From NCBI RefSeq assembly GCF_030656115.1, contig NZ_JAUSOO010000005.1:1-64000 (forward strand): a DNA stretch of 64,000 nucleotides, read 5' to 3'. Below, in pieces: positions 1 to 64,000 of the stretch. Numbering within the stretch: the stretch's first letter is position 1; each line of letters starts with the position of its first letter. The notes below the pieces were generated by a model. The model did not search any database. It worked only from the letters and a program-made list of their open reading frames with translations, and was not told the origin of the DNA. The DNA is from Hydrogenophaga sp. (GTDB lineage: Bacteria; Pseudomonadota; Gammaproteobacteria; Burkholderiales; Burkholderiaceae_C). A program made the position numbers and the translations under genes.

Positions 1-127
1 ATTTCCTGAGTGTTCCCTCAGGCATGTTCAGCTCTTGGGCAACGGTTCGCACGCTTTTGTCCCCGCGCTCTCGCACTTTGATCAAGGCCTGGTTTTCAAA
101 CTCTTTGGAGTGATGGTTTCTTTTCAT
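1..127 (-). CDS. IS3-type transposase OrfA, N-terminal part (runs off the window)
   Basis: Reading leftwards from the ATG at 127, the frame gives a basic N-terminus beginning MKRNHHSKEF, followed by a helix-turn-helix region that includes KSVRTVAEELNMPEGTL. This is the DNA-binding start of IS3/IS911-type OrfA proteins. The gene continues past the left edge, so its integrity cannot be judged. The sequence just upstream of the start contains what looks like an element terminus (169-184). The family assignment rests on the HTH pattern only. Confidence 0.6.
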   Translation of the reverse strand, partial: MKRNHHSKEFENQALIKVRERGDKSVRTVAQELNMPEGTLRK

Positions 128-168
128 GGGGTGTCGCTTCGATGTGGGTTGTCCACAATTTCGGGGGC

Positions 169-184
169 GACAAATAGTCTGACA
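169..184. repeat. Putative insertion-sequence terminus
   Basis: The 16-mer GACAAATAGTCTGACA lies 42 bp upstream of the OrfA start. Its reverse complement, TGTCAGACTATTTGTC, differs at one base from the sequence at 47635-47650, which sits inside a broken IS630 transposase. Two nearly identical copies next to transposase debris suggest a shared IS end. The element family is not identified. Confidence 0.45.
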
Positions 185-315
185 TGGGGGGAGACTGACG
201 AGGAAGCGATATTGACCGGACTTGGGAAGACGTACTTGTTTGACTTCTGCCGATAAATTACGGAAAAATTTCTTGGAGACCGTTTATGAACAGTATTGGA
301 GCCTATGCCGATACT

Positions 316-1728
316 GGTTGTTCGAACCATCCCGTATACACAAGTCAGATCCCACCGCTCTGGCGCGCATACCGTAGACCTTCGACAAAGACGGCCACGT
401 CCTGCATGCCCGGCCAGATCGACTTGACCCCCGGCTCGCCATCGCCTTTGCGCGCCAGAAATCCTCCGAGCTGCGCGATCAGCGGCAGCACCGTGTTGCG
501 TTCGGACACCGCCTTGAGCACGGGCTTCTTGTTCAGGATGAACGCCGCCTTCCACTCGTCGGCCTCGAACATCAGGTCCGCCGGCAGCTCCGCCAGCGCA
601 CGCCCCAGCCGCATCAACCGGTTGATGCGCCAGGCAATGACCAGGTACAGGGCCAGCGCCGTCTGCAACCGCTCGCTGTCACCGAGTTGCAGCCGCTCGA
701 CGCGGCAGCACTCCTTGAGCATCAGGAAGAACAGCTCGATTTCCCAGCGCGCCCGGTACCAGTCGATGAGCTCGCAGGCCTGCTCTAGCGTGTTCGCTTC
801 CCGATTCGTCAGCAAGCGCCAGACCACCGGCTTGACGCCCGCGCAGGCGCATCAATTTCGGCCGCCATCACGCAGGTCACCTCCAGTTCAACCTTGGCGC
901 TGTCCTTCAACATCACCCGCTCGATGCGCACCTGCTGTTGGACCGAGCGGGCCTTGCGTCCACGGCCAGCGGGCAGCTCAAAGCGCACACAGCCCAGCAC
1001 CGGCGCCTGGCCCACCTTCTCCCACAGCTTGCCGTCCTCGGGCAAGGCCCGGTTATGCTGGCTACGCACCAGGTAGTCGGCCGCGTGGTTAAGCTCACGC
1101 GCGCGAACCAGCAGCGCCATGATGTCGCTTTCTCGGTCGCACACGCAGACATGCCGCGTCTGCCCCAGCCTCAGCGCCTGCTCAGCCACACGCTCATAGC
1201 TCTCGATCCAACGCATGCTCTCCAGCGCTCCAGGGCGCGTGCCGTCTGCCGCCTTGAACTCGCGCGCCCAGGTCCACGCATTGGTCACACCCAGCAACTC
1301 GCGATCGGGCGTCACCACATAGGTTGGGTGCAGGTACAGATCGCGTTGGGCCTCGTAGCACAGCGGCCCCAGGACCGTTGAAGTCGAGCTCGGTAGTGTC
1401 CTGCAGGCACAGCACCACCGGGTGCTGGCCGATGCGCTGCTCGCTGGCTTGTCAATGCGCATGCATCACGTCGTCCCAGTTGACGTCCTCGTTCGACAGG
1501 AAGCGGTACGCTGCCACCGTCTCGCTCCAGTTCTGACACGCATTCAGAAAACTTGCCTCGGGCTTCTGGGCCAGCCGCTCGGCCAGCAGCACTGCCCTGC
1601 GGTTGAGCCGCGCATCGCCCAGATCCAGGGTCCCGAATTCTTTCGCCGCCCAGCTCACACCCGTACTCCGGTCATCACAAAGCCGTCATCCTACGAGATG
1701 TGTATAACGGGATGCGTTCGAGCCAGCC
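316..1728 (-). mobile_element. Decayed IS4-family (Tn5/IS50-like) insertion sequence
   Basis: The element is bounded by imperfect inverted repeats. The left end, about 316-344, contains TTCGAACCATCCCGTATACA. The right end, about 1699-1728 read on the minus strand, contains CTCGAACGCATCCCGTTATA. TATACACA within the ends resembles IS50-type termini. The length of about 1.4 kb suits a one-gene IS4-family element. I could not identify a convincing target duplication. The transposase inside is broken, so the copy should be immobile without help in trans. Confidence 0.6.
345..1658 (-). pseudogene. IS4-family transposase, disrupted
   Basis: A Tn5-like transposase starts at 1658 with the typical N-terminal domain (EFGTLDLGDARLNRR, then AAYRFLSNEDVNW). 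An in-frame TGA lies at 1452-1454. Past it the same frame gives VVLCLQDTTELDFNG, which carries the first catalytic Asp. A frameshift or small deletion near 1370-1380 then moves reading to the frame giving LGPLCYEAQRDLYLHPTYV and CVCDRESDI (second Asp). A further one-base shift near 830-850 leads into VVWRLLTNREA and the Y-(2)-R-(3)-E-(6)-K signature (YRARWEIELFFLMLK). One stop and two frameshifts make this a pseudogene, although all domains remain recognisable. Confidence 0.8.
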
Positions 1729-1876
1729 TTCGCCACGAATCGGTGTGAATTCATGTGCGCAACGATAGCTATTGTCTGCATGTGGTTGAAATCCCTAGCA
1801 CCAGCACTTCTGGTCCCTGTTACAGTGGAGACAAAATTTAACAATGTAGGTGTTTGAGGTGCGCAGGTTAACCGTC

Positions 1877-3850
1877 ATGAAGAACCGAACAGGCTGGGTA
1901 TGTGGTCTTTTGCTGTCCAGCGCACTGGCGTTGCAAGGATGCGCGGCGGACGGAGTTCCTAAAGTCCAGCCGATTGAAGAAGTCCATGGCAGCACATCAA
2001 CCAAGCCAGTGAATGACGACATTTTCATCCCCAGTGGGGTGTTCCCCAGTACAGGCGAAAAAGCGCAACCGCCAGTTGCGTACGACAACCAGCTGAGCGA
2101 TGCAGCCAAAGCCAGCACCGTGGGCAGTGCCGGACCATTGATGCCCAGCGTATGGCTTTATGTCTCACTCAGTTCCCAGGCTTTTTTAAATGGGACCGAG
2201 TTGGATTCGGGGGTAAATACCCGGGTATGGGAAACCTTTTTACGAAAATACGGATTTCCATTCAAAACGATCATCGGCCCTGAAAAGTTAGAAAACAGTG
2301 CTCCTGGAGTGTTGGTGTTGCCCTCTTTGGTGGCGTTGTCGGAGCGTGAAAAGCAGGCAATTATGAAGTTTCGCGCGCAAGGTGGAAGCGTGCTTAGCAC
2401 TTGGCTTACAGGCGTGCGTGATGAGCACGGAGTTTGGCAAGGGTTCGCATTCATGAAGGCAGGGTTGAATGTAGATGTTGTTGGGGATACGCAAGCTGAA
2501 GAAGAAGAGCATTTTATGATGGCGTACGGCGACAGCCCGGTGCTTCATAGCTTGTTGGCTGGGCAGCGAATTTGGCTTGAACGCCTTAAAGGTGTGTATC
2601 CCTTGCGACTTCAGGGGCAACAAGCCGCCGCACAGATCATGGACTGGCCTCGTCTGTCTATTGGCAAGAAAGTGAACGCTACACTTGTTTTTGGTGAACA
2701 TCGGCAGCCCACAGGTATGCTGTCTCGCTCGGTGGTTATGGGCTATCCAGAACGCTTATGGTTATCGGCCGACCCCAAAGCCATGGAAGCTATTGCGCAC
2801 AATTCTCTGACATGGTTATTTCGCCAGCCAGATGCGCGCTTGGCGGCATGGCCCCACGCATACAGCAATGCGTTATCAATAGCTGTCGTAGCACCTGAAG
2901 TCATTGATGACTTTGATCTGGCTTTCGCAGAGCGAATCGAAGAAATAGGGGTTAAAGCTACCTACTATTCCTTGTCGGTAAAAGCTGCCAAGTCCCCATC
3001 AATACTTAAAAAGTTACAGGAACAGGGCCACGAACTGGGCTACATGGCTGATTATTTCGAAGGTTTTCAGGGGCAGCCTGCTGACAAGCAAGCCAATCGC
3101 TTAAAACTTATGAAACAAGAGTTTGCCCAAGCTGGATTGGTGATCGGTGACACAATTGGTTTCTATGCGCCCATGGAAGCTCAGGACAAAATTACCGAAG
3201 GTTTATTAAACCAACAGGGGTTTACATACTTTGTGACATTCATGGACAAGACAGATGGACGCTTGCCAGTGCTATTACCCCGCGCACCAGGTGTTGACAG
3301 CACATCACAACCTTTGGTGATGTTACCTCGAACGCAGAGCGGCCCTGAAGATCTCATGATCGAAGGCGATCCTGATGAGGGGCTCAAAAAATACTTGGCA
3401 GAGTTTGAGTCTGCATTAGCCATGGGGGGATTGCTGTTTGTACGGTTTCCTAATCAGACGCTGCTTGATGATGAGCAACTCGATGCCATTTTGGGTCAAA
3501 TGAAAACCCATGCAAAGCGTCTGTGGATGGCACCCAATGGTGCTGTAGCTCGTTGGTGGCTTGAGCGAAATCGCGTCAGTGTTCAGATGGATATGGCCAA
3601 CGGCGCACTCCGTTTATCGGTTACTGTGGCGGGAAATACGCCCTTGTCGTTGCCTCCCTCGGTAACAGTCAACTTGCCTTATGCGAATGATTCTCTCAAG
3701 CTGGTACCGATTGGCCCGCAGGAGGCAACTCTTATTAATATGGTTGCTTTGGATCCTTGGCGTGTGGCTGTATCCCTGGGCCAACTTGCACCAGGAACAC
3801 ATCGTTGGAAAATGCAGTTTGAGAGAGCGGTTCTCATTAATAAAAGATGA
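1877..3850 (+). CDS. Lipoprotein with degenerate NodB-like deacetylase domain (paralogue 1)
   Basis: I use the ATG at 1877 (MKNRTGWVCG), which puts a signal peptide with lipobox L-Q-G-C directly at the N-terminus; this predicts an outer-membrane or periplasmic lipoprotein of about 657 residues. The N-terminal half has a Rossmann-like stretch (GVLVLPSLVALSEREK, then RAQGGSVLSTW) resembling glutamine-amidotransferase-like domains. The C-terminal half aligns with the NodB-like fold of the paralogue at 9303-11039. However, the catalytic Asp pair, the metal-binding His-x3-His (here GHELGYMADYF), the Arg of R-A-P (here FYAP) and the late His are all replaced. It is therefore probably not an active deacetylase and may bind polysaccharide. 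It lies 16 bp upstream of the algF-like gene, so it likely heads that operon. Confidence 0.7.
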   Translation: MKNRTGWVCGLLLSSALALQGCAADGVPKVQPIEEVHGSTSTKPVNDDIFIPSGVFPSTGEKAQPPVAYDNQLSDAAKASTVGSAGPLMPSVWLYVSLSSQAFLNGTELDSGVNTRVWETFLRKYGFPFKTIIGPEKLENSAPGVLVLPSLVALSEREKQAIMKFRAQGGSVLSTWLTGVRDEHGVWQGFAFMKAGLNVDVVGDTQAEEEEHFMMAYGDSPVLHSLLAGQRIWLERLKGVYPLRLQGQQAAAQIMDWPRLSIGKKVNATLVFGEHRQPTGMLSRSVVMGYPERLWLSADPKAMEAIAHNSLTWLFRQPDARLAAWPHAYSNALSIAVVAPEVIDDFDLAFAERIEEIGVKATYYSLSVKAAKSPSILKKLQEQGHELGYMADYFEGFQGQPADKQANRLKLMKQEFAQAGLVIGDTIGFYAPMEAQDKITEGLLNQQGFTYFVTFMDKTDGRLPVLLPRAPGVDSTSQPLVMLPRTQSGPEDLMIEGDPDEGLKKYLAEFESALAMGGLLFVRFPNQTLLDDEQLDAILGQMKTHAKRLWMAPNGAVARWWLERNRVSVQMDMANGALRLSVTVAGNTPLSLPPSVTVNLPYANDSLKLVPIGPQEATLINMVALDPWRVAVSLGQLAPGTHRWKMQFERAVLINKR

Positions 3851-3866
3851 TTGATATAGGATACAC

Positions 3867-4574
3867 ATGACATTGCATTTCAAATGGTCGCTATTTGCTT
3901 GTACACGGCGTATGGCTGTGGTTTGGTTGGGTTGTTTGCTTCTTGTGTCAGCACAGGCTCAACCCACTGGTCTGCTCTACGATCCGGAGCCTCCAGTTGA
4001 CTCAGGATATGTGCGCGTGATGATGGCTGCTGACATACCAAAGGTCTCGGTGGTGGTGGATGGGAAAATTAGGGTTCCATCTTTGGATAAAAATCAAATT
4101 AGTGACTATATGGTGATGGGTGTCGGAAAACACAGAATAGAGATGTTATCTGTCGGAAGAACTGCTGCATCCATAGAACTTGATGTAGTTCGTGCATCTG
4201 TAATGACGTTGGTCTTTACTTCGGCTGGCGCAGCCCCGCAAGTGTTTGTTGACAAAATCAGTACCAATAAACTCAAAGCTATGCTCAGCGTTTATCAGTT
4301 GGCAAGTAAGGATGAACCATTGGATATTTTGACCAGTGATGGAGCTACAAAAGTATTTTCCAGTTTGGCATATGGTAAGTTAGGGGCCATGCAGGTCAAC
4401 CCCATATCAGTTACGCTGATCGCTACAAATCCCGGTGATAAAACGTCATTGGCAAATGCTTCTTTGGTCATGACGCAAGGGGGAGCCTACAGCGTGTTTT
4501 TGTTGCCCACCAAGATTGACAAAATTGTTGCGGTTGTTGTACAAAATAAAATTGAACGATATACGGGTAAATAA
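3867..4574 (+). CDS. AlgF-like alginate-type O-acetylation protein
   Basis: A secreted protein of 235 residues with an N-terminal hydrophobic signal ending near SAQAQ. Just after cleavage it has the AlgF-type opening GLLYDPEPPVDSGYVRVMMA, followed by two predicted beta-rich halves. AlgF in alginate producers is a periplasmic adaptor that works with AlgI and AlgJ/AlgX during O-acetylation of the polymer; it has no known catalytic motif, and none is seen here. The gene sits between deacetylase-like paralogue 1 (16 bp gap) and an AlgJ/AlgX-like gene (29 bp gap), which supports the assignment. No alginate backbone genes are nearby, so the acetylated polymer is unknown. Codon use is AT-rich relative to the housekeeping genes. 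Confidence 0.72.
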   Translation: MTLHFKWSLFACTRRMAVVWLGCLLLVSAQAQPTGLLYDPEPPVDSGYVRVMMAADIPKVSVVVDGKIRVPSLDKNQISDYMVMGVGKHRIEMLSVGRTAASIELDVVRASVMTLVFTSAGAAPQVFVDKISTNKLKAMLSVYQLASKDEPLDILTSDGATKVFSSLAYGKLGAMQVNPISVTLIATNPGDKTSLANASLVMTQGGAYSVFLLPTKIDKIVAVVVQNKIERYTGK

Positions 4575-4603
4575 GTTTTTCTATACTTGATGGAAATATT
4601 GCT

Positions 4604-5599
4604 ATGAAACTTAAATCAACTTTTACATACTGCGCTCTGGTCGCTGCTGCTACTCTATCTCTCTCTGCTCAAGCTCAAGACGGTTCGACAGTGGTAGTGG
4701 GTAAAAATAATTGGTTGTTTACCAAATATGAATTTGCCCATCCTTCTGATGCGGCTGATACCCAAGCGACTATTCAGATGCTAGAAAAGATTAACAAGAT
4801 GTTTGAGCGAAAGGGTATTGCTCTTGCATTGGCAATAGTGCCATCCAAGATAAGAGTGAATGCTGATCAGTTGCCCGATGGTGTTAAGTTAGATGAGTAC
4901 ACGGCGCAAAAATATGAGAATGCTGTCAAGTCTTTGAAGGCTTCTGGCGTCAATGTTGTTAATCTGAATCAATCCTTCTTGAATAGCCCTGACCGTGAAG
5001 GTGAGAAGTCGCTTTTTATGCGGCTTGATACCCATTGGTCGAATTCGGGTGCTATGTTGGCCGCCGAAACTATTAAGGCAGAAATAGATGTAAATCCAAT
5101 CCTTAAAGCTGCATGGGGTGCTACGCCAGAAGAAAAATACACACTGACCTGGAATGCAAGAAGTACTCCAGTGCGTACACGCGACTTGGTAAGGCTGCTT
5201 CCGAGTGGCTCAGCGAATTACCCCCCTGAGTTGGTATTACAGTTTAAAGTCAAAAGAGATAATGAATCGAGTGCTGGATTGCTTGCTGGCGGTGATGCTA
5301 CGTTGATAACGGCAATTGGGAGTAGTTATTCCAATAAAAATACTGGTTATCCTGATGCTCTCCGATATGTGTTGCAGAGAAATATTTTGGATATATCCAT
5401 TCCCGTCGATCAAGGTCCTTGGGTAGGAATGGAATCCTATTTGAAAGATGAAGCTTTCAAAACTACTAAGCCAAAAATGATTATTTGGGAGATTCCTGAG
5501 CGTGAACTTCGTTCGCCTCCAAACTACAAGCATCGTGATGCTCGGTATGTAATTGATAATAATGATTGGTTGTCTCGGGTTGATGCGCTTTTGAAATGA
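4604..5599 (+). CDS. AlgJ/AlgX-like SGNH O-acetyltransferase (copy 1, periplasmic)
   Basis: A 331-residue protein with a cleavable Sec signal (ending SAQAQ). The SGNH-type catalytic elements of the AlgJ/AlgX family are present: D142-x-H144 in LDTHWSNSG, and the nucleophile S241 in GSSYS. The conserved family tail IIWEIPERELRSPP also matches copy 2. AlgJ and AlgX move acetyl groups from AlgI to the exopolysaccharide in the periplasm. There is no carbohydrate-binding module after the catalytic domain, so AlgJ-like size is the better match. Unlike copy 2 (13524-14645), it has no N-terminal membrane anchor. It is the third gene of a tight cluster with the algF-like gene. Confidence 0.75.
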   Translation: MKLKSTFTYCALVAAATLSLSAQAQDGSTVVVGKNNWLFTKYEFAHPSDAADTQATIQMLEKINKMFERKGIALALAIVPSKIRVNADQLPDGVKLDEYTAQKYENAVKSLKASGVNVVNLNQSFLNSPDREGEKSLFMRLDTHWSNSGAMLAAETIKAEIDVNPILKAAWGATPEEKYTLTWNARSTPVRTRDLVRLLPSGSANYPPELVLQFKVKRDNESSAGLLAGGDATLITAIGSSYSNKNTGYPDALRYVLQRNILDISIPVDQGPWVGMESYLKDEAFKTTKPKMIIWEIPERELRSPPNYKHRDARYVIDNNDWLSRVDALLK

Positions 5600-7247
5600 G
5601 ATTTGTGTATTGTTTCGTTCTTTATCCTTCGTAACTTGTGCCAAGCTATTAGGCAGTGCTATTCGTCTAGATTTTCTGCGTCATGGTGTTTCTTGTTGAA
5701 TGTCAGCGGCTTGCAGGAATTTTATATGAGGTGATTTGTCTACTGGCTTGGTGTTTTTTAAGCTATCGTGTGCTGTTTGATTTAAAAGTTGATCGGCAAG
5801 GAGAGCAGTAGCGATATGACTGTTTGTTGTGGTTGGGTGAATTGTGAGTTTCTTGCAAAGTGGAGATTTATTTTTTGGCAATGTGGTGGGTAACGATAGT
5901 TTCAATTTTGCCGTTTTTTACCCTGATCATTAAGCGCTTGGATTGATTTTTTAATTAAGTCACCCTGCAGAAGATTTTCATCGTATTCAGGCTCGCTGTG
6001 TGGATTCTGTAAGGTGAGAGTGGTACTCAGATGAAGTGGAAAACTTCATGAAGATGACTTAATGTAGGAGCGGTTCGGAGTAATTGATTGCAAACTCTAA
6101 GTAATTATGACTCCAATATTTATTTGCAGGGTGTGTTGAGTGAAATTTATTATCATTCGCAATAGGTGACTTGGGTTGACGAAAGAGGCGAATTTGATGT
6201 GGCCAAAGATAGACGTGTTTTAAGACTTGATGCTTTGTCCAATAATCGCGTAAATAATAGGTTGTTTTACTTCGTATGAGTTGTTTTTTATCATTAGAAG
6301 CTACCACTCTTTTTGTTGGCGTTACCTCTCTACTTACGGAGAGCTTTGCGATGAAAATTATGTGAAAAACTTCTATTGATTGAATTGTGTCAGTAGAAAT
6401 TTATAAGCTGTGGCGCTCGCTTACTTACAGGGATTTCATTTAGGGCCCAGCGTTGACACGATCACCATGAATCGTGAGTGGTATAGAACCTCCGTGCAGA
6501 TGGCCGAGATTATTTGGTGAATCTGTAGATGCAGGTGCCGCATTGTGCGCACGATAGAAGTCTTGCCTGCGGAGTTTTTGTCCCACCGTAGGCCCTGAGT
6601 GCGCCGGCCTCATTCGCAAGGAGCAGGCCACAACCCCCAATCGCACTTGGCTTGTGAAAGGAGTGTCGGCAGTATTTTTGTGCACCTCTGGGAGACTGAC
6701 ACAGGTAGCTCTTTTTCTCGCACAGTGCAATTGGTGCAGAAAGCTAAAGCTAAAAACTTGTTGAGTTTGATCCTGTGCTTGCATTCAACGTGTTGGACAA
6801 TGTTTGCACACGAGAGCGGCTTTGCGACGAAGTTGCTCAGTGTTGAGTTTGGGTTGGGTGTCCAGATTTCTTTGTGGCGATTAGACGGTTCCGCCCATGA
6901 TTGACGAAGATGCTGTGACCACCTTCATCAATACTGAGTGCTGTGTGGCTTTTAAAGCATATCGATTTCTGTTTTTGCCATGCAGTGATGGTACATCTTC
7001 CCCACGTATATTTGATATTCTTGTCTTTGATTGTTGCGGTTGGTGAAAATAGCTGGGATATCATTTTCTGATAATTTCGAAATTGCAATTTGAAACATTT
7101 GATATATAAATCTAAATTGTTTCAAATCCTGATGTGTTTCTTGAATGTGCATGCAAATTATGCAGACACTGCTTGAGTTATGAAATGAAATTCCTGTTTG
7201 GATACAATTTTTGTTGATTGTGTTTAATGATTCTGGAAAATCAAGAT
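5600..7247. other. 1.65-kb AT-rich stretch without an intact gene
   Basis: No reading frame here is long enough, or similar enough to a known family, to call intact. Short open frames on both strands are interrupted by stops. The stretch is AT-rich, except for a more GC-rich patch near 6430-6700. Frames on the minus strand between 5681 and 6307 look like pieces of a decayed SGNH hydrolase and are listed separately. The remainder may hold the promoter region for the gene starting at 7248, but I see no confident -35/-10 pair. Confidence 0.5.
5681..6307 (-). pseudogene. Possible remnant of an SGNH-type hydrolase
   Basis: Three protein-like minus-strand frames follow one another, separated by stops and frameshifts. 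One runs from 6307 (LIRSKTTYYLRDYW). A second, near 6050-5910, includes ENLLQGDLIKKSIQALN. A third, from 5905, includes KLTIHPTTTNSHIATALLAD, which resembles the C-terminal D-x-x-H-P block and following helix of SGNH hydrolases. Such enzymes fit the acetylation locus around it. The similarity is judged by eye and weak; it could equally be chance in AT-rich DNA. Confidence 0.25.
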
Positions 7248-9167
7248 ATGTTCAAGTGTCACGGATTGATTTTTTCAAGAAGTTTTTTTTGGCTTTCACT
7301 TGTCATATCGATGACGGGGTGCAGTTCACTTTCCATCGACAAATCATCTCAATTTATGGGTGAATTTGTAACCTCTATACAGGCAATAAGTGCCCCTCAA
7401 GAATTGGGTGGAGAACAAGCGAATCAAGGTCCATTGCACAAACCTAGGCAGTGGCAGAGGAAGCGAAAAAGCTTTGTTCCGAGTGATCCAAGTCAGGTTC
7501 GCGTATGGTTATTTTCTTCGCTGGCATCACAAGCTCAATTGATGAGGCTTGGGGCTGATCCAACCACTGGAATTCGAATGTGGGAGAACTACTTAAATTT
7601 TAACAGAATTCCTTTTGTTCGTATTACATCGGCTGATGATATTGATACAGCAAAAATATCGGGGGTACTGATATTGCCCTCGGTGGTGGTAATGAGTGAG
7701 TCTGAAAAAGAAGCGGTTAAGCGGTGGCGAGAAAGAGGTGGTTCAGTTCTTTCAACTTGGTTGAGTGCTGCATATTCAGCAACAGGCGAGTCAATAGGTT
7801 ATTCGTTCATGCGTGATGTTTTGGATGTGGTTGTTTCCGGGAATACGCAGGATGAAATTGACGATACCTATATGGTCATGAAAGGTGATAACCCTGTTTC
7901 AAATTCGCCGGCAGGGTTGCGTGTATGGTTGGAACGCGTTCCAAATCAACTGCCTTTAAGATTGATTGGAAAAAATGAGGCTGCTTATATCATGAGCTGG
8001 TCTCGTACTTTAGGCGCAAAAAAACCAGCTGGACTGATTGCTTTTGATGAGCGACGTATTTCAAAAGATATTACGTCACGCACAGTTACGCTCGGGTTTC
8101 CTGAACAAAATTGGTTGCGCTCTGATACGAGACAATTGTCAGCGATTACACGTGGTGCATTATCTTGGTTATTTAGAGAGCCTCATGCTTATGTTGGTGC
8201 ATGGCCTTCTCCTTATCAGAATGCTATCCTATTTGCGATACAAGCTGCAGAACCAGTTAGGCAAGCTGAGGTTGATATTGGAAATGCTTATCGTAAATTG
8301 GGAGGGGTGGCGACTTACTACGTTTTAGGCAGTAATATCGACAAAGCGGTACCTTTTGTTGAAAAAATTGCAGCGCAAGGTCATGAAATTGGTTTTTATG
8401 GTGACATATTCGAATCGTTCGACAAACAGCCTGAAAGTCAGCAGCTTGAACGTTTGGAGACAATGAAGAAGCAAGTTTTAAAATCGGGTCTCAAAATTCA
8501 AGAGCCGTTTAGTTTTTCGACGCCAATGAATGGTTATGATAGTACTACTCGTCGTTTATTGGAGGAGAAAGGTTTCGGAAATTATTTATCCTTCATGGAG
8601 TTAACTGAAAGTGCATTGCCTTTCGTTGCCAGTAGAAATTCCGATGGATCGCCAAGAACTACCGTTTTACCGCGCACATTGACTTCACCGGAAGAGGTTA
8701 TCATGGAGTTTGGGGCAGAAGATGGTATGACAAGTTATTTAGATTCGTTGGATATGTCTACGAAAATGGGTGGAATTTCTGTGGTTTCTATTCCATCTGA
8801 GAACCTGATTCCGCCTGAAGAGCTGCGACGCTTATTCGATAAGTTTTCCAAGTTAAATGATCAATCATGGTTCTCTTCTGCACGTCAAATTTCACATTGG
8901 TGGAGTCAACGTGAAGGCATCTCTGTTTTACTAGAGCCACACCCACAAGGCTATTCACTTTCCACAACGGTCACTAAAGCGATATCTTCATCTAATTCGA
9001 TTGGTATTTGGATTAATCTTCCTCGGTTAGATAGCAGGATTCAATTTCTTGGATTGACAGATACGGACAAATCTCCAGCTGTACTCGTTAAGGATGGTTT
9101 TCGGGTGGTCATGAATTTGAGTGTTCCTGCTGTTGGGCAAAAAAAATGGTTGATTAAGTTTGATTGA
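7248..9167 (+). CDS. Lipoprotein with degenerate NodB-like deacetylase domain (paralogue 2)
   Basis: About 639 residues from the ATG at 7248, which has GGAAAA about 10 bp upstream; earlier TTG (7218) and ATG (7227) codons lack a visible ribosome site. The signal peptide ends in a lipobox, M-T-G-C. The domain order matches paralogue 1: a Rossmann-like segment (GVLILPSVVVMSESEKEAV, then GGSVLSTWLS) followed by a NodB-like domain. The metal-binding His-x3-His is replaced (GHEIGFYGDIF), R-A-P has become S-T-P, the first catalytic Asp motif is absent and the late His is lost, so deacetylase activity is unlikely. Paralogue 3 follows after 135 bp. AT-rich codon use fits the surrounding island. Confidence 0.68.
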   Translation: MFKCHGLIFSRSFFWLSLVISMTGCSSLSIDKSSQFMGEFVTSIQAISAPQELGGEQANQGPLHKPRQWQRKRKSFVPSDPSQVRVWLFSSLASQAQLMRLGADPTTGIRMWENYLNFNRIPFVRITSADDIDTAKISGVLILPSVVVMSESEKEAVKRWRERGGSVLSTWLSAAYSATGESIGYSFMRDVLDVVVSGNTQDEIDDTYMVMKGDNPVSNSPAGLRVWLERVPNQLPLRLIGKNEAAYIMSWSRTLGAKKPAGLIAFDERRISKDITSRTVTLGFPEQNWLRSDTRQLSAITRGALSWLFREPHAYVGAWPSPYQNAILFAIQAAEPVRQAEVDIGNAYRKLGGVATYYVLGSNIDKAVPFVEKIAAQGHEIGFYGDIFESFDKQPESQQLERLETMKKQVLKSGLKIQEPFSFSTPMNGYDSTTRRLLEEKGFGNYLSFMELTESALPFVASRNSDGSPRTTVLPRTLTSPEEVIMEFGAEDGMTSYLDSLDMSTKMGGISVVSIPSENLIPPEELRRLFDKFSKLNDQSWFSSARQISHWWSQREGISVLLEPHPQGYSLSTTVTKAISSSNSIGIWINLPRLDSRIQFLGLTDTDKSPAVLVKDGFRVVMNLSVPAVGQKKWLIKFD

Positions 9168-9302
9168 TTTTGATAAATTGTTGTAGGTTGCTTGTTGAGT
9201 TCGGATGGGTGGTGTTTTTAGTTATTTTCGCAGGTCTGGTTATTGTTTTTTGCTTAATGAATTTTTTGAATATTTTCATGTTGATGGAATTTTTTTACTT
9301 AC

Positions 9303-11039
9303 ATGTTTAAATTTTTCTGTGTTTTGGTTTGCTTGCTGTTCGCTGCCTCTGCCGCGTTGGCTAAAACTTCTGCAGAGAGTAAATTATTTCTTTACATTAG
9401 TCCGACAACTCATGATTATTTTTTGTCTCAAAATGAAACGTATGAATTATCTGTGAAACGTTGGCGCACACACTTGAGGAAATTTGGGAAACAAGCACAC
9501 ACGATTGGTCGCGAGCAACTTGTGGGTGGAGTTCTATTGGGCACTTTAATTCTTCCAAATAGTGTTGCTTTGGCTGCTGATGAACGAGAGGCTATAAAAC
9601 TTTTTGTTTCGCGGGGTGGTAATTTGTTAGGGAGCGGGTTGGTCGGTTCTCGTGATTCTTCTGGGAACTACGTCGGATTGGATTTTTTGCAATCTATATT
9701 TCATGTTGAGACTAACGGTTTTTTTCAAGAAACGTCTGACTCATTTTTTATGCCATATGGTGACGGCCCTGTAACCTGGCCAGTTCCTGCTGGCAGAAGA
9801 ATGCCGTTATTGTCTGCTAAAGATTCTGTTCTTCGACTCAAATCTGATAATTTGGCATCCGTAGTTATGGACTGGTCTCGCACCATGGATTTACAGCCCA
9901 ATGGTGTCATGGCATTCAATGAAATAGGTCTTAGTCGGTTGGTTTATTTTTCATTTCCAGATACAGCTTGGCCGTACAACAGGGATGTTCAGTTGGTGAT
10001 GGATGCGAGCCTTGCGTGGTTAAGACGTGAGCCAATAGCGTATAAAGCTGCTTGGCCAGACGGTTATGTGGCTTCCCATTTGATTGAAATGGATACTGAA
10101 GATAAATTCGCAACTGCAGTTCGCTTGGCAGAGCTTCTTGAGGGGGAAGGATTTAGAGGAACGTTTTATTGCCTGACCTCCGAAGCAGTTCGAGAGCCTA
10201 AAACAGTTCATAATCTTTTGGCTCGGGGTCATGAGATTGCTTATCATGCCGATGTCCATTTCGGTTTCAATGGTGATCCCGGTGGAGAGCAAGAGCTTCG
10301 TATTGCTTTTATGATTCAACAAATGCAAAGCATTATTGGTGAGCGCTCGAAAGAGGCGACTGGCTTTCGTGCGCCGACAGAATCATACGACGCAACTACC
10401 GAATCATTACTGCACAAGTACGGCATAAAACATCACGCTGCTGATTTGAGCTCAAGCGCTGATCGGCTGCCTTTTTTTTCGGACCCGGGAGGGGGGCGCT
10501 TAAATTTCAGTCAATCTTTGGTTGTGTTGCCACGCACTCAGCGAGATGATATAGAATTTCAAAAATTGCAGTTTAATGCCGATGCAATATTGGCTAATTT
10601 ATTGTATGATCTAAATCACACTGTAAATAGTGGTGCATTTGGTCTTTTGTCGGTTCATTCGCAATATTTTGTTGATGGGGGGTTTATGCTAAGCCCTATG
10701 AGAAGTTACGTGAAAAGAGTCTCGGATTTCAGGGATAGACTTTGGGTGGCGCGCGGTGATGAGATAGCCAATTGGTGGCGTAGGCGAGAGGTTGTAACCA
10801 TCAAGCAAAAAAAACGAGAGTCAACGTTGACTATTCTAGTTGATAGCCCGATTTCTGTGCCTGGCTTAAGTGTTTTTGTTACAGTGCCTCGAAAGAATGC
10901 AGTCATGAGGATTGTAGATATCTCAAATACATCTTCGGTTCGCGTAAAGAAGATTGACTCGTTTCGTTCGGCTCTTATTTTTGATAAACATAAAGAAGGT
11001 AAGACCGTCTTAAGTCTGGTGTTTGATGATGGTCGATGA
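9303..11039 (+). CDS. Exported NodB-family polysaccharide deacetylase, catalytic residues intact (paralogue 3)
   Basis: A 578-residue protein with a cleavable signal peptide (ending AALA) rather than a lipobox. The Rossmann-like N-terminal region (GTLILPNSVALAADERE, then RGGNLLGSG) is shared with the other two paralogues. The NodB-like domain keeps every catalytic element: D264-T-E-D267 (a D-x-E-D form of motif 1), H315 and H319 in GHEIAYHADVH, R356-A-P358, and H452 in LLSVHSQ. It is therefore the only member of the trio predicted to remove acetyl groups from a polysaccharide in the periplasm or at the surface. The substrate is unknown. It lies 135 bp downstream of paralogue 2 on the same strand. 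Confidence 0.72.
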   Translation: MFKFFCVLVCLLFAASAALAKTSAESKLFLYISPTTHDYFLSQNETYELSVKRWRTHLRKFGKQAHTIGREQLVGGVLLGTLILPNSVALAADEREAIKLFVSRGGNLLGSGLVGSRDSSGNYVGLDFLQSIFHVETNGFFQETSDSFFMPYGDGPVTWPVPAGRRMPLLSAKDSVLRLKSDNLASVVMDWSRTMDLQPNGVMAFNEIGLSRLVYFSFPDTAWPYNRDVQLVMDASLAWLRREPIAYKAAWPDGYVASHLIEMDTEDKFATAVRLAELLEGEGFRGTFYCLTSEAVREPKTVHNLLARGHEIAYHADVHFGFNGDPGGEQELRIAFMIQQMQSIIGERSKEATGFRAPTESYDATTESLLHKYGIKHHAADLSSSADRLPFFSDPGGGRLNFSQSLVVLPRTQRDDIEFQKLQFNADAILANLLYDLNHTVNSGAFGLLSVHSQYFVDGGFMLSPMRSYVKRVSDFRDRLWVARGDEIANWWRRREVVTIKQKKRESTLTILVDSPISVPGLSVFVTVPRKNAVMRIVDISNTSSVRVKKIDSFRSALIFDKHKEGKTVLSLVFDDGR

Positions 11040-11225
11040 TTGTACCGGATTGGATTGTCCAGAAGGCATGGGGTGAATATTTTTGCTATGGAGTTAGGTG
11101 ATTTTACTTATATGAGTTTTCGTGGACACATTATTTTTGTGAAAATCAGCCACTTATGAAATTCTTCACATGAAGAGATATCGGCTAATGTCTTGGTATG
11201 ATCAAATGAATCATGAATATCTTGA

Positions 11226-11975
11226 TCATCGGCAAATCATTCCACCTTGTATATGCTCTTGGTTCGAGATTAGAGTATCTAAAATGGCTTGCGACAGTTC
11301 TAGATCATAACCGTGAATGTTTCCTTGACCGCCATATCCAGGTTCTGAGTTGTATCCGGGAAAAAGCTGTCCTGCCTGTATTTGAAGAGGATTCGCTTGT
11401 AAGCCGAAAATTGCCTTGTATCGGCTGATGACTTGGTAATCTAGTCGTTGAGCATGGTCGTAGATGAGCCTGTTGCGTTCACTCCATTGTTGTGCTTGGG
11501 TGGACATGGTGGCGCCGATATCCACCCAAAAATAGGCAGCGTTGGGTGCCAAAGATTTGAGCTTGTGCATCAGTTGCTCCTGACTTTCTGCAAAATCAGC
11601 CTCCAGCAAGTTGGTACCCAAAATGATGATGATGACTTTGGCATTCGAAATAAGCGCAGCATCAGCGTCAACGCTCTCAAGTGCTGATTTCTGGATGTGT
11701 GTGCCCGGCGTGGTGATGGAGCGTCCGCCGTCAAAACTGATTTTTTGTGGACCACGTAGCAACGCACGGAGAGTCACTTCTAGGCCGGCGTGTTTGAGCC
11801 CCATACCCAGCGAGTCGGCCAGGACGTAAGCAGAAGCTGGGCTGATCTCGCATGCTCTCGCAGGGGGGGGGGCCTTGATCCCTTGTTTGACTGGGTCGGC
11901 ACTGGCCGAGATCGGTGTACTGCTGAAAAAGCAAGCGAAACCCAACGCACGAATACAATATGTAACCTTTGACAT
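11226..11975 (-). CDS. Secreted SGNH-like esterase with a C10 tract
   Basis: A 249-residue protein with a signal peptide ending near ISASA. It has an SGNH block I (LADSLGMGL, Ser55), a block III-like GTN (120-122) and a C-terminal His (H221 in GNIHGYD). The Asp normally three residues before that His is Gly, so catalysis may be atypical. A plausible role is O-deacetylation or O-acetyl transfer on the locus polysaccharide. The gene is transcribed towards the deacetylase cluster and away from the algI-like gene. Codons for A35-P38 contain a run of ten C, immediately after the signal peptide; a change of one C would abolish the protein. Confidence 0.6.
   Translation of the reverse strand: MSKVTYCIRALGFACFFSSTPISASADPVKQGIKAPPPARACEISPASAYVLADSLGMGLKHAGLEVTLRALLRGPQKISFDGGRSITTPGTHIQKSALESVDADAALISNAKVIIIILGTNLLEADFAESQEQLMHKLKSLAPNAAYFWVDIGATMSTQAQQWSERNRLIYDHAQRLDYQVISRYKAIFGLQANPLQIQAGQLFPGYNSEPGYGGQGNIHGYDLELSQAILDTLISNQEHIQGGMICR
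11863..11872 (-). repeat. Homopolymer of ten C (coding strand) in the SGNH-like gene
   Basis: Ten consecutive G on the plus strand, that is, C10 on the coding strand of the gene at 11226-11975. It encodes part of A-P-P-P just after the signal peptide. The ten-base length keeps the frame open. Tracts of this length commonly slip during replication and can act as ON/OFF switches. Confidence 0.85.
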
Positions 11976-12119
11976 GTCGCAGCACCGATGTAGTGTGTAG
12001 AACTGGGCAGTTTAAGAGGTCGGGAAGTTGCCGGATGCAACAAGGGGAGGACGTCTGGCAAGAATTTCTCTGGTGGCTTGAGGGCATGTACCGTTTCATA
12101 ACATTATTCACTGCTGGCT

Positions 12120-13514
12120 ATGGTTTTCACCTCCCATGTGTTCCTGTTTTTGTTCCTGCCGCTGTTTTTGGCGGTTTACTACGTATCGCCATTTCGGCTT
12201 CGCTCGGGAATCATCCTGGTTTTTAGTTATTTTTTTTACGGTTGGTGGCGACCTGATTTTGCGTTGTTGCTGGCAGGGGTGACGCTGGGAACCTACTGGC
12301 TGACCTTGCTGATGGAGTCAGAGAGCTGGAGAGACAGGCGCAAGCTGGTGCTTACCTTTGGCGTTGTGGGCAATCTTTTGGCGTTGGGTTACTTTAAGTA
12401 TTTCAATTTTGGCATGGACAGTATGAACCTGCTATTGGCAGGTTTGGGCGTAGGGCCTATGGAGTACAGTCGCGTGCTGTTACCGATCGGGTTGTCATTT
12501 TTTATTTTTCAGGCCATCAGCTACATGGTGGATGTGTACCGAGGGGATGCACCCGTTACGCAAAACGTATTTGATTTTGCTGCTTTTATTTCATTTTTTC
12601 CTCAATTGGTGGCCGGCCCTGTGTTGCGTTACCAGCCGCTGGCGGACCAGTTTCGTGAGCGGGTGCATTCATGGTCGCATTTTTCACATGGTTGTCTGCT
12701 GTTTATGGCGGGGTTTTCTGGCAAGGTGCTGATTGCAGATCCCATGAATCCGTTGGTGGAGTCGGCATTCAGCGTTGCTGCGCCAACCATGGCCGATGCT
12801 TGGTTGGGAGCATTGGCTTACACCATTCAACTCTTTTTTGATTTCAGCGGCTACAGCACCATGGCGATTGGCTTGGGATTGATGGTCGGCTTTCACTTTC
12901 CCAAGAATTTCAATGACCCTTACGTTTCTGCCTCTATCACCGAATTCTGGCGTCGTTGGCACATTTCTCTTTCCACGTGGCTGCGGATGTATTTGTATGT
13001 CCCACTGGGGGGCAATCGCAAAGGATCGGTGAGAACCTATGTCAACTTGATGGCCACCATGGTGTTAGGGGGGTTGTGGCATGGCGCCAACTGGACGTTT
13101 ATTGTCTGGGGCTTTTGGCATGGGGGGCTCTTGGCGCTTGAGCGTTACTGGCGCAGCAAGTTCCCGAGACCGATGTTGCCCAGGTGGGTGGCGGTGCTGT
13201 TTACCCTGGTGCTTGTGATGATCGGTTGGGTGTTTTTCAGAGCTGTCAACGTTACTGCGGCGTTGACCATGCTCACAGCTATGTTTGGTCTATCGGGTGG
13301 ATGGTCTTTGACTTTCAGTCCGTCCATGGCTTGGCAAGTCGTGCCTGAGAGGCTGTGGGTCATGGCGGTAGGGGGGTTGCTGGTCTTTGCGCTGCCTTGG
13401 GTCAAGCGATCTGTTGTGGGGCGTGCTCGATTGTTGATTTTGCCGATTTTTGTTTGGGCGGTAGCAACGCTTTCTTCGCAGGCGTTCACGCCGTTCCTCT
13501 ATTTCCAATTCTGA
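12120..13514 (+). CDS. AlgI-like MBOAT membrane O-acetyltransferase
   Basis: A 464-residue polytopic membrane protein of the MBOAT family. It opens with hydrophobic helices and has the AlgI-type region LLPIGLSFFIFQAISYMVDVYRG split across residues 121-142. It also carries WRRWHISLSTWLR (His281) and GLWHGANW with the presumed catalytic His321. AlgI-type proteins pass acetyl groups across the inner membrane to AlgJ/AlgX partners. The gene lies 9 bp upstream of an AlgJ-like gene, which supports a two-gene acetylation unit. No clear ribosome site precedes the ATG at 12120, but the frame begins exactly with the conserved MBOAT N-terminus. The polysaccharide target is not evident from this window. 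Confidence 0.85.
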   Translation: MVFTSHVFLFLFLPLFLAVYYVSPFRLRSGIILVFSYFFYGWWRPDFALLLAGVTLGTYWLTLLMESESWRDRRKLVLTFGVVGNLLALGYFKYFNFGMDSMNLLLAGLGVGPMEYSRVLLPIGLSFFIFQAISYMVDVYRGDAPVTQNVFDFAAFISFFPQLVAGPVLRYQPLADQFRERVHSWSHFSHGCLLFMAGFSGKVLIADPMNPLVESAFSVAAPTMADAWLGALAYTIQLFFDFSGYSTMAIGLGLMVGFHFPKNFNDPYVSASITEFWRRWHISLSTWLRMYLYVPLGGNRKGSVRTYVNLMATMVLGGLWHGANWTFIVWGFWHGGLLALERYWRSKFPRPMLPRWVAVLFTLVLVMIGWVFFRAVNVTAALTMLTAMFGLSGGWSLTFSPSMAWQVVPERLWVMAVGGLLVFALPWVKRSVVGRARLLILPIFVWAVATLSSQAFTPFLYFQF

Positions 13515-13523
13515 GGCCGCACC

Positions 13524-14645
13524 ATGGATGAAGATCGTATGCAAATTCCGTTACGGGCCCCACTGGAGGTCTGGCTGGCGGGTGCTTTGATGATTCTGTT
13601 GATGCTTTTCGGTCTGTGGCAGGCATCGTATGCCTTGCGCGATCCGGCCCTTGCAGATGTGCCAACGACAATGGAGGACATGCGCTCGGGTGTTGCGTCT
13701 GAAAAGTTCAGTAAGCATGTGGACATGCATTTGCCTGCCCGTCATGCTCTTATTGCCACAGCGAACGCAGGACGCTACACCATTTTTCAGGGGACGGGGG
13801 ACGACGTACGGTTGGGGCGGAACGAGTGGCTATTCTCCGTTGAAGAAATCAAATACGAGGCACAAGCTGACGTTTGGATGGGGCAACGGTTGGATACCGT
13901 GGCTCGTGTATCTAAGTGGCTGAATCAAAGAGGGATTCTTCTGGTGGTAGCCTTGCTTCCAGATAAGGCCCGCGTTCATGAGGCTCAGTTGGCCAGTGGT
14001 ACTTACCCCGTCTGGTATGCACACCGCTATGGTTCAGCGCTGCAAAGTCTGCGTACTGCAGGTGTCCAGACGGTTGATGTGCGTGATGTGTTGGAGCCTG
14101 AGGGTAAGCGCAGGCCCATGTTTTACAGCACCGATACCCACTGGAACCAAGAGGGGGCGGATCTCGTTGCGCAGGCTGTGGCACGACGCGTGCGCGAACT
14201 TGCTCCCTATTTGCCTGAAGTTCGGTTCAAGACAGAGTTGTCGGCGGAGAGCAAAACCCGCGTGGGTGATTTGCTGAGGTTGATTGGCCTGAGTGATGCG
14301 CCCGATTGGTTGCGGCCCAATCCTGACATCGAAAGCGTACAAACCACGGTGCTGGTCAGTGAAAAGGCGCAAGGAGGCTTGATGGATGATGTCAGTGTAC
14401 CGGTCGTGCTGGTGGGCACATCGTACTCACGTCGAGCCAATTTTCATGGGGCTTTGCAGCAACACCTCTCTGCTGAGGTATTGAACATGTCCAAAGACGG
14501 CGGTGGTTTTTCTGCTGCCATGAACGGGTATTTGAAGGGTGAGGAATTCATGAATTCACCGCCTCAGGTGCTGATCTGGGAAATTCCCGAGCGTGTGCTT
14601 TCGCAACCGTTGTCTTTGGTTGACACGCAGGGCTGGCCATTTTGA
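13524..14645 (+). CDS. AlgJ-like membrane-anchored O-acetyltransferase (copy 2)
   Basis: A 373-residue protein with an uncleaved N-terminal membrane helix (about residues 15-33) and a periplasmic SGNH domain. Catalytic elements are D204-x-H206 in STDTHWNQEG and nucleophile S300 in GTSYS. The tail LIWEIPERVLSQP is shared with copy 1. It probably accepts acetyl groups from the AlgI-like protein encoded 9 bp upstream and transfers them to an exopolysaccharide. Base composition is closer to the chromosome average than that of copy 1, so the two copies may have different histories. Confidence 0.78.
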   Translation: MDEDRMQIPLRAPLEVWLAGALMILLMLFGLWQASYALRDPALADVPTTMEDMRSGVASEKFSKHVDMHLPARHALIATANAGRYTIFQGTGDDVRLGRNEWLFSVEEIKYEAQADVWMGQRLDTVARVSKWLNQRGILLVVALLPDKARVHEAQLASGTYPVWYAHRYGSALQSLRTAGVQTVDVRDVLEPEGKRRPMFYSTDTHWNQEGADLVAQAVARRVRELAPYLPEVRFKTELSAESKTRVGDLLRLIGLSDAPDWLRPNPDIESVQTTVLVSEKAQGGLMDDVSVPVVLVGTSYSRRANFHGALQQHLSAEVLNMSKDGGGFSAAMNGYLKGEEFMNSPPQVLIWEIPERVLSQPLSLVDTQGWPF

Positions 14646-14876
14646 ACGGTGGCTTGGTCTGGGCGACTTCCGTGACGGCAAAGGCAGGGCTTGCCATCCA
14701 TGCAGGCTTCTCTCTGGTGCGAGCCAGTCTGCGAAAGGTCACACTCATTTCAAAAGGGCTCAGCACATCAAGGTCGCCTCTTCCGTCAGCCCAGCAACGG
14801 GCCGAACAGGCGTGTAGTTTATGTGTTGTTCGTTGAGCTGCGAAAATCGTGCTCTTTGGTTTGAAGAAAGATTGCT

Positions 14877-15479
14877 ATGTTGCTTGATGCTACAGATTCC
14901 CAGCTGGTGCTGGTTGATTACCAGTCCCGCCTGATGCCTGTCATTTTTGAGGGCCCTCAGGTACTGGCCAATGCGGTGCGTCTTGCACGCATGGCGCAGT
15001 TGCTGGAGGTTCCTGTGTGGGGCACCGAGCAAAATCCCCAGAAGCTTGGCACCAACCCACCCGAATTGCGCGATCTGTGCCAAAAAACCTTGTCAAAAAT
15101 GCATTTTGGTGCGGCGTCTGATGGTTTGGTGGATTGGCTTCGTCCACCACCGCGCCCAGCGGGGGGCAACGCTCGTAGCCTGCCCAAGCATTTGCAGAAG
15201 TCCACAGCATCTGCGCCCGAAAGGGCCACCATCGTGCTGGCTGGTTGCGAGGCACATGTGTGCTTGTTGCAGACAGCGCTTGAATTGATTGAACAGGAGC
15301 TGGACGTGTGGGTGGTGACCGATGCCTGCAGTTCGCGCACCGAGCGCAACCGTGATGCCGCGTTTGACCGTTTGGCCGGAGCTGGTGCCGAACTGGTTAC
15401 AACCGAAATGGTCGCCTTTGAATGGCTTCGTACAGCCAACCATCCCTTGTTTCGCGATGTGCAGGCGCTGATTAAGTAA
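14877..15479 (+). CDS. Isochorismatase-family cysteine hydrolase
   Basis: A 200-residue protein with the alpha/beta fold and catalytic triad of the isochorismatase/nicotinamidase family: Asp in LVLVDYQSRL, Lys in KTLSKMHFG and Cys in AGCEAHVCLLQTAL. Proteins of this subgroup are often annotated only as hydrolases; their substrates are usually amides or enol ethers, and none can be assigned here. The ATG at 14877 is preceded by GAAAG. A 230-bp gap separates it from the algJ-like gene, and no operon partner is seen. Confidence 0.75.
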   Translation: MLLDATDSQLVLVDYQSRLMPVIFEGPQVLANAVRLARMAQLLEVPVWGTEQNPQKLGTNPPELRDLCQKTLSKMHFGAASDGLVDWLRPPPRPAGGNARSLPKHLQKSTASAPERATIVLAGCEAHVCLLQTALELIEQELDVWVVTDACSSRTERNRDAAFDRLAGAGAELVTTEMVAFEWLRTANHPLFRDVQALIK

Positions 15480-15625
15480 GACCGCTGCCAGATCAGGCTC
15501 AATTTTGCAGTGGTTTTTGGCGCTTCTATCGTTCATAGAAGGCATCGGTTCTGAGTCTCGCCCATGACCGTAGCATATTTTGCGGGGCGGCATTCGTGGG
15601 ATGTCAGACTCTCGCAAGTCTGAGC

Positions 15626-15639
15626 TTCATAATTATGAA
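15626..15639. promoter_or_regulatory. Palindromic operator candidate upstream of prpE
   Basis: TTCATAATTATGAA is a perfect 14-bp palindrome 77 bp before the prpE start codon, conspicuously AT-rich in a GC-rich context. Its 12-bp portion ATAATTATGAAT also occurs at 25878-25889, in the promoter of the methylmalonyl-CoA mutase operon next to a divergently encoded GntR regulator. The shared sequence suggests one regulator for both transcription units. Confidence 0.55.
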
Positions 15640-15715
15640 TTCAGTTTGAGCCGCCGGGTATGGTCCGGGTGGCTTATGTCCGTTGTCGCAAAAAATCACC
15701 ACGCTGGAGACTCTT

Positions 15716-17617
15716 ATGAGCAATCCCCAAGGCTACGCCGAATTTCACCGCCGTTCGATCGAGGACCGCGACGCTTTCTGGGCTGAGCAGGCCCGACTGG
15801 TGGACTGGCACAAACCGTTTGACCGGGTTTGCAATTACGACAACCCACCCTTCGCGCGCTGGTTTGAGGGTGGCTTGACCAACCTGTGCCACAACGCGGT
15901 GGACCGCCACCTGAAAGACCGGGCCGACCAGAACGCGCTGATCTTCGTGTCCACCGAAACCGACGTGGAGAAGATCTACAGCTTCCGTGAACTGCACACC
16001 GAGGTACAGCGCATGGCCGCCATCCTCATGGACCAAGGTGTGAAGAAGGGCGACCGCGTTCTGATATACATGCCCATGATTCCCGAAGCCGCTTTTGCCA
16101 TGCTGGCCTGCGTGCGCATCGGCGCCATTCACTCTGTGGTGTTTGGTGGTTTCGCCAGCCATTCGCTGGCCAGCCGCATCGAAGACGCCTCACCCGTGGC
16201 CATCGTCAGTGCCGACGCTGGCTCGCGCGGCGGCAAGGTGGTGGAATACAAGCCGCTGTTGGACGAAGCGATCAAGCTCTCCAACCACAAACCGTCCAAA
16301 GTGGTGATGGTCAACCGGGGCTTGGCCGCGTTCAACGCAGTGGAAGGTAGGGATGTGGATTACAGCGCCTCACGCGCCCAGCACATGGACACCGTGGTGC
16401 CCTGCGAGTGGGTGGACGCTACCCACCCGAGCTACACGCTCTACACCAGCGGTACCACCGGCAAGCCCAAGGGCGTGCAGCGCGACACCGGTGGCTACAC
16501 CGTGGCGCTGGCCGCCTCCATGAAGCACATTTACATGGGCGAGCCCGGCGAAACCTACTTTTCCACCAGCGACATTGGCTGGGTGGTGGGCCACAGCTAC
16601 ATCATTTACGGCCCACTGATCGGTGGCATGGCCACCATCATGTATGAAGGTCTGCCCATTCGACCAGACGCCGGCATCTGGTGGCAACTGGTCGAAAAGT
16701 ACAAGGTCACCGTCATGTTCAGCGCTCCCACAGCGGTGCGTGTGCTCAAAAAATACGACTCTTCGTTTATCAAGAAATATGATCTGTCCAGCCTCAAGGC
16801 CCTGTTCCTGGCGGGCGAGCCGCTGGATGAAACCACCGCCAAGTGGATCTCTGACGAGTTGGGCAAACCCATCGTAGATAATTACTGGCAGACCGAAACC
16901 GGCTGGCCCATTCTGGCGATCTGCAACGGCGTGGAAAAGGCTGACAGCAAATTTGGTTCGCCGGGCAAAGCGGTATACGGATATGACGTGAAGCTGCTGG
17001 ACGACCAGACCGGCGAAGAACTCGAGGGTGGCAACCAGAAGGGGGTGGTTGCCGTTGAAGGTCCGTTGCCTCCGGGGTGCATGCAGACTATCTGGGGTGA
17101 CGATGCGCGCTTTGTTAAAACCTACTGGTCCAGCGTGCCGGGCAAGGTGGTTTACAGCACCTTCGATTGGGGTATCCGCGACGCAGACGGTTATTACTTC
17201 ATCTTAGGCCGCACCGACGACGTGATCAACGTCGCCGGTCACCGTTTGGGTACCCGCGAGATCGAGGAAAGTATCTCCAGTCATCCGCGTATTGCAGAAG
17301 TGGCCGTGGTCGGCGTGGCTGACCAACTCAAGGGCCAGGTCGCTATGGCGTTTGCCGTGGTGAAAGATGCCTCTTTGCTTGCTGACGACGCCTCTCGTCT
17401 GAAGTTGGAAGGCGAAGTGATGAAGTTGGTGGACGAGCAACTCGGTGCGGTGGCGCGTCCGGCACGTGTGCGTTTCGTAAATGTGTTGCCCAAGACCCGG
17501 AGCGGCAAATTGCTGCGTCGCGCCATCCAGGCTGTTTGCGAAGGCCGCGATGCCGGTGACCTGACCACGATGGACGACCCTGCGGCGCTGCAACAGATCA
17601 AAGATTTGATGGGCTGA
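15716..17617 (+). CDS. prpE: Propionate--CoA ligase
   Basis: A 633-residue acyl-CoA synthetase of the ACS/PrpE family. It activates propionate to propionyl-CoA in the cytoplasm through an acyl-adenylate. Visible elements are the AMP-binding P-loop (LYTSGTTGKPKGVQRDTGG), the adenylate motif DNYWQTETGWPI, and the C-terminal hinge and lysine regions (LGRTDDVINVAGHRLGTREIEE, TRSGKLLRR). The opening GYAEFHRRSIEDRDAFW is typical of PrpE rather than Acs. The ATG at 15716 has GGAGA six bases upstream; an in-frame TTG at 15683 lacks a site. A palindromic operator candidate precedes the gene, probably linking it to the propionyl-CoA degradation operon at 25.9-33.3 kb. Confidence 0.9.
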   Translation: MSNPQGYAEFHRRSIEDRDAFWAEQARLVDWHKPFDRVCNYDNPPFARWFEGGLTNLCHNAVDRHLKDRADQNALIFVSTETDVEKIYSFRELHTEVQRMAAILMDQGVKKGDRVLIYMPMIPEAAFAMLACVRIGAIHSVVFGGFASHSLASRIEDASPVAIVSADAGSRGGKVVEYKPLLDEAIKLSNHKPSKVVMVNRGLAAFNAVEGRDVDYSASRAQHMDTVVPCEWVDATHPSYTLYTSGTTGKPKGVQRDTGGYTVALAASMKHIYMGEPGETYFSTSDIGWVVGHSYIIYGPLIGGMATIMYEGLPIRPDAGIWWQLVEKYKVTVMFSAPTAVRVLKKYDSSFIKKYDLSSLKALFLAGEPLDETTAKWISDELGKPIVDNYWQTETGWPILAICNGVEKADSKFGSPGKAVYGYDVKLLDDQTGEELEGGNQKGVVAVEGPLPPGCMQTIWGDDARFVKTYWSSVPGKVVYSTFDWGIRDADGYYFILGRTDDVINVAGHRLGTREIEESISSHPRIAEVAVVGVADQLKGQVAMAFAVVKDASLLADDASRLKLEGEVMKLVDEQLGAVARPARVRFVNVLPKTRSGKLLRRAIQAVCEGRDAGDLTTMDDPAALQQIKDLMG

Positions 17618-17711
17618 GCTCGAACGCTGTTCGTCGGTGGTGCTTCCCAGTCATGGGACGCACCACTCCTCGCAAGAAACACCCGTTAACTGATTGATTT
17701 TCATGGTGTTT

Positions 17712-18141
17712 TCAAACGGTGTTTTTGGAAGGGATGAGCTGCATGCCCATCGCCTTGGCCTTCTGGGCGAGGTTGTGCAAGACCCTCTGGCGGTAGCGTT
17801 CTTCAAAGTATTCCTGCCCCCGGTCGGTGTATTCCTGGCCGTGTCGGAGCATGGCGCAGGGGGTGTATGAACTCCCTCCACCTGTGGGGGGCTGGGGTGA
17901 GGGGCTCTGCGCACCTTTCATCATGAGAGGGCTGTTGCCTTGGTGTACAACTGTACGCGTCGTATTCCTGGCCCAAGCGGGCCTGTTCGCGTCTACTGCC
18001 CACGCCTTGCCGTGGGGCGTACAACCACAGGGTGAACAGGATGCGCGGGTCAATCGCCGCACGGCCGGTCGTGCGGCCACGCGCCTTGATGGCTTGGAGC
18101 CGTTTGCTCAGGTCCTGGCGTTCGACGGGCTGCACGCTCAT
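17712..18141 (-). pseudogene. IS1182-type transposase, N- and C-terminal fragments
   Basis: Two pieces of one transposase remain on the minus strand. From 18141 the frame reads MSVQPVERQDL and then AAIDPRILFTLWLYA and QEYDAY, the N-terminal domain of IS1182-type proteins. After about 17955 it becomes unrelated sequence rich in CCCCAGCCCCCCACAGG-type repeats. A second frame ending at 17712 contains DRGQEYFEERYRQRVLHNL and QKAKAMGMQL, a typical C-terminus. The catalytic middle is missing. The first ATG overlaps the stop codon of the small membrane-protein gene, which suggests insertion right at that gene's 3' end. Confidence 0.6.
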
Positions 18142-18341
18142 TTTTGCTTGGTCGCTTCTCGCTTTTTGTTGGCTTTGCGTCTTTGCGGCGTGCGCATCAG
18201 GTAAACCACCAGTATGACTGGCATCAAACCGTAAAGAAAAAAGGTCACAATGGCTCCCAGCACGGTGCCTGTGCTGTTGAAAGCTTCGGCCACCGACATC
18301 ATAAGTACCACGTAAATCCAACCGATCACCACCAGATACAC
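18138..18341 (-). CDS. Small two-helix membrane protein
   Basis: A 67-residue protein with two hydrophobic segments (about residues 3-20, YLVVIGWIYVVLMMSVAEA, and 28-48, GAIVTFFLYGLMPVILVVYL) and a short, strongly basic cytoplasmic tail (RTPQRRKANKKREATKQK). The pattern resembles a small inner-membrane protein widespread in Burkholderiales whose function I do not know. It is transcribed divergently from phaC with a gap of about 130 bp. A transposase remnant begins within its stop codon. Confidence 0.55.
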   Translation of the reverse strand: MYLVVIGWIYVVLMMSVAEAFNSTGTVLGAIVTFFLYGLMPVILVVYLMRTPQRRKANKKREATKQK

Positions 18342-18469
18342 AGTGTTCCTTGAAGTCCAGGACAGGTTGTCAGCTTGCTGGAAGCCGTGAAACCGACACT
18401 AGGGAAAACCCGGAATCTCTCCCTAGAGGGATAGATAATAAGCCTCAGGCAAAACCATTGGAGACAAGC

Positions 18470-20314
18470 ATGACATCTGGTAAACCACCCGCAAAGCCTT
18501 GGCAAGATGCAGCACAGGAATTTCAGAAAAATCTCATTGCGCAGTGGACGCAGGCGGCGCAGGCCTTCCCTGGTGCTGCTCAGGCGGGTTCGCAGGGCAT
18601 TACCGATCCCTTCGCTGCCTTCAAGGCCTTTATGCCGCAAACCGGTTCGGCTAACCCGTTTGGCATGGCTATGCCAGATTTGGGTGCAGGCATGCCCAAC
18701 TTGGCAAGCATGGGCGATTTGTTCGCCAAAGCTGCAGGCCAGAAGGTGAGCTTTGATCCTTCCAAAATGATTGAAATTCAAAACACCTACCTTAAAGAGG
18801 TGACAGATCTGTGGAATCAGGGGCTGGACGCAAAACCTGTCAACGACCGCCGTTTCTCTGCTGAGGCGTGGGCAAACAACCCGGTGGCGGCTTTTTCTGC
18901 TGCGGCCTATTTGCTCAATGCACGCACGCTCATGGCCATGGCCGACGCGGTGGACGGTGACACCAAAACCAAAAGCCGAGTGCGTTTTGCGGTGCAGCAA
19001 TGGATCGATGCCAGTGCACCCAGCAACTTCCTGGCTTTCAATGCCGACGCGCAAAAGAAAGCCATCGAAACCAAGGGTGAGAGCATCGCCAAGGGCGTGG
19101 CCAATCTGCTGCACGACATGAAGCAGGGTCATGTGTCCATGACGGACGAGAGCGTCTTTGAGGTAGGCAAAAACGTGGCCACCACCGAAGGCGGCGTGGT
19201 GTTCGAGAACGAGTTGTTCCAGCTGATCGAATACAAACCGCTCACCGCCAAGGTGTACGAGCGTCCGTTCCTGCTGGTGCCGCCGTGCATCAACAAGTTC
19301 TATATCCTCGACTTGCAACCGGCCAATTCGCTGATCCGCTATTGCGTGGAGCAGGGCCACCGCACCTTTGTGGTGAGTTGGCGCAACCCCGATGAGTCTC
19401 TGGCGCACAAAACCTGGGACAACTACATTGAAGATGCGGTAATCAAGGCCATTGGCGTCACGCAAGACATCACTGGCGCTGAGACCCTCAACGCGCTAGG
19501 TTTTTGTGTGGGCGGCACCATGCTGAGCAACGCGCTTGCTGTGTTGGCTGCGCGGGGCGAGGAGCCTGTGAATTGCGCCACCTTCCTCACCACCCTGATC
19601 GACTTCACCGACACCGGTATTCTTGATGTCTTCATCGACGAAAATTTCGTGAAGATGCGCGAGATGCAGTTTGCTCAGGGCGGCCTGATGCCCGGCCGAG
19701 ATCTGGCCACCACCTTCAGCTTCCTGCGTCCCAATGACTTGGTGTGGAACTACGTGGTGGGCAACTACCTCAAGGGCGAGTCGCCACCGCCGTTTGACCT
19801 GCTGTACTGGAACTCGGACGCAACCAACCTGCCTGGCCCGTACTACGCTTGGTACCTGCGTCAGACCTACCTGGAAAACAACCTTGTCAAGCCCGGCAAA
19901 ACCGAAGTTTGTGGTGAAAAAATCGATTTTCGCCAAGTCAAGTTGCCGGTTTACATCTACGGTTCGCGCGAAGACCACATCGTGCCAATTGGCGGCGCTT
20001 ATGCCAGTACCCAGGTGTTCCCGGGCAAGAAGCGCTTTGTCATGGGCGCGTCGGGGCACATTGCTGGTGTCATCAACCCGCCCGCTGCTGGCAAGCGCAG
20101 CCACTGGATCGGCCCTGCTGGCCAGTTCCCAGCCGATGTGAACGAGTGGATTGAAAGTGCTACCGAGCACAAAGGCAGTTGGTGGACCGACTGGGCTGCT
20201 TGGCTTAAGCCGCAGGCTGGCAAGCAAATTGCTGCGCCCAAGACCTATGGCAAAGGCAAGCAATACGCCGTTATTGAGCCTGCACCTGGCCGCTACGTGA
20301 AAGCCAAGGGCTGA
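18470..20314 (+). CDS. phaC: Class I poly(3-hydroxyalkanoate) synthase
   Basis: Polymerises (R)-3-hydroxyacyl-CoA into PHA at the granule surface. The protein is about 614 residues, class I size, from the ATG at 18470, which is preceded by TTGGAGACAAGC. The lipase-like box reads G-F-C-V-G-G with nucleophile Cys346, followed in order by the Asp region (YGSREDHIVP) and the His region (GASGHIAGVINP) of the catalytic triad. Typical PhaC stretches such as PPCINKFYILDLQP and SWRNPDES are present. Its first about 100 residues are Ala/Gln/Pro-rich as in other class I enzymes. phaA and phaB follow on the same strand. Confidence 0.95.
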   Translation: MTSGKPPAKPWQDAAQEFQKNLIAQWTQAAQAFPGAAQAGSQGITDPFAAFKAFMPQTGSANPFGMAMPDLGAGMPNLASMGDLFAKAAGQKVSFDPSKMIEIQNTYLKEVTDLWNQGLDAKPVNDRRFSAEAWANNPVAAFSAAAYLLNARTLMAMADAVDGDTKTKSRVRFAVQQWIDASAPSNFLAFNADAQKKAIETKGESIAKGVANLLHDMKQGHVSMTDESVFEVGKNVATTEGGVVFENELFQLIEYKPLTAKVYERPFLLVPPCINKFYILDLQPANSLIRYCVEQGHRTFVVSWRNPDESLAHKTWDNYIEDAVIKAIGVTQDITGAETLNALGFCVGGTMLSNALAVLAARGEEPVNCATFLTTLIDFTDTGILDVFIDENFVKMREMQFAQGGLMPGRDLATTFSFLRPNDLVWNYVVGNYLKGESPPPFDLLYWNSDATNLPGPYYAWYLRQTYLENNLVKPGKTEVCGEKIDFRQVKLPVYIYGSREDHIVPIGGAYASTQVFPGKKRFVMGASGHIAGVINPPAAGKRSHWIGPAGQFPADVNEWIESATEHKGSWWTDWAAWLKPQAGKQIAAPKTYGKGKQYAVIEPAPGRYVKAKG

Positions 20315-20408
20315 TACTTTTTAAGGGAGATCTGGCCATCCTGGTGGCTGGACTGCGTTTGCAGATCACTTCCTGAATTCCCCGTTTATTTACCTGAGGA
20401 GACCTCAA

Positions 20409-21587
20409 ATGGAAGATATCGTCATCGTTTCAGCAGCCCGCACCGCCGTGGGTAAATTTGGCGGCTCGCTCGCCAAGGTGCCCGCTACCGAGTTGGGTTC
20501 CATCGTCATCAAAGCCTTGTTGGAGCGCAGTGGCCTGCCAGTGGACGCTGTGGGTGAGGTCATCATGGGCCAGGTCTTGGCTGCAGGCTGTGGCCAAAAC
20601 CCGGCCCGCCAGGCCATGATGAAAGCCGGTGTGGCCAAGGAAACCCCAGCGCTGACCATCAACGCCGTGTGCGGCTCGGGCCTGAAGGCCGTGATGCTCG
20701 CCGCCCAGGCCGTGGCCTGGGGTGACAGCGAAATTGTGATCGCTGGTGGCCAGGAAAACATGAGCGCCAGCCCGCATGTGCTCAACGGCAGCCGCGATGG
20801 CCAGCGCATGGGCGACTGGAAAATGACCGACACCATGATCGTCGACGGCCTGTGGGACGTGTACAACCAGTACCACATGGGTATCACCGCCGAGAACGTG
20901 GCCAAGGCCCACGGCATCACCCGCGAGATGCAGGATGCGCTGGCCGCAGGCAGCCAACGCAAAGCCGCTGCCGCGCAGGCCGCTGGCAAGTTCCAGGACG
21001 AGATCGTCGGCGTGAGCATTCCGCAGCGCAAAGGCGATCCGGTCCTGTTCAACAGCGACGAATTCATCAACGCCAAGACCACCGCCGAGGTGTTGGCTGG
21101 TCTGCGCCCTGCGTTCGACAAGGCCGGTTCGGTAACCGCCGGCAATGCCTCGGGCATCAACGACGGCGCCGCTGCTGTGATGGTGATGACGGCCAAAAAG
21201 GCCGCAGCCCTGGGCCTCACGCCGCTGGCGCGTATTGCCGCTTTCGGCACCAGCGGCCTCGACCCCGCCACCATGGGTATGGGTCCTGTGCCGGCCTCGC
21301 AAAAAGCGCTGGCCCGTGCGGGATGGAAGGCGTCCGATGTGGATCTTTTTGAACTCAACGAAGCTTTTGCCGCACAAGCTTGCGCCGTGAACCAGGCGCT
21401 GGACATCGACCCTGCCAAGGTGAACGTCAACGGTGGTGCCATCGCCATCGGGCATCCCATCGGGGCATCCGGTTGCCGCATTCTGGTGACGCTGTTGCAT
21501 GAAATGCAGCGCACCAATGCCAAGAAGGGCTTGGCGGCGCTGTGCATTGGTGGCGGCATGGGCGTATCGCTGGCCGTTGAGCGTTGA
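20409..21587 (+). CDS. phaA: Acetyl-CoA acetyltransferase (beta-ketothiolase)
   Basis: Condenses two acetyl-CoA to acetoacetyl-CoA, the first step of polyhydroxybutyrate synthesis. The 392-residue protein matches the thiolase family throughout: nucleophile Cys88 in NAVCGSGLKAV, the NEAFAAQ stretch, His in GGAIAIGHPIGASG, and the second catalytic Cys near residue 379 in CIGGGMG. AGGAGA lies just upstream of the ATG. It sits 94 bp after phaC and 209 bp before phaB, the standard phaCAB order. Confidence 0.93.
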   Translation: MEDIVIVSAARTAVGKFGGSLAKVPATELGSIVIKALLERSGLPVDAVGEVIMGQVLAAGCGQNPARQAMMKAGVAKETPALTINAVCGSGLKAVMLAAQAVAWGDSEIVIAGGQENMSASPHVLNGSRDGQRMGDWKMTDTMIVDGLWDVYNQYHMGITAENVAKAHGITREMQDALAAGSQRKAAAAQAAGKFQDEIVGVSIPQRKGDPVLFNSDEFINAKTTAEVLAGLRPAFDKAGSVTAGNASGINDGAAAVMVMTAKKAAALGLTPLARIAAFGTSGLDPATMGMGPVPASQKALARAGWKASDVDLFELNEAFAAQACAVNQALDIDPAKVNVNGGAIAIGHPIGASGCRILVTLLHEMQRTNAKKGLAALCIGGGMGVSLAVER

Positions 21588-21796
21588 TTCCGCTCAGCCG
21601 TGCGAGGGGCGCTGCCAGATACGGCGCTCTTCGCACTGTCCGTAGCTGTGCAGGCAGCTTCGGTGTCCCGGCGCTCAGCCATTCAAGAGACGGTGCAAGT
21701 GGATCAGTGGATTCGATTCCATCGCGCTCTTGAGAAACACATTTATTCCGATCCATTTTTTCCGCCATTTCGGCACCACCAAGAGGAGCAAACAAC

Positions 21797-22534
21797 ATGA
21801 ATCAAAAAGTAGCGTACGTCACCGGCGGCATGGGCGGCATTGGTACCGCCATTTGCCAGCGTCTTCACACCGAAGGCTTCAAGGTGATTGCTGGTTGCGG
21901 TCCCACGCGCGATTTCACCAAATGGCTCGACGAACAAAAAGCCCTGGGCTACACCTTCTACGCATCGGTTGGCAACGTGGGTGACTGGGATTCCACCGTT
22001 GAAGCTTTCACCAAGACCAAGGCCGAGCACGGCAGCATCGACGTGTTGGTGAACAACGCCGGTATCACCAAAGACCGCATGTTCCTGAAGATGTCGCGCG
22101 ACGACTGGGACGCTGTCATGAACACCAACCTGGACTCCATGTTCAACGTGACCAAACAGGTCGTGGCCGACATGGTGGAAAAGGGCTGGGGTCGCATCAT
22201 CAACATCTCGTCGGTGAACGGCGAAAAAGGCCAGGCGGGTCAGACCAATTACTCGGCTGCCAAGGCCGGCATGCACGGTTTCTCGATGGCTCTGGCACAA
22301 GAGCTGGCCACCAAGGGCGTGACCGTCAACACCGTGAGCCCGGGTTACATCGGCACCGACATGGTCAACGCCATCCGTCCCGATGTGCTGGAAAAAATTG
22401 TGGCCACTGTGCCGGTGAAGCGTTTGGGCAAGCCGAGCGAAATCGCCTCCATCATCGCCTGGCTGGCGTCGGACGAAGGTGGCTACGCTACCGGCGCTGA
22501 TTTTTCGGTCAACGGCGGTCTGCACATGGGGTGA
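21797..22534 (+). CDS. phaB: Acetoacetyl-CoA reductase
   Basis: An NADPH-dependent short-chain dehydrogenase of 245 residues that reduces acetoacetyl-CoA to (R)-3-hydroxybutyryl-CoA for PhaC. It has the nucleotide-binding TGGMGGIGTAI, NNAGITKD, catalytic Ser in INISSVNGEKGQAG and the Y-x3-K in NYSAAKAG, plus the PhaB-type ending GADFSVNGGLHMG. AGGAG precedes the ATG. A strong intrinsic terminator follows about 95 bp after the stop, ending the phaCAB unit. Confidence 0.94.
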   Translation: MNQKVAYVTGGMGGIGTAICQRLHTEGFKVIAGCGPTRDFTKWLDEQKALGYTFYASVGNVGDWDSTVEAFTKTKAEHGSIDVLVNNAGITKDRMFLKMSRDDWDAVMNTNLDSMFNVTKQVVADMVEKGWGRIINISSVNGEKGQAGQTNYSAAKAGMHGFSMALAQELATKGVTVNTVSPGYIGTDMVNAIRPDVLEKIVATVPVKRLGKPSEIASIIAWLASDEGGYATGADFSVNGGLHMG

Positions 22535-22628
22535 TGGTCCCTCCGAGCCATCCCCCAGGGTGGCGACATCAGCGGGCTGGCAAAGCCGGCTCAGCGATGT
22601 CCTGGGCTCAAGGCACTTCGTGCATCCA

Positions 22629-22650
22629 CCCCGCTTCGGCGGGGTTTTTT
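22629..22650 (+). terminator. Intrinsic terminator after phaB
   Basis: CCCCGC-TTCG-GCGGGG followed by six T: a six-base-pair GC stem with a stable tetraloop and a T tract. It separates phaB from dusA, whose start codon is only 24 bp further on. Confidence 0.85.
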
Positions 22651-22673
22651 GTGGCTGCAGGGATAATCGCCCG

Positions 22674-23699
22674 ATGTCTTCAACCGTTTCTCCCTGGCGT
22701 CTGTCCGTTGCCCCCATGATGGGTTGGACCGACCGCCACTGTCGCTACTTTCACCGCTTGCTCACGCGTCACACCCTCCTTTACACCGAGATGGTGACCA
22801 CCGGTGCGCTGATCCACGGCAATGCCGCACAGCACCTGAACTTCAACACCGAAGAGCATCCCGTGGCGCTCCAACTCGGTGGCAGCGATGCGGCCGACCT
22901 GGCTGCTTGCGCCAAACTGGGCCAGGACCGTGGCTACGATGAGATCAACCTCAATTGCGGCTGCCCGAGCGAGCGCGTGTTGCGCGGTGCCTTCGGCGCC
23001 TGCCTCATGGGCGAGGCCGCGCTGGTGCGCGACTGTGTCAAGGCCATGGTGGACGTGGTGGACATCCCGGTCACGGTCAAGCACCGCATTGGTATTGACA
23101 AGGTGGAGAGCTACGACTTTGTGCGCGACTTTGTGGGCACCGTGGCCGAAGGGGGCTGCCAGGTATTTCTGGTGCACGCGCGCAACGCCTGGCTGCAAGG
23201 CCTGTCGCCGAAAGAAAACCGCGAGATTCCACCGCTGCGCTACGAACTGGCCCACCGCCTCAAGCAGGACTTTCCGAACCTGACCATTGCCGTCAATGGC
23301 GGCATCACCACCCATGAGCAAATCGAGGCGCAACTGGCCCATCTGGACGGTGTGATGGTGGGGCGCGAGGCTTACCACAACCCCTGGCTCATGGTGGACT
23401 GGGACCTCCGTTTTTATGCCGACGGTACACGCCCGACGCCCACCCGCGAAGCGGTCGAGCTGGCCATGGTGGACTACATGGAGCGCGCCCACGCCGAAGA
23501 CGGCGTGAACTGGTATTCCATCGCCAGCCACATGCTGGGCTTGCGCCACGGCCTGCACGGTGCGCGCAAGTGGCGCCAGGTGTGGAGTGATCACCACCTC
23601 AAACCCTTGCCCGCGCGCGAAGTCTGGGCCATGGCCCAGGCCCATGTCAGACCCGCTGGCGAAGAGCCACGACCCGAACCCCTTGTTTCACTCTTTTGA
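22674..23699 (+). CDS. dusA: tRNA-dihydrouridine synthase A
   Basis: A flavoenzyme of 341 residues that reduces specific uridines in the tRNA D-loop. The TIM-barrel start RLSVAPMMGWTDRHCRYFHR, the FMN-site patterns ALQLGGSD and EINLNCGCPSERV (with the catalytic Cys), and KHRIGID, HARNAWLQGLSPKENR and GVMVGREAYHNPW are all DusA-specific. The ATG at 22674 follows the phaB terminator closely, so the promoter may overlap that region. The next gene starts 11 bp after the stop. Confidence 0.93.
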   Translation: MSSTVSPWRLSVAPMMGWTDRHCRYFHRLLTRHTLLYTEMVTTGALIHGNAAQHLNFNTEEHPVALQLGGSDAADLAACAKLGQDRGYDEINLNCGCPSERVLRGAFGACLMGEAALVRDCVKAMVDVVDIPVTVKHRIGIDKVESYDFVRDFVGTVAEGGCQVFLVHARNAWLQGLSPKENREIPPLRYELAHRLKQDFPNLTIAVNGGITTHEQIEAQLAHLDGVMVGREAYHNPWLMVDWDLRFYADGTRPTPTREAVELAMVDYMERAHAEDGVNWYSIASHMLGLRHGLHGARKWRQVWSDHHLKPLPAREVWAMAQAHVRPAGEEPRPEPLVSLF

Positions 23700-23710
23700 A
23701 AGTCCGTGCC

Positions 23711-24154
23711 ATGAACCGTTTGCTGCTCTGCTCCACCACACTGGCGCTTAGCGTGTTGGCTTTGCCCGCCGTGGCCCAAAATGCCGTGCTTGATGCCGCA
23801 GCCCAGGAAGCGGGCGCGGTGGTCACGAAGTCGGGCTTGGTGTACCGCGCACTCAAGGAGGGCAGTGGTGCTTCACCCAGTGCGGCTGATACGGTGAAGG
23901 TGCACTACAAAGGTGCTTTTCCAGATGGCAAAGAGTTCGACAGTTCCTATTCGCGCGGAACACCGATTGAGTTCCCGCTTGGCCGCGTGATTCCGTGCTG
24001 GACCGAAGGCGTGCAGCGCATCAAAGTGGGCGGCCGAGCCAAGCTGACCTGCCCAAGCCAGATTGCCTACGGCGAACGCGGTGCGGGCCGCGTGATTCCA
24101 CCCAACGCCACGCTGGTGTTTGAAGTGGAATTGTTGGGCATCAACGGCAAGTGA
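23711..24154 (+). CDS. Periplasmic FKBP-type peptidyl-prolyl isomerase
   Basis: A 147-residue protein with a Sec signal (cleavage near AVAQ) and one FKBP domain: VKVHYKGAFPDGKEFDSSYSRG, then FPLGRVIPCWTEGVQRIKVGG and IPPNATLVFEVELLGI. It should catalyse proline isomerisation of exported proteins. It is placed 11 bp after dusA, probably cotranscribed. An earlier in-frame start would add a few residues ahead of a normal signal peptide, so the ATG at 23711 is preferred. Confidence 0.85.
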   Translation: MNRLLLCSTTLALSVLALPAVAQNAVLDAAAQEAGAVVTKSGLVYRALKEGSGASPSAADTVKVHYKGAFPDGKEFDSSYSRGTPIEFPLGRVIPCWTEGVQRIKVGGRAKLTCPSQIAYGERGAGRVIPPNATLVFEVELLGINGK

Positions 24155-24171
24155 TGCCGTTGCGCTGAGGC

Positions 24172-25062
24172 TTAAAAACCCACAGCGCGCAGGTCGATGC
24201 ACCCGTTGGCCACGGGCGGGCACCAGAAGTAGGCGCCAGTTTGGGGTTCGGTGAAGGTGAAGAGGGCGTCTGTCATGCCGTCTTCGGCTCCCGACATGCG
24301 GCCCAGCAGTGCTTCGAACGCGTCGAACGAATGCCCGAAAGCGGTGAAGACCAGGCCGCCGACATTGCCTTCGGCCCAGGGCATGGAGCGGCGGAGCACA
24401 AACGCTTGCGGGTCAAAGCTTTCTTGGGCAGTGCGTTTCACGTGGGCTGAGTTGGGAGCGTCGTCCAGTTCTTCGTTGCTGTCTTTGTCGCGGCCAATGG
24501 TGTGGTCTTGCTGCAGGCGTGGCATGGCTTCAAAGCGGCTCATGTGGTGGTGCCAGCGCTGCACCGCTACAAAGCTGCTGCCGGCCAGCGGGCCCGCCGA
24601 CTCGGGCACCAGCGCTGCGGCGTGGGCTTCGCCGCCTTGCGGGTTTTCGGTACCGTCTTCGTAGCCCGTCAGGTCTTTGCCGTTGTCGTGGTTGAACGCG
24701 TCCGTGATGTGCTGCACATCGAACGCAGGTGCCAGCAGAGTTTCCAGGTGGCGGCTGCGGATCAGCAGTTCACCCCGGTCGGCGCCGCGCAGCCAGATCC
24801 AGAGATCGGCCGGTGTGGCGGGCAGTTTGATCCGCGCACCATCAATGCCCTGAAAGCTCTTGAGACCAGGGATGCTGGCGCCGAGTTCGCGCACCAGCGA
24901 CGCGCCCAAACCGATCACGGTGTGTTCACCATCGGCCTGGCTGGCCAGATGGCGCAGCACGGTTTGAGGTTCGGCCCCCACGCGCAACTGGCAGGTGAGA
25001 TAGCGGGCCTGTGCGGGAATGTTGGCAAGAATGCCGGGTTGGGCTCGAGTGGACAAAGACAT
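24172..25062 (-). CDS. Dyp-type heme peroxidase
   Basis: A 296-residue dye-decolourising peroxidase. The signature GYEDGTENPQ (G-x-x-D-G with the distal Asp), the proximal-His region QRWHHHMSRFEAM and the conserved IGRDKDSNEELDDAP and AFGHSFDAFEALLGRM are visible. There is no signal peptide from the ATG at 25062, so it is probably cytoplasmic or cargo of an encapsulin; no encapsulin gene is seen nearby. Frames extending further upstream add a low-complexity segment and are unlikely to be translated. It converges with the FKBP gene, 17 bp apart. Confidence 0.85.
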   Translation of the reverse strand: MSLSTRAQPGILANIPAQARYLTCQLRVGAEPQTVLRHLASQADGEHTVIGLGASLVRELGASIPGLKSFQGIDGARIKLPATPADLWIWLRGADRGELLIRSRHLETLLAPAFDVQHITDAFNHDNGKDLTGYEDGTENPQGGEAHAAALVPESAGPLAGSSFVAVQRWHHHMSRFEAMPRLQQDHTIGRDKDSNEELDDAPNSAHVKRTAQESFDPQAFVLRRSMPWAEGNVGGLVFTAFGHSFDAFEALLGRMSGAEDGMTDALFTFTEPQTGAYFWCPPVANGCIDLRAVGF

Positions 25063-25178
25063 GGTCGGGCTGCTGAGTTGGGTTGGAGGCTGCAAGGCGC
25101 TGGGTTGATGCTGGCAAGTTCGGTTCCTGAATTTACCAGCCACGGGCCGTGCCAGCGCAAGCCCAGCCGTTCACACGC

Positions 25179-25814
25179 TCAGGCTGCGGCTTCCAGCCCG
25201 TTGCGGAAATGCTCGTGCATGCGCTGCTGCGTCAGGGTTGCATCTCGCGCCAGCAAAGCCGCCATGACCGCCCGGTGTTCGGCCAGCGATTCTTTGATTC
25301 GTCCACTCTTGAGCAGCGAGTTGTGGCGGTTGAGCTTCATGACCTTGCGCAGGTCGGCCACCATTTGTTCGCGCCAGCGGTTGTTGGCGATCTCCAGCAG
25401 GCGCATGTGGAAACGCTCGTTGATGGCGAAAAAACGGTCTCGGTCGGCGGTGGCGGCTTCCAGCTCGGCGTGCAGGGTTTGCAGCTCGGCGTGCTCCTCG
25501 TCGGTGCCACGCTGGGCCACCACGCCGGCCGCGTCCGACTCCAGCAGCGCCAGCAGGTGATAGACATCGGCCAGGTCTTTGTCGGACACCTCAGTCACAT
25601 AGGCCCCACGGCGCACCTTCATGGTCACGAGCCCTTCGGCGGCCAGTACCTTGAGGGCTTCACGCAGGGGTGTGCGGCTGATGCCGTATTCCTCGGCTAT
25701 CTTGAGCTCGTCGATCCAGCTGCCGGGCTCCAGCTCGCGGCTGAAGATGCGCTGGCGCAGCAACTCAGCAACTTCTTCGTACAGGGCGCGGGGTGCGAGG
25801 GACAGGGCAGACAT
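25179..25814 (-). CDS. GntR-family (FadR/FCD-type) transcriptional regulator
   Basis: A 211-residue regulator with an N-terminal winged helix (LYEEVAELLRQRIF, DELKIAEEYGISRTPLREAL and LAAEGLVTMKVRRGAYV) and a C-terminal FCD ligand-binding domain with the metal-site residues in NERFHMRLLEIANN and ESLAEHRAVM. It is divergent from the methylmalonyl-CoA mutase operon, and a dyad lies between that operon's -35 and -10 boxes. The natural inference is control of propionyl-CoA degradation by a pathway metabolite. The same 12-bp core upstream of prpE suggests a second target. Confidence 0.82.
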   Translation of the reverse strand: MSALSLAPRALYEEVAELLRQRIFSRELEPGSWIDELKIAEEYGISRTPLREALKVLAAEGLVTMKVRRGAYVTEVSDKDLADVYHLLALLESDAAGVVAQRGTDEEHAELQTLHAELEAATADRDRFFAINERFHMRLLEIANNRWREQMVADLRKVMKLNRHNSLLKSGRIKESLAEHRAVMAALLARDATLTQQRMHEHFRNGLEAAA

Positions 25815-25869
25815 GGGTGGTGTGACAGGGCTTTGTATAAGTCACCGATTGTAGTTCAGTAGGAATATT

Positions 25870-25897
25870 TTGCATCAATAATTATGAATGATATAAA
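25870..25897 (+). promoter_or_regulatory. Promoter with embedded operator for the mcm operon
   Basis: TTGCAT (25870-25875) and TATAAA (25892-25897), 16 bp apart, form a good sigma-70 promoter. The dyad ATCAATAATTATGAATGAT (25874-25892; 14 of 19 positions symmetric) fills the spacer, a position where a bound repressor would block RNA polymerase. It shares ATAATTATGAAT with the prpE upstream palindrome. Transcription would begin near 25904, beyond the first in-frame ATG (25898). Confidence 0.55.
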
Positions 25898-25957
25898 ATG
25901 CCGCCTGCTCCCGTTGCCACCGTTGACTTTTCCGTACCGACCAAACCACCGCCCGCC

Positions 25958-28120
<2,163 letters not shown>

Positions 28121-28126
28121 AGCTCC

Positions 28127-29182
28127 ATGACCGCTGATCGCTCTGAGCCCGTTGAAGGGTTCGCTCAACCCCGGCAAGTGGTTGAGGCACCGCTGCTGGA
28201 GCGGGTGTTGCACGGCACCCCCACCGTGCAGCGCCGCGCCATGGCCAAGGCCATCACCTTGCTCGAATCCACCCGCGTCGACCACCGTGCGCAGGGTGAC
28301 GAGCTGCTCACTGCCTTGTTGCCGCACACGGGCCAGTCGTTCCGGCTGGGTATCAGCGGTGTGCCGGGCGTGGGCAAAAGCACATTCATTGAAGCCCTGG
28401 GCCTGTACCTCATTGGTCTGGGCCACCGCGTGGCGGTGCTCACCATCGACCCGTCTTCCACCGTTTCGGGTGGTTCCATTCTGGGCGACAAAACCCGCAT
28501 GGAACACCTGAGCGTGCACGAAAAAGCCTATATCCGTCCCAGCCCGAGCAGCGGCACACTGGGCGGTGTGGCGGAAAAAACGCGCGAGGCCATGCTGGTG
28601 TGCGAGGCGGCTGGTTACGACATCGTGATGGTGGAAACCGTGGGCGTGGGCCAGAGCGAGACGGCGGTGGCCAACATGACCGACATGTTTGTGCTGCTGC
28701 AACTGCCCAACGCGGGCGACGACCTGCAGGCCATCAAGAAGGGTGTGATGGAGCTGGCCGACCTGGTGGTCATCAACAAGGCCGACATCGACCCCGACGC
28801 CGCCACCCGGGCGCGTGCGCAAATCACGTCCAGCCTGCGCTTGCTGGGGCTGCATGGTCGCTCAGAGCATGCCCACCACGACGAAGGCATTTGGCACCCG
28901 CAGGTGATTGAAATCAGTGCCCTGCACAACCGGGGTGTGGACAGTTTCTGGCGCGAGGTGACTCACTACCAGACGCTGCAAACCGCCAATGGCCGCCTGG
29001 CGGTGCGCCGCCAGCAACAGGCGTCTGCGTGGATGTGGGAGCGCATTGACGCGGGCCTGAAACAACGCTTTCGCGAGCATCCGCAGATCCGCGCGCGGCT
29101 CAATGACACCACCCGACGCGTGTTGGCGGGCGAATTGCCTGCATCCACCGCAGCGCGCCAGCTGCTCGAATGGTTTGACTGA
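28127..29182 (+). CDS. meaB: Methylmalonyl-CoA mutase-associated GTPase MeaB
   Basis: A G3E-family GTPase of 351 residues that gates cobalamin loading and protects the mutase from inactivation. Walker A reads [14 protein letters not shown]; other G motifs are the DKTRM region, [10 protein letters not shown] and VINKADID. The sequence [20 protein letters not shown] is typical of MeaB/ArgK. It follows the mutase by 6 bp and precedes pccB by 53 bp. Confidence 0.92.
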
Positions 29183-29235
29183 GCTGTTTGATTCAACTGT
29201 TTGACCGAACCCGAACCGATTTTTCTGGAGACCCC

Positions 29236-30768
29236 ATGCAAGAGATCCTTCAACAACTTGAGAAAAAGCGCGCCGCTGCCCGCCTGGGCGGCGGACAAAA
29301 GCGCATTGACGCGCAACATGCCAAAGGCAAACTCACGGCGCGTGAGCGCTTGGAGGTTTTGCTGGACGAAGGCAGCTTTGAAGAGTGGGACATGTTCGTT
29401 GAACACCGTTGCACCGACTTCGGCATGCAAGACAACAAGATCCCCAGCGACGGCGTGGTCACCGGCTACGGCATGATCAACGGCCGCCTGGTGTTTGTGT
29501 TCAGCCAGGACTTCACGGTGTTTGGCGGCGCACTCTCAGAAGCCCACGCCGAGAAAATCTGCAAGATCATGGACCAGGCCATGAAGGTCGGCGCGCCGGT
29601 GATCGGCCTGAACGACTCGGGCGGTGCCCGCATCCAGGAAGGTGTGGCTTCGCTCGGCGGTTATGCCGAGGTGTTCCAGCGCAACGTGATGGCCAGTGGC
29701 GTGGTGCCCCAGATCAGCATGATCATGGGGCCGTCGGCCGGTGGCGCGGTGTACTCGCCGGCCATGACCGACTTCATCTTCATGGTGAAAGATTCGAGCT
29801 ACATGTTCGTCACCGGCCCCGAGGTGGTGAAGACGGTGACGCACGAAGAAGTGACCGCCGAAGAACTGGGCGGTGCCGTCACGCACACCACCAAGAGTGG
29901 CGTGGCCGATCTGGCGTTTGAGAACGATGTGGAAGCGCTGCTGATGCTGCGCCGCCTCTACAACTACCTGCCGCTGTCCAACCGCGAAAAAGCCCCGGTA
30001 CGCCCCAGCGGTGACCCGATCGACCGCCTGGAAATGAGCCTGGACACCCTGGTGCCCGAGAACCCGAACAAGCCCTACGACATGAAGGAGCTGATCGTCA
30101 AAACGGTGGACGATGGCGACTTCTTTGAGTTGCAACCTGAATATGCCAAAAACATCCTGATCGGCTTTGCCCGCATGGACGGCCAGACCGTCGGCATTGT
30201 GGCCAACCAGCCGCTGGTGCTGGCCGGTTGCCTGGACATCAAGTCCAGCATCAAGGCCGCGCGCTTCGTGCGTTTCTGTGATGCCTTCAACATTCCGGTC
30301 ATCACGTTCGTGGACGTGCCCGGCTTCATGCCTGGTACCTCGCAAGAGTACGGCGGCATCATCAAACATGGCGCCAAGCTGCTCTACGCCTACGCCGAAT
30401 GCACCGTGCCAAAAATCACCGTGATCACCCGCAAGGCCTACGGCGGTGCTTACGACGTGATGGCTTCCAAGCACCTGCGGGGTGACGTGAACTTTGCCTG
30501 GCCCAATGCCGAAATTGCCGTGATGGGCGCCAAGGGCGCGGTGGAAATCATCTTCCGCGAAGACAAGGGCGATCCGGAAAAACTGGCCGCCAAAGAAGCC
30601 GAATACAAGGCGCGCTTTGCCAACCCCTTCGTGGCCGCCAACCGCGGTTACATCGACGACGTGATCATGCCGCACAACACCCGCAAGCGCATTTGTCGCA
30701 GCCTGGTGATGTTGAAGGACAAGAAGATTGAGAACCCGTGGCGCAAGCACGGGAACATTCCACTCTGA
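29236..30768 (+). CDS. pccB: Propionyl-CoA carboxylase, beta (carboxyltransferase) subunit
   Basis: A 510-residue carboxyltransferase that transfers CO2 from biotin on PccA to propionyl-CoA. The two crotonase-like halves are visible: the N-terminal [20 protein letters not shown] and [14 protein letters not shown], and the C-terminal [16 protein letters not shown] and [13 protein letters not shown]. The ATG at 29236 has GGAGA upstream; an earlier in-frame start at 29188 lacks a site. It is placed between meaB and pccA in the operon. Confidence 0.93.
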
Positions 30769-30789
30769 TCACGAAAGAGAAGCAGAAAA

Positions 30790-32841
30790 ATGTTTACCAA
30801 AATCCTGATCGCCAACCGTGGCGAAATCGCCTGCCGCGTGATCGCCACCGCCAAAAAAATGGGCATCGCCACCGTGGCGGTGTATTCCGAGGCCGACAAG
30901 GAAGCGCGCCATGTTCAGCTCGCCGACGAGGCTGTGCTGATCGGTCCGGCCGCGTCGCGCGAGTCCTACCTCGTCGCCGACAAGATCATTGCTGCCGCCA
31001 AAGCCACCGGTGCACAGGCCATTCACCCCGGCTATGGTTTTCTGAGCGAAAACGAGGCCTTTGCCAAGCGCTGCGAAGACGAAGGCATTGCCTTCATCGG
31101 CCCGCGCCACTTCTCCATCGCGGCCATGGGCGACAAGATCGCCTCGAAGAAGCTGGCGCTGGAAGCCAAGGTCAACACCATCCCGGGCTGGAACGACGCC
31201 ATTGAAACCGCCGAGCGCGCGGTCGAGATCGCCAAGGACATCGGTTACCCCGTCATGATCAAGGCGTCGGCCGGCGGCGGCGGCAAGGGCCTTCGCGTGG
31301 CCTTCAACGACAAGGAAGCGTTTGAGGGCTTCACCAGCTGCCGCAACGAAGCACGCAACAGCTTTGGCGACGACCGCGTGTTCATCGAGAAATACGTGCT
31401 GGAACCGCGCCATATCGAGATCCAGGTGCTGGGTGATTCGCACGGCAACGTGATTTACCTGAACGAGCGCGAGTGTTCCATTCAGCGCCGCCACCAGAAG
31501 GTGATCGAAGAGGCGCCGTCGCCTTTTATTTCCGACGCCACGCGCAAGGCCATGGGAGAGCAGGCTGTCGCGCTGGCCAAAGCCGTGAAGTACCAGAGCG
31601 CCGGCACAGTCGAATTTGTGGTCGGCAAGGACCAGGACTTCTACTTTCTGGAAATGAACACCCGCCTGCAGGTGGAGCACCCGGTCACGGAGTGCATCAC
31701 CGGGCTGGATTTGGTGGAGCTGATGATCCGCGTGGCCGCTGGCGAGCAGTTGCCCATTACCCAAGACCAGGTGCAGCGCAACGGCTGGGCCATCGAGTGC
31801 CGCATCAACGCCGAAGACCCGTTCCGCAACTTCCTGCCCAGCACCGGGCGCCTGGTGCGTTTTGCGCCACCGGCCCAGACCATGCACCAGTCCAACACCG
31901 AGGCGCTCTACGGCGTGCGGGTGGACACGGGCGTGGTCGATGGCGGCGAAATTCCGATGTACTACGACTCGATGATCGCCAAGCTCATCGTGCACGGCAA
32001 AGACCGCAACGAGGCCATTGCCAAGATGCGCGAAGCGCTGAACGGTTTCGTCATTCGCGGCATCAGCAGCAACATCCCCTTCCAGGCCGCGCTGCTGGCG
32101 CATCCCAAGTTTGTGTCGGGTGACTTCAACACCGGCTTCATTGCCGAGCAGTACAGCCAGGGCTTCCGGGCCGAAGACGTGCCGCACGACGACGCCGATT
32201 TTCTGGTGGCGCTGGCAGCCTTTGTGCGCCGCAAGTCGCGCGAACGTGCGGCCGGCCTGACCGGTCAGTTGCCCGGCTACGGCGTCAAGGTGGGCCACGA
32301 TTTCAGTGCGATCACGTTGGGCACTGGCGGCAAGAACCGCTACACGCAGGTGCATGTGGACGAGGTGCTGGGCCAGATCGGCTCTGCTGTGGTCACCGTT
32401 GAAGGCCAGCGTTTTGAGATCAGCAGCCCCTCGCGACTGAACGACATCTGCATCACCGGTGTGTGCAACGGCCAGCCGTTCACCGCACAGGTGGAACGCG
32501 GTACGCTGCGCAACCCGCTGGCGCTGGTGGTGCAGCACAACGGCACCCGCATTGAGACCATGGTGGTGTCGCGCCGCATGGCCGAGTTGCATCAACTCAT
32601 GCCTTTCAAGGCACCACCCGACATGAGCAAATACGTGCTCTCGCCCATGCCCGGCCTGCTGGTCGATGTGGCGGTGCAGGTGGGCCAGAAGGTGCAGGCT
32701 GGTGAGCGCGTGGCCGTGATTGAGGCCATGAAGATGGAAAACGTGCTGTTTGCCAGTGCCGACGGCGTGGTCGCCAAGGTGTTGGCAGCCAAGGGCGAGT
32801 CACTCACGGTGGATCAGCCGATTGTGGAGTTCGAGAAATGA
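30790..32841 (+). CDS. pccA: Propionyl-CoA carboxylase, alpha (biotin carboxylase/BCCP) subunit
   Basis: A 683-residue biotin-dependent subunit. The biotin carboxylase part opens with [14 protein letters not shown] and contains the ATP-grasp loop [12 protein letters not shown], the HIEIQVLGD segment and [15 protein letters not shown] PccA-type BT linker domain follows. The C-terminal biotinyl domain carries the biotinylated Lys in [10 protein letters not shown] near residue 650. It follows pccB by 21 bp, and its stop codon overlaps the start of the epimerase-like gene, implying translational coupling. Confidence 0.94.
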
Positions 32842-33320
32842 AAGGCACCCCAAGACCGTTCAAGGTGCTGGGCGTGCAGCAAATCGCCATTGGCGGGCCC
32901 GACAAGCTGCGTCTGCAAACGCTTTGGGTGGACATGCTGGGTTTGGAAAAAACCGGTACCTTCCAAAGCGAGCGCGAAAACGTGGACGAGGACATCTGCG
33001 CCATCGGCAGCGGCCCATTCAAGGTCGAGGTGGACCTGATGCAGCCCATGGACCCGGACAAAAAACCGGCGGTGCATGCCACGCCGCTGAACCACATCGG
33101 CTTGTGGATCGACGACTTGCCTGTTGCTGTTGAATGGCTCATGGCGCAAGGCGTGCGCTTTGCTCCAGGCGGCATTCGCAAAGGCGCTGCGGGTTTTGAC
33201 ATCACGTTTATGCACCCCAAAGCGAATGAGGAATTTCCGATCGCCGGCGAGGGCGTGTTGATCGAACTGGTGCAGGCACCGCCCGAGGTGGTGGATGCTT
33301 TTGCCAGCCTGGTTGGGTAG
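32838..33320 (+). CDS. VOC-family protein, probable methylmalonyl-CoA epimerase
   Basis: A 160-residue protein of two paired beta-alpha-beta units. Epimerase-like features are [18 protein letters not shown] with an early metal-ligand region, [18 protein letters not shown], and the tail [10 protein letters not shown] leading to [12 protein letters not shown], which matches the F-x-H-P-K ... G-V-L-I-E-L pattern of methylmalonyl-CoA epimerases. The start codon overlaps the pccA stop. Its position supplies the one step otherwise missing between PccAB, which makes the (S)-isomer, and the mutase, which uses (R). The function is inferred from context as well as motifs; a generic glyoxalase-type role is the alternative. 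Confidence 0.7.
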
Positions 33321-33352
33321 CCTGTCTGAGCGACTTCACCTTCATCTCCACT

Positions 33353-33390
33353 AAAAAACCCTGCCGGTGCTTATGCCGCAGGGTTTTTTT
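33353..33390. terminator. Bidirectional intrinsic terminator
   Basis: AAAAAACCCTGC and GCAGGGTTTTTTT flank a 13-base loop. The A run on one side and T run on the other let it stop transcription from both the mcm operon (plus) and rsxB (minus), which converge here. Confidence 0.8.
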
Positions 33391-33415
33391 GCGTACCTTC
33401 GCAGCTGCGCTCCGG

Positions 33416-34093
33416 TTACGTGGGTTGTTCCGGGTTTGCCGCCGCTTCGCGTCGGGCTCGGGCACGCGCCAGGGCCGCTTCGATCACCGAGCGTTTTTTG
33501 TTCAGTGTGGTGGGGTCGGTGTGCAGCGAATGTGCGGCCAGATCGGCCAGTTTCATTTTGGCCTTGGCCTCCAGCCGCTGTTCGTGCTCCACGCTCTCTC
33601 GGGCGGTGCGCTGTTGCCGTTGCCGGTAGCGTTCGCGGGCTTGTTGGGCTTGTGTGTCTGTCCAGGCTTGCCAGCCGGTGCGTTCGCCGCTGACCACCTC
33701 CAACGCAATGCAGTCCACCGGGCAAACCGGCAAACACAGTTCACAACCGGTGCAATGCGGTTCGATGACGGTGTGCATGCGTTTGTTGCTGCCCACAATG
33801 GCATCGGTGGGGCAGGCTTTGATGCACAGCGTGCAGCCAATGCACCAGTTTTCGTCGATCACGGCCACGGTCAGCGGCCCTTCAATACCGTGTGAGGTGT
33901 TGAGCGGGGTGATGGGCTGGCCTGTGATGGCCGCCAGGCGCGCAATCCCTTCAGCACCGCCCGGCGGGCATTGGTTGATGTCGGCTTGTTGGCTGGCAAT
34001 GGCCTGGGCGTAGCGGGCGCAATCGGGATAGCCGCAACGTGTGCACTGTGTTTGCGGCAAGACGGCGTCAATGCGCCGGGCAAGGTCGTTCAT
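33416..34093 (-). CDS. rsxB: RsxB/RnfB-like ferredoxin protein
   Basis: About 225 residues from the ATG at 34093 ([16 protein letters not shown]). A four-cysteine Fe-S module ([16 protein letters not shown] and NQCPPGG) is followed by two classical 4Fe-4S motifs ([12 protein letters not shown] and [15 protein letters not shown]), then a charged Arg/Glu-rich tail. RnfB/RsxB proteins carry electrons in the Rnf/Rsx complex. No other rnf/rsx genes are in the window, so the partner is unknown; stand-alone copies are common in this order. An alternative start at 34123 adds ten residues. Confidence 0.78.
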
Positions 34094-34142
34094 GCCGGGG
34101 AATATACCCGGGGTCGGGTTCATCCCCGGCAACCCGGGTGGA

Positions 34143-35771
34143 TCAGACGATCGGTGCCTGATCGGACTTGGCTGCTGCTGCAGAGGGCGCCACCGGTTCG
34201 GCAGCCACCACCGCCGGGCTGTTGCTTGCCACGGGGGCCGTGGCCGGGGCTTCTGTTTTGGCCACGGTGGTGGCTGCCACCGGTGCAGCCGAAGACTGGG
34301 CAGCAACTGCAACCGTTGTCACCGCCTTGGCGACCGGTGCTTTTGCAGTGGTCTTTTTGGCTGCGGCGGTTTTGACAGGCGTGGTTACCTGGGCAGGTTT
34401 GGTTTTGGCTGGCGCGGCTTTCACCGGTGCCACCGTGGCAGATACCTCGACTGCCGCCGCAGGAATGGCTTTGGGCTTGGCGGCTCCTTGGGCCGTTGGG
34501 TTTGCACCCGGCTGGTGAGCCAAAATGAAGGCCTTGACCAGCGGGTGCACCATTTCGCGCCAGCGACGACCACTGAAAATGCCATAGTGGCCCGCGCCAG
34601 CCGCTTCGTAGTGCATCTTCTGCTTCGGGGTGATGCCGGTGCACAGGTCGTGCGCAGCCGCTGTCTGACCCGAGCCAGAAATATCGTCCAATTCGCCTTC
34701 AATCGTCAGCAAGGCGGTGTGGGTGATGTCTTGCGGCTTGACCCGCTCCACCTTGCCTTTGGGATTTTTCACATCCCAGGTGCCGTTGACCAGTTTGAAG
34801 TCCTGGAACACGGTGTCGATCGTTTCCAGGTAGTAATCAGCATCCATGTCGAGTACAGCGTTGTACTCGTCATAAAACTTGCGGTGGCTCTCGGCGCTGG
34901 AGTCGTCGCCCTTGATCAGATCTTTAAAGTAATCGTAGTGGCTGTCGGCGTGGCGGTTCGGGTTCATGGCAATGAACCCGGTGTGCTGCAGGAAGCCGGG
35001 GTACACACGGCGCCCAGCGCCCGGGAAACTCTCCGGTACACGGTAAATCACGTTGTTTTCGAACCAGCTGTGGCTGCGCTGCACGGCCAAGTGGTTGACG
35101 GCGGTGGGCGACTTGCGCGCGTCAATGGGGCCACCCATCATGGTCATGGTCAGCGGTGTGGTTTCGCCACGGCTCGCCATCAGCGACACGGCAGCCAACA
35201 CCGGCACGGTGGGCTGGCACACGCTCATGACATGGCAATTGCCGTACTTGGATTGCAGGTGGCGAATAAATTCCTGAACATAGTTGACGTAGTCGTCGAG
35301 GTGGAACTCACCTTCTGACAACGGCACCAAACGGGCATTTTTCCAATCTGTGATGTAGACCTTGTGGTCTTTGAGCATGGTGCGCACGGTGTCGCGCAGC
35401 AGCGTGGCGTAGTGGCCCGAGAGCGGCGCCACGATCAACACCGCTGGTTGGCCCTTGAGTTTGCTCAACGTGTCAGCGTCGTCGGAGAATCGTTTGAAGC
35501 GGCGCAGTTCGCAGAATGGCTTGTCCATTTCGATGCGTTCGTGGATCGCGACGTCCACACCGTCCACATCCACCGTGGGGATGCCAAACACGGGTTTTTC
35601 GTAGTCTTTGCCCAGCCTGTGCATCAGGTCGTAGGCGGCCGATACGCGTTGGGCCAAGGGGAACTGACCCAGAGGCAGTCCTGGGTTGCTGAACATTTTG
35701 GCTGCAACCTCGGCCAGGTCAGAGAACGGCTCCATGATGGAGCGCTGGGTTTCGTAAATCTGGTAGAGCAT
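34143..35771 (-). CDS. phaZ: Intracellular PHB depolymerase with a long Ala/Lys/Pro-rich tail
   Basis: Mobilises intracellular poly(3-hydroxybutyrate). Residues 1 to about 420 follow the PhaZ family from [16 protein letters not shown], including the Cys-nucleophile region [31 protein letters not shown] and the C-terminal His region [16 protein letters not shown]. There is no signal peptide. After HQPG the protein continues for about 120 residues of low-complexity Ala/Pro/Lys/Val/Thr sequence (for example [13 protein letters not shown]), resembling histone H1-like or PhaF-type tails. Such a tail could bind DNA or granules, an inference. The gene is monocistronic, 49 bp downstream of rsxB's upstream region. 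Confidence 0.88.
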
Positions 35772-35942
35772 GGGTGTGGAAAAACAGTTATGTTGCAGTG
35801 CAATATAACAGCATGGCGTGCTTTTTGTGACGGTGAAAACACCTAAATTCCCGGCCTGGTTGTCACCTTTGTGAAAGAATTCAACCGGAGTTTTTCTAGA
35901 AAAACGGTGTTCTCATGGGCTGGTATTGCGACCCACAACCCC

Positions 35943-37196
35943 TCACGCCGCGCCGGTACCCGCAGCAGCAGCTGCGCGCAACTTGTCTTTTTTGCTGGGC
36001 CGTTTGCCCTTGATGCCGCCGTTGTCTGGCCCCACCGGGTTGCGCGGTACGGCCACTTCGACGGGTTCAAACCCCGCAATCTGTTCGCGCGGCAGGCTCA
36101 GGCCTTGGCGTTTTTCGATCAGGTTCCAGTGCGCTTCGGTGTCGGCGCTCACGAAACTCACGGCCAGGCCGCTTTCGCCCGCGCGACCGGTGCGGCCGAT
36201 GCGGTGCACATAGTCCACCGCTGAGCGGGGCAGGTCAAAGTTCACCACCACTGGCAGCTGCGCAATGTCGATGCCGCGCGCGGTCAGGTCGGTGGTCACC
36301 ACCACGTCCCAGCGTTTTTGCTTGAACTCGTCCAGCGCCTGCTTGCGCGCGCCTTGGCTCAAGCCACCGTGAAACGAGGTGGCGTACAGATCGCCGTGGT
36401 GCAGTTTGGTGGCCAGCCGGTCGGCCGCATATTGCGTGGCCACAAACACCAGCACCCGCTCCCAGCCGTTGTCTTTGATGAGCTTGCGCAGCAGCTGGGT
36501 GCGCCGGCCGGCGTCTACCTGGATCACCCGCTGCAGCACCACGGCGTCGGCCACCGGAGCAGAGGGAATGTCGATGTGCTCGGGCGTTTGTAGCAAGCCA
36601 CCAGCCAGCGCCTGTACGTTGGGCGGGAACGTGGCTGAGAAAAACAGCGTGTGCCGTTGCGCCGGCAGCAGTGCGAGTACGCGGGTGAGTTCTTCGGCAA
36701 AGCCCAGGTCGAGCAACCGGTCGGCCTCATCCAGCACCAACATGTCCACCGCAGACAGCCGCAGGGCGTTGTGATCCACAAGGTCGAGCAGGCGCCCTGG
36801 CGTGGCCACCACCACGTCGGCCCCGCCGCGCAGTGCCATCATTTGCGGGTTGATGGACACACCACCAAACAGCACCGCCACCTTGGGCCGCTCGGTCAGG
36901 TGCTGGGCCAGGCTGCGCAGCACTTCGCCCACCTGGGCGGCCAGCTCGCGCGTGGGCACCAGCACCAGCGCACGCACGCGCCGGGGCGTGTGCAGCGGCG
37001 CGCCTTGCAGGCGCTGCAGCAGCGGCAGCACATAGGCAGCGGTTTTGCCCGATCCGGTCTGGGCCGTGGCCAGCACGTCTTTGCCTTGCAGCACGGCCGG
37101 AATGGCAGCCTGCTGGATGGGTGTGGGGGCTGTGAAACCGAGTTCGGCAGCGGCTTGGGCGAGGGCGGGAACGAGCCCGAGAGCAGTAAATGGCAT
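35943..37196 (-). CDS. DEAD-box RNA helicase (RhlE-like)
   Basis: A 417-residue ATP-dependent RNA helicase. Motifs in order: Q motif (FTALGLVPALAQAAAELGF, TPIQQAAIP), I (ATAQTGSGKTAA), Ia (PTRELAAQV), Ib (TPGRLLDL), II (VLDEADRLLDLGF), III (FFSATFP), V (TTDLTARGIDI) and VI (HRIGRTGRAG). A short basic tail (KGKRPSKKDKLR) follows. The lack of a long C-terminal domain and the RhlE-like core suggest roles in RNA decay or ribosome assembly. It is divergent from yciH. Confidence 0.88.
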   Translation of the reverse strand: MPFTALGLVPALAQAAAELGFTAPTPIQQAAIPAVLQGKDVLATAQTGSGKTAAYVLPLLQRLQGAPLHTPRRVRALVLVPTRELAAQVGEVLRSLAQHLTERPKVAVLFGGVSINPQMMALRGGADVVVATPGRLLDLVDHNALRLSAVDMLVLDEADRLLDLGFAEELTRVLALLPAQRHTLFFSATFPPNVQALAGGLLQTPEHIDIPSAPVADAVVLQRVIQVDAGRRTQLLRKLIKDNGWERVLVFVATQYAADRLATKLHHGDLYATSFHGGLSQGARKQALDEFKQKRWDVVVTTDLTARGIDIAQLPVVVNFDLPRSAVDYVHRIGRTGRAGESGLAVSFVSADTEAHWNLIEKRQGLSLPREQIAGFEPVEVAVPRNPVGPDNGGIKGKRPSKKDKLRAAAAAGTGAA

Positions 37197-37271
37197 GGTG
37201 CGGTGTTTCTTTGCAGTTTAACGGGGCGGGCTGCGGTGGCGCTGCGGCACAAGGCGCTACGATCGGCGCCC

Positions 37272-37634
37272 ATGAAAAACAAGCTTTCCAGTGGTGGACT
37301 GGTGTATTCCACGGAAGCCGGACGCATGTGCCCGGCCTGCCGCCAGCCGGTGGCCCAGTGTGTGTGCGGCCAGCGCAGTGCTGTGCCGGCTGGCGACGGC
37401 GTGGTGCGCGTGTCGCGCGAAACCAAGGGACGCGGCGGCAAAGCGGTCACGCTGGTGAAAGGGCTGGCGCTGGACGCCGCCGGGCTCACCGCCCTGGGCA
37501 AGCAGCTCAAGGCGGCCTGCGGCACCGGCGGCACAGTGAAAGACGGCGTGATCGAAATACAAGGCGATCACATCGACCGGATCATGGCGGCGCTGAAAGC
37601 CCAGGGCCATATGGTGAAACGCGCTGGCGGCTGA
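37272..37634 (+). CDS. yciH: SUI1/eIF1-like translation factor
   Basis: A 120-residue protein. The N-terminus has two Cys pairs, CPACRQPVAQCVC, a possible zinc knuckle. The SUI1 domain follows: VRVSRETKGRGGKAVTLVKGL, LKAACGTGGTVKDGVIEIQG and HIDRIMAALKAQGHMVKRAGG. YciH-type proteins influence the fidelity of translation initiation. It is divergent from the DEAD-box helicase gene with a short gap. Confidence 0.88.
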   Translation: MKNKLSSGGLVYSTEAGRMCPACRQPVAQCVCGQRSAVPAGDGVVRVSRETKGRGGKAVTLVKGLALDAAGLTALGKQLKAACGTGGTVKDGVIEIQGDHIDRIMAALKAQGHMVKRAGG

Positions 37635-37641
37635 GCGCCTG

Positions 37642-38181
37642 TCAAAACCAGTCCGCCCACCACAGCCGCAGCCGCATGCCCAGCTCGGTGGTGTAACCCA
37701 CGGTGGCGCCGCGCAGCTGGCCTTGGCCGTCCACTACCACAAACGCGGGCACCGCCTTGAAGCCCAGCGCGCGGGCCATCTCGCCGCGCGGGTCCACGGC
37801 GGTGGGCCAAGGCAGCTGGCGCTGTGCCAGCACACGGGCCACGGCATCGGCCTGACCCGACTGCATGGCCACGGTCAGCACCCGCCCGCCTGGCACCAGG
37901 CGGCTGATGCTGTGCTCTTCGGTGCGGCAAATGGGGCACCAGTCGGCCCACACGTGCAGCGCCACGGGCTGGCCCGGGTGCTGCGCGCGCCAGGCGCTCA
38001 GCGTGGTGGGGGTGCGGCTGCCGTCGGGCGCGATCAGGGTGAATGCCAGCTCGGGCACCGGGCCCGCGGGCACGCCGCGTGTTTGCCACGCTTGCACGCC
38101 CAGAAACACCGCCAGCACCAAGGCCAGGGTGCCCAGGTGGCTGCGCCATTCGCGGCGCAGGTGGCTGGCGATGCGGCCCAT
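37642..38181 (-). CDS. Membrane-anchored thioredoxin-like protein (TlpA/DsbE type)
   Basis: A 179-residue protein with one N-terminal membrane helix (LGTLALVLAVFLGVQAW) and a periplasmic thioredoxin fold. The active site is W-C-P-I-C in HVWADWCPICRTEE, with the cis-Pro region KAVPAFVVVDGQG. It probably reduces or oxidises periplasmic cysteines; the exact client is unknown. The start at 38181 overlaps the serB stop, so the two are likely cotranslated. The role in an mfd-serB operon is not obvious. Confidence 0.8.
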   Translation of the reverse strand: MGRIASHLRREWRSHLGTLALVLAVFLGVQAWQTRGVPAGPVPELAFTLIAPDGSRTPTTLSAWRAQHPGQPVALHVWADWCPICRTEEHSISRLVPGGRVLTVAMQSGQADAVARVLAQRQLPWPTAVDPRGEMARALGFKAVPAFVVVDGQGQLRGATVGYTTELGMRLRLWWADWF

Positions 38182-38906
38182 CAACGCAGCACTTCCAGCA
38201 GGCGGTCCAGACCGCCTTCGTTGATGGCGACCATGGCCTGGGCGCGCACCGCCGGCTTGGCGTGGTACGCCACCGAAAGCCCGGCCTCGCCCATCATGGG
38301 CAGGTCGTTGGCGCCGTCGCCCATGGCAATGGCCTGCTGGGGGCTGATGCCCAGCAACGCGCAGGTTTCCAGCAGCATCTTGCGTTTTTCCTTGCCGTCG
38401 CAAATGTCGCCCCAGGGCTGGTCCACCATGCGTCCGGTGAGCTGGCCGCAGTTGGGGCCGCTCTCAATTTCCAGCACGTTGGAGCGCGTGTGGTCGATGC
38501 CCAGGCGGTCGCGCACGTGGTCGGTGAAGTAGGTGAACCCGCCCGACACCAACAATACCTTGAGGCCCGCCGCCTTGCAGGCTTTCACCAGCGCTTCGGC
38601 GCCGGGGTTGAGCTGCAGGCGCTGCGTCAATACCTGTTCCATGTCGGCCACGGTCACGCCGCGCAGCAGCGCCACACGCCGGCGCAGGCTGTCTTTGTAG
38701 TCGGTGATTTCGCCGCGCATGGCGGCTTCCGTGATGGCTGCGACCTCGGGCTTGCGGCCTGCGGCATCCGCAATTTCGTCCACACACTCGATGTTGATGA
38801 GCGTGGAGTCCATGTCAAACGCGATGAGCTTGAAGTCGCTCAGGTTCAGCGGCGGCGTGAAGCCTTGCAGGGTCAGGCCGGGGGCGAATTCGGTGGGTGT
38901 GCTCAT
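38181..38906 (-). CDS. serB: Phosphoserine phosphatase
   Basis: A HAD-family enzyme of 241 residues catalysing the last step of serine synthesis. Motif I is FDMDSTLINIECVDE with the nucleophilic Asp, motif II is LLVSGGFTYF, and motif III is KRKMLLE with GDGANDLPMMGEAG. It lacks the N-terminal ACT extension of some SerB proteins. The gene lies 14 bp after mfd and overlaps the thioredoxin-like gene by one base. Confidence 0.93.
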   Translation of the reverse strand: MSTPTEFAPGLTLQGFTPPLNLSDFKLIAFDMDSTLINIECVDEIADAAGRKPEVAAITEAAMRGEITDYKDSLRRRVALLRGVTVADMEQVLTQRLQLNPGAEALVKACKAAGLKVLLVSGGFTYFTDHVRDRLGIDHTRSNVLEIESGPNCGQLTGRMVDQPWGDICDGKEKRKMLLETCALLGISPQQAIAMGDGANDLPMMGEAGLSVAYHAKPAVRAQAMVAINEGGLDRLLEVLR

Positions 38907-38920
38907 AGGTGGGGTGGCGC

Positions 38921-41900
38921 TCAGGCCATTTCAGGTTTTTTGATGGGTTGGCCCAGGCTGCGCAGCACATCGCGCACCAGTTGCACGCGGTCTTTCACCT
39001 CGGGCAGGGCGCGCTCGATACGCAGCTTTTCGTTGCCGGCCAGCTTGATGTGGCGGTTTTTCTGGATCAGCTCGATGATGCGCATCGGCTCCACCGGCGG
39101 GTTGGCTTTGAAGGTGATGTTCGTCACGCCGGGCGCTGCGTCCACCTTGACCACGCCGTAGGGCGCGCTCAGCACGCGCAGGCGGTGCACGTCGATCAGC
39201 GTTTGCGCCTGCTGGGGCAGTTTGCCGAAACGGTCCACAATTTCCTCCAGCAGCGCATCCACCTGGTCGGCGGTTTTGGCGGTGGCCAGCTTTTTGTAAA
39301 AGCTCAGGCGCAGATGCACATCGCCGCAGTAGTCGCTGGGCAGCAGGGCAGGGGCGTGCAGGTTGATGTCGGTGGTGACGGAGAGCGGGCTCAGCAGGTC
39401 GGGCTCGCGTCCGGCTTTGAGCGACGCCACGGCTTCGTTGAGCATTTCGTTGTAGAGCTGAAAACCCACCTCCAACATGTTGCCGCTCTGGTTTTCGCCC
39501 AGCACCTCGCCGGCACCCCGAATCTCCAGGTCGTGCATGGCCAAATAGAAGCCGCTGCCCAGTTCTTCCATTTGTTGAATGGCATCGAGCCGTTGGGCGG
39601 CCTGCTTGGTGAGGCCTTCAATGTCCGGCACCATGAGGTAGGCGTAGGCTTGGTGGTGGCTGCGGCCCACGCGCCCGCGCAATTGGTGCAACTGCGCCAG
39701 ACCAAACTTGTCGGCCCTGCTCATCACGATGGTGTTGGCGGTGGGCACGTCGATGCCGGTTTCAATGATGGTGGAGCACAGCAACACATTGAAGCGCTGG
39801 GCCACAAAGTCGCGCATCACATGCTCCAGGTCCCGCTCGGGCATCTGGCCGTGCGCGATGGCGATGCGCGCTTCCGGCAAAATTTCTTCCAGCTTCTGCT
39901 TGCGGTTCTCGATCGTGTCCACCTCGTTGTGCAGGAAGTACACCTGCCCGCCGCGCTTGAGTTCGCGCAGCACCGCTTCGCGGATGACGCCGTTGTTCTC
40001 GCTGCGCACAAAGGTCTTGATGGCCAGGCGGCGCTGCGGCGCGGTGGCAATCACCGACAGGTCGCGCAGGCCTTCGAGTGCCATGCCCAGGGTGCGCGGA
40101 ATGGGTGTGGCGGTCAGCGTGAGCACGTCCACCTCGGCGCGCAGGGCTTTCATCTGCTCTTTGTGGCGCACGCCAAAGCGGTGCTCTTCGTCGATGATGA
40201 GCAGGCCCAGGTTGTGGAACTTGGTGGATTCGCTCAGCAGTTTGTGTGTGCCCACGACAATGTCCACCGTGCCGTCGGCAATGCCCTTGATGGCGGCGGT
40301 GATCTCCTTACCCGAACGAAAGCGCGACACCTCGGCGATCTTGACGGGCCACTTGGCAAAGCGGTCCACCAGCGTCTGGTAGTGCTGCTCTGCCAGCAGC
40401 GTGGTGGGGGCCAAAAAGGCCACCTGGCGCCCGCCGGTCACCGCCACAAACGCAGCACGCAGCGCCACCTCGGTCTTGCCGAAACCGACGTCGCCACACA
40501 CCAGCCGATCCATGGGGCGCGGGCTGATCATGTCCTGGATGACGGCGTGGATGGCGCCGCGCTGGTCAGCGGTTTCTTCAAAGCCGAAGTCGTTGGCAAA
40601 AATTTCGTAGTCTTGTGCCGAGAAACGGAATGCATGGCCCTGGCGGGCAGCGCGGCGGGCGTAGATGTTGAGCAGTTCGGCGGCGGCGTCGCGCACCTGT
40701 TCAGCCGCTTTGCGCTTGGCCTTGTCCCACTGGCCGCTGCCCAGGCGGTGCAGCGGCGCTTCGTCGGCGCTCACGCCGGTGTAGCGGCCGATCAGCTGCA
40801 GCTGGCTCACCGGCACGTACAGCACCGCCTTGTCGGCGTATTCCAGGTGCAAAAACTCCATCAGCGCGGGCGAGCCGTCCGGGTTTTTCTCGCCCATGTC
40901 CATCTCGACCAGGCCCCGGTAGCGGCCAATGCCGTGCGCGTTGTGCACCACCGGGTCGCCCACGTTGAGCTCGCTCAGGTCTTTGATCAGCGCGTCCACA
41001 TCGCTGACCTGCTCCTGCTTCTTGCGCCGGCGCGTGGTCGGGCCAGCGGCAAACAGCTCGGTTTCGGTGACGAAGTCGATGCCGTCTTCGATGGACGAGA
41101 AGCCCACTGTCAGCGCGGCGGTGGCGATGCCCAACTTTTCGTCACTGGCCCTGAATTCGGCCAGCGAATCAAAAGCGGGTGGACTGACGCCACTGGCGCG
41201 CAAAAAGTCCAGCAGGCTCTCGCGCCGGCCATCGCTCTCGGCCAACAGCAGCACGCGGTGCGCGGTGTTGCGGATGTGGGTTTGCAGCCGCGAGAGCGGG
41301 TCTTCGGCACCGCGCAGCACCGAGAGGTCGCCCAGCGTTTGCGCAAAGGCGTTGTCGGCCACGTCGGCCAGCGCCTTACCAGCGCCGGGCCGCCCCAAGC
41401 TGGTGGGCGCCCCCTCGGGGGGCTGCGAACCTCGCGCAGCGGGGAGCGTGGGGGCATGGCTCCTGATGGCAAGTTGCGCGTGTGCGTTGGCTTGGGTGTA
41501 GAAGCCTTCGGCTGTGAGAAACAAACTCTCGGGCGGCAAGGCGGGCCGTTCGGGATCGGTTTTGACGAGGCGGTAGCGCTCTTGTGTGTCTTGCCAGAAT
41601 CGCTGGAAGGCCGGCTCCAGGTCGCCGTGCAGCACCACGGTGGCTGCTTCACCCAAGTAGTCGAACACCGTGGCCGTGTCTTCAAAAAACAGCGGCAGGT
41701 AGTACTCGATGCCGGCGGTGGCCACGCAGTTGCCCATGTCTTTGTAGATGCGGCTTTTGGTCGGGTCGCCGTCCAGCAGTTCGCGCCAGCGGCTGCGAAA
41801 TTTGGCGCGCGCCGCGTCGTCCATCGGGAATTCGCGTCCGGGCAGCAGCCGCACCTCGGGCACCGGGTACAGGCTGCGCTGGCTGTCGGGGTCACAGGTG

Positions 41901-42514
41901 CGGATGCTGTCGATCTCGTCGTCAAACAGGTCCACCCGGTAGGGCACCAGCGAGCCCATCGGGAACAGATCGATCAGCCCGCCGCGCACGGCGTATTCGC
42001 CCGGGCTCACCACCTGCGTCACATGCTGGTAGCCCGCCAGCGTGAGCTGGCCTTTGAGTTTGGCCTCGTCCAGCTTTTGCTTGACCTTGAAGTGAAACGT
42101 GTAGCCCGCCAGAAAAGACGGTGGCGCCAGCCGGTACAGCGCGGTGGTGGCGGGCACCAGCACCACGTCGGCACCGGTGTCCTTGTCGTGCTGCTGGATG
42201 CGCCACAGCGTGGCCAGGCGCTCGGAAATCAGGTCCTGGTGTGGCGAGAAGCTGTCGTAGGGCAGGGTTTCCCAGTCGGGGAACAGGGCGCAGCGCAAAC
42301 CGGGCGCAAAAAAAGCCATTTCTTCCATCAGGCGCTGCGCATCGGTGGCGTCGGCGGTGACGATGGCGGTGAGTCGCCCGGCCGCTTTGTCGCGCATGGC
42401 GATTTGTGCCAGCAACAAGGCGTCGGCCGAGCCGCTGGGGCGTGGCAGGGTGAAGCGCTTGCCGGGGTTGAGTTTGGGCAGGTCCATAAGGGGCTCGGTG
42501 GCGGGGCCAGACAT
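38921..42514 (-). CDS. mfd: Transcription-repair coupling factor
   Basis: Displaces RNA polymerase stalled at DNA damage and recruits UvrA. About 1197 residues from the ATG at 42514, with GGGGG upstream; a GTG at 42523 is the alternative. In order: UvrB-homology region (LFPDWETLPYDSFSPHQDLISERL), RNA-polymerase-interacting domain (VVHNAHGIGRYRGL), helicase motifs (GDVGFGKTEVALRAAF, DEEHRFGV, TATPIPRTL, HGQMPERDLE, QLRGRVGRS) and the C-terminal regulatory domain. A roughly 25-residue in-frame insertion, coded by a GC-rich palindromic element, interrupts the N-terminal part (41385-41457). Confidence 0.94.
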   Translation of the reverse strand: MSGPATEPLMDLPKLNPGKRFTLPRPSGSADALLLAQIAMRDKAAGRLTAIVTADATDAQRLMEEMAFFAPGLRCALFPDWETLPYDSFSPHQDLISERLATLWRIQQHDKDTGADVVLVPATTALYRLAPPSFLAGYTFHFKVKQKLDEAKLKGQLTLAGYQHVTQVVSPGEYAVRGGLIDLFPMGSLVPYRVDLFDDEIDSIRTCDPDSQRSLYPVPEVRLLPGREFPMDDAARAKFRSRWRELLDGDPTKSRIYKDMGNCVATAGIEYYLPLFFEDTATVFDYLGEAATVVLHGDLEPAFQRFWQDTQERYRLVKTDPERPALPPESLFLTAEGFYTQANAHAQLAIRSHAPTLPAARGSQPPEGAPTSLGRPGAGKALADVADNAFAQTLGDLSVLRGAEDPLSRLQTHIRNTAHRVLLLAESDGRRESLLDFLRASGVSPPAFDSLAEFRASDEKLGIATAALTVGFSSIEDGIDFVTETELFAAGPTTRRRKKQEQVSDVDALIKDLSELNVGDPVVHNAHGIGRYRGLVEMDMGEKNPDGSPALMEFLHLEYADKAVLYVPVSQLQLIGRYTGVSADEAPLHRLGSGQWDKAKRKAAEQVRDAAAELLNIYARRAARQGHAFRFSAQDYEIFANDFGFEETADQRGAIHAVIQDMISPRPMDRLVCGDVGFGKTEVALRAAFVAVTGGRQVAFLAPTTLLAEQHYQTLVDRFAKWPVKIAEVSRFRSGKEITAAIKGIADGTVDIVVGTHKLLSESTKFHNLGLLIIDEEHRFGVRHKEQMKALRAEVDVLTLTATPIPRTLGMALEGLRDLSVIATAPQRRLAIKTFVRSENNGVIREAVLRELKRGGQVYFLHNEVDTIENRKQKLEEILPEARIAIAHGQMPERDLEHVMRDFVAQRFNVLLCSTIIETGIDVPTANTIVMSRADKFGLAQLHQLRGRVGRSHHQAYAYLMVPDIEGLTKQAAQRLDAIQQMEELGSGFYLAMHDLEIRGAGEVLGENQSGNMLEVGFQLYNEMLNEAVASLKAGREPDLLSPLSVTTDINLHAPALLPSDYCGDVHLRLSFYKKLATAKTADQVDALLEEIVDRFGKLPQQAQTLIDVHRLRVLSAPYGVVKVDAAPGVTNITFKANPPVEPMRIIELIQKNRHIKLAGNEKLRIERALPEVKDRVQLVRDVLRSLGQPIKKPEMA
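41385..41457. repeat. GC-rich palindromic element inserted in frame in mfd
   Basis: GGGCGCCCCCTCGGGGGGC together with CTCGCGCAGCGGGGAGCG forms hairpin-prone sequence typical of Comamonadaceae intergenic repeats. On the mfd strand it codes for a proline/glycine-rich stretch (TLPAARGSQPPEGAPTSLGR) between HAQLAIRSHAP and GKALADVADNAF, and the frame is preserved. Confidence 0.55.
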
Positions 42515-42581
42515 GACAAACACCCCCAGCCAGCCAAGGCAGGGGGTGAAGAGACCTTGATTTTAGAATGCACGCACTGCC

Positions 42582-43304
42582 ATGACCGATACCAGCACCC
42601 AATCCCCTCCAACACCCGTGCCCCGCTGCTTTGCCTTGCTGCCCTGTGCAGGCACCGGTTCGCGTGCTGGCACCGCCTCGCCCAAGCAATACCAACCGCT
42701 GGCGGGCCTGCCGCTGGTGCGCCACACGCTGGCTGCCTTGCAGGCGGTGGACCGCATTGAGCGCTGTCTGGTCGTGGTGGCGGCAGGGGACCTGTTTTTG
42801 AGCTTGGACCATGACCGCATTGAGCTGGCCGATTGCGGTGGAGCCACCCGGGCAGAGAGCGTGTTCAATGGCTTGCAGGCCCTGCTGGCGCAGGGCGCGG
42901 CGCCCCACGACTGGGTGTTGGTGCACGACGCTGCGCGCTGCCTGGTGACGCCGCAACAGGTCAACGCCTTGCTTGACGCCTGCTGGCACGACCCGGTGGG
43001 TGGCCTGCTGGCGCTCAAGCTGCCCGACACGCTGAAGGTGGAGGCGGATGGCCGCGTGGCTGCCACGGTGGACCGGTCCGACAAGTGGCTGGCCCAGACG
43101 CCGCAAATGTTCCGCTTGGGCGCCCTGCATGCAGCGCTGGCCGCCACGCAAGCCCAAGGCTTTGCAGGGGTGACCGACGAGGCCAGCGCCATGGAAATGG
43201 CCGGTCAACACCCCCGGCTGGTGCCCGGCAGCGCCCAAAATTTCAAAGTTACCTACCCGGAAGACTTTGCCCTGGCCGAGGCCATTTTGAAAAGCCGCCC
43301 ATGA
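42582..43304 (+). CDS. ispD: 2-C-methyl-D-erythritol 4-phosphate cytidylyltransferase
   Basis: The third enzyme of the MEP isoprenoid pathway, 240 residues. The nucleotidyltransferase start [16 protein letters not shown] and [17 protein letters not shown], then [15 protein letters not shown] and [14 protein letters not shown], mark IspD. It is divergent from mfd. Its stop overlaps the ispF ATG by four bases. Confidence 0.93.
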
Positions 43305-43801
43305 ACGCTTCTGTATTTCCTTTTCGCATCGGTGAGGGCTGGGACGTGCACGCCCTGGTGCCTGGGCGCCCGCTCATCATCGGCGGCGTGCGCGTGCCGC
43401 ACAGCATGGGTTTGCTCGGCCATTCCGATGCCGACGTGCTGCTGCACGCCGTCACCGATGCGCTGCTGGGTGCCGCTGCGCTGGGCGACATTGGCCGCCA
43501 CTTCCCCGATACCGACGAACGCTTCAAGGGGGCAGATTCGTCGGTGCTGCTCGCTGAGGCTGGCCGCCGCGTGCGCGAAGCAGGGTTTGACATTGGCAAC
43601 GTGGACAGCACCGTGATCGCGCAAGCCCCCAAGCTGGCGCCACACATCGGTGCCATGTGCGACAACATGGCGCGCACGCTGGGCGTGGCGCGGGGACAGG
43701 TGAATGTGAAGGCGAAAACCGCTGAAAAATTGGGGCCAGTGGGGCAGGGTCTGTCGATCGAAGCCCGCGCAGTGGTGCTGTTGGTGGCCAGGCAACGCTG
43801 A
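43301..43801 (+). CDS. ispF: 2-C-methyl-D-erythritol 2,4-cyclodiphosphate synthase
   Basis: A 166-residue zinc enzyme of the MEP pathway. Visible are [21 protein letters not shown] (D-x-H ligands), [29 protein letters not shown] split over residues 37-65, [14 protein letters not shown], and the C-terminal [16 protein letters not shown]. It overlaps ispD by ATGA, the common ispDF arrangement. Confidence 0.94.
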
Positions 43802-43814
43802 TCGACTCGCTGAT

Positions 43815-45218
43815 TCAGCCGGGCGCTTTGACCAGTTTGATGTGGGCGGCCAGTCCACCCGTGCTGCTGTTGGCCAGTGCGAACCGCCCGCCCATGCGGG
43901 CGATGGCTCGGTCCACAATAGCCAGTCCTAGGCCAGTGCCAGTGGCCGAACTGCGTGACACGTCGCCCCGGAAAAAGGGCTGCGTCAATTTTTCCAGTAC
44001 CTCGGGCGCAACGCCCTGACCATGGTCGCGCAGCTTGACGAGCACGCAATCGTCTTTTGCCTTGGCGGCAATTTCTATTTTGGTTATGCCAGTTTCTGGA
44101 TTTTTGCCGTAGCGCTGCGCGTTTTCCAATAGGTTGGAAAACACGCGCTGCAACTCAACGGCATCGCCCAGAACGATGGTGTTGGACGGTATGTTGACGT
44201 TGATCCGTGTATTGGGATCCGACCCCATGGCAAACACCGCTGCGTTCACCACTTGGCTAAGGCTGACCTCTTGAGGTTGCTGGTGACCGGGCCGCGCATA
44301 GTCCAGAAATTTGTCAATGATGGCGTTGACCTGTTCGATGTCGGCCGCCATGTGTTCGCGTGCTTGCGGATCGGCAACACTCAACTCTGTTTCCAACCGC
44401 AGGCGTGCCAGCGGTGTGCGCAGATCGTGTGAAATACCCGCCAGCATCATGGCGCGGTCCTGCTCGATTTTGTTCAGCCGCTGGGCCATGCGGTTGAAGC
44501 CGATGTTCACCTCACGTATTTCGCTGGTGGCCACCGCCTCGTTGAGCTGGCTGGCGCTGAAGTCGCCTTCGCGAACGCGGCTGGCTGCAAATGACAGCTT
44601 TTTCAGCGGGTGGTTGAGCAGCCGAGCGATCAGGGCTGCCCCTGCGAGCGACAGAAGCGCAGCCGTTCCAAGCCAGATCAGCCAAGTGGTGCCTGCCACC
44701 GGGCCAATGCGCGAGGGATCGGTCAGCAGCCAATACGGGTCGCCGTCGATTGTGAAGCCGATCCACAGGCCCGTGACACCATTCACTTGACGCGCCACCA
44801 CCGTGTCGCTGCCCAGCCGCATTTGCAGCCGCGCGCTCACGTTGCGGCTGAGTGAGTCTAGGTTGTACAGGTGGTAGGTGTCGTTGGGTTCACGCGGTGC
44901 GATCCGCAAGTCTTCCACGTCGGCCAGGGTTTTGATAAGCGAGACGCGGGCAATCGCGTCGGAGTGGACCAGTGCGGCGCGGCTTAGGTTGACCAATGAA
45001 GCCAATTGCTGGGCGCTTTGCAGCGCACGCGGCTCGTATTCCAGTGCACGAAACGTCTGAAGCCAGGCAACGGTACAGCCCACCAGCAACAAAGCCAGAA
45101 AGAAAAAAGTGCGCCAAAAAAGGCTCAGTCCCCGCTGCGGTCGAATCTCCAGAGGCGCGGGAGCCGTTTCCAGCGCCATCGGCTGGGTTTCAAATGGAAC
45201 GCGTGACTCTTCGGACAT
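43815..45218 (-). CDS. EnvZ-type sensor histidine kinase
   Basis: A 467-residue inner-membrane kinase from the ATG at 45218. It has two membrane helices (WRTFFFLALLLVGCTVAWL and TTWLIWLGTAALLSLAGAA) around a periplasmic sensor, a HAMP domain, the phospho-acceptor box GISHDLRTPLARLRLE, and ATPase motifs N (LLENAQRYGKN), G1 (VKLRDHGQGVAPEVL) and G2 (GTGLGLAIVDRAI). It is encoded 10 bp after its response regulator. The pair resembles EnvZ/OmpR; the stimulus is unknown. Confidence 0.85.
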   Translation of the reverse strand: MSEESRVPFETQPMALETAPAPLEIRPQRGLSLFWRTFFFLALLLVGCTVAWLQTFRALEYEPRALQSAQQLASLVNLSRAALVHSDAIARVSLIKTLADVEDLRIAPREPNDTYHLYNLDSLSRNVSARLQMRLGSDTVVARQVNGVTGLWIGFTIDGDPYWLLTDPSRIGPVAGTTWLIWLGTAALLSLAGAALIARLLNHPLKKLSFAASRVREGDFSASQLNEAVATSEIREVNIGFNRMAQRLNKIEQDRAMMLAGISHDLRTPLARLRLETELSVADPQAREHMAADIEQVNAIIDKFLDYARPGHQQPQEVSLSQVVNAAVFAMGSDPNTRINVNIPSNTIVLGDAVELQRVFSNLLENAQRYGKNPETGITKIEIAAKAKDDCVLVKLRDHGQGVAPEVLEKLTQPFFRGDVSRSSATGTGLGLAIVDRAIARMGGRFALANSSTGGLAAHIKLVKAPG

Positions 45219-45228
45219 TGGCAGCTTT

Positions 45229-45960
45229 TCACGTGTTTCCGTCCGGCACGAACACGTAGCCCACGCCCCACACCGTCTGCAGGTAGCGCGGTGTGGCTGC
45301 ATCTTCTTCGATGAGCTTTCGCAGGCGCGACACCTGTACATCCAGACTTCGGTCAAACGGTTCGAATTCCCGCCCGCGCGCCAATTGAGCCAACTTTTCG
45401 CGAGAAAGCGGTTGGCGCGGGTGGCGCACCAAGGCTTTGAGCATGGCGAATTCCCCTGTGGTCAGCGAAAGATCTGTGCTGTCCTTGCGCAAGGTGCGCA
45501 GGCTCATGTCAAATTCGAATGGGCCAAACTTCACCACTTCCTGGTCTTTCGATGGTGCTCCAGGCACTTCGGTTGGCGGGCGGCGGCGCAGCACCGCGTG
45601 GATGCGGGCCAGCAACTCACGCGGGTTGAAGGGTTTGCCCAAGTAATCGTCTGCGCCCACTTCCAAGCCCACGATGCGGTCCACATCCTCGCTTTTAGCG
45701 GTCAACATGATGATGGGTGTGCGGTCGCCGTTGGCGCGCAAACGCCGACAAATAGACAGACCGTCTTCACCGGGCATCATCAAGTCCAGTACGATCAGGT
45801 CCACAGTATCGCGCTGCAGCACTCGGTTCAGAGCTTTGCCGTCTTCTGCCAGCATCACCTCGAAATCTTCTTGCATCAGGTAGCGGCGCAGCAGGTCGCG
45901 GATACGCACATCGTCATCGACGACCAAAATCTTGTTGGGGCGGACATGGTTTTGTGACAT
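45229..45960 (-). CDS. OmpR-type response regulator
   Basis: A 243-residue regulator. The receiver domain has the acidic pocket VVDDDVRIRDLL, phospho-acceptor Asp in IVLDLMMPGEDGL, Thr in MLTAKSE and Lys in YLGKPFNPRELLARI. The winged-helix output domain contains LTTGEFAMLKALV, REKLAQLARGREFEPFDRS and WGVGYVFVPDG. The start MSQNHVRPNK at 45960 is preferred over longer frames. It likely controls porin or envelope genes, as OmpR homologues do. Confidence 0.87.
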   Translation of the reverse strand: MSQNHVRPNKILVVDDDVRIRDLLRRYLMQEDFEVMLAEDGKALNRVLQRDTVDLIVLDLMMPGEDGLSICRRLRANGDRTPIIMLTAKSEDVDRIVGLEVGADDYLGKPFNPRELLARIHAVLRRRPPTEVPGAPSKDQEVVKFGPFEFDMSLRTLRKDSTDLSLTTGEFAMLKALVRHPRQPLSREKLAQLARGREFEPFDRSLDVQVSRLRKLIEEDAATPRYLQTVWGVGYVFVPDGNT

Positions 45961-46127
45961 GGCAACAACTCCAAAAATGTAACAAACACGATTGTGGCAG
46001 CGCCAAGTGCTTGTCAACAAACGTTTTTTATTTTTCTGACATGTTGTTACAGAAGTTGCTGCCAGGGGCTTGCAACTTCACCGTGCGCACACAACACAAT
46101 GGTTCAATACATTTACTTGAGCAGACC

Positions 46128-46418
46128 ATGAAGTTGAACCCGTTGGTCGCCATTTTTGCTCTGATACTGAGTCCGGCTGCTGCTGGGGCCGCAGACGTCC
46201 AAAAATTGTCCGATCCCATAGACCCGTTGGCTTTTGGGAAGAGCCTTTCCATTGACGACGGTGGACATCCTAGCCTTCTGCCGTTGCGCGAGGTGCTGAG
46301 CCAGCCTGTTGAGCGCTTGAACGGGTTTTTGAAGCCATACCGACTCTCCGCCGAGGAGCGCGAACACATGCGTGAGCAGGTTCGAAGCCAGTCTTCTCAA
46401 GCACTAAACCACAAATAA
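46128..46418 (+). CDS. Small exported protein of unknown function
   Basis: A 96-residue protein with a signal peptide (MKLNPLVAIFALILSPAAAG, cleaved near GAA|DV) and a short mature part ending in a predicted helix (LSAEEREHMREQVRSQS). I do not recognise a family. It lies divergent to the ompR-like gene and 9 bp upstream of the SIMPL gene, so the two probably form an operon. Confidence 0.5.
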   Translation: MKLNPLVAIFALILSPAAAGAADVQKLSDPIDPLAFGKSLSIDDGGHPSLLPLREVLSQPVERLNGFLKPYRLSAEEREHMREQVRSQSSQALNHK

Positions 46419-46427
46419 ACCCCACCT

Positions 46428-47156
46428 ATGAGACGTTACCCCAAGCCTTTGTTTTTTTCCCGACGCCCGCTGCTTGCCTTGGCGTTGTTGTGCGCATCTG
46501 CTGCGGCCCATGCGCAAATCACGCCACCGCCCGCCAACGTGGTGCAGCTGTCGGCCAGTGGGTTCAAGGAGGTTCAGCAGGACTGGCTGTCGATGAGTTT
46601 GAATACCACCAAAGAAGGTCCCGATGCAGGTACCGTTCAAAATCAGCTGAAAGTGGCTCTGGATGCGGCGCTGGCGGTGGCCAAGGCTGCAGCGCAGCCA
46701 CAGCAACTTGAAGTCCGTACCGGTCAGTTCACACTGTATCCCCGCTACAGCAGCAGCGGCAAGATCAATGGTTGGCAAGGCAGCACCGAAATGGTGCTGG
46801 AGGGGCGCGACTTTGCCCGTATCAGCGCAACCGCAGGCAAGATACAAACGTTGACTATGGGCCACGTCGGTTTCAGCCTGTCCCGTGAAGCGCAGCAGGC
46901 ACTGGAGTCCGATGTGCAGGCCATGGCCCTGGAGCGCTTTAAGTTGCGAGCCAATGAAATTGCAAAGGGGTTTGGATTCGGTTCTTATTCTCTGCGCGAA
47001 ATTGCTGTCAGCTCAGCGGATCAAGGTGGTGGCTACGTGCGCCCTCGGGTTATGGCTATGGAAGCCAAGGCGGCCATGTCGGACGCACCGATCGCGGTGG
47101 AAGCCGGGAAAAGCATGGTGAATGTGACCGTTTCTGGAACTGTTCAGTTGCGCTGA
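46428..47156 (+). CDS. Periplasmic SIMPL (DUF541) domain protein
   Basis: A 242-residue exported protein with a signal peptide ending AAAHAQ. The SIMPL domain runs from VVQLSASGFKEVQQDW through MSLNTTKEGPDAG, LEVRTGQFTLYPRYSSSGKI and WQGSTEMVLEGRDF to the C-terminal NVTVSGTVQLR. Such proteins are periplasmic and poorly characterised, with links to oxidative stress and signalling. A degraded group II intron begins about 50 bp after its stop. Confidence 0.8.
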   Translation: MRRYPKPLFFSRRPLLALALLCASAAAHAQITPPPANVVQLSASGFKEVQQDWLSMSLNTTKEGPDAGTVQNQLKVALDAALAVAKAAAQPQQLEVRTGQFTLYPRYSSSGKINGWQGSTEMVLEGRDFARISATAGKIQTLTMGHVGFSLSREAQQALESDVQAMALERFKLRANEIAKGFGFGSYSLREIAVSSADQGGGYVRPRVMAMEAKAAMSDAPIAVEAGKSMVNVTVSGTVQLR

Positions 47157-47501
47157 ACCTTTCTGGGTGGAACTGTCGCAATGGAAAGTCAGGGGCCTTT
47201 TTATTGATGCGCCCAGCACGGGCGCACACCTGTGGGTGCAAGCCCCGCTGCGAGCGGGTCACCGTGAGCAAAGTGGAATGCAACTGGGTGAGGGTGACTG
47301 GAGCGTGGGAAGGACGTGTGAAGCGTAAACACGTGAGCCGATGAACAAGAGCCGCATGGAAGGCGTTGCCATGCAGGGTGAGTGGGCCAGAATCCGCGAA
47401 GCTCTTGTGACCAAGGCGAAGTGGCGGCGGTTGTGCGGTGACGGTGCGTTCAAGGCCCAATAAAGTTTGAACTCTGCCTGATGTTCATCATTAAAGAGTC
47501 A

Positions 47502-47922
47502 TGGAAGAAGAAAGCGCAAAAAGTCAAACGCAGGAGCAACTTCACAAACGCAGCAAGCAAGTCGTGAGGCTGTACAGGCAAGGCACGAAGATCATGCAAT
47601 CGTCATGATGACCGGGCTGAGTTACCCACGGTAGTGTCAAACTATTTGTCCCCGGGCAAGCCAAGTCGCTGTGGTGTGGGACCGCTTCGAGATCGTCTAC
47701 ACACCCAAGCATGGTCGCCAGCTCAACATGGCTGCGATTGAGGTCAACTTCACGGCGAGCCCTTGCCTGGGGTGGCGCATGGACAACATCGAGACCATAC
47801 GAAACGAGGTCGCAGCTTGGCAGGCACGCCGTGACAACCTACATGCCAGAGTCAACTGGCAGTTCACGACCAAGGACGCCTGCGGAAAGCCCAATCGCCT
47901 CTACCCGACAACTTTCCCGTGA
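47502..47922 (+). pseudogene. IS630-family transposase, N- and C-terminal fragments
   Basis: The N-terminal piece starts at 47502 (MEEESAKSQTQEQLHKRSKQ, then VVRLYRQGTKIMQ) and, after a one-base shift, continues with VMMTGLSYPT. The C-terminal piece from 47671 contains VWDRFEIVYTPKHGRQLNM and RRDNLHARVNWQFTTKDA, the final DDE block of IS630 proteins. The middle is lost, and at the junction stands the 16-bp IS-end sequence TGTCAAACTATTTGTC. Confidence 0.65.
47635..47650. repeat. IS terminus scar inside the IS630 pseudogene
   Basis: TGTCAAACTATTTGTC matches 15 of 16 bases of the reverse complement of 169-184. It marks the point where the two IS630 transposase halves join, as expected if another element inserted there and was then mostly deleted. 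Confidence 0.45.
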
Positions 47923-48223
47923 CGGGACAGTAGAGCCGCTGGTAGAGAAATTCAGGTCCAGCCTGTTGTGCTGGGATGCTTATTTTGGGTTGGCGCAAAC
48001 GACCAAGGTCTGGCGCGAGCTTGAAGAGTGGTTGCGTCACCGGCTCAGAGCGATCCCGAACTGCTCAACAGCGAGCAGACCATTGCGGATTTTGGTGGAT
48101 TGGGGTTGCCAAGGCTGCCGTAACCTCAAGCTCACGAACCACCCGGTGCGGATGGACACGCGTGCCGGGCAGGGTGGCAGGCGGCTGCGATGGTCGGCGC
48201 TCTCCTATGCCGATCCAGCGCGC

Positions 48224-48994
48224 TTACTGAGAAACCCAGCCGCCGTCCATGTTCCAGGCCACGCCGCGCACATTGGAGGCCGCTGGTGAGCAAAAAAATA
48301 CGGCCAGTTCTCCCAGCTCCTCTGGGGTGGTGAACTGCATGGACGGCTCTTTTTCGCCCAGCAGCACCTTTTGGGCTTCGTCGTTCGACACGCCCAGCGC
48401 CACCGCTTTGGCGTCTACCTGCTTTTGCACCAACGGTGTCAGCACCCAGCCAGGACAAATGGCATTGCAAGTGACGCCAGAGGTGGCGTTTTCCAGCGCA
48501 GTGACCTTGGTCAGACCCACCACGCCGTGCTTGGCGGCCACGTAAGCCGATTTCTCAGCCGAACCCACCAGCCCGTGTACTGAGGCCACGTTGATGATTC
48601 GCCCCCAGTTGGCCTTCTGCATGGCGGGTAGTGCCAGGCGCGTGGCATGAAAGGCACTGGTGAGGTTGATGGCGATGATGGCGTCCCACCGGGCCACGGG
48701 GAAGTCTTCAATCCGGGCCACGTGTTGAATACCGGCGTTGTTCACCAGAATGTCCACTTGGCCAAACTCGGCAGCGGCGTAGGCCATCATGGCCTCAATC
48801 TCATCAGGCTTGCTCATGTCAGCACCGTGGTAGGCCACCTTGGCCCCGAGGGCCGCGATCTCGGCCTTGGGGCCTTCCACATCACCAAAACCGTTCAGAA
48901 CAATGTTGGCGCCCTGGCGCGCAAGCGCCTTGGCAATGCCCAGTCCAATTCCGCTGGTTGATCCGGTGACAAGGGCCGTTTTGTTCGCAAGCAT
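48224..48994 (-). CDS. bdhA: 3-hydroxybutyrate dehydrogenase
   Basis: An NAD-dependent short-chain dehydrogenase of 256 residues converting (R)-3-hydroxybutyrate to acetoacetate, the step after PHB depolymerisation. It has TGSTSGIGLGIAKAL, NNAGIQHVARIEDFP (characteristic of this enzyme), catalytic Ser in NVASVHGLVGS, Y-x3-K in SAYVAAKHG and the end GVAWNMDGGWVSQ. The assignment fits the PhaZ and PhaCAB genes elsewhere in the window. The intron remnant ends only about 10 bp from its stop codon. Confidence 0.9.
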   Translation of the reverse strand: MLANKTALVTGSTSGIGLGIAKALARQGANIVLNGFGDVEGPKAEIAALGAKVAYHGADMSKPDEIEAMMAYAAAEFGQVDILVNNAGIQHVARIEDFPVARWDAIIAINLTSAFHATRLALPAMQKANWGRIINVASVHGLVGSAEKSAYVAAKHGVVGLTKVTALENATSGVTCNAICPGWVLTPLVQKQVDAKAVALGVSNDEAQKVLLGEKEPSMQFTTPEELGELAVFFCSPAASNVRGVAWNMDGGWVSQ

Positions 48995-49072
48995 GGCGTG
49001 AACTCCAGTTCAATTACGATAGGTTGAAAAACACTTCAAGCATTATCACGGAGCCTAGGGAAGGAACGATCC

Positions 49073-49996
49073 ATGCAGCAGCCTACACGCCACTTTCTGC
49101 CCGTCAGCGGCCCCGTCGCGCGTGACGGTGGTTCCCGTCGCATGGCCTATTGGGATTGGCCGGCGCAGCCTGCAGCGGACAGCCGCCGCGTGGTCATCTG
49201 TGTGCATGGGCTCTCGCGCCAGGGACGTGACTTCGACGCACTGGCGCAGGCCCTGCAGCCCTATACACGGGTGCTGGCCGTGGATGTGGCTGGTCGGGGC
49301 GAAAGCGACTGGCTGGCCGATCCCATGGCCTACCAAGTGGGCACCTACGCGGCTGATCTGGCTGCGCTGGTGCTCAAACTCCGTGCCGAGCATCCCGAGG
49401 TGTTGATGGACTTTGTGGGCACCAGCATGGGTGGGCTGATTGGCATGGCGCTCGCAGCACAGCCTGGGCTGGGCCTGCGCCGGCTGGTGCTGAACGACGT
49501 GGGCCCGGTGATCCAGTGGGAGGCCTTGCAGCGCATTGGTTCCTACTTGGGTCTAGACCCCTCGTTTGCCAGCGAACAGGAAGCGGTTGACTACCTCGCA
49601 TCCATTTCCCCCGGTTTTGGGCCTCACACGCCAGCGCAGTGGCTTGCGCTCTCGCGCCCCATGCTGCGCGAGCGCAACAGCCGCTGGTGGCTGCATTACG
49701 ACCCGGCCATTGCCGAGCCATTCAAGGCGCTGGTGGGCATGGCCAATGAAGCGGCTGCTCGGCAAACCGTGCGCGACGGTGAAACTGCGCTTTGGGAGCT
49801 TTACGACGCTATTGCGGCACGCACACTGTTGCTGCGAGGTGCCGATTCGGATCTGCTTACCCACGACACCGCAGCCAAGATGGCCAGCCGGGGGCCGTGC
49901 GCGCGCTGCATCGAATTTGCCCACGTGGGCCATGCCCCCACACTCATGGTCCTTGACCAGATTGCCGCCGTTCAAGAATTTTTGGGGGCGCCCTGA
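49073..49996 (+). CDS. Alpha/beta-hydrolase
   Basis: A 307-residue serine hydrolase: oxyanion-hole region CVHGLSRQGRDFD, nucleophile elbow FVGTSMGGLIGMAL, acid in LLLRGADSDLL and His in FAHVGHAPTLM. The opening RRMAYWDWPA and the sequence DVAGRGESDWL are shared with many Burkholderiales hydrolases of unknown substrate. AAGGAA precedes the ATG. It is 21 bp upstream of relA and may be cotranscribed with it. Confidence 0.78.
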   Translation: MQQPTRHFLPVSGPVARDGGSRRMAYWDWPAQPAADSRRVVICVHGLSRQGRDFDALAQALQPYTRVLAVDVAGRGESDWLADPMAYQVGTYAADLAALVLKLRAEHPEVLMDFVGTSMGGLIGMALAAQPGLGLRRLVLNDVGPVIQWEALQRIGSYLGLDPSFASEQEAVDYLASISPGFGPHTPAQWLALSRPMLRERNSRWWLHYDPAIAEPFKALVGMANEAAARQTVRDGETALWELYDAIAARTLLLRGADSDLLTHDTAAKMASRGPCARCIEFAHVGHAPTLMVLDQIAAVQEFLGAP

Positions 49997-50017
49997 CCGG
50001 CTGCCTTGTGACTGTCC

Positions 50018-52342
50018 ATGAAGCGTTCTTCTGCCTCTGCACTGCCTGACGCGGTGCCTCAGCCCTCAGCGCCCCCGAGCCGCGCTGCGATGCCATCGGC
50101 CATCGTGACGGCCACGTCGGACAGCCTGCCGCACCACGCGCAAGCTTTGTTCCGTGCGCGAGCCTTTGCCGAGCCCCTGCTGGCTTCCGAGCAACTCGAT
50201 ACCGGTGAAAATATTTTGGCGCACGCCGATGCCGTGGCCGCCATCCTGAACGACATTGGTGGCTCCGAAGCCATGCAGGCGGCTTCCTATTTGGTCTACG
50301 CCTGCCAGCACCTGAACCGTCCACAAGAGGTGATTGCCAAGGCTTTTGGCGACAACTTCGCTGCACTGGCGGTTGAAACCACCAAGCTTGTGCAGTTGCA
50401 GCGCCAGGCCAGGGTGAAAACGGCCCAGGTGCAAGCCAAGAAAGAAGAAGAGCGCCAGGCGGCACAAGACCAAGCCTTGCCGCTGATTTCACCGGGCAAG
50501 ACCCCGGTGTCCGAATTGGCTGCCAGCCAGACGGAAAACGTGCGCAAAATGCTGCTCGCCTTCTCGCGCGACCTGCGCGTGGTCATGCTGCGTCTGGCCT
50601 CCCGCTTGCAGACGTTGCGCTACTTTGCCGCCAGCAAGGGCAACCCGGGCGAGGCCATGGCCAGTGAGTCATTGCATGTGTTTGCGCCGCTGGCGAATCG
50701 GCTCGGTATCTGGCAGATCAAGTGGGAAATGGAGGACTTGGCCTTCCGTTTTCTGGAGCCCTACACCTACAAGCAGGTGGCCCGCCTGCTGGACGAAAAG
50801 CGTGCCGAGCGTGAGACGCATGTCGAACAGGTGCGATTGCAGCTGGAGCAAGACCTGCTGCGCCAGGGCGTGACAGCGTCCGTACAAGGGCGTCCCAAGC
50901 ACATCTACAGCATCGTCAAAAAGATGCGCGGTAAATCGCTGGATTTTGACCAAGTGTTTGACATCCGCGCCCTGCGTGTGGTGGTGCCGCAGGTGGACGA
51001 TTGCTACGCGGTGCTGGCGCTGGTCCATGCCCAGTTCACGCCGGTCACAGAAGAGTTTGACGACTACATTGCCAAACCCAAGCCAAACGGCTATCAGTCG
51101 CTGCACACCGTGGTGCGCGACAGCCAGGGCAGAGCGTTTGAGATCCAGATCCGTACCCAGGCCATGCACGACCATGCCGAACACGGCGTGGCCGCCCACT
51201 GGGCCTACAAAGAGGCCGGCGCCAAGGGCTATGCCGGTGTGTCGGCCAGCTCCGAATACGACGCGAAAATTGCCGTGCTGCGCCAGTTGCTGGCTTGGGA
51301 GCGCGACCTGAGTGGCACTGGGCAGGGGCTGTTTGACGACCGCATCTACGTGCTCACCCCCGATGCCGCCATCGTGGAGTTGCCTCAGGGCGCCACTGCG
51401 GTGGACTTTGCCTATACCGTGCACACCAGCCTGGGCCACCGGTGCCGTGGCGCGCGGGTCGATGGCGCCATGGTCACCCTGAACACACCGTTGCAAAACG
51501 GACAAACTGTGGAGATCACCGCAGCGAAAGAAGGCGGTCCTTCGCGCGACTGGCTCAATGCCGATCTGGGTTATCTGGTCAGTCACCGGGCCAAAAGCAA
51601 GGTGCGGGCGTGGTTCAACGCGCAGGCCATGGAAGAAACCGTGGCCCGTGGGCGCGAAGCGGTAGAAAAGCTGCTGCAGCGAGAAGGCAAGACAGCGCTG
51701 AAGCTGGACGATCTCGCCGTTTCCATGGGCCTTTCATCGGCCCAGGAGTTGTTTGAGCAAGTGGGCAAAGACGAGCTGTCCGTGCGGGCCATCGAGACCC
51801 ATCTGCGTCCGGCCGAACCAGTCGCGGCAGCGGAAGACATTCCGCCCTGGTTGAAGAAACCCCGCAAACAGCCCGGCCGCTCACCGGGTGGTGTGCTGGT
51901 GGTGGGTGTGGACTCGCTCATGACGCAACTGGCCAAATGCTGCAAGCCTGCACCACCGGACGACATTGGCGGTTTCGTGACGCGCGGTAAAGGTGTCAGC
52001 ATCCACCGTGCCGATTGCACCGATTTCGCGCACCTGCAACGCAAATCGCCTGACCGCGTGATCGATGTGCAATGGGGTGGGTCAAGCAACTCCAGCCGAG
52101 GCGAGGGGGCTTACTATCCCGTCGATGTCGCGGTGGAGGCGCTGGACCGCCAAGGCTTGCTGCGCGATATTTCAGATGTATTCGCTCGCGAAAAAATGAA
52201 TGTGATCGGTGTGCAGACCCAATCGGTCAAGGGGATCGCCTGGATGACCTTTACCATTGAAGTGGCAGACGCGCGCCAGGTGGCGCGGGCCATGTCGGTG
52301 GTCGGCGATGTGGCTGGCGTGCGGGTGGTCAGGCGCAAATGA
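50018..52342 (+). CDS. relA: (p)ppGpp synthetase RelA
   Basis: A 774-residue stringent-response enzyme that makes (p)ppGpp on stalled ribosomes. The N-terminal hydrolase-like region lacks the HD pair (YLVYACQHLN at that place), as in monofunctional RelA. The synthetase domain has GRPKHIYSIVKKMRGK and the E-x-D-D form EEFDDYIAKPKPNGYQSLHT. It is followed by a TGS domain (VLTPDAAIVELPQGATAVDF), a Cys-containing segment (LAKCCKPAPPDDIGGFV) and a C-terminal ACT domain. The promoter may be shared with the hydrolase gene upstream. Confidence 0.9.
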   Translation: MKRSSASALPDAVPQPSAPPSRAAMPSAIVTATSDSLPHHAQALFRARAFAEPLLASEQLDTGENILAHADAVAAILNDIGGSEAMQAASYLVYACQHLNRPQEVIAKAFGDNFAALAVETTKLVQLQRQARVKTAQVQAKKEEERQAAQDQALPLISPGKTPVSELAASQTENVRKMLLAFSRDLRVVMLRLASRLQTLRYFAASKGNPGEAMASESLHVFAPLANRLGIWQIKWEMEDLAFRFLEPYTYKQVARLLDEKRAERETHVEQVRLQLEQDLLRQGVTASVQGRPKHIYSIVKKMRGKSLDFDQVFDIRALRVVVPQVDDCYAVLALVHAQFTPVTEEFDDYIAKPKPNGYQSLHTVVRDSQGRAFEIQIRTQAMHDHAEHGVAAHWAYKEAGAKGYAGVSASSEYDAKIAVLRQLLAWERDLSGTGQGLFDDRIYVLTPDAAIVELPQGATAVDFAYTVHTSLGHRCRGARVDGAMVTLNTPLQNGQTVEITAAKEGGPSRDWLNADLGYLVSHRAKSKVRAWFNAQAMEETVARGREAVEKLLQREGKTALKLDDLAVSMGLSSAQELFEQVGKDELSVRAIETHLRPAEPVAAAEDIPPWLKKPRKQPGRSPGGVLVVGVDSLMTQLAKCCKPAPPDDIGGFVTRGKGVSIHRADCTDFAHLQRKSPDRVIDVQWGGSSNSSRGEGAYYPVDVAVEALDRQGLLRDISDVFAREKMNVIGVQTQSVKGIAWMTFTIEVADARQVARAMSVVGDVAGVRVVRRK

Positions 52343-52403
52343 GTTCGTCATCTTGAAAAGACGATCAAAATACTGCTATAATTTGAGACTTCGAACGGTT
52401 TGT

Positions 52404-52480
52404 AGGCGCGTAGCTCAGCTGGTTAGAGCACCACCTTGACATGGTGGGGGTCGTTGGTTCGAGTCCAATCGCGCCTACCA
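52404..52480 (+). tRNA. tRNA-Val (GAC)
   Basis: The cloverleaf closes fully: acceptor AGGCGCG/CGCGCCT, D-arm GCTC/GAGC, anticodon arm CCACC-TTGACAT-GGTGG with anticodon GAC, T-arm GTTGG-TTCGAGT-CCAAT, discriminator A and encoded CCA. An intrinsic terminator follows at once. Confidence 0.95.
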
Positions 52481-52519
52481 AAATGCCCTTGTAATTCATT
52501 GAGTTACAAGGGCATTTTG
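52481..52519 (+). terminator. Terminator after tRNA-Val
   Basis: AAAATGCCCTTGTAA and TTACAAGGGCATTTT form a perfect 15-bp stem with a nine-base loop directly after the tRNA's CCA end. Confidence 0.85.
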
Positions 52520-52717
52520 CTTTCTGGGTCGCCGCTTCATGGTGGTTGCTGTTTCTCCATCGCTCCCCATGATTGAAACGCAATGCAAGCGCCCATGTGC
52601 TTGTGGGCTACCGTCGGGAAAACCCACGGAGACGTTTGTCAGCTTGGGTTTTTAGAATGTGCCGTATCCTTTGCCCCACAGACGGGCTCTGAACCGTCAC
52701 ATACTGAAAGACTTTTC

Positions 52718-53260
52718 GTGCAAAAAAACAAGGCCGAGGCCGGCTCTTCTCCTGCAGGCGTTGTGCGGGTGATCAAAAAGTATCCGAACCGTCGTCTGTA
52801 CGACACCGACACCTCGTCCTACATCACCTTGGCCGAGGTCAAGTCGTTGGTCATGGACAACGAGCTCTTCGTGGTCCGCGACGCCAAGACCAACGATGAC
52901 CTGACGCGCAGCATCTTGCTGCAGATCATTCTGGAAGAGGAAACCGCAGGCGTGCCCATCTTTACCGAGCAGGTGCTGGCCAACATCATCCGTTTCTATG
53001 GCCACGCCATGCAGGATTTCATGGGTACGTACCTGGAAAAAAACGTCCAGATCTTTATGGACTTGCAGAATAAGATGACCGAGCAGACCAAGGGCCTTAA
53101 CCCCGAAGTATGGAAGCAGTTCACGAATGTACAGTCTCCTTTGATGCAAGGCATGATGGGTACCTACATGGAGCAGTCGCGCAGCGCGTTCACGCAAATG
53201 CAAGAGCAAATGCAAAAAAACAGCGAACAGATGATGGCGGCTCTGGGGCTGAAGCGGTAG
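52718..53260 (+). CDS. phaR: Polyhydroxyalkanoate synthesis repressor
   Basis: About 180 residues from the GTG at 52718, with GAAAG upstream; longer upstream frames have no family resemblance. The PHB accumulation-regulator DNA-binding domain reads VIKKYPNRRLYDTDTSSYIT and TLAEVKSLVMDN, followed by the acidic core ILLQIILEEETAGVPIFTE, then a Met/Gln-rich C-terminal helix (FTQMQEQMQKNSEQMMAAL). PhaR binds both PHB granules and phasin promoters. It is unlinked to phaCAB here, as in many Burkholderiales. Confidence 0.9.
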   Translation: MQKNKAEAGSSPAGVVRVIKKYPNRRLYDTDTSSYITLAEVKSLVMDNELFVVRDAKTNDDLTRSILLQIILEEETAGVPIFTEQVLANIIRFYGHAMQDFMGTYLEKNVQIFMDLQNKMTEQTKGLNPEVWKQFTNVQSPLMQGMMGTYMEQSRSAFTQMQEQMQKNSEQMMAALGLKR

Positions 53261-53317
53261 TTTCCCGCAGCGCCCTGGCGGCGTATGCGGTTGCGGTCAG
53301 TCTGAGACAATCGGCAC

Positions 53318-54703
53318 ATGATTGAAACTGTTGCCACACCGGGCGCTGCGGCGCCGAAAGTCGGTTTTGTCAGTTTGGGCTGTCCCAAAGCGCTGACCGA
53401 CTCCGAACTCATCCTGACTCAGTTGAGTGCTGAGGGTTACCAGACTTCCAAAACATTTGCGGGTGCCGATCTGGTGATCGTCAACACCTGTGGCTTCATT
53501 GACGATGCCGTCCGCGAAAGCCTGGACACCATCGGCGAGGCTCTGGCTGAGAACGGCAAAGTGATTGTGACGGGCTGCCTGGGTGCTCGTACCGGCGACG
53601 ACGGTGACAACCTGGTACGCAAAATGCACCCAAGTGTGTTGGCGGTCACGGGTCCACACGCCACGCATGAGGTGATGACGGCGGTGCATCTGCATTTGCC
53701 CAAGCCGCACGATCCTTTTGTGGATCTGGTGCCGGCCCAGGGCATCAAGCTGACGCCGCGCCACTACGCCTATTTGAAAATCAGCGAAGGCTGTAACCAC
53801 CGCTGCACCTTTTGCATTATCCCGTCCATGCGGGGTGACTTGGTCAGTCGTCCGATTGGCGATGTGCTGACCGAGGCGCGCAAGCTGTTTGAAGCGGGTG
53901 TCAAAGAATTGCTGGTGGTCAGCCAGGATACGTCTGCCTATGGGGTGGACATGCAATACCGCACGGGTTTCTGGGATGGCAAACCGGTCAAGACGCGCAT
54001 GCTGGACTTGGTGCGTTCGCTCGGCGAACTGGCCAAAGGCTATGGTGCCTGGGTGCGCTTGCATTATGTGTATCCCTACCCGCATGTGGACGAGATCATT
54101 CCGCTCATGGCCGAAGGCCTGTGCCTGCCTTACCTGGATGTGCCCTTGCAGCACAGCCACCCCGATGTGCTCAAACGCATGAAGCGTCCAGCCAGTGGAG
54201 AAAAGAACCTGGAGCGCATTGCGCGTTGGCGCGAACTGTGCCCTGAGATTGTGGTCCGAAGCACCTTCATTGCGGGCTTTCCCGGCGAAACCGAGGCCGA
54301 GTTTCAGCACCTGCTCGATTTTGTGCAAGAGGCGCAGATCGATCGGGCCGGCTGTTTTGCTTTCTCACCCGTCCAGGGCGCGGCTGCAAATGCGTTGGAC
54401 AACCCGGTTCCCACCGAAGTCCGTGAAGAGCGCCGTGCACGTTTCATGGCGGTGGCGGAAGCTGTGTCGGCTGAAAAATTGCGCCAGCGCGTGGGTGCAA
54501 CCATGCAGGTGTTGGTAGATTCGGCACCAGGCTTGGGTAAAAAAGGTGGTGTGGGCCGCAGTTATGCCGATGCGCCTGAGATTGATGGTGTGGTGCGCTT
54601 GTTGCCTCCCGAGAAAATCAGCAAGACCCTGAAAGTGGGTGAGTTCACCAAGGCGCGGATTGTGGCGGCCGAGGGGCATGATCTGCTGGCGGTGCCGTTC
54701 TGA
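53318..54703 (+). CDS. rimO: Ribosomal protein S12 methylthiotransferase
   Basis: A radical-SAM enzyme of 461 residues that methylthiolates an Asp of ribosomal protein S12. The N-terminal UPF0004 domain starts [16 protein letters not shown] and supplies three Cys for the auxiliary cluster. The radical-SAM motif is [20 protein letters not shown]-terminal TRAM domain ([20 protein letters not shown]) completes it. It lies 57 bp after phaR. Confidence 0.93.
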
Positions 54704-54896
54704 GTGGCTGGCTGGTGTGCGTCCACCGGTGTTCTGGCGGCTGGCCATCAGAACACCCGCCCATTGAGTGGGCGCGCTGAGCCGAAAGGGGGCGGTGTGG
54801 ATGGGGTCTGGACGCCGACCTGCTGGCATCGCTCACACCACGATGAGTTCCCATGCGAGGCACTGACGGCGTTTACCAAGCGATTGGGCAAAGAAA

Positions 54897-54928
54897 AAGG
54901 ACTTGCCAACACATGTCAGCAAGTCCTT
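54897..54928 (-). terminator. Terminator downstream of tRNA-Leu copy 1
   Basis: Read on the minus strand, AAGGACTTGC and its complement GCAAGTCCTT form a 10-bp stem, 7 bp beyond the tRNA end and followed by a T run. Confidence 0.7.
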
Positions 54929-54935
54929 GAATCTT

Positions 54936-55020
<85 letters not shown>

Positions 55021-55147
55021 ATCTCAGGAAAGATCGAATTATACGGTGTTTTTTGCCTGTTTTCGAAAGAGCGTTGCAGATATCGGTGCTCGCACCCGCA
55101 GCCGTATTCTTGCCGGGTATCTCAGCCGTTTTGCGAGTGCAAAAGAA

Positions 55148-55181
55148 AAGGGCTTGCCAACTTTTACGTCGGCAAGCCCTT
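55148..55181 (-). terminator. Terminator downstream of tRNA-Leu copy 2
   Basis: On the minus strand an 11-bp stem (AAGGGCTTGCC with GGCAAGCCCTT) followed by a T-rich run. It resembles the terminator of copy 1 in position and in the core CTTGC. Confidence 0.7.
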
Positions 55182-55188
55182 ATGATCG

Positions 55189-55273
<85 letters not shown>

Positions 55274-55321
55274 ATCTCAGGAAACCGCTAGTATAGCATT
55301 TAAAAAATTTCCAAAATAATA

Positions 55322-57616
55322 GTGAACGAAAAGAACAGCCTGTTGGCCGAATTTGAAGGTGTGGTTTCTGGGCATCGCGATGGACACGGTTTCGTTGTGC
55401 GCGATGATGGACAGGCCGACATCTACCTTCCCTCCAACGAAATGCGTGCCGTCCTGCACAAGGACCGTGTCAAGGCGCGCATCGTGCGCCTTGACCGCAA
55501 GGGCCGCCCCGAGGGCCGAGTGACCGAGATCGTTGAACGCTCGAACTCCCCCATCATTGGCCGCCTGCTGCAGGAAAGCGGCGTCTGGCTGGTGGCGCCC
55601 GAAGACAAACGCTACGGCCAGGACGTCTTGATACCGAAAGGCGCGATTGGCTCTGCCAAGGCAGGGCAGGTGGTCGTGGTCGAGTTGACCGAACCACCCG
55701 CGCTCTATGGGCAGCCGGTGGGGCGCGTGAAAGAAGTGCTTGGTGACATCGACGATCCGGGCATGGAAATCGAAATTGCGGTGCGCAAATACGATGTGCC
55801 GCACGAATTTTCTGATGCGGCGCTGGCCCAGGCGCGCAGTTTGCCCGATCACGTGCGCGCATCAGACCACTTGCACCGTGTTGACTTGCGCGATGTGCCC
55901 CTGGTGACCATTGACGGTGAAGACGCGCGCGACTTTGACGATGCGGTGTACTGTGAACCGGCCAAAGTGGGGCGGGGCAAGGGCTGGCGTTTGCTGGTGG
56001 CGATTGCGGACGTGAGTCACTACGTTGAAACTGGTTCGGCCATCGACGTCGATGCCTACGACCGCGCTACCTCGGTCTATTTCCCGCGCCGCGTGATCCC
56101 CATGCTGCCCGAGAAGCTGTCCAACGGTCTGTGTTCATTGAACCCTGGCGTCGAGCGGCTCTGCATGGTGTGTGACATGCTGGTGAACGCCAAAGGCGAG
56201 ATCCACGCGTACCAGTTTTATCCGGCTGTCATGTTCAGCCACGCCCGTTTCACCTACACCGAGGTGGCTGCTATCTTGCAAAACACCCGGGGCCCCGAAG
56301 CGGCTCAGCGCAAGGCGCTGGTGCCTTACCTGGTGAATTTGCACGACGTGTACCGGGCTTTGCTGGTGGCGCGCCAGGTGCGCGGTGCGGTGGATTTCGA
56401 AACGGTGGAAACCCAGATCGTTTGTGACGAGTCGGGGCGGATTGAAAAGATCATTCCACGCACCCGCAACGACGCTCACAAACTGATTGAAGAAGCCATG
56501 CTGGCCGCCAACGTGTGTTCGGCGGATTTCATTGGCGAAGGCAAACACACCGGGCTGTTTCGAGTGCACGAAGGCCCCACGCCAGAGAAGCAGGACATTC
56601 TGCGCAACTACCTCAAGGCGATGGGCGTGACGCAGACCATCAGCGACAACCCGCACCCGTCGGAGTTCCAGAAGATCGCGAGCGCCACCAAGGACCGTCC
56701 CGAGTCGCAGCAAATTCACACCATGCTGCTGCGTTCGATGCAGCAGGCCATCTACACGCCGCTCAACCAAGGCCATTTTGGCCTGGCGTTTGACGCCTAC
56801 ACCCATTTCACCAGCCCGATTCGCCGTTACCCCGACTTGTTGGTGCACCGGGTCATCAAGGCCATCTTGGCGGGCAAGCGCTACCAGTTGCCGGTGTTGC
56901 CGACACCGGGTGAAGCGCATGCCAAATTGAGCAAGCGGCTGGCCAGCCGCGTCAAGCCGCCGGTGGCGGGTGAGCCGGTGAAAAAGCCTTCGGTCGACAC
57001 GTTGGCCTGGCAGGCGGCCGGGCTGCATTGCAGCGCGAACGAGCGCCGTGCAGACGAAGCCAGCCGCGATGTGGAAGCCTGGCTCAAGTGCAAATACATG
57101 CGAGAGCACCTGGGCGAAGAGTTCAGCGGCGTGGTGACTTCGGTGACGAGTTTCGGCTTGTTTGTCACCTTGGACGCGATGTATGTTGAGGGTCTGGTGC
57201 ACATCACCGAGCTCGGCGGTGAGTACTTTCGGTTTGACGAAGCGCGCCAGGAGCTGCGCGGGGAGCGCACTGGTATTCGCTACGCACTGGGTTCGCGGGT
57301 GCAGGTACAGGTTAGCCGGGTAGACCTGGACGGGCGCCGCATTGATTTCAGATTGGTCAACGACAACGATGGCATGGCGCTGCGCGCCATGCGCGACAAG
57401 ACTGGGCAAGCCGACACGGACGAGGTGGTTTTGGGTCGTGCGGGTAAGCCGCGCCGTGATCGCAAAAATGAAGATGCTACATCCAGCACTTCAGGGGTTG
57501 CGCCGTTGCTGCCTGTGCTGGAGGTGAAGCCCTCGGCACACAAGGCAGCGAGCAAAAAGTCGGAGCGCAGTAATGCCAGGGCTGCATCCGGAAAGCCTCG
57601 CAAGAGCCGTCGATAG
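55322..57616 (+). CDS. rnr: Ribonuclease R
   Basis: A 3'-5' exoribonuclease of 764 residues, starting at a GTG (MNEKNSLLAEFEGVVSGHRD). Cold-shock-like domains come first. The RNB catalytic centre has the Asp cluster TIDGEDARDFDDAVYCEP, YVETGSAIDVDAYDRATSVYFPRRVIPMLPEKLSNGLCSLNP spread over residues 239-280, and YTHFTSPIRRYPDLLVHR. An S1 domain (FSGVVTSVTSFGLFVTLD) and a long Lys/Arg/Ser-rich tail follow. It degrades structured RNA. No good ribosome site is seen before the GTG. Confidence 0.9.
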   Translation: MNEKNSLLAEFEGVVSGHRDGHGFVVRDDGQADIYLPSNEMRAVLHKDRVKARIVRLDRKGRPEGRVTEIVERSNSPIIGRLLQESGVWLVAPEDKRYGQDVLIPKGAIGSAKAGQVVVVELTEPPALYGQPVGRVKEVLGDIDDPGMEIEIAVRKYDVPHEFSDAALAQARSLPDHVRASDHLHRVDLRDVPLVTIDGEDARDFDDAVYCEPAKVGRGKGWRLLVAIADVSHYVETGSAIDVDAYDRATSVYFPRRVIPMLPEKLSNGLCSLNPGVERLCMVCDMLVNAKGEIHAYQFYPAVMFSHARFTYTEVAAILQNTRGPEAAQRKALVPYLVNLHDVYRALLVARQVRGAVDFETVETQIVCDESGRIEKIIPRTRNDAHKLIEEAMLAANVCSADFIGEGKHTGLFRVHEGPTPEKQDILRNYLKAMGVTQTISDNPHPSEFQKIASATKDRPESQQIHTMLLRSMQQAIYTPLNQGHFGLAFDAYTHFTSPIRRYPDLLVHRVIKAILAGKRYQLPVLPTPGEAHAKLSKRLASRVKPPVAGEPVKKPSVDTLAWQAAGLHCSANERRADEASRDVEAWLKCKYMREHLGEEFSGVVTSVTSFGLFVTLDAMYVEGLVHITELGGEYFRFDEARQELRGERTGIRYALGSRVQVQVSRVDLDGRRIDFRLVNDNDGMALRAMRDKTGQADTDEVVLGRAGKPRRDRKNEDATSSTSGVAPLLPVLEVKPSAHKAASKKSERSNARAASGKPRKSRR

Positions 57617-57978
57617 GTCATAGATGATCAGCCTGGACAGGGTGTTCACCCGCCCCGCAAGCCTCGGGCGTCGAAGGAGGGTGGTGCAGCCGAGAGGGCT
57701 GCAATATACCCGTTGTGCTTGAACCCAAATGACGACAATTCTGAGCCACAAGTCTGAGTGGCTGCTGAACCACCTCTTCGGATTGGGGGCAGCATTCTTG
57801 TTTTTTTCCGGGCTGCGGCGATGGCCCTCGAACCCTGTGCGCCCAGGGCGTCCTTGTCGTTGGTGGATTGCCGATGGCTCGTTCGCTGTTCTGAAACACG
57901 CGCCTTAAACTCGGTCCATTTTTGGGTGGAGCGATCACGCGCCAGCCTTTATTTTTTTGATTGCCCACAGGAGCCTGT
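57617..57978. other. Intergenic stretch, no gene seen
   Basis: Between rnr and the YggT-family gene I find no conserved frame on either strand and no recognisable RNA. GC-rich imperfect hairpins near 57650-57700 could act as a terminator, but the T tract is weak. Confidence 0.4.
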
Positions 57979-58530
57979 ATGCGCGTTGGTTTTTTCCTGC
58001 TCGACACTTTCTTTTTTTTCTTGGCGGGAGCGGCTCTCTTACGCGCCTGGATGAACCACCAGCGAATCCACATGTCGGCCCAGCCAGGGCGCTTGGTGAT
58101 TGCCGTAACCGATTGGCTCGTTGTGCCTGTGCGCCGCATTCTGCCCCGCAGTTTGGTACAAAGCCGCATGGACTGGGGCAGTCTGATGGCGGCACTGCTG
58201 TTTGCCCTAGCTTATGGTGGTTTGTGGTTGATGCTGGCCTCTACCCTAACGCAGGTGGATGCTTCGCCGACTGCGGTGTTGCTGGCGATTTCTACCCTGG
58301 CCATCAAACTTTTGCTGCGCACTTTGTTGCAGGGTTTGATGATGATGTTGCTTGTCTACGCTGTGTTGTCGTGGATGCAGCCTCAGTCCCCCGTGCTTGG
58401 TATGTTGGACCGTCTTTGCTCCCCTGTGCTGCAGCCTGTGCGCCGTATCGTACCGACGGTGGGCGGTGTTGATTTGTCGGTATTGGTCTTGATTATCTTG
58501 TTGCAAGTCGGTCTGATGTTGCTGGGTTGA
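57979..58530 (+). CDS. YggT-family inner-membrane protein
   Basis: A 183-residue protein with AGGAG six bases before the ATG at 57979. Four or more hydrophobic helices form two YggT repeats; each ends in the family signature near a loop (TDWLVVPVRRILPRS in the first, LCSPVLQPVRRIVPTVGGVD in the second). YggT proteins are linked to osmotic or ion homeostasis, but their mechanism is unknown. No operon partner is close. Confidence 0.82.
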   Translation: MRVGFFLLDTFFFFLAGAALLRAWMNHQRIHMSAQPGRLVIAVTDWLVVPVRRILPRSLVQSRMDWGSLMAALLFALAYGGLWLMLASTLTQVDASPTAVLLAISTLAIKLLLRTLLQGLMMMLLVYAVLSWMQPQSPVLGMLDRLCSPVLQPVRRIVPTVGGVDLSVLVLIILLQVGLMLLG

Positions 58531-58645
58531 GTTCGCTGCGCACATGCATAGCTGACCTTGCACAGGATTTGGCAGAAGTCAGCGAAGTAGTCGGTCCGAC
58601 CGTGCCGAAAATCGTCCGAATGTCGTTCAAAAACTCCCATAAGAA

Positions 58646-58820
58646 TCAATTATTCAGGATGAACGACTTGAGATCCGCAGGGGTGCTCAGTAGAGGGCGG
58701 AAAGCGTTGACCGGGTAGACGCTGCAATTGAAGCGGAACGTGAATTCGTTGAGGTTGGCTTCCAAGTGTTGCGGGATGACGCCGTGGTGAATGCCCGGTA
58801 AGGAGTCACGCAGCGGTCCT
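58646..58820 (-). pseudogene. IS1595-family transposase, C-terminal scrap
   Basis: A minus-strand frame ending at 58646 reads DSLPGIHHGVIPQHLEANLN, then EFTFRFNCSVYPVNAF, matching the THHGVS-x-KHLQ-x-YLDEF-x-FRFNRR end of ISXO2-like transposases. Nothing upstream belongs to the same gene, so only the last about 55 codons survive in this 410-bp gap. Confidence 0.55.
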
Positions 58821-58940
58821 TGACATGTTCAGTTTCATCGAGGTAAGCGGTAAAAAAAGTCCTCCTACCCAGCTTTACCATTCGTTTGCTCCTGTCAAAT
58901 GCTGCACACAGCTGCGGCCTGAGCAACAATTCAGACCCCC

Positions 58941-60536
58941 ATGCGACCAATTTACCCAACCCAACGCGAGTCATTGTTCAATGTCGCGACCACGCGATTC
59001 ATGGAGCAATGGGCTGCGGCCAACCAGCCTCCCCACCGCTTGATGACCCTCGCAGGCGTGGCTGTAGCGCGGTTGGCGCGCGCGCTGGTACCGCATGCAG
59101 GCTGTATCTGGATCGCTTGCGGGCCTGGCAACAACGGTGGTGATGGTTTGGTGGCTGCAACCCACTTGCATCGTTGGGCGCAAGCACGCGGCGGCTCACC
59201 ACAGGTGGTAGTCACACACTGGACAGGGCCACACACACAGACCCTCCCGTTTGACGCAAACAATGCGCTGCGCGAAGCGAAAGCCGTTGGTGTCCAATTT
59301 GCAGCCGAACCGCCTGAGGCTTTTGACTTGGCGATTGACGCCATGTTCGGTATTGGATTGGCACGAACACCAGAAGGTCTTGCAGCGCAATGGATTGCCC
59401 GTTTGCGCACAGCTCCTCAAACCGTACTGTGTGTGGACGTGCCTAGCGGACTTGATGCAGACACAGGCACCTGGCTTCCTTTGCCGGCTGCAACCTTGGG
59501 AGCTGCAGGCGTGCGCCACACACTGTCTCTGCTGACCATCAAGCCTGGCTTGTTTACGGCCTCTGGCCGGGATGCAGCAGGTCAGGTCTGGTTTGACGAC
59601 CTGAACGTTTCGCCATCAACAGATACCCTGCCCACAGCCTACCTTAACGGGTGGATAAACGTGGCGGCGGTTCGAACACATCAACCCCATGTAAACCATA
59701 AGGGAAGTTTTGGAGATGTGGTGGTGATAGGTGGACAGAACATAGCGGTTAACGGATCGGGCATGACCGGGGCGGCTGTGCTCGCAGCCCGTGCCGCTCT
59801 TCACGCGGGTGCTGGCCGAGTGTATGTCGGTCTTCTTGAGGCCCGAGCTCCTGCGGCCCGTGCTGCGAGCTGGGACCCCGTTAGCCCCGAGCTAATGTTT
59901 CGTGACACAAAAGCCCTGCTGAAAAGTCCCTTGCTGACCACTGCTGCGGTGGTATGCGGGTGCGGTGGGGGCACTGAGGTCGCCAAGGTTCTGCCACAAA
60001 TTCTGTCCGATGCTCGCTTACTTGTATTGGACGCCGACGCCCTCAATGCCATCACCAATGACAGCGCCCTTCAGGCACATCTCAGTCAACGCAGTTCAAA
60101 AGGTGGGTTCACCGTGCTCACTCCCCACCCCCTGGAAGCGGCAAGACTGCTGGGCTGCAGCACAGATGAGATCATGGCCAATCGCCTTCGAGCCGCGCAA
60201 GCCATCAGCGACCGATTCGAATCGGTGTGCGTGCTGAAGGGCTCGGGCACTGTGATAAGCGCCCCGGATCAAACACCGCTGATCAATCCCACCGGCAATG
60301 CAGCCTTAGGAACAGCCGGTACCGGTGACGTACTCGCCGGCATGCTGGGGAGCTCCCTGGCGCCACCAGAATCTACACCAGAACAACGTCGAGACAGGCT
60401 GGCTCGGGCCGTGTTTCAGCACGGCTGGCTGGCCGACCACTGGAGCCGACCAGGGGAAGCACGAAGCGCAGTGAAGGAAGACGGACCAGCGTTCAGCGCA
60501 AGTCGGCTGGTAAACCAAGTTCGCCCAGTTCAATAG
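58941..60536 (+). CDS. nnr: Bifunctional NAD(P)H-hydrate epimerase/dehydratase
   Basis: A 531-residue fusion that repairs hydrated NAD(P)H. The N-terminal epimerase half (about residues 1-220) contains ACGPGNNGGDGLVAATHL, DAMFGIGLAR and CVDVPSGLDADTG. The C-terminal ADP/ATP-dependent dehydratase half contains HKGSFGDVVVIGG, LDADALNAI, TPHPLEAARLLG and the signature GNAALGTAGTGDVLAGMLGS. The fused order matches other proteobacterial YjeF proteins. A group II intron remnant begins just after its stop codon. Confidence 0.9.
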   Translation: MRPIYPTQRESLFNVATTRFMEQWAAANQPPHRLMTLAGVAVARLARALVPHAGCIWIACGPGNNGGDGLVAATHLHRWAQARGGSPQVVVTHWTGPHTQTLPFDANNALREAKAVGVQFAAEPPEAFDLAIDAMFGIGLARTPEGLAAQWIARLRTAPQTVLCVDVPSGLDADTGTWLPLPAATLGAAGVRHTLSLLTIKPGLFTASGRDAAGQVWFDDLNVSPSTDTLPTAYLNGWINVAAVRTHQPHVNHKGSFGDVVVIGGQNIAVNGSGMTGAAVLAARAALHAGAGRVYVGLLEARAPAARAASWDPVSPELMFRDTKALLKSPLLTTAAVVCGCGGGTEVAKVLPQILSDARLLVLDADALNAITNDSALQAHLSQRSSKGGFTVLTPHPLEAARLLGCSTDEIMANRLRAAQAISDRFESVCVLKGSGTVISAPDQTPLINPTGNAALGTAGTGDVLAGMLGSSLAPPESTPEQRRDRLARAVFQHGWLADHWSRPGEARSAVKEDGPAFSASRLVNQVRPVQ

Positions 60537-60539
60537 CCC

Positions 60540-61056
60540 TAAAACGGCAGTTAAGGGTACTCTGAAAACCCACGGCTGGTGGCCAAGGGCAAAGAAGTCA
60601 AATGTGCTGTGTCTCAGAAGGCGCAGGACAACTTCAAAGCACGGATACGGCAACTTATGCGCCGCAGTGGCGGGCGTAGTTTGGAGCCGGTGGTGGAGAA
60701 GCTAAGGTCCTACGGGCTGGATTGGCCGGCGTACTTCGGGCTGGCGCCAACCGCCCAAAGTCTGGCGAGATCTGGACGAGTGGCTGCGCTATAGACTGCG
60801 GGCTATTCCAGCCAAGCACTGGATAAGGCTCGGGACGATCTGCCGTGCGCTCAGAACGCTGGGGGCCAGCGAGGAGTGACCAAATAGGTGGAGAAACAGC
60901 GCCAAGCTGCTCAACAGCGTGCTGACCATTGCGTACTTGGATTGGCTGGGGCTACCAAGAATGTCCCGACCTCAAACTCTCGAACCGCGCGCTGCGGACC
61001 CGCATGCCGGGTGGTGTGGCAGGGGTGCCTCCTATGATGGCGGCCCCTATGTCGAT
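60540..61056 (+). mobile_element. 3' remnant of a second group II intron
   Basis: Frames with shifts restore the end of a group II intron maturase: KAQDNFKARIRQLMRRSGGR, SLEPVVEKLRSYG, WPAYFGLAP, then after a shift WRDLDEWLRYRLRAIPAKHW and LLNSVLTIAYLDWLGLP. A domain V-like stretch (GAACCGCGCGCTGCGGACC and GCATGCCGGGTGGTGTGG) and the 3' end CCTATGTCGAT near 61056 follow. There are frameshifts and an in-frame stop, and the 5' part is missing. It differs from the copy at 47-48 kb. Confidence 0.65.
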
Positions 61057-61085
61057 CGTGAAAAGGATGACGCCCGTTCTATTCG

Positions 61086-62372
61086 TTACAGACCGAATCG
61101 GGCAGGGCTGTAGCCTGTCAGATCGATATCGGGTGCGCTGGCGCGCAGGTGGTCTGCCAGTGCGCGCGCGCTACCGCAGGCCATCGACCAACCGCTGTCT
61201 CCATGTCCCATGTTCACCCACAGGCCGGGCAACCTGGTCGGCCCCAATACAGGCAGGCCATCGGGCAGACAGCCTTGCGTCCCTTGCCACTCTTGTACGG
61301 TGCCGTGCATGCCCCCCATGCTGGCAGCACCTGGAAACCAGTCAGACAATACTTGGTAAAGGCGTTTCAATTCGCTGGCCGAATTGACGCCTGTCGTTCC
61401 CCCTATTTGGTGTCCGCCAGAGATGCGTACCCGTTGCCCTAACCTTGCTATCGATACCTGCTGGTGTGCGTCAAGCACTGCTGACAGAGGTGCGTCCAGT
61501 GGCTCGCGTACAGCGGCGCTGATGGAGTGACCCCAAACGGGCAACAAAGGCAACCGAAGACCAAGCGGACGCAGAAGCGCCGCACCTGTTGACCCTGCAC
61601 AGATCACGGCACCGTCAAAGCGCACAGTCATACTGGTACCAAGTATGGTGTTGTTGGATGTGTGGGTCAATGTCACGGTCGGTCCAGCATCCAATGACAG
61701 GCGGTTGACAGTGGCGCCAAATTCGAACCGGCAGCCTAGTTTCTGTGCCTCGGATTTCAGCTGCAACGCAAATTGGCGAGCATTGGCCGAAGCCTCGCCG
61801 GTGATTTCTAGAGCAGCATGCAGTGCTGTCTCGGCGTTGAGTGCCGGCTCTCGCATGCGGGCCTGCCTGGCCGATAAAACCTGGTGATTCCAGCCGATGC
61901 TCGCCATGATTTGCAGCGCAGCCTGGGCTCTGACTTGGTCTTGTTCGGTCCGCCAGAGCACCAACATGCTCTCTGTGCGGTCGTAATTCAGTTGCAGTGT
62001 TTTTGTTAAAGACCGCATTCGTTCATGGCTGTAACCCGTCAATTGGTGGGTGTTCCGTTGCTGGCTGGCATATCGGTCTGACTTGCCTGCGCGCAGCCAG
62101 TTCCAGATCCACCCCCACTCTGAGTCACGCGGCAAGCGGGTCAACGGCAGTGCTCCACCGCCACTGGCCCATGGCATTAAGGCTCGGACACGGTGGTCGT
62201 TCATCCCTGTAAACGCGTTCCAACCGGGTGCAATCAGGCTGCCGTTTGCGAAACTGCTTTCCTCTGCTGCGGTGTTGCGACGCTCAAATACAGTCACTTC
62301 ATGCCCGTCCAGAGTCAATTCGTAGGCGGTGGTGATGCCTATAACGCCTGATCCAATAACAGCGAGCTTCAA
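61086..62372 (-). CDS. dadA: D-amino acid dehydrogenase small subunit-like FAD oxidoreductase
   Basis: A 428-residue FAD-dependent DadA-family enzyme that oxidises D-amino acids at the inner face of the membrane. It has the dinucleotide fold VIGSGVIGITTAYELTLDGHEVTVFER split across the first 30 residues, SFANGSLIAPGWN, and the C-terminal GLWVNMGHGDSGWSMACGSA. I start at the TTG at 62372 because AGGAGG lies five bases upstream; the ATG nine codons earlier has none and would put the ribosome site inside the gene. The intron remnant ends 29 bp past the stop. Confidence 0.82.
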   Translation of the reverse strand: MKLAVIGSGVIGITTAYELTLDGHEVTVFERRNTAAEESSFANGSLIAPGWNAFTGMNDHRVRALMPWASGGGALPLTRLPRDSEWGWIWNWLRAGKSDRYASQQRNTHQLTGYSHERMRSLTKTLQLNYDRTESMLVLWRTEQDQVRAQAALQIMASIGWNHQVLSARQARMREPALNAETALHAALEITGEASANARQFALQLKSEAQKLGCRFEFGATVNRLSLDAGPTVTLTHTSNNTILGTSMTVRFDGAVICAGSTGAALLRPLGLRLPLLPVWGHSISAAVREPLDAPLSAVLDAHQQVSIARLGQRVRISGGHQIGGTTGVNSASELKRLYQVLSDWFPGAASMGGMHGTVQEWQGTQGCLPDGLPVLGPTRLPGLWVNMGHGDSGWSMACGSARALADHLRASAPDIDLTGYSPARFGL

Positions 62373-62537
62373 AACAGCCTCCTGTTGGTGTAAGAGCAAC
62401 GGGTCAAGCTTGCTGAAAGGTGGCTACGGACGCACTGAAGGCGATTGCGAGGCATGAAAAAAAGCTAAAACTTCCACAGACACTGGCAGAGGCCGGCGCC
62501 AGGGATGGGGGTTGAGGGGCGTTTCCCGTGCGGCTGC

Positions 62538-62717
62538 TATAATCGAACGGCTTTGCTGCTAGCGTGTTCGCCACAGCCGTGGGTAAGCGCGACGAGTGCA
62601 GAAAGGTCAATCGCAAACCAGTCCAACCAGGTGTTTCTTGGGAGTGAAAGTGCAAAAGCGTTGCATACCCAAGTGATCGGGGCTGGATTTTAGTCTTAAC
62701 CTCTGGAAAGAAATTTT
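62538..62717 (+). promoter_or_regulatory. rpsB promoter and long 5' leader
   Basis: TGCTATAAT at 62535-62543 is an extended -10 box (TATAAT at 62538-62543), with no close -35 match. Transcription would begin near 62550, leaving an untranslated leader of about 165 bases with complementary segments (for example GCGTTGCATACCCAAG). Long structured rpsB leaders are autogenously controlled by S2 in other bacteria. A GAAAG site precedes the ATG. Confidence 0.55.
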
Positions 62718-63473
62718 ATGTCTATCTCCATGCGCGAAATGCTGGAAGCTGGTGTCCACTTCGGTCACCAAACCCGCTTCTGGAACCCTAAGATGGCTCC
62801 GTACATCTTTGGTCACCGCAACAAAATCCACATCGTCAACCTCGAAAAGACGTTGCCGCTGTTTGAAGATGCCGCCAAGTTTGTGCGCCAGTTGACCGCT
62901 AACCGCGGCACCATCCTGATGGTAGGCACCAAGCGCCAGTCGCGCGAAATCGTGGCTCAAGAAGCTCGTCGCGCTGGGGTGCCGTTTGTTGATCAGCGTT
63001 GGCTCGGTGGTATGTTGACCAACTTCAAGACGGTCAAGACCTCGATCAAGCGACTGAAAGAGATGCAGGCTCAAAAAGAAGCCGGTCTGGACAGTATGTC
63101 CAAAAAAGAGCAGCTGACCTTTTCCCGTGAAATGGAAAAGCTGGAAAAAGACATCGGTGGCATTCAGGATATGGCTGCTCTGCCTGATGCCATCTTCGTG
63201 ATCGATGTTGGTTTTCACAAGATTGCCGTGCTCGAGGCTCAGAAGCTGGGCATCCCGCTGGTTGGTGTGGTGGATACCAACCACTCGCCGGTGGGTATTG
63301 ACTACGTCATCCCTGGGAACGACGACTCGGCCCGTGCCGTGGCGCTGTATGCCCGTGGCATTGCTGACGCCATCCTCGAAGGCCGCAACAGCGCCGTCAA
63401 TGACCTCGTCAAAACAGTCGTCGCCGAAGGCAATGACGAGTTCGTGGAAGTCAAGGAAGACGCAGCCGCCTGA
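62718..63473 (+). CDS. rpsB: 30S ribosomal protein S2
   Basis: 251 residues, the normal length. Family hallmarks are [22 protein letters not shown] (first 30 residues), [21 protein letters not shown] and [26 protein letters not shown]2 joins late in 30S assembly. tsf follows 114 bp downstream in the conserved rpsB-tsf operon. Confidence 0.97.
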
Positions 63474-63491
63474 TTGCTGCTCTTTCAAGAA

Positions 63492-63516
63492 AGAGGGGCT
63501 CATGGGCCCCTTTTTC
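63492..63516 (+). terminator. Intercistronic attenuator between rpsB and tsf
   Basis: GAGGGGCTCATGGGCCCCTTTTT gives a 5-bp GC stem (GGGGC/GCCCC) followed by five T, directly after rpsB. A partial terminator at this place would lower tsf expression relative to rpsB, as known from enterobacteria. Confidence 0.6.
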
Positions 63517-63587
63517 ACAAGTCAACTGGATCAATTGAACGATGCGTGCTGCCGGCTGAGGCGGCGCGGTCAACGGAGAACTTAAAA

Positions 63588-64000
63588 ATGGCAATTACTG
63601 CAAGCATGGTCGCTGAACTGCGCGCGAAGACCGACGCACCGATGATGGAGTGCAAAAAAGCGCTGACCGAAGCCGAAGGCGACATGGCCAAGGCCGAAGA
63701 ACTGTTGCGCGTGAAGCTCGGCACCAAAGCCGGCAAGGCCGCCAGTCGCGTGACGGCTGAAGGCGTAGTCACCAGCTTCATCGAAGGCACCACGGGCGCC
63801 ATGGTTGAAGTCAATTGTGAAACCGACTTTGTGACCAAGAATGACAGTTTTCTGGCGCTGGCCAACGCCGCTGCGAAACTGGTGGCTGAGCACAATCCAG
63901 CCGATCTGGCCGCCTTGGGCGGACTGCCTTACAGTCAGGACGGTTTCGGCCCAACCCTGGAAGAGGTGCGCAAGGGTCTGATTGGCAAGATCGGCGAAAA
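63588..64000 (+). CDS. tsf: Elongation factor Ts, N-terminal part (cut by the window)
   Basis: Starts at the ATG at 63588 with GGAGAA upstream and runs past the right edge. The visible 137 residues include the UBA-like start [24 protein letters not shown], then [36 protein letters not shown] and the coiled region. EF-Ts exchanges GDP for GTP on EF-Tu. Confidence 0.96.

Follow-up and report, generated by a model that had tools for sequence, protein, structure and literature searches.

One catalytically equipped and two degenerate NodB-like proteins in a putative exopolysaccharide-modification locus of Hydrogenophaga

Three NodB-like genes lie near the start of the 64,000-nucleotide stretch of Hydrogenophaga sp. 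DNA analysed here (the window), and only one of their products, NodB3, keeps the putative deacetylase catalytic set. We propose, with a probability of roughly two in three, that the trio supplies the deacetylases of a set for exopolysaccharide modification in the periplasm, in which NodB3 (class C) would be the enzyme and NodB1 and NodB2 (classes A and B) maintained docking pseudo-deacetylases. Class A and B proteins, which many relatives conserve, are probably working, non-catalytic parts of an unusual exopolysaccharide machine. The first-pass annotation had read the trio similarly, as one equipped copy beside two lipoprotein pseudoenzymes with a link to exopolysaccharide; its interpretation holds in these respects, but one of its motif residues has to be given up, and the trio does not recur as a contiguous unit.

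On the forward strand, NodB1 (1877..3850; Pfam Polysacc_deac_1 E 1.8e-4, its 21.9 bits lying slightly below the curated cut-off of 23.1) is followed by an AlgF-like O-acetylation protein (3867..4574; Pfam AlgF E 1.2e-17) and an AlgX-like SGNH acetyltransferase of the AlgX1 type (4604..5599; Pfam ALGX E 1e-54). NodB2 (7248..9167, with its longest frame starting at 7218; Polysacc_deac_1 E 1.1e-5) and NodB3 (9303..11039; Polysacc_deac_1 E 3.5e-9) lie further along the same strand, as do an AlgI-like MBOAT membrane O-acyltransferase (12120..13514; Pfam MBOAT E 3.3e-31), the sole MBOAT match of the genome, and an AlgX/AlgJ-like SGNH acetyltransferase of the AlgX2 type (13524..14645; Pfam ALGX E 2.7e-71). 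Between NodB3 and the AlgI-like gene, the reverse strand encodes a protein with an N-terminal signal (11226..11975) that appears SGNH-like by eye, matches no Pfam family at E 1 and has no best match to it among the mapped related loci. The proposed link to exopolysaccharide is borne out by the AlgF, AlgX and AlgI homologues that adjoin the trio and by the related loci, which are exopolysaccharide clusters. We also considered a plasmid origin and a defence role, and both were rejected: NodB3 had no match in 72,556 plasmid records at E 1e-10, and the three NodB proteins had no PADLOC match at E 0.01.

NodB3 carries E262, D264, E266, H315, H319, R356 and H452, with HxxxH, RAP and the late His present and a first motif of the form E-x-D-x-E. 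In the other two copies, which are 31% (NodB1) and 26% (NodB2) identical to NodB3, H315 and H319 are replaced by M and F (NodB1) or Y and F (NodB2), R356 by Y or S, respectively, and the late His is gone from both. The contrast between one intact and two degenerate copies was thus correctly recognized from the start. As for the D264/D267 pair named at that time, D264 is conserved but D267 is variable: active relatives keep E262, D264 and E266 and have D, E, Q, A, W, F or G at position 267, so that the conserved first motif is E262-M-D264-T-E266. This motif pairs with the D-x-D-x-E of the CE4 structure 3rxz only in a part of the profile alignment that is not significant. The AF2 model of NodB3 (pLDDT 91.2) matches 3rxz with a Z of 27.3 (241 aligned, rmsd 2.5) and shows the NodB barrel fold; that of NodB1 (pLDDT 81.8) also shows the NodB fold (Z 22.2, 237 aligned, rmsd 2.8), and NodB2 was placed by its Pfam match and homology. 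Judging from its residues, NodB3 would be a metal-dependent carbohydrate deacetylase acting in the periplasm on a polymer, presumably the exopolysaccharide of the system.

A total of 103 NodB-like frames gave 94 distinct homologues, almost all betaproteobacterial; the L096 frame was left unclassified, and the weakest four loci (L093-L096) were not counted as members. The catalytic set was intact in 0/29 A and B proteins versus 54 of the 57 scorable C, D and E proteins (C 12/12, D 26/28, E 16/17), although the C, D and E counts are biased because their search patterns contain active-site letters; a 233-aa fragment from L082 was counted in D and was not scorable. A motif-free family search found intact sets in 0/10 A/B and 8/8 C/D proteins. 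The Asp-His-His metal triad is absent from NodB1 and NodB2, and none of the 29 A/B proteins holds both His together; single residues are retained in class A at D264 (13/22), H315 (5/22) and R356 (6/22). In a tree of 84 rows of at least 500 aa, built without L096, A and B form one clade with a split support of 100. Given that all 29 non-intact A/B proteins fall on one side of this split, the residue loss in NodB1 and NodB2 is not a matter of chance.

The missing catalytic residues, together with a contig-edge position beside transposase fragments and a synthase core that was not found in the assembly, could be taken to mean that NodB1 and NodB2 are decaying, functionless gene copies. We regard this as very improbable, and for the family it is already disfavoured. 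Both genes are full-length open frames, the loss is common to 29 proteins of one clade, and this clade shares 23 conserved polar or aromatic positions with the active clade, conservation differing between the two mainly at catalytic positions. The dN/dS values were 0.13-0.18 for five A pairs, three of which represent one close lineage while the other two are near synonymous saturation (pS 0.66), versus 0.10-0.27 for five C/D pairs; the sole B pair was saturated. The class A values therefore indicate selection on genes that are not decaying. Alternatively, NodB1 and NodB2 could catalyse a different, possibly metal-independent reaction, as does the CE4-fold allantoinase PuuE. Among the structure matches listed, both the NodB1 and the NodB3 model have PuuE (3cl6) as one of their closest folds, and the barrel polar residues E386, R408 and D437 are kept in A/B. 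However, the active clade conserves these residues to the same degree, so that they look structural; the polar or aromatic residues that only A/B conserve (R166, W233 and S283) all lie ahead of the barrel, and the A/B cleft positions are mostly A, F and P. We consider such a change of chemistry unlikely.

In our preferred reading, NodB1 and NodB2 are docking pseudo-deacetylases. They would be old, selectively kept copies that retain the scaffold (alpha/beta domain, NodB barrel and beta-rich domain) without metal site, base and acid, and lipidation is predicted to tether them to the outer membrane. Lipoboxes had been noted in both, and we find LQGC followed by AADG in NodB1 and MTGC followed by SSLS in NodB2; NodB3 lacks a lipobox and has a hydrophobic signal at its N-terminus. 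A simple scan detected lipoboxes in 7/7 B and 13/22 A proteins, and Asp was present at +2 in none of these 20. Outer-membrane lipoproteins carry a lipobox without Asp at +2, and NodB1 and NodB2 are accordingly predicted to belong to this group. The other nine of the 22 A proteins showed no lipobox in the simple scan; therefore, tethering is not universal. Most likely, the dead copies would hold the polymer and bring either the enzyme or the acetylation proteins AlgF/AlgX into a docked position close to the exporter, similar to the docking predicted for PelA on PelB, and we infer a role as polysaccharide-binding or export partners, as was first suggested.

The trio as a contiguous unit was seen here alone; what recurs elsewhere is the pairing of B with C and of A with AlgF. 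C directly adjoins B (7) or A (3), or sits past A-AlgF-AlgX (1), in 11/12 assessable loci, and A adjoins AlgF in 15/21 assessable loci; B partners with C, and A with AlgF/AlgX. Four other assemblies (G130, G221, G083 and X1_MetaBAT.31) carry A and the B-C pair on different contigs. Several lineages inherit a dead and a live paralogue next to each other, so that the role of a dead deacetylase is directly testable; to our knowledge, little is known about pseudoenzymes of polysaccharide export.

In relatives, these units are part of a hybrid exopolysaccharide cluster with a PgaC-like synthase, a membrane-anchored NodB (D), a TPR protein, BcsE, BcsB, BcsQ, GH18 and AlgI/AlgX/AlgF. A second pseudoenzyme, a BcsA that lacks TED and QxxRW, is often present as well. 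Such degenerate BcsA accounted for 19 of 27 aligned BcsA-like rows, with seven intact (L063, L065, L066, L089, L149, L150 and L151) and one other glycosyltransferase (L147), in a table that excludes the E. coli reference, frames of at most 300 aa in newer loci and at most 500 aa in earlier ones (e.g. L061, L068 and L079), the G646 frame (L143; removed by overlap filtering) and the matches at G646:C74 and G663:C119. Among 36 related genomes, counted without L043 and L054, 19 had a degenerate BcsA and 14 a BcsA above the curated cut-off. The synthase adjoining NodB D was a PgaC-like GT2 in 25/25 cases. In many relatives the cluster combines a dead cellulose synthase with a different live synthase, which points to reuse of export machinery for a new polymer through the loss of one enzyme and the recruitment of another. 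Tentatively, at somewhat less than even odds, we read the clusters as an undescribed Burkholderiales synthase-dependent exopolysaccharide system with a live PgaC-like synthase, organized around a dead BcsA and dead NodB A/B. BcsA, lacking TED and QxxRW and with a conserved NFP at the PilZ DxSxxG site, would persist alongside BcsB in the role of channel or scaffold, and NodB A/B would be docking proteins at the outer membrane beside the active membrane-anchored D and soluble C. A connection between class C and catalytic loss in BcsA was considered and dropped, several genomes carrying intact and degenerate BcsA together.

The AlgI, AlgX and AlgF homologues would also suit an ordinary Wss-type acetylated-cellulose modification set plus CE4 proteins. 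Intact BcsA, BcsB and a BcsC-type protein share a locus with the PgaC-like GT2 and NodB D in L063, L065, L066 and L089, and the 14 genomes with BcsA above the cut-off point in the same direction. However, the PgaC-like GT2 beside NodB D in 25/25 cases and the 19 genomes with degenerate BcsA argue against this, as does BcsB, which had no match in the present genome (97% complete assembly), and we find the reading rather unlikely. BcsE, class D NodB and a close PgaC-like GT2 (the best being a 26% match to a relative's GT2) were likewise not found in this assembly. Since BcsB, BcsE and a close PgaC-like synthase are lacking there, the local exopolysaccharide system may be incomplete. It is possible, if somewhat doubtful, that the locus is an orphan remnant here, its synthase core lost, perhaps via insertion sequences, and its modification genes persisting without their own polymer; this would be compatible with docking by NodB1 and NodB2. 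The window starts at a contig end, with transposase fragments beside the locus, as such a loss might leave. However, the assembly consists of 190 contigs and the locus segment has a GC content of 41-50% versus 56-68% from 14 kb on, so that a missing or misbinned contig is plausible. Within the set, the open frames are intact, and gaps 1-1900, 5590-7260, 9160-9310 and 11030-12130 hold no clear core-gene remnant: the reference set gave a best E of 0.009 (self excluded), and the comparison with all mapped frames yielded two weak matches in 1-1900 (E 4e-4 and 7e-4) that were not accepted as remnants.

Compared with known systems, the relatives' clusters share with PNAG PgaABCD a PgaC-like GT2, a CE4-like deacetylase and a glycoside hydrolase. 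However, their TPR protein is weakly PgaA-like (22-26 bits vs 366.65), one relative's GT2 scored 226.8 bits, below the PgaC curated cut-off of 422.3, and Bcs and Alg parts are added; these PNAG-like genes were seen in relatives rather than in the window. AlgI, AlgX/AlgJ and AlgF acetylation proteins are common to our locus, Wss acetylated cellulose and alginate AlgFIJX, but NodB proteins are present here and no cellulose synthase subunit was found, and, unlike in Wss, the cluster BcsA is degenerate in many relatives. The fold of BA3943 (7bkf), whose structure is titled a CE4 family pseudoenzyme, matches the class A model with a Z of 16.9; we know of no exopolysaccharide setting for it. The Bacillus proteins BA0330 and BA0331 are lipoproteins with a CE4 fold for which a structural role and no deacetylase activity have been reported (PMC4505593); they are Gram-positive cell-wall proteins that keep Asp-His-His, whereas A/B have lost it and occur in exopolysaccharide loci. 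Unlike PelA (CE21), the trio has no GH166 hydrolase domain, a separate GH18 gene being found in relatives; the present family comprises both active and dead paralogues, and motif 1 is E-x-D-x-E rather than H-x-D-x-D. The alpha/beta domain of NodB3 starts at about residue 25 and that of NodB1 at about residue 86, which leaves no space for a GH166 domain. PelA (9cgy) was absent among the 50 structure matches listed for the NodB1 model, and the PelA-like architecture of class A therefore rests on homology to class C. 9cgy matched residues 19-575 of the NodB3 model (424 aligned, Z 17.5) with an rmsd of 12.9, which is large and therefore supports domain order alone; the last three domains match in order, a mixed alpha/beta domain being followed by a CE barrel and a beta-rich domain. 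According to PMC12022489, PelA is periplasmic and works with a TPR exporter, its alpha/beta and deacetylase domains being predicted to dock on the PelB TPRs, and NodB1 and NodB2 may dock in a comparable manner.

All three proteins, NodB1 (1877-3850), NodB2 (7248-9167) and NodB3 (9303-11039), matched Polysacc_deac_1, with NodB1 slightly under the curated cut-off, and could be aligned along their length. This alignment, together with the Pfam matches, bore out the first-pass annotation in that the CE4-type residues are kept in NodB3 and gone from NodB1 and NodB2. The first motif, previously given as D264/D267, needed correction: D264 is conserved in active relatives, D267 varies, and the conserved letters are E262-M-D264-T-E266 (NodB3 numbering). 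E262 and D264 take both Asp places of the D-V-D-A-E motif of 3rxz, in a stretch of the profile match that was not significant, and we infer how base and ligand are assigned between them.

Among 250 genomes sampled from the family, a whole-protein search detected NodB3 homologues in 6, and among 399 sampled from the order, a search with NodB1 detected homologues in 2; both counts include this genome. A scan of the species-genome collection yielded 61 loci, 57 of which are clear relatives; by contig prefix they come from 38 assemblies, all titled Betaproteobacteria or its subgroups save one 'Proteobacteria bacterium', and the genera named are Polaromonas, Rhodoferax, Hydrogenophaga, Noviherbaspirillum and Janthinobacterium. 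Together with the family-sample loci these gave 94 distinct proteins, which were assigned by tree and best match to class A (NodB1 type, 22), B (NodB2 type, 7), C (NodB3 type, 13), D (31) and E (20), with one unclassified. Class D adjoins a PgaC-like GT2 gene wherever that part is visible, and class E comprises the other active copies, mostly solitary. In an 84-row tree, made by a quick method and rooted for drawing only, A and B form a group of 29 (SH-aLRT 100) against 55 C, D and E rows, and B nests within A, joined to the related locus L030 with support 87. The active site is intact in none of the 29 A/B proteins and in 12/12 scorable C, 26/28 D and 16/17 E proteins, where the search patterns, which include active-site letters, favour intact C, D and E copies and A/B were mostly met as neighbours. 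The whole-protein family search (18 proteins, some from genomes that recur in the scan) gave intact sites in 8/8 C/D and 0/10 A/B proteins.

Further active-site losses were seen in class D (L089, and L043 on a long, uncertain branch) and class E (L067). The degenerate copies are L067:9740-11725 from Noviherbaspirillum galbum and L043:16425-18146, and a separate loss in the class D lineage of L089:9893-11668 and L090:1-1160 removed E262, H315 and H319. We also observed active class E copies with no adjoining A/B gene (L046-L049, L051-L056, L058); in L055 the gene is followed by an ABC ATPase and a DUF1631 protein, and similar-sized frames follow in some other E loci. Two class E copies lie in two adjacent frames, possibly frameshifts (L082:9929-11970, L091:6602-8355).

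dN/dS was 0.13-0.18 in five class A pairs, three of them from one close lineage and the other two near saturation, and 0.10-0.27 in five C/D pairs; the sole class B pair was saturated at synonymous sites. The A/B clade and the active clade share 23 conserved polar or aromatic positions. Only the active clade conserves D264, E266, H315, R356 and three further positions; in A/B, E262 has become a conserved A and H319 a conserved F. Low dN/dS and shared conserved positions, with the catalytic ones lost, indicate at the sequence level that A and B are maintained pseudoenzymes rather than decaying copies.

Three parts follow one another in the models of NodB3 (pLDDT 91.2) and NodB1 (81.8): an alpha/beta domain, for which GH42 beta-galactosidase-type domains were the best matches, the NodB barrel and, at the end, a beta-rich region. 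Among the 50 matches listed, only PelA 9cgy and fucosidase 6tvk aligned to nearly the whole NodB3 model, with large rmsd (12.9 and 9.5, respectively). In a predicted complex, the PelA deacetylase and alpha/beta domains dock on PelB TPRs (PMC12022489, as excerpted). A lipobox, in no case with Asp at +2, occurs in 7/7 class B and 13/22 class A proteins, and a similar match in one class C protein (L045). Among class D proteins of at least 500 aa, 26/28 carry, at the N-terminus, a stretch of 19 residues whose mean hydropathy is at least 2.0, the exceptions being L089 and start-truncated L077; the class C stretches reach 1.5-2.3 and end, by eye, like signal peptides. From these patterns we predict that A and B sit at the outer membrane and that D is held by its anchor in the inner membrane, with C free in the periplasm.

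In 11 of 12 assessable loci, all but L043, class C has B (7) or A (3) as its direct neighbour or lies past A-AlgF-AlgX (1), and class A adjoins AlgF in 15/21. All 25 PgaC-like GT2 genes retain DDG, DGD, ED and QRYRW and adjoin a class D NodB, in loci that were fetched through NodB and so give no independent test of linkage; L089 and L090 have one short opposite-strand frame in between. Around this pair, BcsE, a weakly PgaA-like TPR protein, BcsD, BcsQ, BcsB, GH18, AlgI, AlgX and AlgF occur in varying combinations, and the Rhodoferax contig G660:C150 (loci L134 and L070) carries the whole set except BcsD together with GT2, D and A.

When aligned with E. coli BcsA, 19 of 27 BcsA-like proteins lack both TED and QxxRW (L042, L050, L059, L073, L075, L133-L142, L144-L146 and L148). 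The DCD site is still D-x-D in five of them and the first site still DD in five. NFP replaces the PilZ DxSxxG in all 19, and c-di-GMP binding is likely but not certainly lost, because RxxxR is retained in 5/19. BcsB adjoins 18 of the 19; L075 stops before that position. Searching 36 related genomes gave degenerate BcsA in 19, any BcsA-like match in 28 and a match over the curated cut-off in 14. We propose, with a probability of about 0.45, a hybrid system in which a live PgaC-like synthase works with a dead BcsA as scaffold or channel and dead A/B NodB proteins as docking partners. An improbable alternative is a Wss-type modification set for acetylated cellulose to which CE4 proteins were added. 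Intact BcsA in the same locus as GT2 and D in four cases (L063, L065, L066 and L089, with degenerate BcsA elsewhere in the same genome) and the occasional retention of RxxxR speak for it; these made it slightly less improbable and lowered the hybrid reading from even odds.

In the mechanism that we consider most likely, NodB3 would strip acetyl groups from a periplasmic polymer, which probably contains N-acetylhexosamine because the relatives have a PgaC-like synthase and GH18. NodB1 and NodB2 would most likely be lipid-anchored docking or polymer-guiding subunits: NodB2, with class C, may couple deacetylation to export, and NodB1, with AlgF/AlgX, may couple O-acetylation to export.

The contig here is 96 kb long, the window being its initial 64 kb, and belongs to a 4.8 Mb assembly of 190 contigs and 97% completeness. 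Transposase fragments at its end (345-1462, minus strand; one with a Tn5-type dimerisation domain match) lie beside NodB1, which is followed by AlgF-like (3867-4574) and AlgX-like (4604-5599) genes. Between AlgX and NodB2, no credible gene and no remnant of cluster genes was detected in 5600-7217 (about 1.6 kb). Downstream of NodB3 are a signal-sequence protein (11226-11975, minus strand), SGNH-like by eye, with no Pfam match and no counterpart in the related loci mapped, an AlgI-like MBOAT (12120-13514) and an AlgX/J-like gene (13524-14645). GC is 41-50% across 2-12 kb versus 56-68% from 14 kb onward, and NodB3 was unmatched at E 1e-20 in the two other genomes that represent its genus in the family sample, a pattern consistent with the locus having come from outside the genus. 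BcsB, BcsE, a class D NodB and a close PgaC-like GT2 were not found assembly-wide, which points to a missing contig or to loss of the core, for which insertion sequences at the contig end may be responsible.

At the level of search listings, we found no description of the hybrid cluster in the open-access literature. The operon survey PMC7112194 covers five synthase-dependent systems, and Polaromonas, Comamonadaceae, Rhodoferax, Burkholderiales and 'hybrid' are absent from its main text. CE4 pseudoenzymes themselves are already known: BA0330 and BA0331, lipoproteins reported to be without activity (PMC4505593, as excerpted), and BA3943, which the title of its PDB entry calls a CE4 pseudoenzyme.
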